A stretch of DNA of 50,392 nt, from contig CALGZC010000060.1 in NCBI GenBank assembly GCA_937934745.1, positions 1 to 50,392 of the forward strand, given 5' to 3'. Position 1 is the first letter of the stretch, and each line of letters begins with the position of its first letter. Source of the DNA: an uncultured Blastocatellia bacterium (GTDB taxonomy: Bacteria; Acidobacteriota; Blastocatellia; Chloracidobacteriales; Chloracidobacteriaceae). A program made the position numbers and the translations under genes. Below the pieces are notes generated by a model. It was not told the DNA's origin. It saw nothing but the letters and a program-made list of their open reading frames with translations, and made no database searches. Below are positions 1 through 50,392 of this stretch, one piece after another.

Positions 1-142
1 GGAGATGGTGATGCCTGGAGACAATGTGTCGCTGACGGTGGAACTGATTACGCCGATTGCGATGGAGAAGGGGCTGCGGTTTGCGATTCGGGAAGGTGGG
101 CGGACGGTGGGCGCCGGGACGATTTCTGAAATCATCGAGTAG
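1..142 (+). CDS. tuf: Elongation factor Tu, C-terminal end (5' truncated)
   Basis: Only the last 46 codons are in the window, in the frame beginning at base 2. They encode the end of EF-Tu domain 3, with the MVMPGDN motif followed by [12 protein letters not shown] and a terminal IIE, which is diagnostic of EF-Tu. EF-Tu delivers aminoacyl-tRNA to the ribosome as a GTPase. It sits 40 bp before rpsJ, the usual str-to-S10 junction. Its DNA is GC-rich (42 of 60 bases G or C in 61-120), unlike the AT-rich ribosomal genes further downstream. Confidence 0.97.
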
Positions 143-182
143 GCTGTGAATTTTCTTTGAGAAAGTAACTGAGAGAGTAACG

Positions 183-509
183 ATGACGAGTGACAAAATA
201 CGCATCAGGCTAGAAGCCTACGATCATCGAATTCTTGATCAATCTGCCCAGGAGATTGTCGAAACGGCACGGCGTACCGGCTCAAAGGTAGCTGGGCCGA
301 TCCCTCTGCCGACTGCCAAGACTCGCTTTACGGTGCTTCGATCACCACATGTCGACAAGAAATCACGTGAGCAATTTGAAATTCGCACCCATAAACGTCT
401 TGTAGACATCTTGATGTCAACACCTCAGACGGTGGACGCTCTGATGAAACTTGATCTGCCTGCTGGTGTTGATGTTCAGATCAAGACCTTTTTCAAGGAA
501 AAACGATAA
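183..509 (+). CDS. rpsJ: 30S ribosomal protein S10
   Basis: This is a 108-residue S10, near the usual 102-105. It opens with [14 protein letters not shown] and carries the PIPLPT loop and the [11 protein letters not shown] motif that places S10 in the 30S head; S10 (NusE) also serves in antitermination. The ATG at 183 follows a purine-rich GAGAGAG ribosome site. It is the first gene of the S10 block and has intermediate base composition (36 of 60 GC in 241-300), between tuf and the AT-rich genes further on. No S10-type leader attenuator could be identified in the 40 bp before it. Confidence 0.98.
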
Positions 510-524
510 TCACCTAAGAGAGCC

Positions 525-1157
525 ATGGCTAATGGGATTCTAGGCATAAAAGTCGGCATGACACAAATCTTCCAGGATAACGGAGCCGTAGTTCCGGTAA
601 CTGTTATCAAGGCCGGCCCCTGTGTCGTTACACAGCATAAAACACAAGCAAAGGATGGATATAATGCCATCCAAGTTGGCTTAGTTGAGTCTAAGCCGCC
701 AAAAAAGGTGACGAAGCCAGTTCGTGGTCACTTTGAGAAGACAGCAAAGGGAATGCCGCCGACGCGACTGCTCAAAGAGTTTAAGGTTGAAGAAGTAGAT
801 AAGTATCCGATAGGCTCTTTGGTTTTAGCAAATATCTTCACTCCAAACGAACGAGTAACGATTACCGGTAAATCGAAGGGGCGAGGTTTTGCTGGTTTTA
901 TTAAACGTCACGGCTTTGGTGGTGGTCGAGCTACGCACGGTTCGATGTTTCATCGCGCACCAGGATCAATTGGAGCTTCAGCCTTCCCTTCACGAGTTTT
1001 CAAAGGTAGCCGAATGGCTGGTCACATGGGAAATACCAATTGCACCGTAAAGAATTTACAGATTGTAAAAGTAGACGAAGAGTTAGGAGTTATACTAGTT
1101 AAGGGTGCTGTGCCAGGGGCAAACGGGAATTATTTAGTGATTAGAAAAGCTTTCTAA
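525..1157 (+). CDS. rplC: 50S ribosomal protein L3
   Basis: A 210-residue L3, which binds 23S rRNA near the peptidyl-transferase centre and helps start 50S assembly. The N-terminal [13 protein letters not shown] motif and the central [21 protein letters not shown] loop reaching into the ribosome core are both present, as is the glutamine-lacking extension typical of bacteria. The ATG at 525 is preceded by GAGAG. The gap to rpsJ is 15 bp, so the two are presumably co-transcribed. Composition is still moderate (33 of 60 GC in 901-960). Confidence 0.98.
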
Positions 1158-1188
1158 CTCTGTCAGCATAACTAAGAGGATCTCAATA

Positions 1189-1833
1189 ATGCTTTCCGTC
1201 ACGGTGCGCAATCTAAACAATGAGCCGGTATCGAATTTAGAGATAGACAGCGTTTTATCTGAACCCCCACTAAACACGACGCTGATATGGGAAGCCATCA
1301 ATGAATACCGGGCAAGAGGTCGGGCTGGAACAGTGGCTACAAAAACCAGAGGCAATGTCTCTGGATCCGGCAAGAAACTGTGGAGGCAGAAAGGAACAGG
1401 AAGAGCACGTATTTCAAGTATTCGATCCCCATTGTGGAAGGGAGGTGGAAATGTTCATGGCCCGCAGCCGAGAGATTGGTCCTACGTTCTCCCGAAAAAG
1501 AAAAGATGGAAGGCAATAGCTTCGGTATTTGCGGAACGTCTACGGGAAAATGGTGTGACAGTAATTGACAGTCTATCACTTCCCGACCATAAGACAAAAT
1601 CACTAAACTCCAAATTGGCTGCTTTAGGGCTATCTAAGTGCAAAACACTTATTATTGACTCTCGTGAAAACAGAAATTTAGTTCTTTCCTCTAGAAACCT
1701 TGCAGGAGTTAAGGCTCTAGATCCACTTGGTATTAACATTTATGACCTACTTTTTCATGAAAAAATACTAATTAGCCAGTCAGCTCTGACAGCATTCACA
1801 TCTACCGTTAAGCGTATACTTGGTAAGAAGTAG
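1189..1833 (+). CDS. rplD: 50S ribosomal protein L4
   Basis: A 214-residue L4. The loop that lines the exit tunnel is recognisable from TRGNVSGSGKKLWRQKGTGR to the GGGNVHGPQPRDW motif. The ATG at 1189 follows an AAGAGGA ribosome site. In enterobacteria L4 represses the S10 operon through the rpsJ leader; nothing in this sequence shows that such control exists here. The last codons overlap an upstream TTG-started extension of rplW that I reject. Confidence 0.97.
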   Translation: MLSVTVRNLNNEPVSNLEIDSVLSEPPLNTTLIWEAINEYRARGRAGTVATKTRGNVSGSGKKLWRQKGTGRARISSIRSPLWKGGGNVHGPQPRDWSYVLPKKKRWKAIASVFAERLRENGVTVIDSLSLPDHKTKSLNSKLAALGLSKCKTLIIDSRENRNLVLSSRNLAGVKALDPLGINIYDLLFHEKILISQSALTAFTSTVKRILGKK

Positions 1834-1840
1834 GAATACT

Positions 1841-2143
1841 ATGGACATTATCAGGGTTATTAAGTCTCCCCTAGTAAGTGAGAAAGCCTTGACTTTGAAA
1901 GAGCAAAGTTCTAAGTCAGGACAAGTTTTGGTATTTCGGGTTAATAAAAAGTCAAACAAGAATGACATCAAGAGGGCAGTTGAGTTCTTCTTCAAAGTGA
2001 AGGTGGACTCTGTTAATACGCTAAGTTACAGAGGTAAGACAGTACGTCGTGGCCGTTCTGTTGGGAAAAGAGAGGATTGGAAAAAAGCATATGTTACTTT
2101 AGCACCCGGATACGTTGTTGAGGATTACTTAGACTCTATATAA
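1841..2143 (+). CDS. rplW: 50S ribosomal protein L23
   Basis: A 100-residue L23 at the exit of the ribosomal tunnel, the docking site for trigger factor and SRP. It opens with IIRVIKSPLVSEKA and holds the NKKSNKNDIKRAVE motif of the family. The open frame can be extended to a TTG at 1820 inside rplD, but the ATG at 1841 gives the standard N-terminus and lies 5-6 bases after AGGA, so I use 1841. The gap after rplD is only 7 bp. Confidence 0.97.
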   Translation: MDIIRVIKSPLVSEKALTLKEQSSKSGQVLVFRVNKKSNKNDIKRAVEFFFKVKVDSVNTLSYRGKTVRRGRSVGKREDWKKAYVTLAPGYVVEDYLDSI

Positions 2144-2163
2144 TCAAGTGAAGTCTGCTTTCT

Positions 2164-2985
2164 ATGCCTATCAAAAGTGTAAAGCCAACATCTCCTGCGC
2201 GGCGTTTTCAAACATTTATCGTTGACCCTGATCTGTCTAGGGAGCGTCCAATTAAGTCTCTAACTGAAAAAAAGAAGAAGATATCAGGTAGGAATAATGA
2301 CGGAAGAATAACAACTCGTCACCGCGGAGGCGGACACAAACGTCTCTACAGGATTATAGACTTTAAACGAGACAAGTTGGGTATACCAGGCAAAGTAGCA
2401 AGAATTGAATACGATCCTAATCGTTCAGCAAGAATTGCTCTGATCAACTATTTTGATGGTGAAAAGCGTTATATACTTGCCCCAGTTGGACTTCAGGTAG
2501 GACAAATAGTCATTGCTGGGCCAGAATCTGACATTGTACCGGGAAATGCTCTACCTATACAAAAGATTCCTCTTGGAACAGAACTTCACAACGTTGAGCT
2601 ACGGCCGGGCAAAGGAGGGCAGATAGCACGTGCTGCTGGAGCTAAGGTACAGCTTATTGCCAAGGATGAAAAAATGGCACAGTTGCGTATGCCTTCTGGA
2701 GAAGTGCGAAAAATACCTGTCACTTGTTATGCGACAGTAGGGCAAGTTGGAAACCTAGATCATGAGAATGTTTCAATAGGCAAAGCTGGTCGGGCCCGTT
2801 GGCGTGGTTTGCGTCCCGAAGTTCGTGGGGTAGCTATGAATCCTGTTGATCATCCTCTTGGTGGTGGTGAAGGGAAAACATCGGGAGGTAGGCACCCAGT
2901 AACACCCTGGGGGCAACCAACACGTGGCTACAAGACAAGGCGAAATAAACGGACAGACAAATACATTGTACGTCGTCGGAAGTAG
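2164..2985 (+). CDS. rplB: 50S ribosomal protein L2
   Basis: A 273-residue L2, the usual length. L2 binds the 23S rRNA peptidyl-transferase region and aids subunit joining. [19 protein letters not shown] near residue 45, the central [13 protein letters not shown] stretch and the [21 protein letters not shown] motif with its key histidine near residue 230 are all intact. From here on the DNA is clearly AT-rich (25 of 60 GC in 2341-2400) and isoleucine ATA and arginine AGA/AGG codons become common. The ribosome site before the ATG is weak (AAGTGAAG). Confidence 0.98.
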
Positions 2986-3012
2986 TTACGAAGTAGTTAC
3001 TAGGAGAATGAA

Positions 3013-3300
3013 ATGCCTCGCTCAATCAAGAAAGGTCCCTTCGTAGACAATTCGATACGTGATATAGTTGCTCGTCTCAACGAAGCAAATGAGCGCAGAG
3101 TTATTAAAACTTGGTCAAGGCGTTCAACTATAATACCTGACATGGTAGGTCACACATTTGCAGTACACAACGGTAGAAAATTTGTTCCAGTTTTTATATC
3201 TGAAAATATGGTCGGTCATAAGCTCGGTGAATTTGTACCGACACGAACATTCAAAGGGCATGCCGGTGACAAAAGTGAAAAATCGGCCAAACGAAGATAG
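3013..3300 (+). CDS. rpsS: 30S ribosomal protein S19
   Basis: A 95-residue S19 of standard length, a 30S head protein that contacts S13 and the A-site region. It begins [12 protein letters not shown] and contains the [24 protein letters not shown] core and the [14 protein letters not shown] tail. The ATG at 3013 follows a good AGGAG site. It lies 27 bp after rplB and 15 bp before rplV in the standard order. Confidence 0.98.
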
Positions 3301-3315
3301 ACGGAGAAAGTAGTA

Positions 3316-3681
3316 ATGCAATCTATTGCAGTACTTCGATCCTCAAAAGGATCACCTCAAAAAGCAAGACTAATAGTAGATCAAGTTAGGGGTCGTAATG
3401 TAACAGAGGCCCTAGCGCTACTAAGCCTAAATAAGAAAAGGCTAGCTAGAATTGTAAAGAAGGTTCTGTGGTCAGCTATATCAAACGCAGAACACAATGC
3501 AGAGAAAAAAAATATACGCCTTAACTTGGACCAGCTTATCATTTCAGAATGTTACGTGAATACAGGTGTTACAAAATATCGTCGCCGAGTTCGACCGGCT
3601 CCTATGGGGAGAGCATACAGAGAACACAGACGTCTTTTTAGTATTAAGTTTGTACTTACCGATCAATCTGAACAAAGTTAG
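3316..3681 (+). CDS. rplV: 50S ribosomal protein L22
   Basis: A 121-residue L22, slightly longer than the usual 110-115. Its beta-hairpin forms part of the exit-tunnel constriction. The N-terminus has [15 protein letters not shown] and the C-terminal half the [15 protein letters not shown] hairpin. The ATG at 3316 follows GGAGAAAG. Arginine codons are mostly AGA/AGG, in keeping with the AT-rich stretch. Confidence 0.97.
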
Positions 3682-3698
3682 GGTTTGGTTACACGCTC

Positions 3699-4370
3699 AT
3701 GGGACAAAAAGTTCATCCATACGGCTTCAGATTGGGAATCGTTAGGAATTGGCGATCTGTCTGGTATTCGAGTAAGGATACTGATTTTGCAAAATTAGTT
3801 GTAGAAGACTATTACTTACGCAAAGAACTGAAGCAAAGATTTTCTGGCGCTGGAGTAGCGTTCATAGATATAGAACGCGCTGTCAACAAGCTAAAGATCA
3901 TTGTTCATACATCTCGTCCAGGGGTTATTATTGGTAGGAAAGGTTCGGAGATAGACAAACTGAAATCTGAGATTCAACAAAAAACAGGTCGTGATGTGAT
4001 TATCAATATACAAGAAATACAAAAGCCTGAGTTGAATGCTCAACTACAAGCCGAACAAATCGCATCACAGATAGAAAAACGAGTTGCTTTCAGGCGCGCC
4101 ATGCGCAAAGTGACTGAAAGTGCCCGTCGTTTTGGAGCGCAAGGCGTCCGGGTTATTGTATCGGGTAGGCTCAATGGAGCAGAAATTGCTCGAAGCGAAC
4201 AGTATTTGGAAGGGCGAATGCCATTGCACACTCTAAGGTCAGATATAGATTACGGGTTTGCTGAAGCTCATACTACTTACGGGGTCATAGGTGTAAAGGT
4301 CTGGATATACAAGGGAGAAATATTTTCGATACGGAGGAATGTCCTTCAAGATAACTGGAAAAAGAAGTAA
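3699..4370 (+). CDS. rpsC: 30S ribosomal protein S3
   Basis: A 223-residue S3 that forms the mRNA entry with S4 and S5. The sequence opens [13 protein letters not shown], the KH domain with the [11 protein letters not shown] loop sits near residues 75-90, and the C-terminal half has the [12 protein letters not shown] motif and the [19 protein letters not shown] strand. Length is normal for S3 without a long tail. The ATG at 3699 has only a weak AGGG ribosome site; translational coupling to rplV, 17 bp upstream, is likely. Confidence 0.98.
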
Positions 4371-4383
4371 CTAGGAATGAAAC

Positions 4384-4821
4384 ATGGCAGAATATAAATC
4401 TCCTAAAAAAACAAAGTACAGAAAGCAGCAACGAGGTCGCATGGCAGGGATTGCCACGTCTGGTGCGAGTATTGCTTTTGGGCAATATGGCCTAAAGGCT
4501 TTAGAAGCTGCTTGGGTAACAAGTCGTCAAATTGAGGCTGCAAGAATAGCTATATCGAGATCATTGAAAAGAGGTGGAAAGATATGGATAAGGATCTTTC
4601 CAGACAAACCCATAACCAGAAAACCTGCTGAAACTAGAATGGGCAAGGGTAAGGGAGCTCCTGATGGATGGGTAGCTGTCGTGAAACCAGGAAGAATACT
4701 TTTTGAGGTTGAGGGGGTAACGGAAGCACTTGCTCGAGAGGCAATGTACTTAGCCGCCCAGAAGTTACCAATAAAGGTTAAATTTGTCCATAGAGATTTA
4801 GAGAATGGAGCCATACAGTAA
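4384..4821 (+). CDS. rplP: 50S ribosomal protein L16
   Basis: A 145-residue L16, near the 5S rRNA and the A-site finger. Family hallmarks are the [12 protein letters not shown] start, [13 protein letters not shown], the [20 protein letters not shown] stretch and [20 protein letters not shown]. The N-terminus is a few residues longer than in E. coli. The ATG at 4384 follows AGGA and lies 13 bp after rpsC. Confidence 0.98.
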
Positions 4822-4823
4822 TC

Positions 4824-5018
4824 ATGAAGATTTATGAAATACGCTCTAAATCAATAAGTGAACTAATATCTATAGGTAAGGAGATGAGGCTGGAACTAGC
4901 TAAACTGACCATCAAAAAGAACGCGGGTATGCGTGAGGCAGGTGATAAAATTTCGTCAATTAAAAAGACAATAGCTAGAATAGAGACTGTAATATCAGAG
5001 AAAAAACGAGGTTCGTAA
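4824..5018 (+). CDS. rpmC: 50S ribosomal protein L29
   Basis: A 64-residue helical-hairpin L29, at the tunnel exit beside L23. It has the [15 protein letters not shown] motif and a final helix with [14 protein letters not shown]. The start ATG is 2 bases after the rplP stop, with no convincing ribosome site of its own, so translation probably couples to rplP. Confidence 0.95.
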
Positions 5019-5023
5019 CAACA

Positions 5024-5269
5024 ATGAGTGGTAGGAAGTTAGAAAAAGTAGGTTTTGTTGTTAGTAACAAAATGCAGAAAACAGTTACAGTACAAATAGA
5101 GCGATTTGTCATGCATCCTTTATATAAAAAATTTGTACGTCGTCATTCTAAATTTCTTGCTCATGATGAACTATCTTGTCAGATCGGTGATAAGGTGAGA
5201 ATCATAGAATCGCGCCCTCTTTCAGCGAGAAAGAGATGGATTGTGAAAGAAATTATTAACAGTAGGTAG
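5024..5269 (+). CDS. rpsQ: 30S ribosomal protein S17
   Basis: An 81-residue S17, a primary 16S rRNA-binding OB-fold protein. The [14 protein letters not shown] strand, the [19 protein letters not shown] loop and the [18 protein letters not shown] motif are all standard. It starts 5 bp after rpmC. A 47-bp gap follows before rplN; I see no clear promoter in it. Confidence 0.97.
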
Positions 5270-5316
5270 CATCAGATAAATATAGTATTCGGTACACAAT
5301 GTAGGAGAGTTGAGCT

Positions 5317-5694
5317 ATGGTGCAGATGCGTACCATATTGGACGTAGCAGATAATTCAGGAGCTCGAAAGATATCCTGTATCCTTCCTCTTGGTGGTTCA
5401 GTCGGTAGTACGGCATCACTTGGTGATATTGTCACTGCAAACGTAAAAGAAGCCTCTTCAGATGGGGCAATAAAGAAAGGGCAAGTTGTCAAAGCTGTTA
5501 TTGTGAGAACAAGAAAAGAAGTCCGACGCAAAGATGGTAGTTATATTCGCTTCGACCAAAATGCTGCAGTATTGGTAAAGCGAGGTAGCGAAGGCTGGGA
5601 TCCAGTAGGGACAAGAATCTCCGGTCCAGTCGCACGAGAACTGAGAGATAAAAAGTTCATGAAGATAATATCACTCGCACCTGAGGTTGTATGA
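5317..5694 (+). CDS. rplN: 50S ribosomal protein L14
   Basis: A 125-residue L14, at the 50S subunit interface next to L3 and L19. It opens with [16 protein letters not shown] and has the [14 protein letters not shown] core. The length is close to the family's 122. The ATG at 5317 has a strong AGGAGAG site. The stop overlaps the start of rplX in an ATGA arrangement, a classic coupling signal. Confidence 0.98.
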
Positions 5695-5927
5695 AAAGTA
5701 AAAAACTTATAAAAAATATAAAGGTGAACGATACAGTTTATATAACATCTGGTAAAGATAAAGGCAAAACGGGTTCTGTGAAAAAGATAGACCGTAAATC
5801 TATGAAAGTAATAGTGGAAAATATTAGAATTTGCACTAAGCATCAGAAAAGAATACCTAGCTCACAGGAACACGGAATTGTCAATGTAGAGTCATGGATT
5901 TCTCTCTCAAAAGTTAAAAGGTTATAG
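5691..5927 (+). CDS. rplX: 50S ribosomal protein L24, short form
   Basis: A 78-residue L24, an assembly initiator of the 50S. The KOW motif is present ([20 protein letters not shown], residues about 11-30), followed by the [11 protein letters not shown] and [14 protein letters not shown] strands. Most bacterial L24 proteins run to about 100 residues; here the C-terminal beta segment that usually follows the SNV-like strand is missing. The stop at 5925 is followed by 23 bp and then rplE, with no sign of a frameshifted remainder. The DNA is extremely AT-rich here (13 of 60 GC in 5701-5760). Confidence 0.93.
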
Positions 5928-5950
5928 TAAAAACTAAAAGGTTTAGAGAT

Positions 5951-6493
5951 ATGCTAAGTATTGATCAGAAAGAAAAAATTATAAATAGGATGCGAGAGGT
6001 TTTTGGTTATAAGAACGTAATGTCAATTCCTAAGCTTGAGAAGATAGTAATTAACATGGGCCTAGGAAAAGATTACGTTACTTTAAAAAACATGAAGGTT
6101 ATAGAAACAGGATTAACAGAACTAGCACTCATTACGGGCCAGAAGCCAGTGGTAACGCGTGCTAAACTATCGGTAGCATCATTCAAGCTGCGCGAGAATG
6201 ATCCTGTGGGAGTGATGGTAACCTTGCGTGGCCGAAGGATGTATGAGTTCTTTGAACGCTTGGTTAAAATTGCTCTTCCTAGAGTAAGAGATTTCAAGGG
6301 AGTCTCACCGAAATCATTTGATGGTAGAGGAAACTACACGCTTGGTGTAAAGGAACAAATCATGTTCCCAGAGATAGATATAGCTAAAGTTGAGAAGTTG
6401 AGAGGAATGAATATTACTTTTGTTACAACCGCTAAAACTGACGAGGAAGCAAGAGAATTATTGGATTGCCTAGGAATGCCCTTTAGGAAGTAG
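5951..6493 (+). CDS. rplE: 50S ribosomal protein L5
   Basis: A 180-residue L5 that binds 5S rRNA and bridges to S13. The family motifs [39 protein letters not shown] with its conserved Arg/Lys patch, and [19 protein letters not shown] are intact. In most bacteria rpsN (S14) follows. Here only 41 bp separate the stop from the chosen rpsH start, so S14 must be encoded elsewhere. Confidence 0.97.
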
Positions 6494-6534
6494 TTTAAAT
6501 ACTAGTGAAAGATGACTGATAGCAGGTGATCTCT

Positions 6535-6927
6535 ATGTCAGACCCGATAAGTGACTTGTTGACACGAATAAGGAATGCGATAAGAGCTGGTCATTCTAAG
6601 GTAGATGTCAGCTACTCTAAGATCAAGATGGAGATTGTAAGGCTTCTTAGAGAAGAAGGTTATATCAACAACTACAAAATTACAGGTGAAGGGTGTCGCC
6701 GGACCATACGCATATATCTTAGGTATGCTCAATCGTCTGAGTCTGTCATCCAAAACCTCGAGAGAGTATCTAAACCGGGAAGACGTGTGTATGTTGGAGT
6801 GAAGGAGATACCTCGACCTCTAAACGGTCTCGGAACGTGTATACTGAGTACGTCGAGAGGCATCCTAACGGGTAAGGAGGCCCGTCAAGCTCATGTTGGG
6901 GGTGAGCTGCTCTGTATTGTTTACTAA
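6535..6927 (+). CDS. rpsH: 30S ribosomal protein S8
   Basis: A 130-residue S8, the central 16S rRNA platform binder and, in enterobacteria, the spc-operon repressor. It starts MSDPISDLLTRIRNAIRAGH and ends with the STSRGILTGKEARQAHVGGE motif. An in-frame GTG at 6526 would add three residues, but it overlaps the AGGTGA ribosome site that sits 5 bases before the ATG at 6535, so I choose 6535. Confidence 0.97.
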   Translation: MSDPISDLLTRIRNAIRAGHSKVDVSYSKIKMEIVRLLREEGYINNYKITGEGCRRTIRIYLRYAQSSESVIQNLERVSKPGRRVYVGVKEIPRPLNGLGTCILSTSRGILTGKEARQAHVGGELLCIVY

Positions 6928-6941
6928 GGGAGTAAACAGAA

Positions 6942-7508
6942 ATGTCAAGGATAGGTGATAAGCCGATACAATTTTCATCTTTAGATGTAGATACAGATAA
7001 CGATTATATTTATCTGAGGAAAGATAAAACTACTATAAAGCTTAAAATTATCAATGGACTAAGAGTGAACGTAGAAAATAATCAAATAAGTATTAAGGCA
7101 GTAAATGAAGATAACCGATACATCCAAGGTATGTTTAGAACTTTGGTTAACAATGCTGTAGTTGGTCTATCATCATCTTTCTCTGTAGGTTTAGATTTAG
7201 TTGGAGTTGGTTACAAAGTAGAGCAGAAGGCAAATACACTAGTTTTTAGTCTTGGCTACTCACACCCAGTAGAGTATACCCTTCCAGAAGGGATAGTATG
7301 TACAATAGAAAAGTTATCAAAACAAATTCCACAGTATCAAACAACAATAATAGTAAGTGGATGGAATAAAGAGCAAGTAGGTCAGGTAGCTGCTGATTTA
7401 GTATCACTGAGAAGACCCGATGCTTACAAAGGAAAAGGATTACGCTATGCTGATCGTCCAATGACTTTGAAACCTGGTAAGTCTGGTGCAAAAGGTGGCA
7501 AAAAGTAA
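6942..7508 (+). CDS. rplF: 50S ribosomal protein L6
   Basis: A 188-residue L6 near the sarcin-ricin loop. It is divergent in the first domain (residues 1-80, an AT-driven run of Ile, Asn and Lys) but keeps the GVGYKVEQKANTLVFSLGYSHPVEY motif and the conserved C-terminal RRPDAYKGKGLRYADRP signature. The ATG follows GGGAG. One line of the gene (7021-7080) has only 15 GC of 60. It is complete and in its usual place between S8 and L18. Confidence 0.96.
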   Translation: MSRIGDKPIQFSSLDVDTDNDYIYLRKDKTTIKLKIINGLRVNVENNQISIKAVNEDNRYIQGMFRTLVNNAVVGLSSSFSVGLDLVGVGYKVEQKANTLVFSLGYSHPVEYTLPEGIVCTIEKLSKQIPQYQTTIIVSGWNKEQVGQVAADLVSLRRPDAYKGKGLRYADRPMTLKPGKSGAKGGKK

Positions 7509-7560
7509 GGTAAGGGACAGCCTATTTCCATATCTGCAATGTCCTATAAGAGGGTAAGTG

Positions 7561-7884
7561 ATGAAGAAGAGGCTCCGTCTTTGTGTATACAAAAGTTCTA
7601 AACATATCTATGCTCAAATAATAGACGATGCACAAGGTAGAACGATATGTTCTGCGAGTTCATTGAAACTGAATACTAAACAACTGGATGAAAATGGAGG
7701 ACCTGACCTTGGTGCTAATCTGTCTAGAAAACTACGACAGGCAAGCCAAGTAGGTAAGGATATAGCAGCAAAGGCTAAGGGACTGGGCATTATTGATGTG
7801 TACTTTGACAGAAACGGATACAAGTACCACGGGAGGGTACGAGTACTGGCTGAGTCTGCACGACAAGGTGGACTTAACTTTTGA
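7561..7884 (+). CDS. rplR: 50S ribosomal protein L18
   Basis: A 107-residue L18, the 5S rRNA-binding partner of L5. Typical motifs are RLCVYKSSKHIYAQIIDD near the start and the DRNGYKYHGRVRVLAESARQGGL C-terminus. A GTG directly before the ATG (7558) is an alternative start; the ATG at 7561 has the better spacing to AGAGGG. The protein is about 10 residues shorter at the N-terminus than many homologues. A 52-bp AT-rich gap separates it from rplF. Confidence 0.96.
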   Translation: MKKRLRLCVYKSSKHIYAQIIDDAQGRTICSASSLKLNTKQLDENGGPDLGANLSRKLRQASQVGKDIAAKAKGLGIIDVYFDRNGYKYHGRVRVLAESARQGGLNF

Positions 7885-7925
7885 TCTTCTTACTTCCCTT
7901 CGTATAAAAAAAGAAATAAGAGCAT

Positions 7926-8429
7926 ATGCATAGCAAGGTAATACTCGAAATAAATGATTCAGATCTGAAGGATGCAGTTATTTCTATAAGGCGAGTTACA
8001 AAGGTCGTAAAAGGCGGCAAAAATATGAGTTTTAGTGCCTTAGTTGTTGTTGGTAACGGGAATGGCATTATCGGTTTTGGAAATGGTAAAGCATCTGAAG
8101 TACCAATAGCTATAAAAAAAGGAATAGAATCAGCGAAGAAAAACCTAATCAGAGTACATATTACAGATGGAACACTACCACATGAGGTCCTTGGAGAGTT
8201 CGGCGCAGGCAAGGTCTTAATAAAACCAGCTAGAGAAGGCAAAGGTATCATAGCAGGAGCTACTCTTAGAGCCGTTTTGCAGGTTCTAGGCGTTCGGGAT
8301 GCAGTAACAAAAGTACTTGGTTCTCACAATCACTACAACATAGTTCGTGCCGCATTTTTGGGACTGTCCCGAGTACGTTCCAAAGAGCAGGTGGCTTTCA
8401 TGAGAGGTAAGAATCCATCTGATTTGTAA
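7926..8429 (+). CDS. rpsE: 30S ribosomal protein S5
   Basis: A 167-residue S5, a decoding-fidelity protein at the mRNA entry with S3 and S4. The double-stranded RNA-binding domain starts at [20 protein letters not shown] (about residue 20), followed by [16 protein letters not shown] and the [17 protein letters not shown] region. Its first 25 codons already include three ATA and one AGG, unusual for a highly expressed gene on a GC-rich chromosome. No rpmD (L30) follows. Confidence 0.97.
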
Positions 8430-8485
8430 AGATACACTGAAATTGTCCTACTCAAGGTATTTCTTTTGCACAGTGGGAGGCTTAC

Positions 8486-8923
8486 ATGCTCGGACTTAGC
8501 AGTCTTTTGAGACCAAATCAAAAGAAGAGGAAGAGGATTGGTAGAGGTCCTGGGTCTGGTAACGGGAAAACTGCCGGACGCGGTACAAAAGGACAAAAAT
8601 CTCGGTCTGGCTTTGTTATGAAAAAAGGATTTGAGGGAGGGCAAATGCCTCTTCACAGGAGGCTTCCAAAGAGAGGTTTTGCCCGTATAAAGAGAAAAAT
8701 TCAACTAGTAGACATAGGTAAGTTGTTGAAGAACTTTGATACTGGTCAGCTAATTACAAAAGAATCCCTAGTCCTAAAACGAATACTACGTTCTGAAAAA
8801 AAAACATACAAAATAGTTGGCTTGGTAAATAATCAGAATAAGAATATTGTAGTTACAGATGATATAGTAATGTCTAAAAAATTGAGAGCATCTTTACCTG
8901 GAAAAAACAATGAAAAAAATTGA
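8486..8923 (+). CDS. rplO: 50S ribosomal protein L15
   Basis: A 145-residue L15, a late 50S assembly protein with a long basic N-terminal extension. Motifs are [20 protein letters not shown], the QKSRSG stretch and [17 protein letters not shown]. The end overlaps the start of secY by 14 bp, so secY translation is probably coupled. The 56 bp before the gene, where L30 usually lies, has no reading frame long enough for it. Confidence 0.97.
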
Positions 8924-10337
8924 AGAATTAAGACACCTTGTATCAAGTATATTAGCATCAAGAGATGTAAGTAATCGTATTCTATTTACACTACTTATAC
9001 TATTCTTGTATAGATTAGGCAGTCACGTACGTGTACCTGGTATAGATCAGGAAAGGTTACGACTTCTTTGGGAAAGTTTACAAGGCTCATTAGTTGGCGT
9101 ACTCGATCTTTTCTCTGGTGGTAACTTAAAGGTTATATCAATATTTGCTTTAGGTATAACACCATACATCACCGCATCGATTGTAATACAGCTGCTTACA
9201 GTTGCTATAGTACAACTTAAGAAGCTACAAGAGGAAGGCGAATCAGGAAGACGGAAAATTAATCAGTATACAAGATACCTAACCATAGTATTATCCATTT
9301 TTCAGTCTACAGCTATCACCTTTTGGATTTCATCTCAACCTGGGTTAGTCAATATTTCATCAAGTATATTTCTCCCAATATCTGTAGTGACTTTGACTAC
9401 AGGAACCGCAATTGTGATGTGGATGGGAGAGCAAATTTCCGAGAGAGGGTTGGGTAATGGTATAAGTTTGTTAATCTTTGCAGGGATTGTTGTTAGATTG
9501 CCATCTATATTTTTCCAGTTCACTGAGAAGTTAGGAAGTGATCCCGTCTCTGCACTTGAAGCGCTTGCGATAGCGGTTGTGCTTATTCTAATTGTTGCCT
9601 TGATAGTATTTGTAGAAAAAGCGTACCGACCTATACAGATAGAGTACACACGTCGAAAAGAAATACGCGGAGACATTCCAAAATCTTATCTACCAATGAA
9701 GATAAATATGTCTGGTGTAATACCTGTTATATTTGCATCTTCATTACTTGCTTTTCCTCTGACTATTACCCAATTTTTAGGAGGTGACTCTCAATTTTCT
9801 GAGTGGCTAACTTCTATTCTACGTTCCGGACATCCAGTATACGAACTAGTATTCATAGGCTGCATAATCTTTTTCTCATTTTTCTATGTCTCAGTGATTT
9901 TTGATGTACAAGATGTTTCAAATAACCTTAGAAAATTTGGAGGCTATGTACCAGGTATAAGGCCTGGTAGATCGACGGCTGAATACCTAGATTCAATAGT
10001 TACTAGATTAACTCTTGTAGGATCTGTTTACTTAGCTTTTGTTTGTTTCTTACCTCAGCTTATATCAAGCGGAATTGACCTTGCAGAGATACCCGTTATA
10101 GGGGACTGGTTGTATGCAAGTATCTCATCTAATCCTACTCTCTCTTGGATAGTAAAAGGTTTTGGTTATACATTTTACTTTGGCGGTACATCACTACTAA
10201 TAGCGGTGGGAGTATCAATAGACACAGCTCAGCAGTTAGAATCACGCTTGATAACAAGGAAATATGAAATGTACGGGGGCAGTGGTAAGCTCAGAGGAAG
10301 GCGACAGATGAGAGAGGAAAGTCATGCGAGACGGTGA
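8910..10337 (+). CDS. secY: Preprotein translocase channel subunit SecY
   Basis: A 475-residue polytopic membrane protein with ten predicted transmembrane helices. It forms the Sec channel that works with SecE, SecG and the SecA ATPase (secA is at 37063-39864 in this window). Recognised parts include the plug-region sequence after [21 protein letters not shown], the cytoplasmic loop [19 protein letters not shown], and the [17 protein letters not shown] loop that contacts SecA and the ribosome. It starts inside rplO and ends inside adk, each overlap being 14 bp. Confidence 0.98.
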
Positions 10338-11004
10338 AGCCGTTATAGTTATTCTAATTGGGGCTCCAGGATCAGGTAAGGGAACTCAGTCGAGGAAGCT
10401 GAGCATGTCCCTTAGTATGCCGAAGATATCTACTGGCGATATACTTAGATCTTATACGCTCAGTAATCATCCACTTTCTGACAAGATAAACAGTATCATT
10501 GCCTCTGGCTCACTAGTACCTGATGACATCCTGTTTTCCGTAATCTCAGAAAGACTTTCTTCTCCAGATTGCGACAGGGGTTTTATATTAGACGGATACC
10601 CAAGAAACATACAACAAGCAACTTTTTTAGACAGTGTATTGTCACAGAGAAAACATAGACTTGTAGTTGTAGAAATTGTCGTTCCTGAAGATGTTCTTAT
10701 AAAAAGAATAGCAGGGAGATTTTCTTGTAAATCCTGCGGTACAATATACAATCAGTATTTTTCAAAGCCAAAACAAGCAGGTATCTGTGATCAGTGTGGT
10801 AGTTCTGAGTTCTACTATCGTGTAGATGATAAAGAGTCAGTGGTAATGGAGCGATTACGCGCGTATCAACTTCAGACACTTCCTCTTATCGAATTTTATA
10901 ATCAAAGGAACCTAGTCTGCAAAGTTAACGGTGATAAAAGTTCTGATGAAGTCCATGAAGATCTACTTTCTTGCATATTTGATAAGACTCCTAAGATTAG
11001 TTAA
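10324..11004 (+). CDS. adk: Adenylate kinase, zinc-LID type
   Basis: A 226-residue long-form adenylate kinase interconverting ATP + AMP and 2 ADP. The P-loop GAPGSGKGTQ is at residues 13-22, the AMP-binding STGD follows near 38, and DGYPRN near 90. The LID holds a four-cysteine zinc site (CKSCG and, after about 17 residues, CDQCG). It overlaps the end of secY by 14 bp and its stop abuts the ATG of map with no gap. The short in-frame lead before the P-loop is slightly longer than usual. Confidence 0.97.
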   Translation: MRDGEAVIVILIGAPGSGKGTQSRKLSMSLSMPKISTGDILRSYTLSNHPLSDKINSIIASGSLVPDDILFSVISERLSSPDCDRGFILDGYPRNIQQATFLDSVLSQRKHRLVVVEIVVPEDVLIKRIAGRFSCKSCGTIYNQYFSKPKQAGICDQCGSSEFYYRVDDKESVVMERLRAYQLQTLPLIEFYNQRNLVCKVNGDKSSDEVHEDLLSCIFDKTPKIS

Positions 11005-11757
11005 ATGATTATATCGAAAACGAATAGTCAAATTGCGAAAATGCATACAGCCGGAAAATACTTAGCAGAATTGCTTGCTGTACTTAAAGAAAATGTTGTA
11101 CCAGGTATCTCAACACTTGAGCTAAATAAGATTGCAGAGCAATGGCTTAATCGCAAAGGTCTCTACTCACCTTTCAAGGGCTATCGTGGTTACCCAGCAA
11201 GCATATGTGTATCAGTCAATGAGCAAGTTGTTCACGGTATTCCAACGAAAAGGGAAATTCAGTTAGGTGACGTAGTGAGTATAGACGCAGGCGTTGTATT
11301 TGACGGCTATGTAGCGGATGCTGCAACTACAGTAGCAGTTGGAGAAGTCTCAGAGGAACTACAGCAACTACTGAGTGTTGCTGAGAACTCCTTATACCAA
11401 GGCATAGATAAAATGAGAGAAGGGAATCGTTTATATGATATTACACATGCAATTCAATCTTATGTAGAACCCTATAACTATGGTTTAGTTAGGGAATTTT
11501 GTGGCCATGGTGTTGGAAGAAAGATGCACGAGGATCCTCAAGTTCCTAATTGTGGACATCGCCCGAACACTGGCCCACGTTTACGATGTGGTTGGGTGTT
11601 GGCGATAGAACCTATGGTTAACTTAGGTACGGCATCTGTTCACATAGAGAGTGATGGTTGGACTGTGGTGACCAATGATGGCAAGCCATCAGCTCACTTT
11701 GAACATACAGTCGCTATAACTGCAGATGGTCCACTGATACTAACCGAGTTTACATAA
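11005..11757 (+). CDS. map: Methionine aminopeptidase type I
   Basis: A 250-residue MetAP that removes the initiator methionine from nascent proteins. The metal ligands are visible: an aspartate pair in SIDAGVVFDGYVADAA, the histidine in CGHGVGR, and glutamates in AIEPMV and HFEHTVAI. The HGIP motif upstream is also typical. The start ATG directly follows the adk stop, giving tight coupling. Length matches the family (about 250). Confidence 0.97.
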   Translation: MIISKTNSQIAKMHTAGKYLAELLAVLKENVVPGISTLELNKIAEQWLNRKGLYSPFKGYRGYPASICVSVNEQVVHGIPTKREIQLGDVVSIDAGVVFDGYVADAATTVAVGEVSEELQQLLSVAENSLYQGIDKMREGNRLYDITHAIQSYVEPYNYGLVREFCGHGVGRKMHEDPQVPNCGHRPNTGPRLRCGWVLAIEPMVNLGTASVHIESDGWTVVTNDGKPSAHFEHTVAITADGPLILTEFT

Positions 11758-11808
11758 ACACAAGACACTCTCTTCGAGTTTTTTACTTGTCTAAAAGTTG
11801 GAGGGACT

Positions 11809-12027
11809 GTGCCAAAGGATGATGTTATTGAGGCGCCAGCTTTTGTTATAGAAGCACTACCAAACGCAATGTTTCGAGTCGAGCTAGAGAATAAACATAC
11901 AGTGCTAGCACGCATATCAGGTAAGATGCGAAAGAACTTCATAAAGATACTACCTGGTGACAAGGTTCTAGTAGAGCTGTCTCCCTATGATCTGACTAGA
12001 GGTAGGATTGTTTACCGTTATAAGTGA
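11809..12027 (+). CDS. infA: Translation initiation factor IF-1
   Basis: A 72-residue OB-fold IF-1 that occupies the ribosomal A site during initiation. It has the family's [19 protein letters not shown] opening, [16 protein letters not shown] and the [13 protein letters not shown] end. It starts with GTG at 11809, close behind a strong GGAGGG site, which fixes the start. It lies between map and rpmJ as in many bacteria. Confidence 0.97.
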
Positions 12028-12040
12028 TAAGTGGTGACCT

Positions 12041-12154
12041 ATGAAAGTAAGAGCGTCTGTGAAGAAAATATGTAAATCCTGCAAGATTATCAATAGATTT
12101 GGTGTTGTTCGAGTGATCTGCATTAATCCTAAACATAAGCAGAGACAGGGATAA
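12041..12154 (+). CDS. rpmJ: 50S ribosomal protein L36, zinc-ribbon form
   Basis: A 37-residue L36, the smallest 50S protein. It opens [19 protein letters not shown] and ends NPKHKQRQG. The zinc-binding set of Cys11, Cys14, Cys27 and His32 is complete, so this is the zinc-containing (C+) form. It starts 13 bp after infA and lies 29 bp before rpsM, its normal place. Confidence 0.97.
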
Positions 12155-12183
12155 ATTAACTCGTTGATTGGAGTAAGGAAGTC

Positions 12184-12567
12184 ATGGTGCGTATTGCTGG
12201 TGTAGATCTTCCAGAAAACAAAAGAGTAGATATTGCTCTAACATATATTTATGGAATAGGTCGCTCTCTTGCCTCTAAAATACTCGATAAGGCTAATGTT
12301 GATCCAAGTCTAAAAATGCATAATCTTTCAGAAGACGAGCTAGGCAGGATAAGATCTGTTATTGACAACTCTGTCATCGTAGAAGGTGACCTAAGAAAGC
12401 AAGTACAATTAGACATAAAAAGATTGATAGAAATTCAATCCTATAGAGGATTGAGGCATCGTAAAAACCTACCAGTTCATGGACAGAGAACCCATACTAA
12501 TGCAAGAACGCGTAAGGGACCAAGAAGAGCAACTGTAGCTAAAAAGAAGGCACCAGGTAAGAAATAA
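12184..12567 (+). CDS. rpsM: 30S ribosomal protein S13
   Basis: A 127-residue S13 of the 30S head that contacts L5 and the P-site tRNA. It starts [26 protein letters not shown], has the helix-two-turns-helix region, and the basic [21 protein letters not shown] tail near the P site. The ATG at 12184 is preceded by a long GGAGTAAGGAAG site. Confidence 0.98.
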
Positions 12568-12596
12568 TTCCAGTTTACTGACCAGAGTAATTAGGT

Positions 12597-13016
12597 ATGG
12601 CAAAGAAAGTAGCACAAGCAAAACTGTCTGCAAAGAAAAAAAGCTACAAAAAGAAAGAAAAGAAAAATGTGCCCCAAGGTATTGTCTATATTCAAGCATC
12701 ATTTAACAATACCCTCGTCAGTGTGACAGATCTGAATGGAAATCTCTTAACATCGAGTAGCTCTGGCGCGCTTGGGTTTAGAGGTTCAAGAAAAGGGACA
12801 CCTTTTGCTGCGCAGCAGGCAGCTGCTAAAGCAGCTTCAACTGCACGAGAATTAGTTGGAATGCAATCTTGCGAAGTCAGAGTTAGTGGGCCTGGTTCTG
12901 GACGAGAGTCAGCAATTCGAGCAATTCAAGCAAGTGGCATAGAGGTAAAAGTTATCCGTGATGTTACCCCAATTCCGCATAATGGTTGTCGACCGCGCAA
13001 GCGACGCAGGGTTTAG
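12597..13016 (+). CDS. rpsK: 30S ribosomal protein S11
   Basis: A 139-residue S11 of the 30S platform near the E site. A lysine-rich N-terminal extension (residues 1-25) precedes the standard fold, which starts at [21 protein letters not shown] and ends in [18 protein letters not shown]. Its composition (29 of 60 GC in 12841-12900) is higher than that of the spc genes, showing the composition wavers inside the cluster. Confidence 0.98.
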
Positions 13017-13079
13017 TAAGAACTATCTGATAGTCTGGTAGAACGCTAAGTAGTTTTCTAGAAGTAGGAGGTTGTATTC

Positions 13080-13718
13080 GTGGCGCGTTATCGTGGTCCA
13101 GTCTGTCGCCTTTGTCGTAGGGAAGGTATCAAGCTTTTCTTGAAAGGAGATCGGTGTTACAAACCTTCTTGTCCAATTGAGAAGAGAGGTACATATCCTC
13201 CCGGGCAACATGGGAGGGACGCTAAGCGTGGGAAGTTAACGGGTTATGGCGAGCAGTTGAGGGAAAAACAAAAAGTGAAGCGCATGTACGGAATGCTTGA
13301 GGGGCAGTTTAAGAACTACTTTGAAAAAGCTTCCCGTCAGCGAGGGATAGTAGGCGAGAACTTACTCTTTCTTCTTGAGAGAAGACTAGATAATGTAGTT
13401 TACAGGATAGGTTTTGCTACCTCAAGAGCCCATGCGAGACAGTTAGTCAACCATGGTCATGTTAGAGTAAATAATAAAAAGGTGAATATTCCATCATTTC
13501 AAGTTAGAGTGGGTGATGTCATTTCAATAAAGGAAGAAAGTGCTTCCAATCCTATTATTCTACAATCCTTTGAAACGGCTGTTGGAAGAGGTCGTCCAAG
13601 TTGGCTAGAAGTTGAAAATAGAAATATCCTTGCTGCACGCGTTGTTGCTTTGCCAAAGAGGGAGGATATTACCCAACCAATCAATGAACAGATGATAGTT
13701 GAGCTTTACTCGAAATAA
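13080..13718 (+). CDS. rpsD: 30S ribosomal protein S4, zinc-finger form
   Basis: A 212-residue S4 that nucleates 30S assembly. The N-terminus [16 protein letters not shown] holds the first CxxC of a four-cysteine zinc site, completed by CYKPSC further on, as in Thermus S4. The S4 RNA-binding motif begins at [20 protein letters not shown] near residue 103. It starts with GTG at 13080, fixed by a strong AGGAGG about 9 bases upstream. Confidence 0.97.
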
Positions 13719-13751
13719 TTTATTTTTTGAAGTCTCAAGGAAGAAGGCGAT

Positions 13752-14744
13752 ATGGTGATACCTTTTCAGCGTCCAAGAAAACTCGAATGTGATTTAGAGA
13801 GCCTGACGGATACGTATGGATGTTTCTATGCTCAGCCCTTTGAAAGGGGATTTGGAACGACAGTAGGTAACAGCATTCGCCGTGCCTTGTACTCTTCAAT
13901 AGAAGGCGCTGCAATAACTGCTGTTAAGATAGAAGGGGTGCTTCATGAATTCTCTTCCATACCAGGAGTTGTGGAAGATGCCACAGATATCATACTGAAC
14001 TTAAAGAGAATACCCTTCAGGATGGCACCCGGAAAAACGGTTTCGACGCTTCGTCTCAATTGTAATCATCCAGGTGAGGTTTATGCATCTCATATTGAAG
14101 TAGAAGAAGGTGTCGAAGTTTTGAATAAAAACCTATACATTGCTACAGTAAGTGAAGGAGGGAATCTCTCAATTGAAATGCGCCTCAAGATGGGTAGAGG
14201 CTATGTCTCAGCAGACAAGAACTTTGATGAGGACTTAGCAATAGGTTACATACCTATTGACTCAGTTCACTCACCAATCAAACGCGTACGTTGTAATGTT
14301 GAAGCTGCTCGCTTAGGACAAGATACAGACTTTGAGAAGCTAATCCTAGAAGTATGGACAAATGGTAGTATTAAGCCGGTTGACTCAATTGGCCTGGCTG
14401 CAAAACTAGTTAAGGATCACATGTCCATATTCATAAACTTTGAAGAAACGGAAGCTGAAACAGAGCCGGTCAAAGCTCCTGAGCGAAAACCTGTTCTCAA
14501 CGAAAACCTAGACCGCTCTATAGAGGAGCTTGAGCTTAGTGTACGGTCATACAACTGTCTGAAGAATGCTGATATAAAGACAATTAGAGAGCTCATACAG
14601 AAAAATGAGCAAGAAATGCTAAAAACTAAAAACTTTGGACGTAAATCTCTGAATGAGATAAAGGAAATACTAGCTGCTATGGGTTTGGGTCTAGGTGCTA
14701 TTTTTGATGAAGAAGGAAATATAGTCGGCTACAAAAATGACTAA
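13752..14744 (+). CDS. rpoA: RNA polymerase alpha subunit
   Basis: A 330-residue alpha subunit. The N-terminal domain with [23 protein letters not shown] drives dimerisation and beta/beta' assembly; the linker around residues 235-255 is rich in Glu, Thr and Pro. The C-terminal DNA-binding domain has [20 protein letters not shown] and [15 protein letters not shown], the helix-hairpin-helix that reads UP elements. Order rpsD-rpoA-rplQ is the standard alpha operon. Confidence 0.98.
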
Positions 14745-14782
14745 CTAACAAATACATCCAAGGGAACAATGAGGAGGTAAGA

Positions 14783-15217
14783 ATGCGTCACCGGAATGCA
14801 GGTCGGAAACTGGGACGGACTTCATCCCACAGAAAATCAATGCTAAGGAATCTAGCAACTTCGCTTGTGCTTCACGAAAGAATTACGACGACGGTCCAGA
14901 AAGCAAAAGAATTACGTCCATTCATTGAGCGTGCAATTACACTTGGTAAGCGAGGTGACTTACAATCACGACGCTTAGCAGCATCATACTTCCATGCAGG
15001 CAATCAGAATTGGAATGAAGATCCAAGGCACTATAAGCACGGCTCTGAGAGGACTGCTGGAGTTGCGGCTTTGGCAAAGCTTTTTGATGTAATAGCAGCT
15101 CGCTATATGGACCGGAAAGGTGGCTACACACGGATACTCAAGTTGGGTTTTCGAAAGGGAGACGGGGCTGAAATGGCAATTATTGAATTTGTCGAACCAA
15201 TGAGTAATAAAAACTGA
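14783..15217 (+). CDS. rplQ: 50S ribosomal protein L17
   Basis: A 144-residue L17, last gene of the superoperon, located near the tunnel exit. It begins [20 protein letters not shown] and has [17 protein letters not shown]. It is longer than the E. coli form (127), with an insertion around residues 55-80 that includes [18 protein letters not shown] strong GAGGAGG-like site precedes the ATG. Confidence 0.97.
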
Positions 15218-15222
15218 CTTTT

Positions 15223-15274
15223 ACTCTAACTAGTCGAGTGAAATAATTTGCTATTGCTTATCTTTAGTTAGAGT
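15223..15274 (+). terminator. Inverted repeat after rplQ, possible transcription end
   Basis: ACTCTAACTA (15223-15232) and its exact complement TAGTTAGAGT (15265-15274) bracket a 32-base AT-rich loop, directly after rplQ. There is no proper U-run after the second arm, and the loop is long, so an ordinary intrinsic terminator is doubtful. A protein-binding or mRNA-stabilising role is equally possible. The remaining 50 bp lead into accB. Confidence 0.3.
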
Positions 15275-15326
15275 TTCAGTGCAAGCTTGTATCAAAGCCC
15301 TAATTTTTCAGTTTGGAGACTAACTT

Positions 15327-15806
15327 GTGAACATAAAAGAGATAAAAGAACTGATAGAAATAGTTACAGAGAAGCAGATAGCAGAATTGGAAATTGACAA
15401 AGCTGGATTAAAGCTTCGTATTAAGACTGCTTATACTTTGGATCTCAAGCCTGCTTCTGCTTCACGATTACCTACAACCGAAATGCATGATGTGCAACCT
15501 CTTCAAGGAAAAAGACAAACGGATCAGACATTACTATCAGCAGATGAGAAAGAAAATGAAGAAAATTTACACATTATCTATTCACCAATAGTAGGGACAT
15601 TTTATCGCGCACCTAGTCCAGATTCACCACCATTTGTTGAAGTCGGAAGTCAGGTTTCTCCTGGGACTGTCTTGTGTATTATTGAAGCAATGAAACTCAT
15701 GAACGAGATCGAATCTGATATATCTGGAGAAGTTGTAAAGATTCATCAAGAGAATGGTAAGCCAGTTGAATTTGGGCAGCCTCTGTTCTCACTGAAGAGG
15801 AAGTAA
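15327..15806 (+). CDS. accB: Biotin carboxyl carrier protein of acetyl-CoA carboxylase
   Basis: A 159-residue BCCP. It carries biotin on Lys123 in the [13 protein letters not shown] motif and shuttles carboxyl groups from AccC to the carboxyltransferase in malonyl-CoA synthesis. The N-terminal helix region (1-40) and a flexible Asp/Glu-rich linker (about 41-82) precede the biotinyl domain, which begins at [20 protein letters not shown]. It starts with GTG at 15327 behind a TTGGAGA site. accC follows 7 bp later. Confidence 0.97.
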
Positions 15807-15813
15807 GATCTCC

Positions 15814-17148
15814 TTGTTTAAGAAAGTACTCATTGCCAATCGTGGTGAAATAGCTTGCCGTGTTATATGGGCCTGCAAAGAGCTTGGTATGAAGACAGTC
15901 GCTGTATATTCCCAAGCTGATACTGATTCCTTGCACGTGCGCTTCGCCGATGAAGCAGTCTGTATTGGTCCACCTCCTTCGAGGCAAAGTTACCTAAATA
16001 TTCCTGCCGTAATCAGTGCAGCAGAAGTAACTAATGCAGATGCAATCCATCCTGGCTACGGTTTCCTTTCAGAGAATGCTCGTTTTGCAGAAGTTTGTGA
16101 AGCTTGTAACATAGTATTCATTGGCCCATCATCGAGTGCGATTAGAGCCATGGGTGATAAGGCGATGGCAAAGGCGACGATGATGGCTGCTGGTGTCCCA
16201 ACTGTGCCGGGAAGCAATGGAGTCGTTGAATCATTCGAACTGGCGCAGGCTATAGCCTCTGAAATAGGTTATCCACTGATTATCAAAGCAACTGCTGGTG
16301 GTGGCGGACGCGGTATGCGTATTGTCAAATCGCCTGAGGAACTACGTCTTAGCTTTGAATCTGCTCAATCAGAAGCTGCTGCAGCGTTTGGTAACCCAGG
16401 CGTGTACATAGAGAAATATATTGAGAATCCACGCCATGTAGAGATTCAAGTACTGGCCGACAAGTACGGTAATGTTGTTCACCTGGGCGAACGCGATTGT
16501 TCTATTCAACGTAAAAATCAAAAACTAGTCGAGGAAGCACCAAGTCCTATCGTTTCACCTGAGATGCGTCAACGCATGGGCGAGGCAGCACTAAATGCCT
16601 GCCATAGTGTAAACTATGCCAATGCTGGAACAGTAGAGTTTATTGTTGATGAATCACTAAATTTCTACTTTATGGAGATGAATACACGAATTCAAGTTGA
16701 GCATCCAGTTACTGAGTTTATTACTGGAGTTGATTTGGTGCGCGAGCAAATTCTTATAGCTGCTGGAGAGAAAATAAGTTTTTCCCAAACTGAGATAGAT
16801 TTCAAAGGTCACGCAATAGAATGTCGTATCAATGCTGAAGATCCTGAAAAATTTATTCCTTCACCTGGTCAAATCACTTCTTTGAACATACCTAATGGTC
16901 CCGGAACTAGAGTGGATACCCACATATACACGGGTTACAAAGTACCTCCGTATTATGACTCCTTGATAGCTAAGCTCATAGTTCACGCACCTAATCGTGA
17001 TCAAGCCATTGCACGCATGAGAAGATCTCTTGAAGCATTTATAGTTGAAGGTGTTAAGACAACTATTCCTTTACATCAAAAAATTATGGAAAGTCAGATC
17101 TTTAAATCTGGCCATTTCTCAACACGTTTTCTTGAGAACTTCTCATGA
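15814..17148 (+). CDS. accC: Biotin carboxylase subunit of acetyl-CoA carboxylase
   Basis: A 444-residue ATP-grasp biotin carboxylase that carboxylates biotin on AccB using ATP and bicarbonate. The glycine-rich ATP loop [14 protein letters not shown] is near residue 159, and the active-site stretch [15 protein letters not shown] near 286. The start is TTG at 15814; the N-terminus [15 protein letters not shown] is exactly where homologues begin. Its last 55 bp overlap the end of an opposite-strand gene. Confidence 0.97.
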
Positions 17149-18458
17149 CTTAATCTCAAGAGTATGGCTTGTGCTTCAGAAGGAGTTTTGATAATTCCCT
17201 CAATCTGAAGTTCTTCAAATTGTTGAAGAAGGCTTCTTACTTCAGGTCCCGGCTTAATGCCTACAGATAGGATGTCATTGCCATTGACTAGTCGCTTATA
17301 TTCTTTCTTTATTGAATAATAATCTCTAATAGATTCTTCAAGCCACTGTAAAAATACATCCGAAGAGTTCAGATACAAGGATTTCAATAAGTAGCATAAT
17401 AACTCTAAGCTGGTAACTCGTTCTAATCTCCTTAAGAAAGAAATTATAACTTCTTTCTTGAGATTCTGGCAAAATACTTTATATGGCAGTATATGTATTT
17501 TCCTTAATGTAAGAATTTGATGTCGCATTGGATATTTTTGGTAAGTTTGAATACCAAGAGCGTCAAGAAGTTTTATTAAGTTAGATAATGATAGTCTAAT
17601 CCCTAATATTGAGAATAAAACTGAAAGTTTTTCAGGTTGGCTAAGATTTTTAGTTATTACTTTACCACGCCTAAGGGACTGCATTGTGTAATCCCAATTT
17701 GAATTTCGAGAGTACGGATTATCTATGATACTAGAGCTTACTAATTCCAGTAAACTTGGAAACAGTTTTTGGATAACATGAAGCCTTAACAAGTAATTAA
17801 ATCCAACTGAAGGATCTGGAGATAGTAGTAATATCTTCTCGATTTCTTGATATACTCTTTCTTTAGGAAGATCTGTTAAATTAATCTCTCTACAGAGTTC
17901 CCTAGTTGTTTTTGTTATACTGAAGTTATACCGAGAGGCAAGTTGTGCAGCTCTGAGAGCGCGCAGAGGATCCTCAGTGAAGGTATTTAGGTTAGCATGG
18001 CGTAGTTTTTTGCTAACCAGATCGCTCAAGCCATTGAGAGGATCTATGATAGATTCGGTTAAGGGATCTTGCAGTATCGCATTAACAGTAAAATCTCGAC
18101 GACTTACTGCCTCTTCAAATGTCATCCACGGATCGCCTTCGATGATGAAGCCACGATGTCCCTTTCCATATTTCGACTCACGTCGTGGGAGTGAAACGTC
18201 AACTTCTACTGATGGAGCTGCTTTAGGACGTAGCTTGTAAACAGCAAATTGCTCTCCAACTATGCTAACCTTTCCAAATTTTTCAAGCATTTCTTTCAGT
18301 AGAGCATTGGGCAAAGCGTAGACTTCAATGTCGTAATCCTTAGTAAGAAAGCCAAGTAACCGGTCTCTGACACAACCGCCAACAAGGAAACCCTTCCCAC
18401 CAGTTTCTCTGATGGACTTGAAAAGCTCTATGAGCCAGTCTGGTAGAATTGAAAGCAT
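17094..18458 (-). CDS. tRNA nucleotidyltransferase / poly(A) polymerase family protein
   Basis: A 454-residue class II nucleotidyltransferase. GGCVRD at residues 27-32 and the catalytic aspartates D41 and D43 in DYDIEV are intact, with the RRDFTVNAI motif near 120 and the [15 protein letters not shown] head-domain motif near 165. Such proteins add CCA to tRNA 3' ends, or poly(A) to RNA; motifs do not separate the two safely, though CCA addition is the essential role. The C-terminal half (230-454) is poorly conserved to my eye and I see no HD phosphohydrolase motif. It converges on accC and overlaps its last 55 bp antiparallel. Confidence 0.85.
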
Positions 18459-18496
18459 TTTCTAATGTAAGAAGCCTTGAGAAGTAGTGGTTATAA

Positions 18497-19180
18497 CTAG
18501 AGACTTAAATATCTGATGTTCTCTATGTCCAAATCAGTGATGTTATTGATAACGATGTTAGCTTCTCGTAATTGTTCCATAGGATATGAATTTGTGATGG
18601 CAACACAGGGCATGCCGGCAGCCCGTGCTGCTCGTATTCCAGCAATAGAGTCTTCAATAACCAAGCACTCTGATGCCCTGATTTCTACTTGATTACCTAG
18701 CTGCCTATTGAGATTTTGAAGAGTTTTTAGATAACCTTCTGGTGAAGGTTTACTTTCAATAAAATCCTCGGCGCTTGTAATAACTGTAAAATGCCTAAGA
18801 AGGTGATTAGATGAGAGAATGTCAACGATCTCTTTTCTTAATGCACCTGAGCAAATAGCTAACGTAAACTTTGTAGATGCCTCTTCTATCCATTCAACAA
18901 TACCAGGGAAAAGTTTTATTTCCTGTAAGTAAGTTAGAAAAAGGTTAGACTTCTTACTAATCATCTCGTCAATCTTTGCTTCTGTAATTTCAATTTCGAC
19001 TGAACTGAGTGCCTTTTTGAAGCAGGCTCTATCATCTAAGGCTAAGTAAAGTTCGTCATATATTTTTCGATCTAGGTTAATTTTTTTTTCCTCTGCGAGA
19101 ACTGTTCTAAGGCAGGAGAAGTGAATTGTTTCGGTATCGGCGATAACACCATCAAAATCAAATATTACAACTCTGACCAT
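18497..19180 (-). CDS. HAD-superfamily hydrolase, beta-phosphoglucomutase-like
   Basis: A 227-residue Rossmann-like phosphatase or phosphomutase. Motif I is FDFDGVIADTE with nucleophile Asp8 and acid/base Asp10; motif II is the Ser in AICSGA; motif III the Lys of ESKPSPEGYL; motif IV IEDSIAGIRAA. The cap domain (about 18-80) puts it in subclass I beside beta-phosphoglucomutase and phosphoglycolate phosphatase; the substrate is unknown. A TTG at 19198 could add six residues, but ATG at 19180 gives the usual start. It is divergent from the next gene with only 17 bp between start codons. Confidence 0.85.
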   Translation of the reverse strand: MVRVVIFDFDGVIADTETIHFSCLRTVLAEEKKINLDRKIYDELYLALDDRACFKKALSSVEIEITEAKIDEMISKKSNLFLTYLQEIKLFPGIVEWIEEASTKFTLAICSGALRKEIVDILSSNHLLRHFTVITSAEDFIESKPSPEGYLKTLQNLNRQLGNQVEIRASECLVIEDSIAGIRAARAAGMPCVAITNSYPMEQLREANIVINNITDLDIENIRYLSL

Positions 19181-19197
19181 AGAAAATATAGGAGACA

Positions 19198-19620
19198 ATG
19201 GAGGAGAAGATGATACTACTCCTTCCTAAGGCTTTAATTTGTTTGTTAATTATTTCTCTTCTTTTATCTATTACTTCAAATTCCGTGTCAGGTCAAGGAA
19301 GTGTTGGGCTAGGGAGAGCACCACGTACGGCAAGTGAAATTAAGCGCAGCCTGAAAACGATTTTGATTGTTAAGTCTGTTGATCCAGAACTCTATACAAT
19401 TGAGGCAATGGATGAAATCACGGGAGATGAGCTTACTTACCGTGTTTCCAGAAATGCTAAAATTGTAACCGAAAAAGGATTTCCACTGATTAGTCGTAGC
19501 AAAGAGATTCGATTATCTGATATTAAGCCAGGTCAAAGACTTGAAGTTGTATATCGCGAGTCTTTGCCGACGCAACTCACACGTATTACGCTCCTAAAGA
19601 ACAAAGCAGATTCAGAGTAA
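19198..19620 (+). CDS. Small secreted protein of unknown function
   Basis: A 140-residue protein. Residues 5-30 form a hydrophobic signal peptide (LLLPKALICLLIISLLLSI) with likely cleavage after the NSVSG region; no lipobox cysteine is seen. The mature part, about 105 residues, looks beta-rich, with LKTILIVKSVDPELYTIEAM and a later DIKPGQRLEVVYRE stretch that resembles small OB-like periplasmic modules. The start follows AGGAGA. I do not recognise the family. It is the last gene of the AT-rich section (26 of 60 GC in 19561-19620). Confidence 0.75.
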   Translation: MEEKMILLLPKALICLLIISLLLSITSNSVSGQGSVGLGRAPRTASEIKRSLKTILIVKSVDPELYTIEAMDEITGDELTYRVSRNAKIVTEKGFPLISRSKEIRLSDIKPGQRLEVVYRESLPTQLTRITLLKNKADSE

Positions 19621-19632
19621 ACAGACGAATGC

Positions 19633-20295
19633 TTAGTCATCTGCAAGAATGGCAACGCCATGGCTTGTTCCGAGTCGTGTTGCACCGGCAGCAATAAGTT
19701 GTATAGCTTTTGCCCGATCTCGAATACCGCCAGAAGCCTTAATGCCAAGCGTCTTGCCTACGGTTTGTCGCAGAAGCCTTACGTCTGCTACGGTGGCACC
19801 GGCGGAGCTGAAACCAGATGAGGTTTTGACGAAATCTCCTCCGGCAGCTTGAATGACCTGGCAAGCCCTAACTTTTTCGCTGTCACTGAGTAGGGCTGTT
19901 TCGATAATCACCTTACAGATTGCCTGACAACGATGTACAGCGGTAACGACAGCGCGAATATCTGCTTCAACGAAGGCAAGGTCACCCTCTTTGAGTTTGC
20001 CAATGGCAATCACCATGTCGATTTCACGAGCACCGTTTTCCAGCGCTTGCTGAGCCTCAAAGACCTTGACTTCGGTGGTGGTAGCCCCGAGTGGAAAGCC
20101 CACAACGGTGCAGACGACCGGGGCCGTTTGGTGGGCAAGTTCCTGCACAGCCAATGATACCCAGATGGGGTTTACACATACGGCAGCAAAACCATGGGCT
20201 CTTGCTTCGGCACAGAGCTGCACCACGTCAGCCTGTGTTGCTTCTGGTTTCAAGCAAGTGTGGTCAATCAATGAGGCAAGGGCTTTAGTTTCCAT
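19633..20295 (-). CDS. deoC: Deoxyribose-phosphate aldolase
   Basis: A 220-residue DERA that cleaves 2-deoxyribose-5-phosphate to acetaldehyde and glyceraldehyde-3-phosphate in deoxynucleoside catabolism. Catalytic residues are all present: Asp93 in EIDMVI, the Schiff-base lysine K157 in FVKTSSGF and K186 in IKASGGIRD. The frame stays open 34 codons further up, but the ATG at 20295 gives the normal N-terminus ([12 protein letters not shown]) and has AGGA upstream. It follows the HEAT-repeat gene by 13 bp. Confidence 0.96.
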
Positions 20296-20308
20296 ACGTT
20301 TTCCTATG

Positions 20309-21412
20309 TTAGCTGCCTTGCATAACCTGGATAACGGTTTCACGGGCAAAGCGATCGTCACTTTGCATGAGCTGAAGCAAGGCCTTTTCTCCAGCATCTC
20401 CGAGTTTCTTCAGCGCCTGTGCCGCATTGTGACGAACCCACCAAGCCTGATCGCTCACCGCTTGCTGGAGTCCAGATAAACCTACCAACAGTTGCAAGTC
20501 ACCGATGGAGCGGGCAGCAACGGCTCGGACTTCCCAAGCTGCGTCGTTCAATGCCCGGATAATCGCATCAACCTCCTGGGAGGACTCAACACCGAGCATT
20601 GTCAATGCACGTAACGCACGCGTGCGAAGATTTACCGACTGGCTGTCTAGTAAGCGAAGTGCCACCTGTCTGCCAGCAACAGGGTTAATGTATTGACGCG
20701 CTTGGGCACCAAAGTCAGTGATGAGGTCAAGTACTGCCGCCATAATCCGCTCACGGCGTTCACGCATGCCACCGGCTGAATCAAGCAACTCCATCAGTGG
20801 TAGGGTCAGGTCAAGCTGCATACCCATGAGCCGATTCGCCGCCTGCATAATTTGCCAGCCGTTAGCTTCGGAGAGAGCAATGACGACCGATTTAACTGCG
20901 CGCGCATCGGCTATTTCCGTCAGTGCCCAGATCGCTACCAACCGCAATTCGGTACAGCTATGCTTGCTGACACGTTCAAGTGTGCTCAGTGCCGGTAGGT
21001 GCCGTAACCACCCCAGGCGGAATGTTGCCTGTGAACGTTCCTCAAGTGTCCCATTGTGAATAATTTGAATGTCGTCAGCGACGAGCCCAAGCATTTCATA
21101 CAGTGATACCAGCGACTTTTGCAGTGGGCCGGTCGCTTCACCATAAGCCTCAACAACAGCTTGTTTGAGCGCCGCGACTTCCTCGCGTGTCGTGGCCCGG
21201 AACAACTGGGCCAGGGGAGCAACTTCTTCGCTTCCATTTGCCTGTGCTAGGCTGCTGTGTATCTCTTGGAGTTTGGCGCGGTAATGTTCATAGTGGCGTT
21301 TCTGCCGTTGAACGCGCCGGGCTAACCTTGCTCGGTTCAGCAGAAGAAATCCGATTCCGCCGACCGGAAGGAGAACCAACACACCGGAAAGCAGTAATAA
21401 CCAATTCGACAT
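20309..21412 (-). CDS. HEAT-repeat protein with N-terminal membrane anchor
   Basis: A 367-residue protein. Residues 4-27 are a transmembrane segment, followed by a basic stretch and a short coiled coil (about 30-60). From about 125 to the end there are repeated helical hairpins of HEAT type, such as [41 protein letters not shown] and [16 protein letters not shown]. Such scaffolds bind proteins rather than catalyse. The tail would lie in the cytoplasm if the anchor enters Nout. It reads into deoC on the same strand but no functional link is evident. Confidence 0.8.
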
Positions 21413-21558
21413 TGTGTTAGTGAGTTGGGATGTTTAACCAGGCGGCCCCTACAGGCTTGCACCAGGGGCTTGCACCGGGCGGCGGTGACACACCAAACGG
21501 TATGGGAAATCGCCGGGGTTCGCAATAACATTCGCAACAATCGTTTCACGGTCTGCAC

Positions 21559-21597
21559 AAAAATGCAGGCGTAGGTGCCAGTGCCGGTCCTACGCCT
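21559..21597 (-). terminator. Intrinsic terminator of the fad operon
   Basis: A perfect 9-bp stem, AGGCGTAGG at 21567-21575 with CCTACGCCT at 21589-21597 and a 13-base loop, lies 36 bp beyond the fadE stop. Read on the minus strand, the stem is followed by GCA and then five T (21563-21559), the classic rho-independent form. It closes the tetR-to-fadE transcription unit. Confidence 0.75.
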
Positions 21598-21632
21598 TGC
21601 CTGTCATTGCCTACTGCGCAACAACCTTGTCC

Positions 21633-23453
21633 CTAAATGGAAAAAACCGGGTAGCCACGGACTTCAAATGCTCGCTCCGCGAGGTAACGGCGTAACTGAA
21701 CTGTGTCCACCAAGTCATACTTGCTAAAGCGTTTGACGGCTGCAAGCTGGATGCGGAGGTTGTCGCCTTCCGACAGCGTGGGCAAAATCCGCCGGGCGGT
21801 TAGCTCGATCCGTCCAACCGCATCATTGATAAAGACCTGCGTCGCCGCCAGTGCATCGCGCGTCGTGATTTCGTGAAGGCGTCCCTGATGCAGCTTCAGT
21901 GCCCGTAAGTAGCTGCTCTCCATCGCAAAGACATCCATCGCAATGTCGCTGAAAGCTATGAGGACTTCCTGCTCTTCGCTCAGCTTTTGTCCGTATTTTT
22001 GAACGGCAGCGCCAGCAATAAGCAGCGCAATCTTTTTACAGTCCACAATGGCTTTGCGCTCTTTGGCAAGTGGAGTGTCCTCCACTTCATCAAAGGACGG
22101 GCCGGCTAGGAGTTCATCCAGAACGTTTTGAACCGCCTGCATAATTGGCAGCTCACCGCGCATGCCGCGCTTGAGCAGCATGCCTGGGATGAGCAAGCGG
22201 TTGATTTCATTCGTACCTTCAAAGATGCGATTGATGCGCGCATCACGGTACGCCCGCGCCACAGGATACTCTTCCGAGTATCCATAGCCACCAAATGTCT
22301 GCACGGCCTCATCCGCGACGTAGCCCAGCATTTCGCTGCCGTAGACTTTCATAATCGAGCATTCGATGGCGTATTCCTCGATCCCCTTTAGAATCCGTTC
22401 AGCATCATCAGCATCGACATCGGCCAGGATGTTATGGATCAGCCCAGCAGTGCGATACGACATGCTTTCGGTCGCATAAATTCGCGCCACCATTTCGCCG
22501 ATCTTGTACTTAATTGCACCGAATGAACCAATTGGGCGGTCAAACTGTTTACGCTCCATGGCGTACTTAGCCGTGTGCTCCAGAATGGACTTTGCGCCTC
22601 CTACTACACCGCCACCTAGTTTGTAGCGGCCCAGATTGAGACAGTTGAAAGCAATCAGATGGCCTTTGCCGATCTCGCCAAGCAAGTTCTCTTTAGGGAC
22701 AGGGACATTTTCAAGGATAAGCTGCCGGGTAGAAGAGCTGTGGATACCCATTTTGTTTTCTTCTTTACCCGTTGAGACACCAGGGTAGTCTCTGTGGACA
22801 ATGAAGGCCGAAAACTTTTCGCCATCCACTTTACAAAAGACGATAAAAATATCGGCGAAACCAGCATTGGAGATCCACATTTTTGTGCCGTTGAGGATGT
22901 AGTGTGTCCCCTCTTCATTGAGAACGGCCTTTGTCCGTGCGCCAAGGGCATCTGAACCGCTGCCTGGCTCAGAGAGGGCATAGGCTGCCAACCACTCGCC
23001 GCTGCCGAGCTTAGGAAGGTAGTATGCTTTCTGTTCGGGTGTACCAAAGTAGGTAATCGGCCAGGTGCCGATACCCGTGTGGCCGCCAAGCGAGACCGAA
23101 AAGCCGCCAGAGCGGGAGATAAACTCTGATACTAACATCTGACAGACTTTGTCCAGCTCAAGACCACCATACTTGGCCGGAATGTCTCCCGATAACAGAC
23201 CGATGTCTGCTGCTTTACGCAGTAAATTGACGGTCAGGCTGAAATCACCTGTCTTGTATTGTTCTTCGAGTTTTTCCATGTTCGGCAGGACTTCTTGATT
23301 GACAAAATCGGCTGTCGTTTTGGCAATCAGGCGCTGCTCATCATTGAAATCTTCGGGTGTAAAGACATCCTGTGGGGAAACCATTTCGAGCAGGAAGCTC
23401 CCACCCTTAGGATAGGCCGCTGTGGTTTTTGGAGCAGGTCTTGGAGCTGACAT
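21633..23453 (-). CDS. fadE: Acyl-CoA dehydrogenase, long-chain type
   Basis: A 606-residue flavoprotein catalysing the first step of beta-oxidation, acyl-CoA to trans-2-enoyl-CoA. The FAD/substrate motif YALSEPGSGSDALG is near 170 and the catalytic glutamate is in RIFEGTNEINRLL near 420. The extra C-terminal domain (about 450-606) matches the VLCAD/ACAD9 and Bacillus FadE class rather than the 380-residue short enzymes. An AAAGGA site precedes the ATG. It is the last gene of the fad operon, before a terminator. Confidence 0.93.
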   Translation of the reverse strand: MSAPRPAPKTTAAYPKGGSFLLEMVSPQDVFTPEDFNDEQRLIAKTTADFVNQEVLPNMEKLEEQYKTGDFSLTVNLLRKAADIGLLSGDIPAKYGGLELDKVCQMLVSEFISRSGGFSVSLGGHTGIGTWPITYFGTPEQKAYYLPKLGSGEWLAAYALSEPGSGSDALGARTKAVLNEEGTHYILNGTKMWISNAGFADIFIVFCKVDGEKFSAFIVHRDYPGVSTGKEENKMGIHSSSTRQLILENVPVPKENLLGEIGKGHLIAFNCLNLGRYKLGGGVVGGAKSILEHTAKYAMERKQFDRPIGSFGAIKYKIGEMVARIYATESMSYRTAGLIHNILADVDADDAERILKGIEEYAIECSIMKVYGSEMLGYVADEAVQTFGGYGYSEEYPVARAYRDARINRIFEGTNEINRLLIPGMLLKRGMRGELPIMQAVQNVLDELLAGPSFDEVEDTPLAKERKAIVDCKKIALLIAGAAVQKYGQKLSEEQEVLIAFSDIAMDVFAMESSYLRALKLHQGRLHEITTRDALAATQVFINDAVGRIELTARRILPTLSEGDNLRIQLAAVKRFSKYDLVDTVQLRRYLAERAFEVRGYPVFSI

Positions 23454-23542
23454 GGATCAAAGTCCTTTCTACGGGGCAAAGTTGCTACTGTCCCGCCTGT
23501 TATGCGCGGTGGTGTTGGAGCGTTGTGGGAGGAACAACGCCA

Positions 23543-24187
23543 CTACTTACGTGAGGCAGACTTCAGAAATGTGAAGCTTTTGAAAGAACGTTCAAACAGA
23601 GATGCAGACTCGGGATTATCCCAGAAGGAAGTTGGAGCTGCTGCCTGGACAATGTAAAAATAATCCTGATGTGGGATTCCATACTCAACAGTGCGATAGG
23701 TTTTTTCACCGTCAATTTCGTAAACAAACAGCATTGCTTCCCTACCGGCTAGCATTGCTTTCTCAAACTTGAGAATACGCAGCTTACTCGCGGTAATGTC
23801 GGTGGTATCCTGCAGCTGAGCTTTTTGGCGGTTGTCGGCATAGCTAACCTTGACCTGTCGCAGGCGCGATTCCATCCCGTTAGGCATGACAATGCTTGGA
23901 ATGGCTAGGACGGCAAAGCGCGGCGACCATTCGTCAGATTCTTCCGCCATACAAAACAGTTTTGGCAGCCCAGAATCTTCCTCGTTGATGACCGTCCAGA
24001 GGCGGTTGGGTTTGGCAAAACGAATCCCCATCAGGCTGCTAGCAACTTCTATGGTGTCTGCCGTGCGCGGGTTGACCTCGGCTTTGTCCGGAACCTGTGG
24101 ACCGAGCACAGCTTGTGACAAATTAGCGGCCGGAACAGTCAGACCAAGAACAGCACCGACAATCCAGGACTGACAACGAGTGGTCAT
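23543..24187 (-). CDS. Secreted hypothetical protein inside the fad operon
   Basis: A 214-residue protein with a signal-like N-terminus (residues 8-28) and no lipobox. The rest looks like a single alpha/beta domain, with GIRFAKPNRLWTVINEEDSG near residue 53 and a C-terminal SLFERSFKSFTFL; this end-pattern recalls PsbP/DUF1795-like domains, but that is only a resemblance. It lies between fadA and fadE, and has its own AGGAG site. Nothing shows its function; its place suggests co-expression with beta-oxidation. Confidence 0.75.
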   Translation of the reverse strand: MTTRCQSWIVGAVLGLTVPAANLSQAVLGPQVPDKAEVNPRTADTIEVASSLMGIRFAKPNRLWTVINEEDSGLPKLFCMAEESDEWSPRFAVLAIPSIVMPNGMESRLRQVKVSYADNRQKAQLQDTTDITASKLRILKFEKAMLAGREAMLFVYEIDGEKTYRTVEYGIPHQDYFYIVQAAAPTSFWDNPESASLFERSFKSFTFLKSASRK

Positions 24188-24214
24188 ATATTGCTCCTGT
24201 ATGTTTTGTGGTCC

Positions 24215-25405
24215 TCAGGTTTCATTGGGGAACACGTCAAACACACCGGCAGCTCCCATGCCGCCGCCGATACACATTGTCACCAACCCATAGCCACCGC
24301 CACGCCGGCGCAGTTCATACAGCAATGAAGCTGTCAGCTTCGCGCCGGTGCAGCCGAGCGGATGCCCCAGCGCAATAGCGCCGCCGTTGACATTGACGCG
24401 TTCTGAGTCCAGCTCCAGGGTTTTCATAACGGCCAGCGCCTGGGCGGCAAAAGCTTCGTTCAGCTCGATGAGCTTGATGTCATCAAGCGTCAGTCCGGCG
24501 CGCTTCAGGACCTTGGGGATCGCCTCGACTGGGCCGATACCCATGATTTCAGGTGCGACACCGCCAGTTGCAAAAGCGACAAAGCGGGCCAGGGGTTTCA
24601 GACCCAGTGCCTGCGCCGTGGCGTCCGACATAACCACAACCGCTGCCGCACCGTCGCTCATCTGGGACGCATTGCCGGCCGTTACTTGTCCTGCGACGTG
24701 AAAAGCCGGTTTGAGCTTGGCCAGGGCCTCAAGGGTGGTGTCAGGACGGGGCCCTTCATCCACCTCAAACGTCCGTTCGGTCGTAACCGTTTGACCTCGC
24801 GCGCCACGCTGTTTGTCAACCACTGGCACCGGTACGAGTTCATCACGAAACTTGCCTGCCCGCTGGGCAGCCACGGCACGTTGGTGACTGCGGTAGGCAA
24901 AGGCATCGGCTTCTTCGCGCGAAATGTTGTACCGGCGCGCCACCATTTCAGCCGTTAGACCCATGCTCAGGTACACGTCCGGGTACGTCTCTACCAGCGT
25001 CGGATTCGGTGACAACTTGTGGCCGGTCATCGGAATCAGCGACATGCTTTCTGTTCCACCGGCCACGATGACCTCTGCACCGCCGGCTCGGATGCGCTCA
25101 GCGGCAAAGGCAATGGCTTGCAGACCGGAAGCGCAGAAGCGGTTGACCGTAACAGCACTGACCGACACCGGCAATCCCGCCCGCAAAGCGGCAATCCGTG
25201 CGACATTCATCCCCTGTTCTGCTTCAGGCATGGCGCATCCGAAGATCACGTCGTCAATGGCAGCCGGATCTAACGGGGCAGCACGTTCAACGGCAGCGCG
25301 GATGGCGACCGCTCCGAGGTCGTCGGGGCGGACATGGGCCAGTGCGCCTTTCGTAGCTTTGCCGACCGGTGTACGGGCGGCGGAGACAATGACGGCTTCA
25401 GGCAT
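24215..25405 (-). CDS. fadA: Acetyl-CoA acyltransferase (thiolase)
   Basis: A 396-residue thiolase that splits 3-ketoacyl-CoA with CoA to release acetyl-CoA. The nucleophilic cysteine is in [11 protein letters not shown] near residue 90, the histidine in [16 protein letters not shown] near 350 and the second cysteine in [13 protein letters not shown] near 380. The N-terminus [13 protein letters not shown] is typical. It sits 27 bp after a small gene in the fad operon. This FadA pairs with the FadN-type multifunctional protein upstream. Confidence 0.95.
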
Positions 25406-25432
25406 ATCAGAAAGGCCTCAGAGAAGTAATGG

Positions 25433-25642
25433 TCAGGCTTTTTCGCTCTCGCCTAAGATTTTGAGTGCCGTCCGGTACGGCTCTTCAAGGGCCGCAATTT
25501 CGCGAACGCGCTCCTCGTAGTACTGCGTGAACATCTCACGTTGTTCGTCGTCTTTGGCCAGACCGATTTGTTGTTTCCAGTGACGAAGCCAGATGTTGGC
25601 CTCCTTGTAACGTTTGACAATTTCTTCCGGGGTGCGAGCCAT
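25433..25642 (-). CDS. Small helical protein between fadN and fadA
   Basis: A 69-residue acidic protein predicted almost all-helical, with repeated RYKEANIWLRHWKQQIG and QYYEERVREIAALEEPYRTAL segments that would form a helical hairpin. ATG at 25642 directly follows a strong GGAGGG; a further 10 codons upstream are open but lack a site. It fills most of the 276-bp space between fadN and fadA. I do not recognise a family. Strict fit between two fad genes with its own ribosome site makes it likely real. Confidence 0.7.
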   Translation of the reverse strand: MARTPEEIVKRYKEANIWLRHWKQQIGLAKDDEQREMFTQYYEERVREIAALEEPYRTALKILGESEKA

Positions 25643-25681
25643 ATGCCCTCCACAAGCTTGGGATCGATGCAAAAGGCTGCT

Positions 25682-28063
25682 TTAGTTGCGCAGCGGCTTA
25701 CCGGTTTTAAGTGTGTGCTGGATTCGCTCCTGTGTTTTGCGCTCACCGAGCAGACTCAAAAAGCCCTCCCGCTCCAAGTCCAGCAGGTCTTGTTCGGAAA
25801 CTGTGCTGGGATGGTTGAGGTCGCCGCCCGTTAGGACCTTGGCGACTTTGCTGCCGATGAGGACATCGTGTTCGGTGGCGTACCCGGCGCGGAGCATTTG
25901 GTGGAGCCCCAACTTGAGCAGCGCCAAGCCAGCTTCGCCTACCGCCGGGATATCGGTGCGCGGCAACGGTTGGCGATAGCCTTCCAATGCCAGCGCCAAA
26001 ACAGTCTGCTTGGCATCGGCAATGAGCCGGTCGCGGTTCATGGTCACGCCGTCAGTCGGACGCAGATAACCCAGCTCACGTGCTTCCTCAGCACTGGTTG
26101 AGGTTTTGGCCAGCATAATATTCTGGAAGGCTTCCTTGATGAAGACCATCAGGTCGGCCTCAGTGCCACGGGCGCGGTCAGCACAGCGAACCAGCATCTC
26201 CTTGGTGCCACCGCCTGCCGGCAGCAGGCCTACGCCGACTTCAACCAGCCCAATGTAGCTTTCGGCTGCTGCCCGGACGCGGTCGGCATGGAGTGTCATC
26301 TCGCAGCCGCCGCCCAACGTCAACCCAAACGGTGCAACAACGGTCGGTTTGGGTGAGTAGCGCAGCGACATCACTGCGTTTTGGAACGTCCGTACGGCCT
26401 GGTCCAGCTCCTCCCATTCGCCCTCCTGGGCCCCCATTAGCATCATCATGAGGTTAGCACCGGCGCTGAAGTTTTCACCCTGATTGCCGACGACCAACCC
26501 AACGAAATTTTGCGCCACTTCCCGGACGGCAAACTGGATCATGCTGATGGTGTCCGCGCCGAGCGCGTTCATTTTGGTGTGGAACTCCAAGCACGCCACA
26601 CCGTCACCAATGTCAATCAGCGACGCACCGGGATTTTTCTTGATGACGCCTGTACGTTCCTTGACCGATTTGAGCACGATCACCCCAACCCGTTCGGGAA
26701 TCGGCACATGGGCCTTACGCGCTGGGACGAAAACGGTGGGTGTGCCGTCCTGCGCGGCATAGAAGCTTGTCTTTCCTGTTGTCAGTAGGTCGGTGACAAG
26801 GGGTGGGATTGGCTTACCGTCAGCTTCCAGGCGCTTGACCGTCTCAGTGACCCCCAGCGCATCCCATGTCTCAAACGGCCCCAGTTCCCAGTTGTACCCC
26901 CACTTCATAGCGCGGTCGACTTGTAGGAGATCGTCCGTGATTTCGGGAATGCGGTTGGCGGCGTACACCAGGGCGTCGCCGATGACCGCCCACAAGAAGC
27001 GGCCGACCTTGTCCTGACCGTTGACGAGAAAGCGCAGCCGCTCCCGTACGTCGCCAATGCGTTTGGCCTCTTCAAGTGAGGGGAAGTTGACCTTTGGCTG
27101 TGGGTGGTACTCCAGCGTTTGATAGTCGAGTTCGAGGATGTCACGGCCGGTTTCGGTCTGGACGCGCTTGTAAAAGCCCTGTCCGGCCTTGTCGCCGATC
27201 CACCGCCGCTCGACCATTTGCCGAATAAAGTCGGGTGGCACAAACAATGCCCGGCACTCGTCGTCGGGAACGGCCTCGTATAGGGTTTGCGCGACCGCCA
27301 CTGTCGTGTCCAATCCTGAAAGATCGCCCGTGCGGAACGTGGCGCTGTTGGGGCGGCCGATGGCAGGGCCGGTCATTTTATCCACTTCGGTAATTGAAAG
27401 GCCCATTTCCATCATGACCTGGATGGTTCGCATGAAGCCGTAAATGCCGATGCGGTTGGCAATGAAGTTAGGGCGGTCATTGGCGTACACGATACCTTTG
27501 CCCAGAAGCTCATCGCAGAGCTTGGAAGCAAAACAAGCGGCTTCCGGATCGGTGTCGGGCGTCCGAATCAACTCGACGAGATACATGTAGCGTGGTGGGT
27601 TGAAAAAGTGTGTCCCCAGGAAATTGCGCCGGAAGTCATCTGAGCGGCCTTCCGCCAGTGATGCGATGGGAAGACCGGAGGTGTTGGATGTGATGAGACT
27701 GCCGGGTTTGCGAAATGGCTCGATTTTTTCGTAGAGGGCGCGCTTGATGGCCAGATTTTCCGTCACAGCTTCAATGATCCAGTCGGCATCGGTGAGCCAG
27801 TCCAAGTGATCCTCAAAGTTGCCGACGCGAATGCGTGCGATGTAACGGTTAAGGAACAACGGGGCGGGTTTTTGCCGTTGTAGGCGCTCAAGGGCTGCCA
27901 GAGCAAGGCGGTTGCGGACGTTGACATCCGCCTCCGGCGGCGCGTCAGGCGGGACAATATCAAGCAGAACAACCGGGATCCCGGCATTGGCCAGATGGGC
28001 GGCAATTTGTGCGCCCATCACCCCTGCACCAAGTACGGCCGCCTTTTCCATTTTACGAGCCAT
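25682..28063 (-). CDS. fadN: 3-hydroxyacyl-CoA dehydrogenase / enoyl-CoA hydratase, FadN type
   Basis: A 793-residue fusion that hydrates enoyl-CoA and oxidises 3-hydroxyacyl-CoA. Unlike enterobacterial FadB, the dehydrogenase comes first: NAD-binding AVLGAGVMGAQIAAHLANAG starts at residue 8, followed by GTHFFNPPRYM and the NFIANRIGIYGF motif. The crotonase-type hydratase lies at about 490-700, with GLTLGGGCEM and a GLVEVGVGLLPAGGGTKEM stretch holding the catalytic glutamate. Length and order match Bacillus FadN. An AAAGGGA site precedes the ATG. Confidence 0.95.
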   Translation of the reverse strand: MARKMEKAAVLGAGVMGAQIAAHLANAGIPVVLLDIVPPDAPPEADVNVRNRLALAALERLQRQKPAPLFLNRYIARIRVGNFEDHLDWLTDADWIIEAVTENLAIKRALYEKIEPFRKPGSLITSNTSGLPIASLAEGRSDDFRRNFLGTHFFNPPRYMYLVELIRTPDTDPEAACFASKLCDELLGKGIVYANDRPNFIANRIGIYGFMRTIQVMMEMGLSITEVDKMTGPAIGRPNSATFRTGDLSGLDTTVAVAQTLYEAVPDDECRALFVPPDFIRQMVERRWIGDKAGQGFYKRVQTETGRDILELDYQTLEYHPQPKVNFPSLEEAKRIGDVRERLRFLVNGQDKVGRFLWAVIGDALVYAANRIPEITDDLLQVDRAMKWGYNWELGPFETWDALGVTETVKRLEADGKPIPPLVTDLLTTGKTSFYAAQDGTPTVFVPARKAHVPIPERVGVIVLKSVKERTGVIKKNPGASLIDIGDGVACLEFHTKMNALGADTISMIQFAVREVAQNFVGLVVGNQGENFSAGANLMMMLMGAQEGEWEELDQAVRTFQNAVMSLRYSPKPTVVAPFGLTLGGGCEMTLHADRVRAAAESYIGLVEVGVGLLPAGGGTKEMLVRCADRARGTEADLMVFIKEAFQNIMLAKTSTSAEEARELGYLRPTDGVTMNRDRLIADAKQTVLALALEGYRQPLPRTDIPAVGEAGLALLKLGLHQMLRAGYATEHDVLIGSKVAKVLTGGDLNHPSTVSEQDLLDLEREGFLSLLGERKTQERIQHTLKTGKPLRN

Positions 28064-28127
28064 AGTGTGCTATCCCTTTCAAAGGTGAGTCATCTGTGGC
28101 CGGCACTGCGTCCGAGGCTGGCACGAC

Positions 28128-29978
28128 CTAGCTTGTGGCCGCTGCCGCGTTCTCACTGTAGATCGAGTCAATTTCAGCTCGGTACTTTTCATCCACGACC
28201 CGCCGCTTGACCTTGAGCGTTGGCGTTAACTCGCCATTTTCAATGGTCAGTTCGTTCTCCAACAGGGCGATGTTTTTGATTTTCTCCCACTGTGCCAGAT
28301 GTGGCGTCAGGCGTTCGACCTCTTGGCGGTAGAAGGCGAGGATTGCGGGATGCTTGAGCAACTCACGGTAACTGGTCGTCGTCAGTCCGGCTTCCCGCGC
28401 CAGTTCCTGCACCGTGGATGCCGCCGGGACGATGAGTGCGCCGGGAAACTTGCGTCCATTGCCGACTACCACGGCCTGGACGATGTGCGGCGACGTTACC
28501 AACGCATTTTCAATCGGCTGGGGCGCAATGTATTTACCGCCGGAGGTTTTGAAGAGGTCTTTCTTGCGGTCGGTGATGCGCAGAAAGCCGTCGGCATCAA
28601 TTTCACCAATGTCGCCAGTGTGAAACCAACCGTCCGGGGTGATCACTTCGGCCGTTTTGTCCGGCTTGTTGTAATACCCACGCATGACGTGCCGGCCACG
28701 GGTGAGAATTTCGCCGTCCGGCGCAATTTTGATTTCGACGCCGCGCAATGGCTTCCCAACCGTACCGGGTCGGTTTTCATGTTTGGTGTTGGCGGTAATG
28801 ACCGGCGAGGTCTCCGTCAGGCCGTAACCCTGGAGAATCGTCAATCCCATACCGGAGAACGCATGCAAAATATCCTCCGCCAGGGCTGCGCCGCCCGAAG
28901 AAAAGAATTTCACACGCGGCGCAATCTTATTCTTGATTTTGGACAGGACCAGCGCCCGGGCAATGTCATACTGGAGCGAGAGTAGGGGGGGCACTTCGCC
29001 CCGGCATTGGGCGCGGGAGTATTCGCGTCCGGTCTGGAGTGCCCAGGTCAACAACTTGGTTTTGAGGCCGCCAGCTTTGCGCCCCTCGTCTTCGATTTTA
29101 GCAAGAATTTTCTCGAAAATACGCGGCACACTCGTCATCACCGTCGGCTGGACCTCGACGAGGTTCTGGGCGACCGCTTCAATGCTTTCGGCAAAGTACA
29201 CCGAGACGCCGGCATACACGAAGACGTTCATGACCGTCCGCTCATAGACGTGGGAAAGCGGCAGGTAAGAAAGCGCCACGTCATCCGGCCCCAGATCGGT
29301 CAGGCGCTCAATGTTGGCAAGGAGGTTGAAGGTGAGGTTGTCGTGGGTGAGCATGACGCCCTTCGGATCGCCGGTCGTGCCGGAGGTGTAAATCAGCGTC
29401 GCCAAATCATCAGGGGTGGCTGCGCGGGCCATGTCGTCTAGGAAGTCGCCGGCCGCGCCGCGGTCTCCAAGCTGCGCCAGTTCATCAAAGGTCAGGACTT
29501 TGACCCGCGCCGGTAGCGGGCCGGTAACTGTCACCGGGTCAAAGGTGATGATGAACTTGAGTTCAGGCATTTCGCCGATGGCGGCTGCAACCTTGTCAAA
29601 CTGTCTCTGGTTGGACAGGACCAGTAGGGCGGCACCCGAATCGTTGATAATGTAGGCAATCTGGGCCGCGGTTGACGTGGCGTAGATCGGGACATCCACT
29701 GCGCCACAGCTCAGCAACGCGACATCGGTGATCGTCCACTCAAGACGGTTTTCGGACAGCAGTCCAACGCGGTCTCCGCGTTGGACGCCGAGGGAGAGAA
29801 ATCCGGAGCGAATTCGGCGGACCCGTTCGGCAAAAGCAGTGTGGGATACCTTGACCCACTGTCCGGCGTGTTTGTAGGCAAAGGCATCCTCTTTGGCATG
29901 GGTGCGAATTGCTGCGACATATGCTTCGCACAAGGTCGTCGGTAACCGCGTGGCGGTAGAGGTCACTCCGTAAGCCAT
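28128..29978 (-). CDS. fadD: Long-chain fatty acid-CoA ligase (AMP-forming)
   Basis: A 616-residue adenylate-forming enzyme that activates fatty acids with ATP and CoA, the entry step for the operon. The AMP/P-loop motif LIYTSGTTGDPKGVMLTH is near residue 200, QGYGLTETSPV near 385, GWFHTGDIGEID near 455 and RKKDLFKTSGGK near 475. A conserved lysine sits in the end region GELTPTLKVKRR. It resembles the FadD15-like bacterial long-chain class. It begins 9 bp after tetR, so both genes share a message. A G7 run occurs at 28985-28991 inside it. Confidence 0.93.
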   Translation of the reverse strand: MAYGVTSTATRLPTTLCEAYVAAIRTHAKEDAFAYKHAGQWVKVSHTAFAERVRRIRSGFLSLGVQRGDRVGLLSENRLEWTITDVALLSCGAVDVPIYATSTAAQIAYIINDSGAALLVLSNQRQFDKVAAAIGEMPELKFIITFDPVTVTGPLPARVKVLTFDELAQLGDRGAAGDFLDDMARAATPDDLATLIYTSGTTGDPKGVMLTHDNLTFNLLANIERLTDLGPDDVALSYLPLSHVYERTVMNVFVYAGVSVYFAESIEAVAQNLVEVQPTVMTSVPRIFEKILAKIEDEGRKAGGLKTKLLTWALQTGREYSRAQCRGEVPPLLSLQYDIARALVLSKIKNKIAPRVKFFSSGGAALAEDILHAFSGMGLTILQGYGLTETSPVITANTKHENRPGTVGKPLRGVEIKIAPDGEILTRGRHVMRGYYNKPDKTAEVITPDGWFHTGDIGEIDADGFLRITDRKKDLFKTSGGKYIAPQPIENALVTSPHIVQAVVVGNGRKFPGALIVPAASTVQELAREAGLTTTSYRELLKHPAILAFYRQEVERLTPHLAQWEKIKNIALLENELTIENGELTPTLKVKRRVVDEKYRAEIDSIYSENAAAATS

Positions 29979-29987
29979 GGGCCTGCC

Positions 29988-30650
29988 TCACGCTGAGGAG
30001 GAAGAAGAAACGGTTTGCCTCGGCACGAAGCCATAAAGCAGCAGGTCGAGGACCGGCTCAGCGGCATCTGCAAGCGGCTTGCGCCGGCGGCTGAGGATCC
30101 AGTTCGTTGCCATTTCATCGAGCGCGCCAAAGAAGACTTTCGTGGCAATGCGCGGGTTGATTTCCGGGCGAAACTCACCGGCGTGCTGGCCGGCTTCAAT
30201 GACCTGCTGAATCAGGTCGAGGTATTCACTGAGCTTTTTGGTTGAGAACTCTTCCATGAACTTTGTTGAGTGCCGAATTTCGACCTCAAAAACCACGGCT
30301 AAGTCGCGGTTGCGGCCCAGCATGTCAAGGTGCAAGCGCGCAATCTCGCGCAGTTGGGCAAGCGGACTGGTCAACGGCGCAATGGCTGCGCGAACCTGGG
30401 CAATAAACGAGTCCAGCATTGCCGTGATGATGGAAAACAGCAGGTCGTCTTTGTTTTTGAAGTAGAGGTACACTGTCCCGTCGGCGACACCTGCTTCCCG
30501 TGCTACATCCGACACCTTGGAGTTGAAGTAGCCATTGCGGGCGAAGACCGTTATAGCCGCGCGCAGAATGGTGTCGTGTTTGTTGCTGTCGCTTTTGAGC
30601 ATCGCGGCAACTGGCTTATCGGTGGTGTGGGGCGTCGCCGGTCGCGCCAT
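29988..30650 (-). CDS. fadR: TetR-family fatty-acid regulator (FadR-like)
   Basis: A 220-residue TetR repressor. The N-terminal helix-turn-helix runs from about 25 to 70, with VFARNGYFNSKVSDVAREAGVADGTVYLYF giving the typical recognition helix. The C-terminal ligand domain has the FadR-like stretch DLAVVFEVEIRHSTKFMEEF. It heads the fad operon, and a perfect TGAATGA-N4-TCATTCA palindrome lies 63 bp upstream, so autoregulation with acyl-CoA as inducer is the likely logic, as in Bacillus FadR. The effector is inferred. Confidence 0.88.
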   Translation of the reverse strand: MARPATPHTTDKPVAAMLKSDSNKHDTILRAAITVFARNGYFNSKVSDVAREAGVADGTVYLYFKNKDDLLFSIITAMLDSFIAQVRAAIAPLTSPLAQLREIARLHLDMLGRNRDLAVVFEVEIRHSTKFMEEFSTKKLSEYLDLIQQVIEAGQHAGEFRPEINPRIATKVFFGALDEMATNWILSRRRKPLADAAEPVLDLLLYGFVPRQTVSSSSSA

Positions 30651-30712
30651 ACAGCCCTCTGAACATCAAGCTCGGTTGTGCAGGTAAACAAGCGCAGCAG
30701 GAACCCGTGCGC

Positions 30713-30730
30713 TGAATGATGCCTCATTCA
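30713..30730. promoter_or_regulatory. FadR-type operator palindrome
   Basis: An 18-bp sequence of perfect 7-bp arms, TGAATGA (30713-30719) and TCATTCA (30724-30730), around TGCC. As I recall it, the Bacillus subtilis FadR box has the same arms and the same 4-base spacer. It lies in the region between divergent tetR-fad operon and the M48-like gene, and just downstream of the best minus-strand -10 candidate, a place where a repressor would block initiation. Confidence 0.75.
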
Positions 30731-30735
30731 CGTGT

Positions 30736-30765
30736 ACTCTAGGCCGAAATCCGCTTGTCACGCAA
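30736..30765 (-). promoter_or_regulatory. Candidate promoter of the tetR-fad operon
   Basis: On the minus strand TTGCGT (30765-30760) and TAGAGT (30741-30736) are separated by 18 bases, a fair sigma70-like pair. The predicted transcription start would fall inside the FadR-type palindrome, which supports the pairing, but neither hexamer is perfect. Confidence 0.4.
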
Positions 30766-30861
30766 CGGAAAAATCAACTGCGGCCCGACTGCCATCCGCG
30801 CAGCGGGAGTTCACCGGTGCGTTTCGGGTAAGTTGAATTGCGCCGCCGCACCGGGAGAACA

Positions 30862-32013
30862 ATGATGCGTCTAACCCTCCTTGCGCCATTCTGGTCGCCT
30901 GTACCTCACAGCTTTATGATGAACCAAGTGGCTTGGAAGACGGCGGGACGCGCCTACCAAGACTTTCGTCTCTGGAGTGGAATCAGTGCCATTGGGTGGA
31001 ATCTCCTGTTTTTCACGGCGTTCGTCGCGGCTGACCTTCACGTTGCCCTGTTTCAGGCGCTGGGCGTGGACAGTCACCCGGCACTGTGGGCGGTGGCCCT
31101 TGGTCTTGGGGTGTTCTACGCCCTGCACGCTGCATTGAACTGCCCACTGGAGTTGTTGACCGGTTGGGCTGCCGAGCGGAGTTTCGGCCTGACGCACCGG
31201 ACGCTGCGGCAATGGCTGACGGCGTACATCGTCGGCGTCAGTGGTCAGGGAATCATGTTTGTCGCCGGCCTGACTGTTCTCTGGCAAGTCCGCGAATGGC
31301 TGCCGAACGGCTGGGGGTGGGCCGGGGCCGGCCTGGTCGCAGGAGGAAGTGTGGTGTTGGTTTTCCTCCAGCCTTTTCTGCTGCCGCCTGTGATCCGTCT
31401 GCGGGCTTTGGAGGCTTCCGCGGCGGAGGGGATTTATGCGGCAATACCGACATCACTCCAGCGCTGCCTACCGAACGTCGCTGTGTTCACCGGCGATGGT
31501 GATGAGGCGGTCAACGGTGGGCTTGTTGGGTGGGGGCCAACGACGCGCTTGTGGGTCAGCCAAACCACTCTCGACAAGCTGCGGCCGGAGCAAATTGCCT
31601 GTCTCCTGATCCGCGAAATCGGCCACCTCAAAACCGGTCACCGTACGCTAGGGATTTTGGTCTCCAGCCTTTGGCTAGGCACGGGCCTCCTTGCCGCAGC
31701 CGTTCTAACGGACTGGGCGGCAACTGGCGGCGCGGCCGACATGCTTGTATTGGCCGTCGGTTTGACATGGTGGAGTTTCGCCGGGCTATTTGTCCTGCCG
31801 GCGATAGGGCGGCGGAGTACCCTGGCGGCAGACAAGTTCTACCTAGACAACGGCGGTGATCCACAAACACTGCGTGAAACTCTGGCCACGCTGGCCGAAA
31901 TCAATCGCGCCCAGCCAGATATCGCCGGCGGCAAGCAGCAGGTGTTTCATCCACTGCCCAGCTTGCAGGCGCGCTTGGCACACATTGAACGCTATGTTGC
32001 AGGAGATCGGTAA
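30862..32013 (+). CDS. M48 (Ste24/HtpX)-like membrane protein with degenerate zinc site
   Basis: A 383-residue integral membrane protein with several transmembrane segments in the order of the Ste24 branch of M48 peptidases (for example GISAIGWNLLFFTAF and VGVSGQGIMFVAGL). Where M48 enzymes have HExxH, this one reads R251-E-I-G-H255, the Arg coming from CGC at 31612-31614. The third ligand, normally a Glu four residues before the AD pair, is Thr320 (AD at 323-324). It therefore looks like a pseudopeptidase. ATG 30862 or 30865 follows GGGAG; a TTG at 30838 is less likely. It is divergent from the fad operon. Confidence 0.8.
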   Translation: MMRLTLLAPFWSPVPHSFMMNQVAWKTAGRAYQDFRLWSGISAIGWNLLFFTAFVAADLHVALFQALGVDSHPALWAVALGLGVFYALHAALNCPLELLTGWAAERSFGLTHRTLRQWLTAYIVGVSGQGIMFVAGLTVLWQVREWLPNGWGWAGAGLVAGGSVVLVFLQPFLLPPVIRLRALEASAAEGIYAAIPTSLQRCLPNVAVFTGDGDEAVNGGLVGWGPTTRLWVSQTTLDKLRPEQIACLLIREIGHLKTGHRTLGILVSSLWLGTGLLAAAVLTDWAATGGAADMLVLAVGLTWWSFAGLFVLPAIGRRSTLAADKFYLDNGGDPQTLRETLATLAEINRAQPDIAGGKQQVFHPLPSLQARLAHIERYVAGDR

Positions 32014-32290
32014 GCCGTGTTACCGCTACCACGCCTGACATTTTGGCTTTCGATGCCCTGGGGCAACTTGATTGCGCGGGCGTTACACTGCCACGTCGGG
32101 AAACCGCATCTGTGGTTTCTGCCTCCCTCTTGGATCTAGGGGCCTGGCATAGGGAAAAGGAGTCCGGCCGCGCGAGGCGGTAGTGCCCATCTGCGGTGTA
32201 TCCGCTGTGGGCGGTTTGCTCTGCCGGTGCGGATGCCGTCCTACAGGGAGGCGAGGCTACGTCACGCCTATTGCGCAACGTGTCCGTCGG

Positions 32291-33667
32291 TTAGTCCGCC
32301 GGACGTGGAAACTGGAGCTCGCCAATCGGAATGTCGCGTTTCCACTGTTCGACCCCTTCCTCATCAAAACACCGCATGGTCAGTAACCGCTGGGCGCGGG
32401 GACCGGAAAATTCCAGCAACCCAAAGTTGTGTTTTTCGACGAGGGTGCCGCTGACGCGACAGGGATTATTTTGCTCAGCCTTGGCGAGTGTCGCCACGCC
32501 GGCCGTCAATGAACTCGACGTAAAGTCATACAGCGGATACAACCCCGGTTCGAGCCGTTGGTTCAGTTCTGCCAGATGCCGGTCACCGGAGATAAACACC
32601 ACGCCGGGGATCTTGTGCGCACGGATAAAGTCAAAGACCCTGGCCTGTTCAACTTTGAAACGGCTGAAACATTCCCACGGTGAAACCGGGTTGAGCATCT
32701 GCCCACCGTTGGCAACCACCTTAAACGTGGCTTCGCTGGAACGCAGCGACTCTAGCAGCCACTGTAGTTGCCCTCGGCCGAGCATTGTTTTGTCTGGCGA
32801 ATCGTCTGCCAGTGCGTTCGGAGTACGGTAGTAGCGGTCATCCAGCATGAAGAATTCAACATCGGCCCACTCAAAGCGGAAGAAACAGCCCGGGTGCTCC
32901 GGCGTCCCATAGGCTGGGTTGCCCCAGTAGTCGCGGAAGATGCGCAGGGCGATGTCGCGCCCACGAAAGGTTCGGTCGGCATCGTTCGGCCCGTAATCGT
33001 GGTCGTCCCAAATGGCGTAGTGGTGAACGGACGCCCATAGTGGTTGCAATTCGGTTTGCGCCCGCGTGTGGGCATAGCGGTACCGCATGCCAGATTCCGT
33101 CCGCCAATCTGCCTCGCGGTAGTAGCAATTGTCGCCTAACCACAGCATCACATCCGGTTTCTGGGCCAGGATCGCCGCAAAGATTTTCGGAGTCCCACCG
33201 TAGGGGCGTCCCGGGCGGTCGAAAGGTGGATCGTTGACGTAGTGGCAAGAACCAAACGCGACTTTGAATGCCGGTGGCTCGGTGCGCCACTTCCACATCG
33301 GCTGCGTCTGAAACGTCATGGCATAGGGGCGTTCAACCCGTACGCCGTCGAGATAGATTTCGTAGTCGTAGCGCGTACCGAACGACAGCCCGGACAGCAC
33401 GAACTTGGCAATCAAGTCGCCGGCCAGGGTCGTGCGACATTCGTCGCTCAACCGTGCCGTCTCCGGTTGACCTTGTACCCAGTAGCGAACTTGCACCCGC
33501 GCCGGCCGCCGCGTTTGTAGCCAGATAAGCGTTTCTGTCATTTCGCCGTAGCCGACGAGCGGCCCCGAAAGCAAAGCATCCGTTTCCGTCCCTGTGGCGT
33601 GGAGTCGTAGCCGCGACCAGGCTATCGGTGACAAGAGCAGGTAGTTGAGAAATGAGCGTCGTCTCAC
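32291..33667 (-). CDS. phoD: PhoD-like metallophosphatase, Tat-exported
   Basis: A 458-residue alkaline phosphatase D family enzyme acting on phosphodiesters or phosphomonoesters outside the membrane. The GTG at 33667 puts RRRSFLNYLLL right at the start, a twin-arginine signal, with AGAGGAAG in front; the frame upstream to a TTG has no such logic. A PhoD N-terminal domain (about 40-130) precedes the metal site, with AFGSCHY, LWLGDNCYY, IWDDHDYGPNDA and VFISGDRHLAEL. It has no partner genes nearby that reveal its substrate. Confidence 0.9.
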   Translation of the reverse strand: MRRRSFLNYLLLSPIAWSRLRLHATGTETDALLSGPLVGYGEMTETLIWLQTRRPARVQVRYWVQGQPETARLSDECRTTLAGDLIAKFVLSGLSFGTRYDYEIYLDGVRVERPYAMTFQTQPMWKWRTEPPAFKVAFGSCHYVNDPPFDRPGRPYGGTPKIFAAILAQKPDVMLWLGDNCYYREADWRTESGMRYRYAHTRAQTELQPLWASVHHYAIWDDHDYGPNDADRTFRGRDIALRIFRDYWGNPAYGTPEHPGCFFRFEWADVEFFMLDDRYYRTPNALADDSPDKTMLGRGQLQWLLESLRSSEATFKVVANGGQMLNPVSPWECFSRFKVEQARVFDFIRAHKIPGVVFISGDRHLAELNQRLEPGLYPLYDFTSSSLTAGVATLAKAEQNNPCRVSGTLVEKHNFGLLEFSGPRAQRLLTMRCFDEEGVEQWKRDIPIGELQFPRPAD

Positions 33668-33904
33668 AATAAGGCTTCCTCTGGGGAAAATTGGCTTGCC
33701 GTCCAGGGCAAGCAATGCGGCAGAGCAGGGACCTCTGCCCGATGGTTTTCACTTCACTGTCCGCGAATCTCGCTCCTACCGGTATCCCCTTGTCCCAGCG
33801 GCGTCTCATCATCAGTCACGACAAGGCATCGCCCGGCTTTTCGGCAACGGACTTGGTTGCAGGCCACACCACGCAAAAAAGCGCAGTATCCACGTTTGTC
33901 GAAG

Positions 33905-35128
33905 CTAGCTGCGCAGCGACCACCAGATGGCGCCTCCAATCAGGAGACAGGCAATGACAACAACAAGAGCCACCGTCCACCAGGTGGAGCGGCGACGTGT
34001 TTCTGCACGCGCCAGGACAGCTTGGGAAGCCATGACAAGGTCCACCGGCTTTTCTTCTAGAGGCGGCGCAGGGGGGAGGTCCGGTGTGGCACTGTGGCTC
34101 ACCACTTCCGGGAGCGGGCGAAGTGACGGCAGCGACCGCTCCGCGTCACGTTTGCTCATCGTTGCCGCCAGGCGGACGGCCAGCTCTAACTCGCGGGCGA
34201 AGTCACTGCCTGATTGTGGTCGGCGCAGCGGGCTTTTCTCCAGGGCGCGCATAATAACCCGTTCAACATGCGCCGACAAATCCGGGCGAAACCGACGCGG
34301 TGACGGGGGAATCTCGTTGGCGTGCTTGTTCAGGATGACTTTCGACGGCCCACTGTAGAACGGCGTCTTACCGGTCAACATTTCATAAGTGATGATACCC
34401 AAACTGTAAATATCCGAACGGGCGTCGAGTTCCAACCCCTTAGCCTGTTCGGGGGACATGTATTGCGGCGTCCCCATGACCATATTCTGTGCCGTGAGTG
34501 GAGCGCTGTCGGTCGTATCTTCCTGCACTTTGGCAATCCCAAAGTCGAGTACCTTCACCCGTTCCCGTTCGGCCTCGTCCGTCGGCAACAACATGATGTT
34601 TTCCGGCTTGAGATCGCGGTGGATCACATTCTGGGCGTGGGCTGCGTCAAGGGCAGCGCCGATCTGCCGGACAATATGGACAGTGCGTTCCAAGCTGAAC
34701 GGCCCGTCCGTCTGAATGGCCCGCTTAAGCGTCGAGCCTTCCAGATACTCCATCACCAAGTAGACATAGCCTTCTTCACTTATCCCAAAGTCTGTCACCT
34801 GGATGACATTCGCGTGGTCAATGCGGCTCGCCGCCTGAGCTTCCTTTTGAAACCGCTTCACAGCGCGGCGCTGAGCTGCCAGCTCGGCGTGCAGGATTTT
34901 GATGGCCCACAGCTTGCGCGTCAGGACATGCGTGCCACGGTAGACCGTGCACATCCCACCTTCACCGATGCGTGCCGTCAGGTGGTAGCGGTCAATAAAC
35001 ACCCGTCCCACCAGGGGGTCGTCACCTAGTTCTTCTTCGTCGGAGACTGTGGACAAAGCCTTGCCGTCGTAGGGGCAGAAGGCGATGTCGGCTGTGTAGG
35101 TGCGCCGACATTGCGGACAGGCTTTCAT
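33905..35128 (-). CDS. Serine/threonine protein kinase with zinc-ribbon and membrane anchor
   Basis: A 407-residue Hanks-type kinase. Residues 1-25 form a short cysteine motif (C4, C7, C18, ending CPYDG) frequent in acidobacterial kinases. The catalytic domain runs from about 48 to 310, with the glycine loop IGEGGMCTVYRG, Lys77 in WAIK, HRDLKPEN at 170-177, DFG at 195-197 and the GTPQYMSPEQAKG activation end. A single C-terminal transmembrane helix lies at about 385-405. No extracellular sensor follows, so it is a tail-anchored, inward-facing kinase; targets are unknown. It lies 44 bp after the solute-binding protein. Confidence 0.92.
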   Translation of the reverse strand: MKACPQCRRTYTADIAFCPYDGKALSTVSDEEELGDDPLVGRVFIDRYHLTARIGEGGMCTVYRGTHVLTRKLWAIKILHAELAAQRRAVKRFQKEAQAASRIDHANVIQVTDFGISEEGYVYLVMEYLEGSTLKRAIQTDGPFSLERTVHIVRQIGAALDAAHAQNVIHRDLKPENIMLLPTDEAERERVKVLDFGIAKVQEDTTDSAPLTAQNMVMGTPQYMSPEQAKGLELDARSDIYSLGIITYEMLTGKTPFYSGPSKVILNKHANEIPPSPRRFRPDLSAHVERVIMRALEKSPLRRPQSGSDFARELELAVRLAATMSKRDAERSLPSLRPLPEVVSHSATPDLPPAPPLEEKPVDLVMASQAVLARAETRRRSTWWTVALVVVIACLLIGGAIWWSLRS

Positions 35129-35172
35129 GACTCACGCAACGAACAAAAACCTGTTGAGCGGACGGGCGGCGC

Positions 35173-36882
35173 TCATTTCAAGTAAATTTCCTCCAAGTTC
35201 CACGTCGCCGCCGGATCAAATGCCGCAAGACGCACATTCAAAACGTTGGAGCGCGCACCGGCAATGGTGTGTTCCGAAACCAGATGGATGACCGGGGAGA
35301 CTTCATTCCAACTGCGCTGAAAGTCGTTATAAAGTTTCTTGCGCTCCTCAATGGTTTTTTGCTGTAGGGCCTGATCGAAATCCCGCGCTATTTTCTTGAA
35401 CCAGTCGTAGCCGCGCAAGTCCAATTGAGGATTCGTAATGATAGGCTCGGCAAAGTACGGCCGACTGCCGGTGACAAAGGGTTGAAGAAACACCGGGTCG
35501 GGGAACTCCGGCTGAATTTCAACCAAAATCATGTCGAAGACACCGCTTGTCAGGGCCTTCCACCATTTGTCCAGAGGTTGCTCGTCCAAAACAATGTCCA
35601 AGCCGGCTGCCGTCAAGTCCTGAGCGATGGATTGTCCCAGTGCTACCGCCGTCGGCTCTTTGGGAACGGTGAACTTAAAGCGCACCGGGGCTTTGATGCC
35701 GTCGTAGAGCCGGCCATCCCGATAGCTGTACCCCGCAGCTTGCAGGGCCGCCTTAGCGGTCTCGACATTGGGCTCGTAACGCGGTGCGTTTGGGTCGTAC
35801 CACGTCGTGTTGCCGGGTGGGATCAGCCCGAAAGAAGGGTCTGCGTTGCCGCCCAGAACGTTGTTGGCCAACCGGTCACGGTTGATTAGCCGGGAGATAG
35901 CCTCCCGGAAATCATCCGAGAGAAAGTGTTTCGCACGGTTACGATCCACCTTGGTCTGGTCAATCCGTGTGTTGCCGACCAGAGTCCACACGCGCAGTGA
36001 ACCACCGGCGTTGCGGATTTTGACCTGACCTTCGGCAGCCTTCGCCTGCGCCGGAAGCAAGTAGTCCACCATATCGTACTTGCCTTCTATGAAGCGTTCT
36101 GACTGTGTCTTCCGGTCAACGCCTAGCTCATAGACGACCTCGTTGAGATAGGGCAGCAAGGTGCCGGCGTTGTCCACTTTCCAGTACTTCGGATTGGCTG
36201 CCAGGCGAAGCTCCTTTGAAGAGAACGCTTTAACGGTAAAGGGCCCGGAACAGATGATCTTGGTTGGGTCATCCTTGATGGTGGGAAAGTTGGCTTTGGA
36301 GACAATGGGAATCCGCGCAAAGACAAACTTGGCTGCATCGGCTGAAATCGGGTGACCGAAGCGAATCTGTACCGTCTGCGCATCAATAATGCTGAACTGC
36401 GCCTCAGTGCGTTCGTTGCCGACACCGGTGCGGAGCAGATCACTCAACGCTGAATTGGCCCCCTGCGCCGTGGCATACGAAAACACAACATCATCCGGTA
36501 ACAAAGGAGACCCGTCTGAGAAGAAGCACTTCCGAAGGGTGATCCGGTACGTTTTCCTATCCTCTTCCAGCGTGACGGCCGTTGCGAGACCGCTTTCCTC
36601 AACCACCTGCTTTTCAAAATCGTAGTCGAGGAGCGTGCCGTAGAGCTTGCGCAGGACGGCAAACGTGTCCGGCGTGGAGTCCACAAATGGATTAAAGGTG
36701 AGTGGGCCGAAGGCGAGTGCAAGCCGGAGCGTTCCACCTTGTTTACCGGGTTCGCACTTGGCCGGCTTGGCATCAACACCGGCCGCCAATTGCCGTTCAA
36801 CAGTGCTACAGCCGGTGATCCAGGGAAGGGTGAAGGCAAAGACAAGTGAAAGCGACGTCGCCGCTTGTTTGATGAAATGCAT
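35173..36882 (-). CDS. Peptide/nickel-type family 5 solute-binding lipoprotein
   Basis: A 569-residue extracellular substrate-binding protein of ABC importers (OppA/DppA family). The signal peptide ends in a lipobox ITGC with Cys25 as the lipidation site. The SBP_bac_5 fold is shown by GGTLRLALAFGPLTFNPF near the start, then YRITLRKCFFSDGSPLLPDDVVFSY and the later DPNAPRYEPNVETAKAAL. No permease or ATPase genes are in the window, so it is an orphan; its ligand is unknown. The kinase gene follows on the same strand. Confidence 0.9.
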   Translation of the reverse strand: MHFIKQAATSLSLVFAFTLPWITGCSTVERQLAAGVDAKPAKCEPGKQGGTLRLALAFGPLTFNPFVDSTPDTFAVLRKLYGTLLDYDFEKQVVEESGLATAVTLEEDRKTYRITLRKCFFSDGSPLLPDDVVFSYATAQGANSALSDLLRTGVGNERTEAQFSIIDAQTVQIRFGHPISADAAKFVFARIPIVSKANFPTIKDDPTKIICSGPFTVKAFSSKELRLAANPKYWKVDNAGTLLPYLNEVVYELGVDRKTQSERFIEGKYDMVDYLLPAQAKAAEGQVKIRNAGGSLRVWTLVGNTRIDQTKVDRNRAKHFLSDDFREAISRLINRDRLANNVLGGNADPSFGLIPPGNTTWYDPNAPRYEPNVETAKAALQAAGYSYRDGRLYDGIKAPVRFKFTVPKEPTAVALGQSIAQDLTAAGLDIVLDEQPLDKWWKALTSGVFDMILVEIQPEFPDPVFLQPFVTGSRPYFAEPIITNPQLDLRGYDWFKKIARDFDQALQQKTIEERKKLYNDFQRSWNEVSPVIHLVSEHTIAGARSNVLNVRLAAFDPAATWNLEEIYLK

Positions 36883-37062
36883 GGGAACTCAGGAATCCGC
36901 CGATCGGTCTGGGAACGCAGTGGGGAAGTCCCCCACAGACCGCCCGTGTGGTGGCGGCTAAAGGCTGTGAAGTCTTAGGCGTTACAACACGGCCTTTTAC
37001 CAGAGGACCATGAAAAATGCCACAACTTGCTTCAAAGACGACTGTACCCGGGGTGCCTGCAC

Positions 37063-39864
37063 TTAGGCACCGTGGCAGTTTTTGTATTTCTTACCCGATC
37101 CACAGGGACAGGGGGCATTGCGCCCGATTTTGGGCGTGCGGCGGACAATGGTCGTCCCACCTTCTCCAGCGCGTCCTGCTCCAGCATTCGCCGCCGTGTA
37201 AACCTGTCCGGGCATTTGGCGTGGGGTCGGTGTTGGTGTTCTGAGCTTGGCAGGTATGGGTCGTGCCGTTGCCACCTGGGGCAGGGAAGGCGGCAGGTGT
37301 GCTTCGTCGGCGACCCCGAATGCCTCGTGTGTCTCCTCTGTCTCCTCTGTTTCGAGGTCGCCGTCCACGAAATCAAATGTGGCCGTCTCCGCCACTTCGA
37401 CACGCATGTTGAGCAAGAGCCGGACGCACTCTTCATCCATCCGGTCGATCATGTCCTCAAACATTCGGGTGGACTCTTTTTTGTACTCAATCAGCGGGTC
37501 CTTCTGCCCGTACCCACGCAGGCCAACGCCCTCTTTGAGGTGGTCAAGAGCGGCTAAGTGCTTTTTCCAGTGCGCATCCACAATGTTAAGCATCACATGG
37601 CGCTCAAGCTGGCGTAAGTTTTCTGCCCCGACCTTGGCTTCGCGCGCTTTGTACCGTGTGAGAATGGTTTGCCAAACTCTCTCGCGGATTTCATCGCGGC
37701 TTAGATGTTCAAAGTCGAGTTTTTCCGCTTCGCAGTCGAAGGCGAAAATGTCGAGCAGCACGACACGCAATCCATCCGTGTCCCATTCTTCTGGTCGCCC
37801 ATGCAGGTAACGGTGGATGACGTCTGTGAGAAGGTCTTCTGCCACGTGAATAAACTGCCGTCCGCCCTCGGCGCCTTCCATCAACTCACGCCGCAAGTTG
37901 TAGATGGTTTCGCGCTGGAGATTCATGACGTCATCGTACTCCAGCAAATGCTTGCGGATTGAAAAGTTGTGGGCTTCCACCGACTTCTGGGCAGCCTCGA
38001 CGCGCCGCGACACCATGCGGCTTTCGATGGCAACACCTTCCTCCATACCCAGGGTGAGCATGATGCTCTTCAGGCGGTCGCCGCCGAAGATTCGCATCAG
38101 GTCATCCTCAAGTGAGAGGTAGAAGCGGGATGAGCCGGGATCGCCTTGCCGTCCGGCGCGACCGCGAAGTTGGTTGTCAATGCGCCGGGACTCATGACGT
38201 TCGCTGCCGATGATATGCAGCCCACCGAGCGCAACGACTTCCTCGTGCTCACGGTCGGTTTGCGCTTTCATTTGCTCAAAGAGGGCCTGGCGTTCTTCGG
38301 GTGGCACCTCGGCCGGATTACGTCCTTGCCGGCGCAGTTCGGCATCGGTGAGAAACTCTGGATTGCCACCGAGCAGAATGTCAGTCCCGCGCCCGGCCAT
38401 ATTGGTTGCAATCGTCACAGCGCCTTTCCGTCCGGCTTGGGCCACGATTTCGGCTTCGCGTTCGTGGTACTTGGCATTGAGAACATTGTGGGGAATCCCA
38501 AGGGCAGACAATTTGCGCGAGACGAGTTCGGAGTTGGCAACCGACGCTGTGCCGACCAAGATCGGTTGTCCGGTCTGATGGCGTTCTTTGACCTCTTCCA
38601 CAATGGCATTCCACTTTTCTTCCGCCGTACGGTAGATGAGGTCGGGATAGTCTTCCCGGATCATGGGTCGGTGCGTTGGAATGACCGTCACTTCCAGGTT
38701 GTAGATCTTGGCGAATTCGGCGGCTTCAGTTTCCGCCGTTCCGGTCATTCCGGCCAACTTCTCATACATGCGGAAGTAGTTTTGAAGTGTCACCGTCGCC
38801 AGCGTCTGGGTCTCAGCTTCGATTTTGACCCCTTCCTTCGCTTCTACAGCCTGGTGCAACCCATCTGACCAGCGGCGGCCATCCATCGGGCGGCCGGTGT
38901 GTTCATCAACAATGATGACCTGCCCATCGCGTACCATGTATTCCTTGTCGCGGTGGTAGAGCGTATGGGCCTTGAGTGCTTGATTGACGCAGTGAAGTAA
39001 CTCGAAATGCTCCGGATCGTAGAGGTTGTCCACACCGAGCAACTGCTCGACCCGGGTAATTCCGCTTTCGGTTAGCGCCGCCGTGTGGCTTTTCTCATCC
39101 ACCAGATAATCGGTCGTGGGGTCGAGTTTCGGAATGACATCGTTGGCGAGGTAGTACTTCTCGCTGGATTCGTCAGACGGCCCGGCGATGATGAGTGGTG
39201 TCCGGGCTTCGTCAATCAGAATGGAATCTACTTCGTCGACAATCGCATAGAAGTGCCCGCGCTGGACACAGGACTTGACCGAGTACTTCATGTTGTCGCG
39301 CAAGTAGTCGAAGCCGAACTCGTTGTTCATGCCGTACGTGATGTCGCAGTGGTAGGCTTCCCGCCGCTCATCGTCGTACATATGATTCTGGATGACGCCG
39401 ACGGAGAGTCCCAAGAAGCGGTAAATTTTGCCCATCCATTCTGCATCACGTTTGGCAAGGTAATCGTTCACGGTGACGACATGTACACCGCGTCCCAGCA
39501 GGGCATTCAGATAGACCGGCAGGGTGGCAACCAAGGTTTTACCTTCCCCGGTTCGCATCTCGGCGATTCGGCCGTGATGCAGGGCAATCCCCCCGATGAG
39601 CTGGACATCGAAGTGACGCATGCCGGTGGTCCGGCGCGAAGCTTCGCGGACGGTGGCAAACGCATCCGGCAACAGATCGTCCAGCGATTCACCCCGGTCG
39701 AGTCGTTCCTTAAAACGTGCTGTTTGAGCCTGTAGCTCCGCATCCGAGAGCGCCTGCAACTTGGCTTCGCGGTCATTAATCGCCGTTACGAGTGGGCGAA
39801 TCCGCTTGAGGTAGCGGTCGTTGGCGCTACCGAAAACTTTGGCAAGAATTTTGTCAATCAGCAT
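37063..39864 (-). CDS. secA: Preprotein translocase ATPase SecA
   Basis: A 933-residue motor that pushes unfolded preproteins through SecYEG using ATP. Walker [13 protein letters not shown] lies near residue 105, the DEVD box near 215 ([17 protein letters not shown]), the NMAGRGTDI motif near 510, and the C-terminal zinc site [14 protein letters not shown] is at the very end, after a proline/threonine-rich linker. The start [21 protein letters not shown] matches the family, though no Shine-Dalgarno sequence is evident before it. SecA is 30 residues longer than in E. coli, mostly in the linker. Confidence 0.98.
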
Positions 39865-39918
39865 GGTGGGCGGAACTGGAGCGAGGCAATTCAGGGGCTA
39901 TGAGTTGACGATATTGTT

Positions 39919-39989
39919 CGGCCGGCACATCACCTGCGCCATGGCAGAAAAAGACACCCCAGCAGGTGATAGTAGGGAATCACCGGCCG
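39919..39989. promoter_or_regulatory. Nested inverted repeat between secA and the electron-transfer cluster
   Basis: An inner pair, ATCACCTGC (39929-39937) and GCAGGTGAT (39962-39970), is a perfect 9-bp inverted repeat around 24 bases. An outer pair, CGGCCGG (39919-39925) and CCGGCCG (39983-39989), is also exact, so one long imperfect stem can form. It lies 55 bp before secA on the minus strand and about 140 bp after the end of the cytochrome cluster. It may be a terminator of the cluster without T-run, or a control site of secA; neither is shown. Confidence 0.4.
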
Positions 39990-40131
39990 GGCGTCAAGGA
40001 AGCTGCGTTTTGGTCAGGACGTTTTGCCGGGACCGGCGGCCCGAAAGGACGCAGGGCGGGCCTGGCTTACCATCCCTGCCTCACAGTTCAGAGGTACGGC
40101 TCTTCCGAGTGCCGTTGTTTCGGCTGCGGAG

Positions 40132-41577
40132 CTACGGATTGCCCGGGTGGACTTGTGCGACATGACCGTGATGCACCTTGCGGTTGATGAGTGCGTCCAG
40201 GTAATCGGTCAGCGCTTCGATTTCATCCGGCGTCCCGACCAGCGGCGGCATGTAGCTTCGATATGGCGAGTCGGGCGCGTTCTCGTGAAGCGTTTTGAGG
40301 AATGCCGCAATGGATTGCCGGTCGCGGCCCTGCAGCAGGCGGGCGATGGGACGGTAGCCATCCACGGTGTGGCAAGCAAGGCACTGTCCGCGAAACATCA
40401 GCTCGCCGCGCGCGAGGTCGGCGGCGACAGCGGGTTCAACCGTGTCGCCGAAGGCGACGCGCCGCAGCGAGACCGGCGGCGCGGCGGCCTTCAGCCAGAC
40501 TGAGTTGGCCAAATAGCCTTCGCGGTTGAATTTCTCCACTTCCTGCTTACGGATGCCGTTGGAGTACATGTGCTCGCCAACGACAAACGGCTTGCGCAGC
40601 ATTTCCCGCGAGTGTTCCGCCGATGCCGTGGCGGCAAAGGCTAAGAACAGCACGCACAGCGCGCGCCCCAGGTTGAAATGCCGAGCGTTGCGCCAGGCCG
40701 AGAAATAGACAAACGCCAAAATCGTCGCCGAGGTCATGACAACCACTGTCGCGGCGCGCGTGACCTGCGTAAACGTTCCCTGCCCGATGGTCGAAATGCC
40801 CAGGTTGAGCAGGGCGCGCTGCGACTCCGGCACGCTGGCCAGATACCAGACGAAGCAAATCGGCACGAGGATGAACGATGGCACAAGCCACTTGGCCGAC
40901 CAGCGCACCAGCTCATCCTTGAGCTGCGGTTCTGCCAGTGGGTCAAGGCGGCTGGCGGTAATCAAGGCGTAAACGCCTGCCATCGAGATACAGACCAGCG
41001 TCCGCAGCACGAGGCTGGGAAAGTAGGTTGGGTTGAAAAACGCCTGCCAGAAGTAGGCAGTTTCCTGACCCGTGCCAGCCGCGCTGAGCCAGCTTGCGCC
41101 CGGCGTGAGCATGAAGGTCAGAATGCCGTTGATGATGACCAGGCTCATCCACGCGCAGAAGGCGTAAATCCATCCGACGATAAGGTGGATGCGGCGCGGG
41201 AGCGTGTCCCAGCCGTAGTAATAGACCGCCGCCGCCGTTAGCTCGACGATGAAAAACACCCATTCAATCGCCCACCCGAACACAAAGTTGTGAATCAGGG
41301 TGCTGGTGGATTCCGGATGCGCCAGACCGATGGCGAACCAGATACCGACGCCCGACATCGCGCCAAAGACGCCGGTCAGAATGATGAAGAAGCGCGCATG
41401 ATCGCGGATGGCGCGCAGCCAATCTTCGCGCCCTTCCCGGATCGCCTTCGCTTCCGCCATCGGTAGGTAAAAGCCGCCGCCGACAGCGAAGTGCGAAATC
41501 ATGACGTGAAAAATCGCGATCAACCCGATGATCCAGCCACTGCCGATCAGCGGGACATCCCAAAACGGATAGTTCAT
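40132..41577 (-). CDS. CydA-like membrane protein fused to a C-terminal cytochrome c domain
   Basis: A 481-residue protein. Residues 10-330 are a polytopic domain like the cytochrome bd oxidase subunit I: AIFHVMISHF with His24 at the place of the conserved CydA His19, Glu112 and the YGWDTL stretch like CydA GWDRL. But the CydA His186 position carries Arg192 (LVLRTLVC), no equivalent of Met393 is seen, and the GRQPW quinol-loop motif is replaced by REMLRKPF. The C-terminus is a cytochrome c with CLACH (C399-H403) and Met443 in YMPPL. An oxidase function is doubtful; electron transfer through the c domain is likely. It lies 18 bp after cytochrome b. Confidence 0.8.
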   Translation of the reverse strand: MNYPFWDVPLIGSGWIIGLIAIFHVMISHFAVGGGFYLPMAEAKAIREGREDWLRAIRDHARFFIILTGVFGAMSGVGIWFAIGLAHPESTSTLIHNFVFGWAIEWVFFIVELTAAAVYYYGWDTLPRRIHLIVGWIYAFCAWMSLVIINGILTFMLTPGASWLSAAGTGQETAYFWQAFFNPTYFPSLVLRTLVCISMAGVYALITASRLDPLAEPQLKDELVRWSAKWLVPSFILVPICFVWYLASVPESQRALLNLGISTIGQGTFTQVTRAATVVVMTSATILAFVYFSAWRNARHFNLGRALCVLFLAFAATASAEHSREMLRKPFVVGEHMYSNGIRKQEVEKFNREGYLANSVWLKAAAPPVSLRRVAFGDTVEPAVAADLARGELMFRGQCLACHTVDGYRPIARLLQGRDRQSIAAFLKTLHENAPDSPYRSYMPPLVGTPDEIEALTDYLDALINRKVHHGHVAQVHPGNP

Positions 41578-41595
41578 AACACGTGTCTCCCTCGG

Positions 41596-42717
41596 CTACT
41601 TGAGGTCCAGGTAGCCCCAAATACTGAACACGATCATCCCCAGGAGGGCGAAATAGCCAAAGTAAGTCGCAATCTGCGCGCGCCGTCCGCCGGCCGAGCG
41701 CGTGTCGTAGAGCGGAATCAACGCCCAGACGACAATCGCCAGCGTAAAGAGCGAGATGCCCAGGGCCTCGCCCGCCGCGCCCGGAAACCACCGCCCGAAG
41801 ACCTTGAGCACCTGAAACTGGCTCATGAAGTACCATTCGGGATGGATGCCAACCGGTGCAGGCGCCAGCGGATCCGCCTGCGGCCCTAACTGCCACGGGT
41901 ACAGAGACGCCAAAATCGAGAGGACGTTGAGGGCAATGAGCCACATCCCCAGATCGAGCGAGAAGAAATCCGGGAAAAAGGGGATGCTGCGGCGCTCGCT
42001 TTCGGGCTTCGCTTCCTCACTGGGCGGCAGCGCGTTGCCGTGCTTTTGCACCAGCCACAGGTGGAAGGCGAGAATTGGGATGTAAATCAGCGGCAGAATC
42101 ACGACGTGCAGCGCAAAGAAGCGCTGGATGGTGGTTTCGGTAACTTCCGGCCCCCCACGCACGATGTCGGTCATCAGCGTGCCGACCAAGGGTAACGCCG
42201 CCGGAATTTCTAATCCGACCTTCGTGGCAAAATAGGCCAGGTCGTCCATCGGCAGTAGGTAGCCGCTGAAGCCGAACAGCAGCGTCAGCGCCAGCAGCGC
42301 CATGCCGCTCCACCAGCCGAACTCGCGCGGCTTGCGGTAGGCTTTCATGAAGTACACCGAAAACATGTGGACGAAGACGGCCAGCACCATCAGATTCGCC
42401 GACCACGAGTGCGCCGAGCGAATGAGCCACCCAAAGCGGATGTCGTAAGTAATCTCCCGGACAGACTCGTATGCTTCCGCGCCGGGCCGGTAATACACGA
42501 GCAGCAAAACGCCGCTGAAGACCTGCACGAAGAAGAAAAACAGTGAAAGGCCGCCCCAGTAGTACCAGAACGAGTATTGGTGGTCGGGAACCGTTTTCTT
42601 GCGTGCCAGCGCCAGAAGCTCTTCTAATCCAAGGCGTTCGTCCACCCAGGTGTAAACCGCTGCGGTCAGTGAGCGAGGACGCCGGGCGTCAGGCTTTGGA
42701 GACCAGGACACGTCCAT
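41596..42717 (-). CDS. Cytochrome b of a Rieske/b complex, b6f spacing, single chain
   Basis: A 373-residue membrane cytochrome b joining the b6 part (1-220) and a subunit IV part (230-373) in one chain. Heme ligands are His103 and His117 (13 residues between) and His204 and His219 (14 between); 13/14 is the b6f and Gram-positive QcrB pattern, whereas mitochondrial types have 13/13. The quinol-oxidation motif is PEWY at 293-296. The b6f cysteine that anchors the extra heme corresponds to Tyr53 here (WYYWGG), so that heme linkage is absent. It overlaps the Rieske gene by 29 bp and starts behind GAGGTG. Confidence 0.92.
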   Translation of the reverse strand: MDVSWSPKPDARRPRSLTAAVYTWVDERLGLEELLALARKKTVPDHQYSFWYYWGGLSLFFFFVQVFSGVLLLVYYRPGAEAYESVREITYDIRFGWLIRSAHSWSANLMVLAVFVHMFSVYFMKAYRKPREFGWWSGMALLALTLLFGFSGYLLPMDDLAYFATKVGLEIPAALPLVGTLMTDIVRGGPEVTETTIQRFFALHVVILPLIYIPILAFHLWLVQKHGNALPPSEEAKPESERRSIPFFPDFFSLDLGMWLIALNVLSILASLYPWQLGPQADPLAPAPVGIHPEWYFMSQFQVLKVFGRWFPGAAGEALGISLFTLAIVVWALIPLYDTRSAGGRRAQIATYFGYFALLGMIVFSIWGYLDLK

Positions 42718-43180
42718 CTTGCACCTCTACATAGTAGCGGGTTAGCGGCTTGGGGGGCGGTCCGGCGACATTCGCGCCGGTTTTCGGGTCGTAAACCCCG
42801 CCGTGACAGGCACAGTAAATGCGCGACTGTTCCGGCTCGTAGTTCACCGTGCAGGCCAGGTGCGTACACACCGCACCGAACGCCACCCAGCTCCCATCCG
42901 TGTGGTGGATGAGCATGGCGGGCGCTGTGCCGAACTTAAACATCAGGGCCGAGCCGGCAGGAAGCTGGTCGGCCCCATCGAGCACTGCCTGTGTGACCGT
43001 GCCTGTCGCAGCCGCCTTGCGGGCCGGGGTGGCGAGGTATTGATAGACCGGATAGCCAATCAATCCGGCATAGCAAGCCCCAAGTGCGCCGACGCCAAGG
43101 GCAATGAAGGTGCGGCGCGTCGTATCGGTTGGGGTAGATGCTTGTTCGGCTAGAGGCGAGGTTGCAGGAGCGTTAGGCAT
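42689..43180 (-). CDS. Rieske iron-sulfur protein, Tat-exported
   Basis: A 163-residue Rieske subunit that takes electrons from quinol and passes them to a cytochrome c. The 2Fe-2S site is complete: CTHLAC at 105-110 and CACHGG at 123-128. The N-terminus has RRTFIALG (22-29), a twin-arginine signal that stays as membrane anchor. The ATG overlaps the stop of the preceding gene (ATGCCTAA), and 29 bp of its end overlap cytochrome b, so translation is tightly coupled. A TTG at 43189 is less likely. Confidence 0.93.
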   Translation of the reverse strand: MPNAPATSPLAEQASTPTDTTRRTFIALGVGALGACYAGLIGYPVYQYLATPARKAAATGTVTQAVLDGADQLPAGSALMFKFGTAPAMLIHHTDGSWVAFGAVCTHLACTVNYEPEQSRIYCACHGGVYDPKTGANVAGPPPKPLTRYYVEVQDGRVLVSKA

Positions 43181-44273
43181 GGCGCGCAATTCCTTTCACT
43201 TTGGCAAAGACATAGACCATCCATCCGATGACGCCCAATCCCGCCACAAATAACAGAAGGAAAATGATGACCACCTGCCAGTTTGCGGCAACGGGCTGCT
43301 GCCAAACGTCAAACCCCTTGGCCAGCAGCGTCAGATCGCGAATGCCATCGCGGGCAATAACCGCCATGGTCGTCGCCAGAAACCCTGCCCCGGCCGCACC
43401 AACAGCCGGTATCCAACCCGTAAGCTTGAGCGACAGAAAACCAAACAGCGACAGCAGGGCAGCACAGACCAGAAAGCCGGGCAAGCTCCACGCATAGAAG
43501 CCGTGGTTGGCCAGCGACGTTTTGACGATTGCCGGTTGCACGCTGTACACCCAAAAACCCAGCCCTATTGAAAGCAGTCCGCCGATGCCGGCCAGCCAAC
43601 CGCCCCACCGGCCCATGAACAACCGACCGGCTGCCTCGACGCGGCTGAACTGGGCCACCATCAGCAGTCCGGCTCCGGTGACGGCAAATGAGGTCAGCAT
43701 CATGAAAAAGAAGCGGGGGAAGGTCGTCGGGTCGTCGGTCGGCAGTTGCGCCCCAAGGGCATCCGCACGGTAAAGGTCAAGCCAAACTTCGGGACGGAGC
43801 ATCAGCGTCAGATTCGTCGAGTAAATCCGCCCGACATAAGCAACGCCAACCAACGACAACAGGCTCAGCCACCAGAACGCGCGCCCATGCTCGGCGCGCC
43901 GCGCAGCGACGTAGAGCAAGTAGTAGGCGCCGGTCAACAGAAAAATCACCGACAGCCAGTAAACGCCGATCAAAATGCTGCTCGTGTAGAGCGCGCGTCC
44001 GTAGAGAACCTGGGCAAACAACAGCGGTGGGATACCGAGATTGACCAAGTAGGTCATGACGACGGGCAACCGGCGGGCAATGTCGGCAGAAGCACCGTAC
44101 AGCGGCGTATTGGCATCCCGGCGAGTACAAAAATTCCACAGCGCCGCCAGCGTCAATCCCCCGACCATGAGGTAAACGGTGAGGAAATGCAGGGCGAGGG
44201 TCACAATGTGTAGGACTTTGAACAGCCACACCGGAGCCGGCAGAGGAATCGGATCAAGCGTTGGAAACGGCAT
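43173..44273 (-). CDS. Multi-pass membrane protein heading the electron-transfer cluster
   Basis: A 366-residue protein with about eight or nine transmembrane helices. Its first helix has His22 and His29 followed by VGG (LHIVTLALHFLTVYLMVGG), resembling His24 and His29 with VGGG in the CydA-like protein of the same cluster, so the two may be distant paralogues and could form a CydA/CydB-like pair. Beyond this I do not recognise it. ATG at 44273 follows AGGGAG at good spacing; the 20-codon upstream extension to a TTG is rejected. It reads directly into the Rieske gene. Confidence 0.72.
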   Translation of the reverse strand: MPFPTLDPIPLPAPVWLFKVLHIVTLALHFLTVYLMVGGLTLAALWNFCTRRDANTPLYGASADIARRLPVVMTYLVNLGIPPLLFAQVLYGRALYTSSILIGVYWLSVIFLLTGAYYLLYVAARRAEHGRAFWWLSLLSLVGVAYVGRIYSTNLTLMLRPEVWLDLYRADALGAQLPTDDPTTFPRFFFMMLTSFAVTGAGLLMVAQFSRVEAAGRLFMGRWGGWLAGIGGLLSIGLGFWVYSVQPAIVKTSLANHGFYAWSLPGFLVCAALLSLFGFLSLKLTGWIPAVGAAGAGFLATTMAVIARDGIRDLTLLAKGFDVWQQPVAANWQVVIIFLLLFVAGLGVIGWMVYVFAKVKGIARHA

Positions 44274-44370
44274 ACAGTGTCTCCCTGGAAGGCAGACGGA
44301 GAACGCTTGGGGACGTTCACCTATGAAGCTCAAGAGGCGAAAGGCAGCCGTGCATCCCGAGGAACCGGCA

Positions 44371-44379
44371 GGGGGGGGG
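44371..44379. repeat. G9 homopolymer upstream of the electron-transfer cluster
   Basis: Nine consecutive G (nine C on the coding strand) lie 98 bp before the first ATG of the cluster. Homopolymer tracts of this length are prone to slippage, so promoter or leader length could vary between cells. Confidence 0.6.
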
Positions 44380-44426
44380 AGTGTAACCTTCCGTACATGA
44401 AGCTACATCACCCGCCGCCTGCGTGC

Positions 44427-44450
44427 AAAAAAACTGTGTGCGAACAAACA
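44427..44450 (-). terminator. Weak intrinsic terminator candidate
   Basis: On the minus strand a six-base stem with one mismatch (TGTTTG and CACACA, loop TTCG, 44450-44435) is followed after one base by seven T (44433-44427). Its stem is weak. It would end the transcript from the secreted-protein gene upstream. Confidence 0.35.
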
Positions 44451-44657
44451 CTTGTCTAGCCGGGCGTTGCTGAAGGCAAGCCCGTGTTGGGTTGGGTGAG
44501 CGGGATATGCCCGCACGAGAACCCTTGTCGGTGGAGTAGAACCCACGACTTCAGCGCAGGGCTTGCGCCTGCCGTGGCCACTGAGAGTTAGGTGGCGGTG
44601 TGCCTATCCGGTTCGTGGTGGCATTGCCATGGTTGGCAACAGCCGGTGGGAAGTTGG

Positions 44658-45845
44658 TTATTCCTCGATGATTTTGATGTCGCCCTCAAATTTGCGGTAG
44701 TTCCGAAACTCGCTGATGTTACGGAACGCCTGCCGATACGTATCGCTAACCTGGATCGTCTCGGCCATTTTCGGCATCCAGTAGCGCTTACCGAGAATCG
44801 TGACCCAGTCGTAGTCCACTGCCGACTCGACCTGAGACATGGGAAATCCAGGGGGGATGTCGGTTGCCGTATGCTCGATACGGACAATGCGCTTGGTTTC
44901 TTCGTCAATCCACATACTGCCCTGGTAGCCGACTTGAATGCGCTGCGGGTGGCCGTCGGCAAGGCGCACCGTGAGCATGTAGCCGGAGGTCGCCTGTGGC
45001 ACCGTAAAGTCATAGACCCGGCATAAGTGTCCCCGGTAGCGCTCCTGTTTGACCTCTCTGAAACGGGTCTGGGTCGCCGGAAGAAACGGCGCGGCCAGTT
45101 GACCGGAAAAGTCCCCGATGGAGGTTGCGCCGCCGACCTCCTCAAACCGCCGGTTGGTTGGGCGCCCGTCAATTGAACGGAGTTCAACACGTTCCCGACC
45201 ACCTTCGACGCGCACCTCGGTTTCGAGTACATCACGCAGTTGCCAACGCCCGCTGCTGTCGCGTGTCAGGCGGCGGATGATTTGCGTCACAATAAAATCC
45301 GGGATGTCATCGGCGCTCTGGAGTGCATAGAACCGTGCTTGTTCAAGTAAAGGCAACCGATGCAGGTGCTCTGCATGGCCGCGGGGATTGTTGCCGTCCG
45401 GGGCAGGGGAAGGAGGCTTGTCTTCTGCCACGCGGGGAGACAGTAGAGGTGGTCCGGTGGGAATGGTGGCCTTGCGTGGCGGGCGAGCCGGGGCCCGCCG
45501 CGCCTCGGTGTGCTGGAGGTCCAACTCAATGAGGGCGGTCAGCAGTTCGCTCGGCGCACCGAGGTGACGTGCGCGCGCCAGCACTTCGTCCGTCACCTCA
45601 AAAGCAAGACCGCGGCGACGTAGCTCCTGAGTTGCGGCTGCGGCGGTTATCTGCTGCCGGCGCAGCCGCGAGATGAGCCGGTAAAAGTCCACTTCCGACA
45701 GCGGTGCCGCCTGGCCGGGGTCCGTTGCGGCATCTGACTGGGGGGGGAGTTGACCGGCGGCAGCAAGGGTGCTGAGCCCGAAGCTGACGAGGACGACGCC
45801 GAACACGTGAAAAAAACACTTGAGCAAAGTAGGTTGGGCTGCCAT
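44658..45845 (-). CDS. Secreted protein with outer-membrane lipoprotein-sorting-like C-terminal domain
   Basis: A 395-residue protein. The ATG at 45845 gives a clean signal peptide (residues 6-31, VFGVVLVSFGLSTLAAAG); the open frame reaches 115 codons further but that part is antisense to dcd. A helical linker (40-85) and a Pro-rich stretch (95-130) lead into a C-terminal beta-rich domain (about 145-395) with YDFTVPQATSGYMLTVRLAD, GSMWIDEETKRIVRIEHTA and DYDWVTILGKRYWMPKMAE, a pattern like LolA/LolB-type lipoprotein-carrier folds often seen in acidobacteria. Function is unknown. A C8 tract in its early codons (45740-45747) is slip-prone. Confidence 0.75.
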   Translation of the reverse strand: MAAQPTLLKCFFHVFGVVLVSFGLSTLAAAGQLPPQSDAATDPGQAAPLSEVDFYRLISRLRRQQITAAAATQELRRRGLAFEVTDEVLARARHLGAPSELLTALIELDLQHTEARRAPARPPRKATIPTGPPLLSPRVAEDKPPSPAPDGNNPRGHAEHLHRLPLLEQARFYALQSADDIPDFIVTQIIRRLTRDSSGRWQLRDVLETEVRVEGGRERVELRSIDGRPTNRRFEEVGGATSIGDFSGQLAAPFLPATQTRFREVKQERYRGHLCRVYDFTVPQATSGYMLTVRLADGHPQRIQVGYQGSMWIDEETKRIVRIEHTATDIPPGFPMSQVESAVDYDWVTILGKRYWMPKMAETIQVSDTYRQAFRNISEFRNYRKFEGDIKIIEE

Positions 45846-45908
45846 ATCATCCACTTCCGGTATCGTCTGAGAACCGACCAAAATCTTGAAGCCCTGTGGA
45901 CACGAGAT

Positions 45909-46496
45909 GTGATCAAATCGGACAAATGGATTCTTCGCATGTGCGAAGAGTATCACCTGATTGCCCCGTTTGAACGGCGATTGATTCGACAGGTTGAAGA
46001 CCGCCGCATTATTAGCTGCGGCCTGTCGAGCTACGGCTACGATTGTCGGCTGGCAAAGGATGAGTTCAAAGTCTTTTCGCCGATTCAGGGGACCGAAATC
46101 GATCCGAAGAACTTCAACCCCGATACCCTGCTCGACATCCCCTTGCGGACGGCTGCCGACGGCAGCCGGTACTGGTTGCTTCCACCCCATTCCTACGCGC
46201 TGGGCGTAACCATTGAGTACTTTCGGATGCCGCGCAACGTCACGGCAATTGCATTGGGGAAGAGCACTTATGCGCGGTGCGGCCTTATTCAGAACACGAC
46301 GCCACTGGAAGCTGACTGGCAGGGACGGCTGGTGATTGAATTGTACAACGCTGCCAACTTACCGGTACGGCTCTATGCCGAAGAGGGTTTTGTCCAGATC
46401 ATCTTTTTTGAGTCGGACGAACCCTGTGCCGTATCGTACAGCGACCGTGCCGGCAAGTACCAGCATCAGGCAGGGCTGACACCGGCAAAGCTCTGA
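45909..46496 (+). CDS. dcd: dCTP deaminase
   Basis: A 195-residue trimeric enzyme making dUTP (or dUMP) from dCTP for dTMP synthesis. The N-terminus IKSDKWILRMCEEYHLIAPF and the active-site stretch LGKSTYARCGLIQNTTPLEA with the Glu in PLEADWQGRLVIE are typical; the PLE form is shared with the bifunctional-type enzymes of other phyla. The GTG at 45909 gives the family length; the frame remains open 53 codons upstream but into the opposite-strand gene's leader. pyrC follows 8 bp later. Confidence 0.93.
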   Translation: MIKSDKWILRMCEEYHLIAPFERRLIRQVEDRRIISCGLSSYGYDCRLAKDEFKVFSPIQGTEIDPKNFNPDTLLDIPLRTAADGSRYWLLPPHSYALGVTIEYFRMPRNVTAIALGKSTYARCGLIQNTTPLEADWQGRLVIELYNAANLPVRLYAEEGFVQIIFFESDEPCAVSYSDRAGKYQHQAGLTPAKL

Positions 46497-46504
46497 GACG
46501 ACGT

Positions 46505-47857
46505 ATGGCGCTGATGATTCGGAACGGGCGCGTGTGTGATCCGTCCCAGAATTTGGACGCAGTCCTGGATGTTCTCGTTGTGGACGGACGGATTGCCGCT
46601 TTGGGAGCTGCCCTGGAAGAGCCGCCGGAAACTGACATCGTGGACGCGACGGGACTCGTTGTAGCGCCTGGGTTTATTGATGTTCACGTCCACCTGCGCG
46701 AGCCGGGTTTCACGGCGAAGGAAACGATTGCCACCGGCACGCGCGCGGCTGTTGCGGGTGGTTTTACGGCCGTGTGCTGTATGGCGAATACAGCACCGGT
46801 CAACGACTCGCCCCTGGTGACGCGCTACATTCTCGACCGAGCGCGCGAAACGGCCGCCTGCCGCGTGTACCCTATTGGGGCGGTCACAAAGGGGTTACAG
46901 GGAGAAGCGCTGGCCGACATCGGTGGGATGGCGGCGGCCGGGGCCGTAGCGCTGTCTGATGATGGTCATGGCATCGCCAATGCGAACTTGCTGCGGCGGG
47001 CGCTGGAGTATGCTCGCGATTTTGGTTTGCCGGTGGTTGACCACTGTGAGAATCGTGATCTGGCAGCGGGTGGCATCATCAACGAAGGGGTCGTCTCAAC
47101 GTGGTTGGGGGTTCGTGGCCTGACTCGGGCCGCAGAGGAGGTGGATGTGGCGCGCGATGTCGTGTTAGCCGATCTAACTGGCGCGCACATCCACATTGCG
47201 CATTTGAGTACGGCCGGCTCGTTGGAGCTGGTGCGCCGCGCCCAAGCGGAAGGCTTGTCCGTGACCTGTGAGGTGACACCCCACCACCTCGCGCTGGATG
47301 AATCGGCCGTACTGAAACTGGGAGCGGTCGCCAAGATGAATCCGCCGCTGCGGACGCCGGCCGATGTGGATGCCCTCCTTGAGGGGGTTGCCGATGGAAC
47401 GGTGACGTGTATTGCCACCGACCACGCTCCGCACACAACGCTTGAAAAAGACCAAGTGTTGTCTCATGCGCCCTTTGGCGTTGTTGGGCTGGAATGCGCC
47501 GTCAGCGTGGTTCTGGATCACCTGTATTGGCGGCATGGTCTTTCATTGATGCGCGTCATCGAACTGTTTTCAACCGGACCGGCGCGGGCTTTCAACCTGC
47601 CCGGTGGGACATTGCAAATTGGGCGTCCGGCGGATATGACAATACTGGACATCCACCGTGAAGTTGTCGTGGATGTGAGTCGGTGGGCGTCAAAAGCGCG
47701 GAACTGCCCGTTTGACGGTTGGCGACTCAAAGGGGCGCCGGTGATGACGCTTGTCGGCGGCGTACGGATGACAACTGAGACGGTGTTACAGACGGTGAGG
47801 GAGCACAAGGCCGAACCGAATCCGGAAATGGTTGCGACAGGTCCACAGACGGGGTAA
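46505..47857 (+). CDS. pyrC: Dihydroorotase
   Basis: A 450-residue amidohydrolase that cyclises carbamoyl-aspartate to dihydroorotate in pyrimidine synthesis. The zinc ligands are in DVHVHLREPG, VVDHCENRDL, IHIAHLSTAGS and the catalytic Asp in ATDHAPHT. The substrate-binding MANTAPVND is near 95 and DDGHG near 155. Length and motifs match the type-I, PyrB-partner class, but no pyrB is in this window; the upstream neighbour is dcd, another pyrimidine enzyme. Confidence 0.95.
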   Translation: MALMIRNGRVCDPSQNLDAVLDVLVVDGRIAALGAALEEPPETDIVDATGLVVAPGFIDVHVHLREPGFTAKETIATGTRAAVAGGFTAVCCMANTAPVNDSPLVTRYILDRARETAACRVYPIGAVTKGLQGEALADIGGMAAAGAVALSDDGHGIANANLLRRALEYARDFGLPVVDHCENRDLAAGGIINEGVVSTWLGVRGLTRAAEEVDVARDVVLADLTGAHIHIAHLSTAGSLELVRRAQAEGLSVTCEVTPHHLALDESAVLKLGAVAKMNPPLRTPADVDALLEGVADGTVTCIATDHAPHTTLEKDQVLSHAPFGVVGLECAVSVVLDHLYWRHGLSLMRVIELFSTGPARAFNLPGGTLQIGRPADMTILDIHREVVVDVSRWASKARNCPFDGWRLKGAPVMTLVGGVRMTTETVLQTVREHKAEPNPEMVATGPQTG

Positions 47858-47944
47858 CGTGCGCCGGCTTTGTGGGCGGCGACCGGCCACAGCATGTTCG
47901 TTTTCGTTCAATTCACTTCAGAGACAGAAAGGATTTGTTCGCTC

Positions 47945-48187
47945 ATGGCGGAGCAATCAATTGAAGAAAAAGTCAAAGCCATTATTGTCGAAGAGCTTGG
48001 TGTGGACGAAAGTGAAGTCACCCTGGAAGCGAAGTTTATTGAGGACCTGGGAGCGGATTCACTCGACACCGTGGAACTCGTGATGCGCTTTGAAGAAGAC
48101 TTCGGTCTTGAGATTCCCGACGAAGACGCCGAGAAAATTCTGAGCGTCAAGGACGCGATCAACTACATTCAGTCCAAGCTGGGGTAA
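47945..48187 (+). CDS. acpP: Acyl carrier protein
   Basis: An 80-residue ACP carrying acyl chains during fatty acid synthesis. The 4'-phosphopantetheine serine is in the [14 protein letters not shown] motif, near residue 38. The longer open frame upstream begins at 47870, but [19 protein letters not shown] at 47945 is the standard start and is preceded by AAAGGA. fabF follows 43 bp on, the common pairing. Confidence 0.97.
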
Positions 48188-48230
48188 AGGTATTATCCAC
48201 CGTGCGCCGTGGCGGTCGAGGCTACGTCTG

Positions 48231-49460
48231 ATGAAGCGTCGTGTCGTTGTAACCGGCATCGGGATTGTCAGTCCGCTGGGACTCAGCGCCGCAGCAACGT
48301 GGGCGGCGCTGCTGTCCGGCACGAGTGGCATTGGCCCGATTACACGCTTTGATGCGTCGTCCTTTGCCGTCCGTATGGCCGGTGAGGTCCGCGGTTTTGA
48401 CCCGGCGGTTTGGATTGAGAAAAAAGAAATCAAAAAGATGGACCCGTTTATCCACTATGCGTTGGCCGCGGCGCAGGAGGCTGTGGACGCAAGTGGTCTG
48501 TCCATTACCTCGGCCAACGCTACGCGGGTCGGTGTCCATATTGGGTCGGCGCTTGGTGGGCTGACAATCATCGAGCGTGAACACACGAAGTTACACCGTG
48601 AGGGGCCACAGCGGGTGTCACCGTTCTTTATTCCGGCGGCAATTATCAATCTTGCCAGCGGACAAGTTTCAATCCGCTTTGGCGCTAAAGGACCGAATTC
48701 TGCCCCGGCAACGGCCTGTGCTGCCGGGGCACAGGCCATTGGCGAGGCCTTTCGTATGATCCAGTTTGGCGACGCCGACGCCATGCTATGTGGCGGCGCG
48801 GAGGCCGCCGTGACGCCGACCGGTATTGGGGGCTTCGCCGCCATGCGGGCGCTTTCGACCCGCAACGATGAGCCGACGCGGGCCAGTCGCCCATTTGACA
48901 AACATCGGGATGGTTTCGTGATGGGGGAGGGCGCCGCAGTTTTGGTGTTGGAGGAGCGGGAACAGGCGCTGGCGCGCGGTGCATCTCCGCTGGCCGAAAT
49001 TGTCGGCTTCGGGCAATCGGCAGATGCCTTCCATCTGGCACATCCGAGTGAAGTCGGCGACGGGGCTGCTCGTGCGATGGAACAGGCGTTGATCGACGGT
49101 GGGATTCCACCTGCCGAAGTTGGGTACCTCAATGCCCATGCGACGGGAACGCCGGCCGGCGATTTGGCGGAGGCCCTGGCGATTCGGCGCGTTTTTGGTG
49201 CGGTTGTTCCTCCGGTGAGTTCGACAAAGTCCATGACAGGACATCTCCTGGGGGCTGCCGGCGCGTTGGAAGCAGCCATCACCGTTCTGGTGCTGCGCGA
49301 CGGGTGCTTGCCACCCACGATCAACGTGGACGAGCCGGACGTGGATTTTGACTGTGTGCCCCGTACTGCCCGCAAAGCATCGCTCAACTACGCAATGAGC
49401 AACGCCTTCGGCTTTGGCGGAATGAACGTCTCGCTGCTGTTCCGCCGTGCTGAAAGCTGA
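48231..49460 (+). CDS. fabF: 3-oxoacyl-ACP synthase II
   Basis: A 409-residue condensing enzyme that extends acyl-ACP with malonyl-ACP. The catalytic triad is visible: Cys163 in TACAAGAQAI, a His in NAHATGTPAGD near 304 and a His in KSMTGHLLGAAGALEA near 340. The N-terminus RRVVVTGIGIVSPLG is typical. It sits behind acpP; fabD, fabG and fabH are not in the window. The high-GC coding strand gives a long antisense frame that is not a gene. Confidence 0.97.
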   Translation: MKRRVVVTGIGIVSPLGLSAAATWAALLSGTSGIGPITRFDASSFAVRMAGEVRGFDPAVWIEKKEIKKMDPFIHYALAAAQEAVDASGLSITSANATRVGVHIGSALGGLTIIEREHTKLHREGPQRVSPFFIPAAIINLASGQVSIRFGAKGPNSAPATACAAGAQAIGEAFRMIQFGDADAMLCGGAEAAVTPTGIGGFAAMRALSTRNDEPTRASRPFDKHRDGFVMGEGAAVLVLEEREQALARGASPLAEIVGFGQSADAFHLAHPSEVGDGAARAMEQALIDGGIPPAEVGYLNAHATGTPAGDLAEALAIRRVFGAVVPPVSSTKSMTGHLLGAAGALEAAITVLVLRDGCLPPTINVDEPDVDFDCVPRTARKASLNYAMSNAFGFGGMNVSLLFRRAES

Positions 49461-49490
49461 GTCTTGCCAGTGATAAGGAGGAACTTAGGT

Positions 49491-50392
49491 GTGAAGTGCG
49501 TCGAAGTTGCCGATAAGTTCAGTATTGATTCTCTTCGGGTTACGGAGCGGCCGCACCCGGAGTTGGGTCACGGCGAGGTTCTGGTACGGGTGCGGGCGAC
49601 CTCGCTCAACTTCCGGGATTTGATGACTGTGACGGGCATCTATAACCCTAAGCAGCCACTTCCTCTGATTCCACTTTCAGATGGCGTGGGAGAAATTGTT
49701 GCCGTTGGCGATGGCGTCACACGTGTGGCAGTCGGTGACCGCGTTGCCGGTATCTTTGCGCAGGGGTGGATTGCCGGCGAGCCGGCCGTTGAGAAAGTGC
49801 GGACGACGACCCTCGGCGGCCCACTCGACGGTATGCTGACGGAGTATCGGGCGCTGTCCCAGGATGGTGTGGTCAAGGTTCCTGATTACCTCAACGATGA
49901 GGAAGCGGCAACGCTGCCGTGTGCTGCGCTGACGGCCTGGAGTGCGCTGATCACCCACGGACAGCTCAAGCCAGGCGATACCGTGCTGGTACAGGGTACG
50001 GGCGGTGTTTCCATCTTTGCCCTGCAGTTTGCCAAGGCGACCGGGGCGCGGGTGATCATCACTTCCAGCAGTGACGAAAAGCTGGAGCGTGCTAAGGCGC
50101 TTGGTGCGGACGAGATCATTAACTACAAGCAGTCTCCAGAATGGGACAAAGTCGTCCGCGAGATGACCGGCGGGCGCGGCGTCGATCACGTTGTCGAAGT
50201 CGGCGGAGCCGGGACCCTGGCCAAGGCCATTCGGTCGGTTCGGTTTGGGGGACAGATTAGTTTGATCGGTGTGCTGTCAGGCCGCACCGGTGAAGTGGAC
50301 ATTGCGCCGGTTCTCATGCAGAACATTCGTGTACAGGGCATCATTGTTGGTTCACGGGAAATGTTTGAGGCGATGAACCGCGCGCTGGAACA
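49491..50392 (+). CDS. Zinc-less medium-chain alcohol dehydrogenase / quinone oxidoreductase (3' truncated)
   Basis: The first 300 codons of an MDR-family oxidoreductase using NAD(P)H. GTG at 49491 is fixed by AAGGAGG about 9 bases upstream. The N-terminal catalytic domain has LVRVRATSLNFRDLMTVTGIYN and PLSDGVGEIVAVGDGVTRVAVGDRVAG, and the nucleotide-binding fold has VLVQGTGGVSIFALQFAKATGARVIITSSSDEK. The usual catalytic-zinc Cys at the position of FRDL is absent, so it is of the zinc-independent type. The gene runs off the window. Confidence 0.9.
   Translation, partial: MKCVEVADKFSIDSLRVTERPHPELGHGEVLVRVRATSLNFRDLMTVTGIYNPKQPLPLIPLSDGVGEIVAVGDGVTRVAVGDRVAGIFAQGWIAGEPAVEKVRTTTLGGPLDGMLTEYRALSQDGVVKVPDYLNDEEAATLPCAALTAWSALITHGQLKPGDTVLVQGTGGVSIFALQFAKATGARVIITSSSDEKLERAKALGADEIINYKQSPEWDKVVREMTGGRGVDHVVEVGGAGTLAKAIRSVRFGGQISLIGVLSGRTGEVDIAPVLMQNIRVQGIIVGSREMFEAMNRALE

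Follow-up and report, generated by a model that had tools for sequence, protein, structure and literature searches.

The window, by which we mean the whole stretch of 50,392 nucleotides that was analyzed, carries on its minus strand a compact operon of four genes, which code in this order for a CydA-fold protein that we call P0002, a Rieske protein, a cytochrome b and, as the last gene, a CydA-like subunit ending in a cytochrome c domain (CydA-c). We consider it somewhat probable that the four products form one membrane complex leading from menaquinol to oxygen, with a Rieske/cytochrome b module joined to a bd-type oxygen reductase. The evidence comes from residues that CydA-c has lost or kept, from the predicted folds of CydA-c and P0002, and from the gene neighborhoods in which the two are found in other bacteria.

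The gene for CydA-c occupies positions 40132..41577 (-), the interval given in the original prediction, and its product of 481 aa consists of a CydA-fold domain of eight helices (residues ~11-342) followed by a C-terminal cytochrome c domain (~382-468). That this is a CydA-like subunit, as had been proposed, is confirmed by a match to Pfam Cyt_bd_oxida_I (PF01654), which scores 75.1 bits over residues 15-206 where the cut-off is 26.2, and by the predicted fold. The AlphaFold2 model, with a mean pLDDT of 87.9, superposes with its residues 11-342 on residues 6-461 of E. coli CydA (6rx4_A; Z 30.7, rmsd 3.2, 321 residues), and ten bd-oxidase entries head the structure matches at Z 29.0-31.2, with the next entry at Z 17.9. 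The domain picture of the prediction was right for the CydA part and overlooked the cytochrome c domain. The latter matches the Pfam cytochrome c domain at residues 386-460 below threshold (19.6 bits against a cut-off of 27), and residues 383-468 superpose on cytochrome c6 (1ls9; rmsd 2.9, 77 residues) at Z 7.1, a value that by itself does not prove kinship. It holds the heme c motif CLACH (40369..40383, minus strand; residues 399-403), which is the sole CxxCH in frames of at least 80 aa between positions 38000 and 48000. Eight membrane passes can be read from the helices of the model, one fewer than in CydA, so that the heme c domain and the N-terminus would share one side of the membrane; this would be the periplasmic side, provided that CydA-c is oriented in the same way as CydA. 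Chance or an annotation artefact can be ruled out for this gene, as the protein shares 42-74% identity along its length with 80 aligned rows.

Conservation was followed over the best 80 of 323 matches to CydA-c, which comprise 58 near loci (L002-L059) and 22 distant ones (L060-L081; 40-45% identity). The resulting alignment has 81 rows (57 near and 24 distant), made up of the window protein and 80 rows from 78 loci, two of which have two copies; L053, with broken frames, and L059, which is cut, are outside the alignments and inside the count of 58. For comparison we used 31 quinol oxidases, namely E. coli CydA and the 30 best-scoring Acidobacteriota loci, a choice that is biased to canonical ones. 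The MAFFT alignment mis-placed the C-terminal part of the E. coli protein and was used for conservation and N-terminal matches only; whole-length HHalign also mis-aligned the E. coli C-terminus, and the matches to E445 and M393 were taken from the C-terminal stretch alone. Fifteen residues of CydA-c are invariant in 81/81 rows: H24, E105, E112, H131, R192, E321, R324, E325, R328, K329, P330 and the four of the heme c site, C399, C402, H403 and M443.

The original prediction held that H186 is replaced by Arg192, that the M393 site is not a methionine and that the quinol loop is missing, and that such a protein should not bind heme b558 or oxidize quinol as a bd oxidase does. The ligands of b558 are a His and a Met, and quinol is bound by a Lys and a Glu of the Q-loop (PMC8951039); among the quinol oxidases compared, both pairs, H186 with M393 and K252 with E257, are present in 31/31. 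In CydA-c, R192 (41002..41004, minus strand) stands at or adjoining the H186 position. When CydA of Geobacillus (5doq_A) is aligned by HMMER profile, R192 falls on H186, while the HMMER alignment to M. smegmatis bd-II (9r2g_A) and the HHalign alignment to E. coli CydA both put L191 on the His, with R192 adjacent. The claim was correct in that the site has no His, residue 191 never being His and residue 192 being Arg in every row. HHalign of the C-terminal stretch places M393 on A276 with a weak score, and this column has Met in 3 of the 57 near rows and in 0 of the 24 distant ones. M281, the alternative counterpart of M393 in the HMMER alignment, was rejected as the b558 methionine, since Met is unconserved there (26/57 near rows, 0/24 distant). 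No conserved Met stands at either position, as predicted. Conserved His and Met do occur elsewhere in CydA-c (H60 in 73/81 rows, H96 in 78/81, M156 in 79/81 and M337 in 78/81), all of them off the b558 positions in the alignments, and a search for another His and Met aligned at those positions returned none.

The stretch from H186 to E445 measures 186-259 residues in the 31 quinol oxidases, whereas the matching stretch has 121-135 in the 81 rows of CydA-c, so that the Q-loop is gone from this protein and the claim of a missing quinol loop holds. As to a CydB partner, no PF02322 match was found in the genome (the controls match in 11/14), nor does the genome contain any PF01654 match besides CydA-c. 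The features of a canonical quinol bd oxidase (qOR), which are the b558 ligands H186/M393, the Q-loop with K252/E257 and the CydB partner, are all lacking, and from the absent ligands and loop we can predict, in agreement with the earlier claim, that CydA-c would neither bind b558 nor oxidize quinol in the manner of bd oxidases.

The high-spin hemes of bd oxidases are held by a conserved His and Glu (PMC8951039), and the residues of the oxygen site are retained in CydA-c. The assignment of His24 to H19 and of Glu112 to E107 agrees with our alignments, both being invariant, and three more counterparts had been overlooked, E105 for E99, E325 for E445 and H131 for H126, each conserved in 81/81 rows. 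The statement that GRQPW is replaced holds in part: ExxRKP stands for ExxRQP, with a Lys for Q449 and with the Glu, Arg and Pro retained. The invariant E325, R328 and P330 (81/81 each) fall on E445, R448 and P450, respectively, in the alignments. E325 (40603..40605, minus strand), which is followed by R328, K329 and P330, would thereby correspond to the high-spin heme ligand E445 (E378 in Geobacillus). This match has weak C-terminal scores (6.7 bits in HMMER; HHalign probability 12.8%, E 0.0022) and is backed by the superposition of CydA-c, which reaches E. coli residue 461, past E445. In the quinol oxidases H19, E99, E107, E445, R448, Q449 and P450 are found in 31/31 and H126 in 29/31. By profile, fold and the residues for high-spin hemes and proton entry, CydA-c belongs to subunit I of the cytochrome bd superfamily.

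The original prediction concluded that the CydA fold had apparently been taken over for a different function, which we could not support, given that the counterparts of H19, E99, E107, H126, E445, R448 and P450 are invariant throughout the 81 rows. The invariant oxygen-site residues, the heme c domain and the adjoining Rieske and cytochrome b genes together make it likelier that the job is the same and the electron input another; most likely, as far as sequence can tell, CydA-c would reduce oxygen as bd oxidases do and receive its electrons from a different donor. We see only a slim chance that the complex reduces some other small molecule (NO or peroxide) or runs backwards like an alternative complex III. 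A role of this type has been considered for the bd-like proteins of Nitrospina that have no quinol site (PMC3578206), but the oxygen-site residues of CydA-c are those of oxidases.

The spacing between E105 and E112 is 7 in 81/81 rows, while that between E99 and E107 is 8 in 31/31 quinol oxidases; a spacing of 7 is also seen in Geobacillus (5doq_A) and in M. smegmatis bd-II (9r2g_A). In other bd oxidases the glutamate is shifted off heme d by an extra leucine of helix 3 (Leu101 in the E. coli enzyme). Geobacillus lacks this leucine; there the heme held by His and Glu is shut off from either side, and it is probably the other heme that oxygen meets (PMC8951039). From the spacing of 7 we infer a Geobacillus-like site for CydA-c, which suggests a layout where the H24/E105 heme would be closed on both sides and oxygen would be met at the E325 heme.

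P0002 (43173..44273, minus strand) has no Pfam match. Its AlphaFold2 model (mean pLDDT, 93.6) has nine long helices and superposes on CydA (7ose_A; Z 29.5, rmsd 3.8, 350 residues), and HHalign relates it to CydA-c itself (96.7%, E 3.5e-10), so that the second subunit is a relative of CydA, as in a CydAA' arrangement. Its H29, equivalent to H19 and located at the position of H24 in CydA-c, is conserved in 54/54 near rows and 22/22 distant ones. Counterparts of E99 and E107 are absent from the 76 rows of P0002, in which the only columns with Glu in at least half of the rows are 128 and 162, away from the E99 and E107 places. We also considered P0002 as a CydB, which is not favored: the window protein lacks a Pfam match and the CydA chain is the best one in every bd entry, with CydB chains also matching structurally, behind the CydA chain of the same entry. 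Across the 76 members, Pfam gives scattered weak matches, with at most 2 members per family.

The genes of the operon are tightly packed, with overlaps of 8 bases between P0002 and Rieske and of 29 bases between Rieske and cytochrome b, and with 18 bases separating cytochrome b from CydA-c. The Rieske protein (42689..43180, minus strand; 163 aa) contains the cluster motif CTH...CACH. The cytochrome b (41596..42717, minus strand; 373 aa) contains the His pairs 103/117 and 204/219, whose spacing we take to be of the b6 kind, and PEWY at residue 293. The Rieske motif, the His pairs and PEWY are what is expected of a Rieske/cytochrome b complex and are common to bc1 and b6f complexes; unlike these, the operon has no gene of its own for cytochrome c1 or f (as scanned for CxxCH in frames of at least 80 aa between 38000 and 48000), and the c heme sits on the CydA-fold protein. 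The genome has a second Rieske/cytochrome b pair (L120; G000:C46:485-2567), whose cytochrome b frame bears its own CxxCH at residue 416 of 484, whereas the window cytochrome b has none. This contrast points to the window cytochrome b as the partner of the heme c in CydA-c.

In the complex that we propose, cytochrome b and the Rieske protein would oxidize menaquinol, and the Rieske center would reduce the cytochrome c domain at the end of CydA-c, in the place otherwise taken by cytochrome c1 or f. From heme c the electrons would reach the two high-spin hemes directly, bypassing heme b558. These hemes would be held by H24/E105 and by E325, oxygen would be reduced there, and the protons needed for it would be fed past E112. 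P0002 would replace CydB as a CydA-type partner (CydA').

The order P0002, Rieske, cytochrome b, CydA-c is found in 54 of the 58 near loci among the best 80 of 323 matches, and the four loci without the complete order (L011, L014, L033 and L059) are each cut by a contig end. Record titles of the near loci name Acidobacteria, Verrucomicrobia, Planctomycetes, Armatimonadetes, Hydrogenedentota, Sumerlaeota and Omnitrophota, and habitats in the titles of the loci include groundwater, lakes, bog and fen. Of the 247 Acidobacteriota genomes, 98 give some match to CydA-c; many of these matches are weak (22-29% identity over the N-terminal part) and probably ordinary CydA. Eight further Acidobacteriota genomes (at least 50% identity, near full length) carry all four genes in order, one of them, G235, probably being the genome of L002; three of the eight, together with the window's own, are the sampled genomes of the window's genus, so that the operon is present in 4/4. 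Four other genomes (G082, G156, G223 and G127), with 50-60% identity over part of CydA-c only, are outside the gene-order count. At the locus of Chloracidobacterium sp. CP2_5A (L053:3048-7343) the operon lies in several broken frames, perhaps from assembly errors, and the protein is 91% identical to CydA-c over residues 6-374; the genome of the window is thus a near relative of Chloracidobacterium.

The pair of P0002 and CydA-c is the core of the system, as P0002 lies beside CydA-c in all 22 distant loci. Two genomes outside the set of Acidobacteriota genomes with all four genes (L130 and L131) have this pair alone. The adjoining bc module is apparently dispensable for its function: Rieske and cytochrome b are both missing from 20 of the 22 distant loci and, where at least 3 kb is available on both sides (13/22), from 11 of the 13. 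No common theme was seen among the neighbor genes of the distant loci (10 proteins from 4 loci). These counts speak against a bc-bd linkage and for another explanation, by which CydA-c and P0002 would be a bd-kind cytochrome c oxidase fed by soluble cytochrome c and the bc complex a separate one that is merely co-expressed; L064, a distant locus that has genes for cytochrome c and FixO no more than a few kb away, also fits it. We regard this explanation as unlikely, because the window operon encodes no other c-type heme that could accept electrons from the Rieske protein, the gene order does not vary among the 54 near loci that are complete, and in two Verrucomicrobia (L060:4302-5969 and L061:4270-5988) P0002 and the Rieske protein are fused into one protein adjoining CydA-c, with the Rieske part C-terminal. 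The constant order and the fusion both argue for the bc-bd linkage of our proposal. On the other side, these two Verrucomicrobia have a Rieske protein without cytochrome b, which was found neither in their loci nor in their genomes as assembled (0/2). The more far-reaching idea of a single built-in bc-bd chimera shared by several phyla, with Rieske/cytochrome b hard-wired through the fused heme c to a bd-type oxygen site, is a tentative one, to which we give a little less than even chances.

The tree took in 8 of the 31 quinol oxidases, which fall into a clade of their own. L062-L081 group together as well (100/100), and the fusion rows L060 and L061 pair up (100/100) and branch ambiguously among the operon rows. 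With long-branch warnings for E. coli CydA, L081 and L078, the tree resolves only the CydA-c family against the 8 quinol oxidases. Some loci depart from the usual arrangement. Tandem copies of CydA-c precede P0002 in one Ignavibacteriota and one Bacteroidota locus (L064:4647-7293 and L067:5378-7978), and L129:2111-4534 has a P0002-like frame of 808 codons, about twice the usual size, which may be a fusion or merely an open frame. The quinol oxidizer of L060 and L061 is left without explanation by the bc-linked route.

The genome of the window organism also contains one heme-copper oxidase match and, 6 kb away, an NrfD-family gene whose cluster resembles alternative complex III, a complex that a review ascribes to phototrophic Acidobacteria (PMC5972617). 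With this other oxidase and the second Rieske/cytochrome b pair, neither job depends on the window operon. A type I reaction-center homologue (L085; G000:C40:50248-50571) is found in an 880-residue frame (30.3 bits against a cut-off of 23.3). The window organism is probably phototrophic, judging from its genes, and Chloracidobacterium thermophilum is known to need oxygen and yet to be inhibited above ~1% of the ambient level (PMC5972617). CydA-c could then replace cytochrome c1 as a membrane-anchored carrier and hand electrons on to a soluble cytochrome c or to the type I reaction center, its CydA part being a non-reducing scaffold. The reaction-center homologue, the presence of the operon in every sampled genome of the genus and the loss of the b558 and quinol sites are in line with such a role, but the oxygen-site residues are invariant in 81/81 rows, and the operon occurs mostly in lineages that are not known to be phototrophic, so that we judge it quite improbable and retain the oxygen-reducing complex as our preferred reading.

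In canonical bd oxidases the electron donor is quinol, and complex III is bypassed. CydA-c resembles the canonical CydAB enzymes (E. coli bd-I, Geobacillus bd) in its fold and in having counterparts of H19, E99, E107, H126, E445, R448 and P450, and differs from them in being without b558 ligands, Q-loop and CydB, in having one helix fewer and in the added heme c. The OR-C family of the cytochrome bd superfamily, reportedly described by Murali, Gennis and Hemp in 2021, has a CydA core with high-spin heme ligands and without a quinol site, followed by a C-terminal cytochrome c domain. By this definition CydA-c matches in the CydA core without quinol site and in the C-terminal cytochrome c, and OR-C is its likely home; the operon may also be described in the same 2021 work. 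The family is named in PMC10839748, PMC13189123 and PMC11707229. In the literature searched, which included PMC9846854 and PMC10654088, we found no description of an operon of Rieske, cytochrome b and CydA-c.

Further parallels come from Nitrospina and Nitrospira. The bd-like protein of Nitrospina is without quinol-binding residues and has 14 predicted helices, with cytochromes c as separate genes (PMC3578206), and in N. moscoviensis bd-like and complex III genes share one region, for which a supercomplex has been proposed (PMC6606698). The CydAA' of the OR-N type is thought to use cytochrome c (PMC10839748), and CydAA' also occurs in Nitrospirales (PMC12342949). The OR-N and bd-like oxidases of Nitrospira and Nitrospina thus resemble our system in the absent quinol residues (Nitrospina), the proposed CydA-like pair and the nearby complex III genes (N. 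moscoviensis). Unlike in Nitrospina, the heme c is here part of the CydA chain itself, and in several phyla the four genes are packed into one operon. Acidobacteria are also known to have superoperons of bc1 with a caa3 oxidase (PMC8407424).

If our reading is correct, aerobic chains could also be built by fixing a bd-type oxygen site behind Rieske and cytochrome b, and with a Q-cycle placed ahead of the bd site, a bc-bd chimera would yield more conserved energy for each electron than a bd oxidase by itself. The two Verrucomicrobia with the fusion would then have a bd oxidase that is fed by Rieske and works with no cytochrome b, which has apparently been lost, and CydA-c would reveal what portion of CydA the oxygen chemistry by itself requires. 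For annotation, rules made for quinol oxidases would misname CydA-c, and for the genus of Chloracidobacterium thermophilum the operon adds a candidate for the consumption of oxygen.
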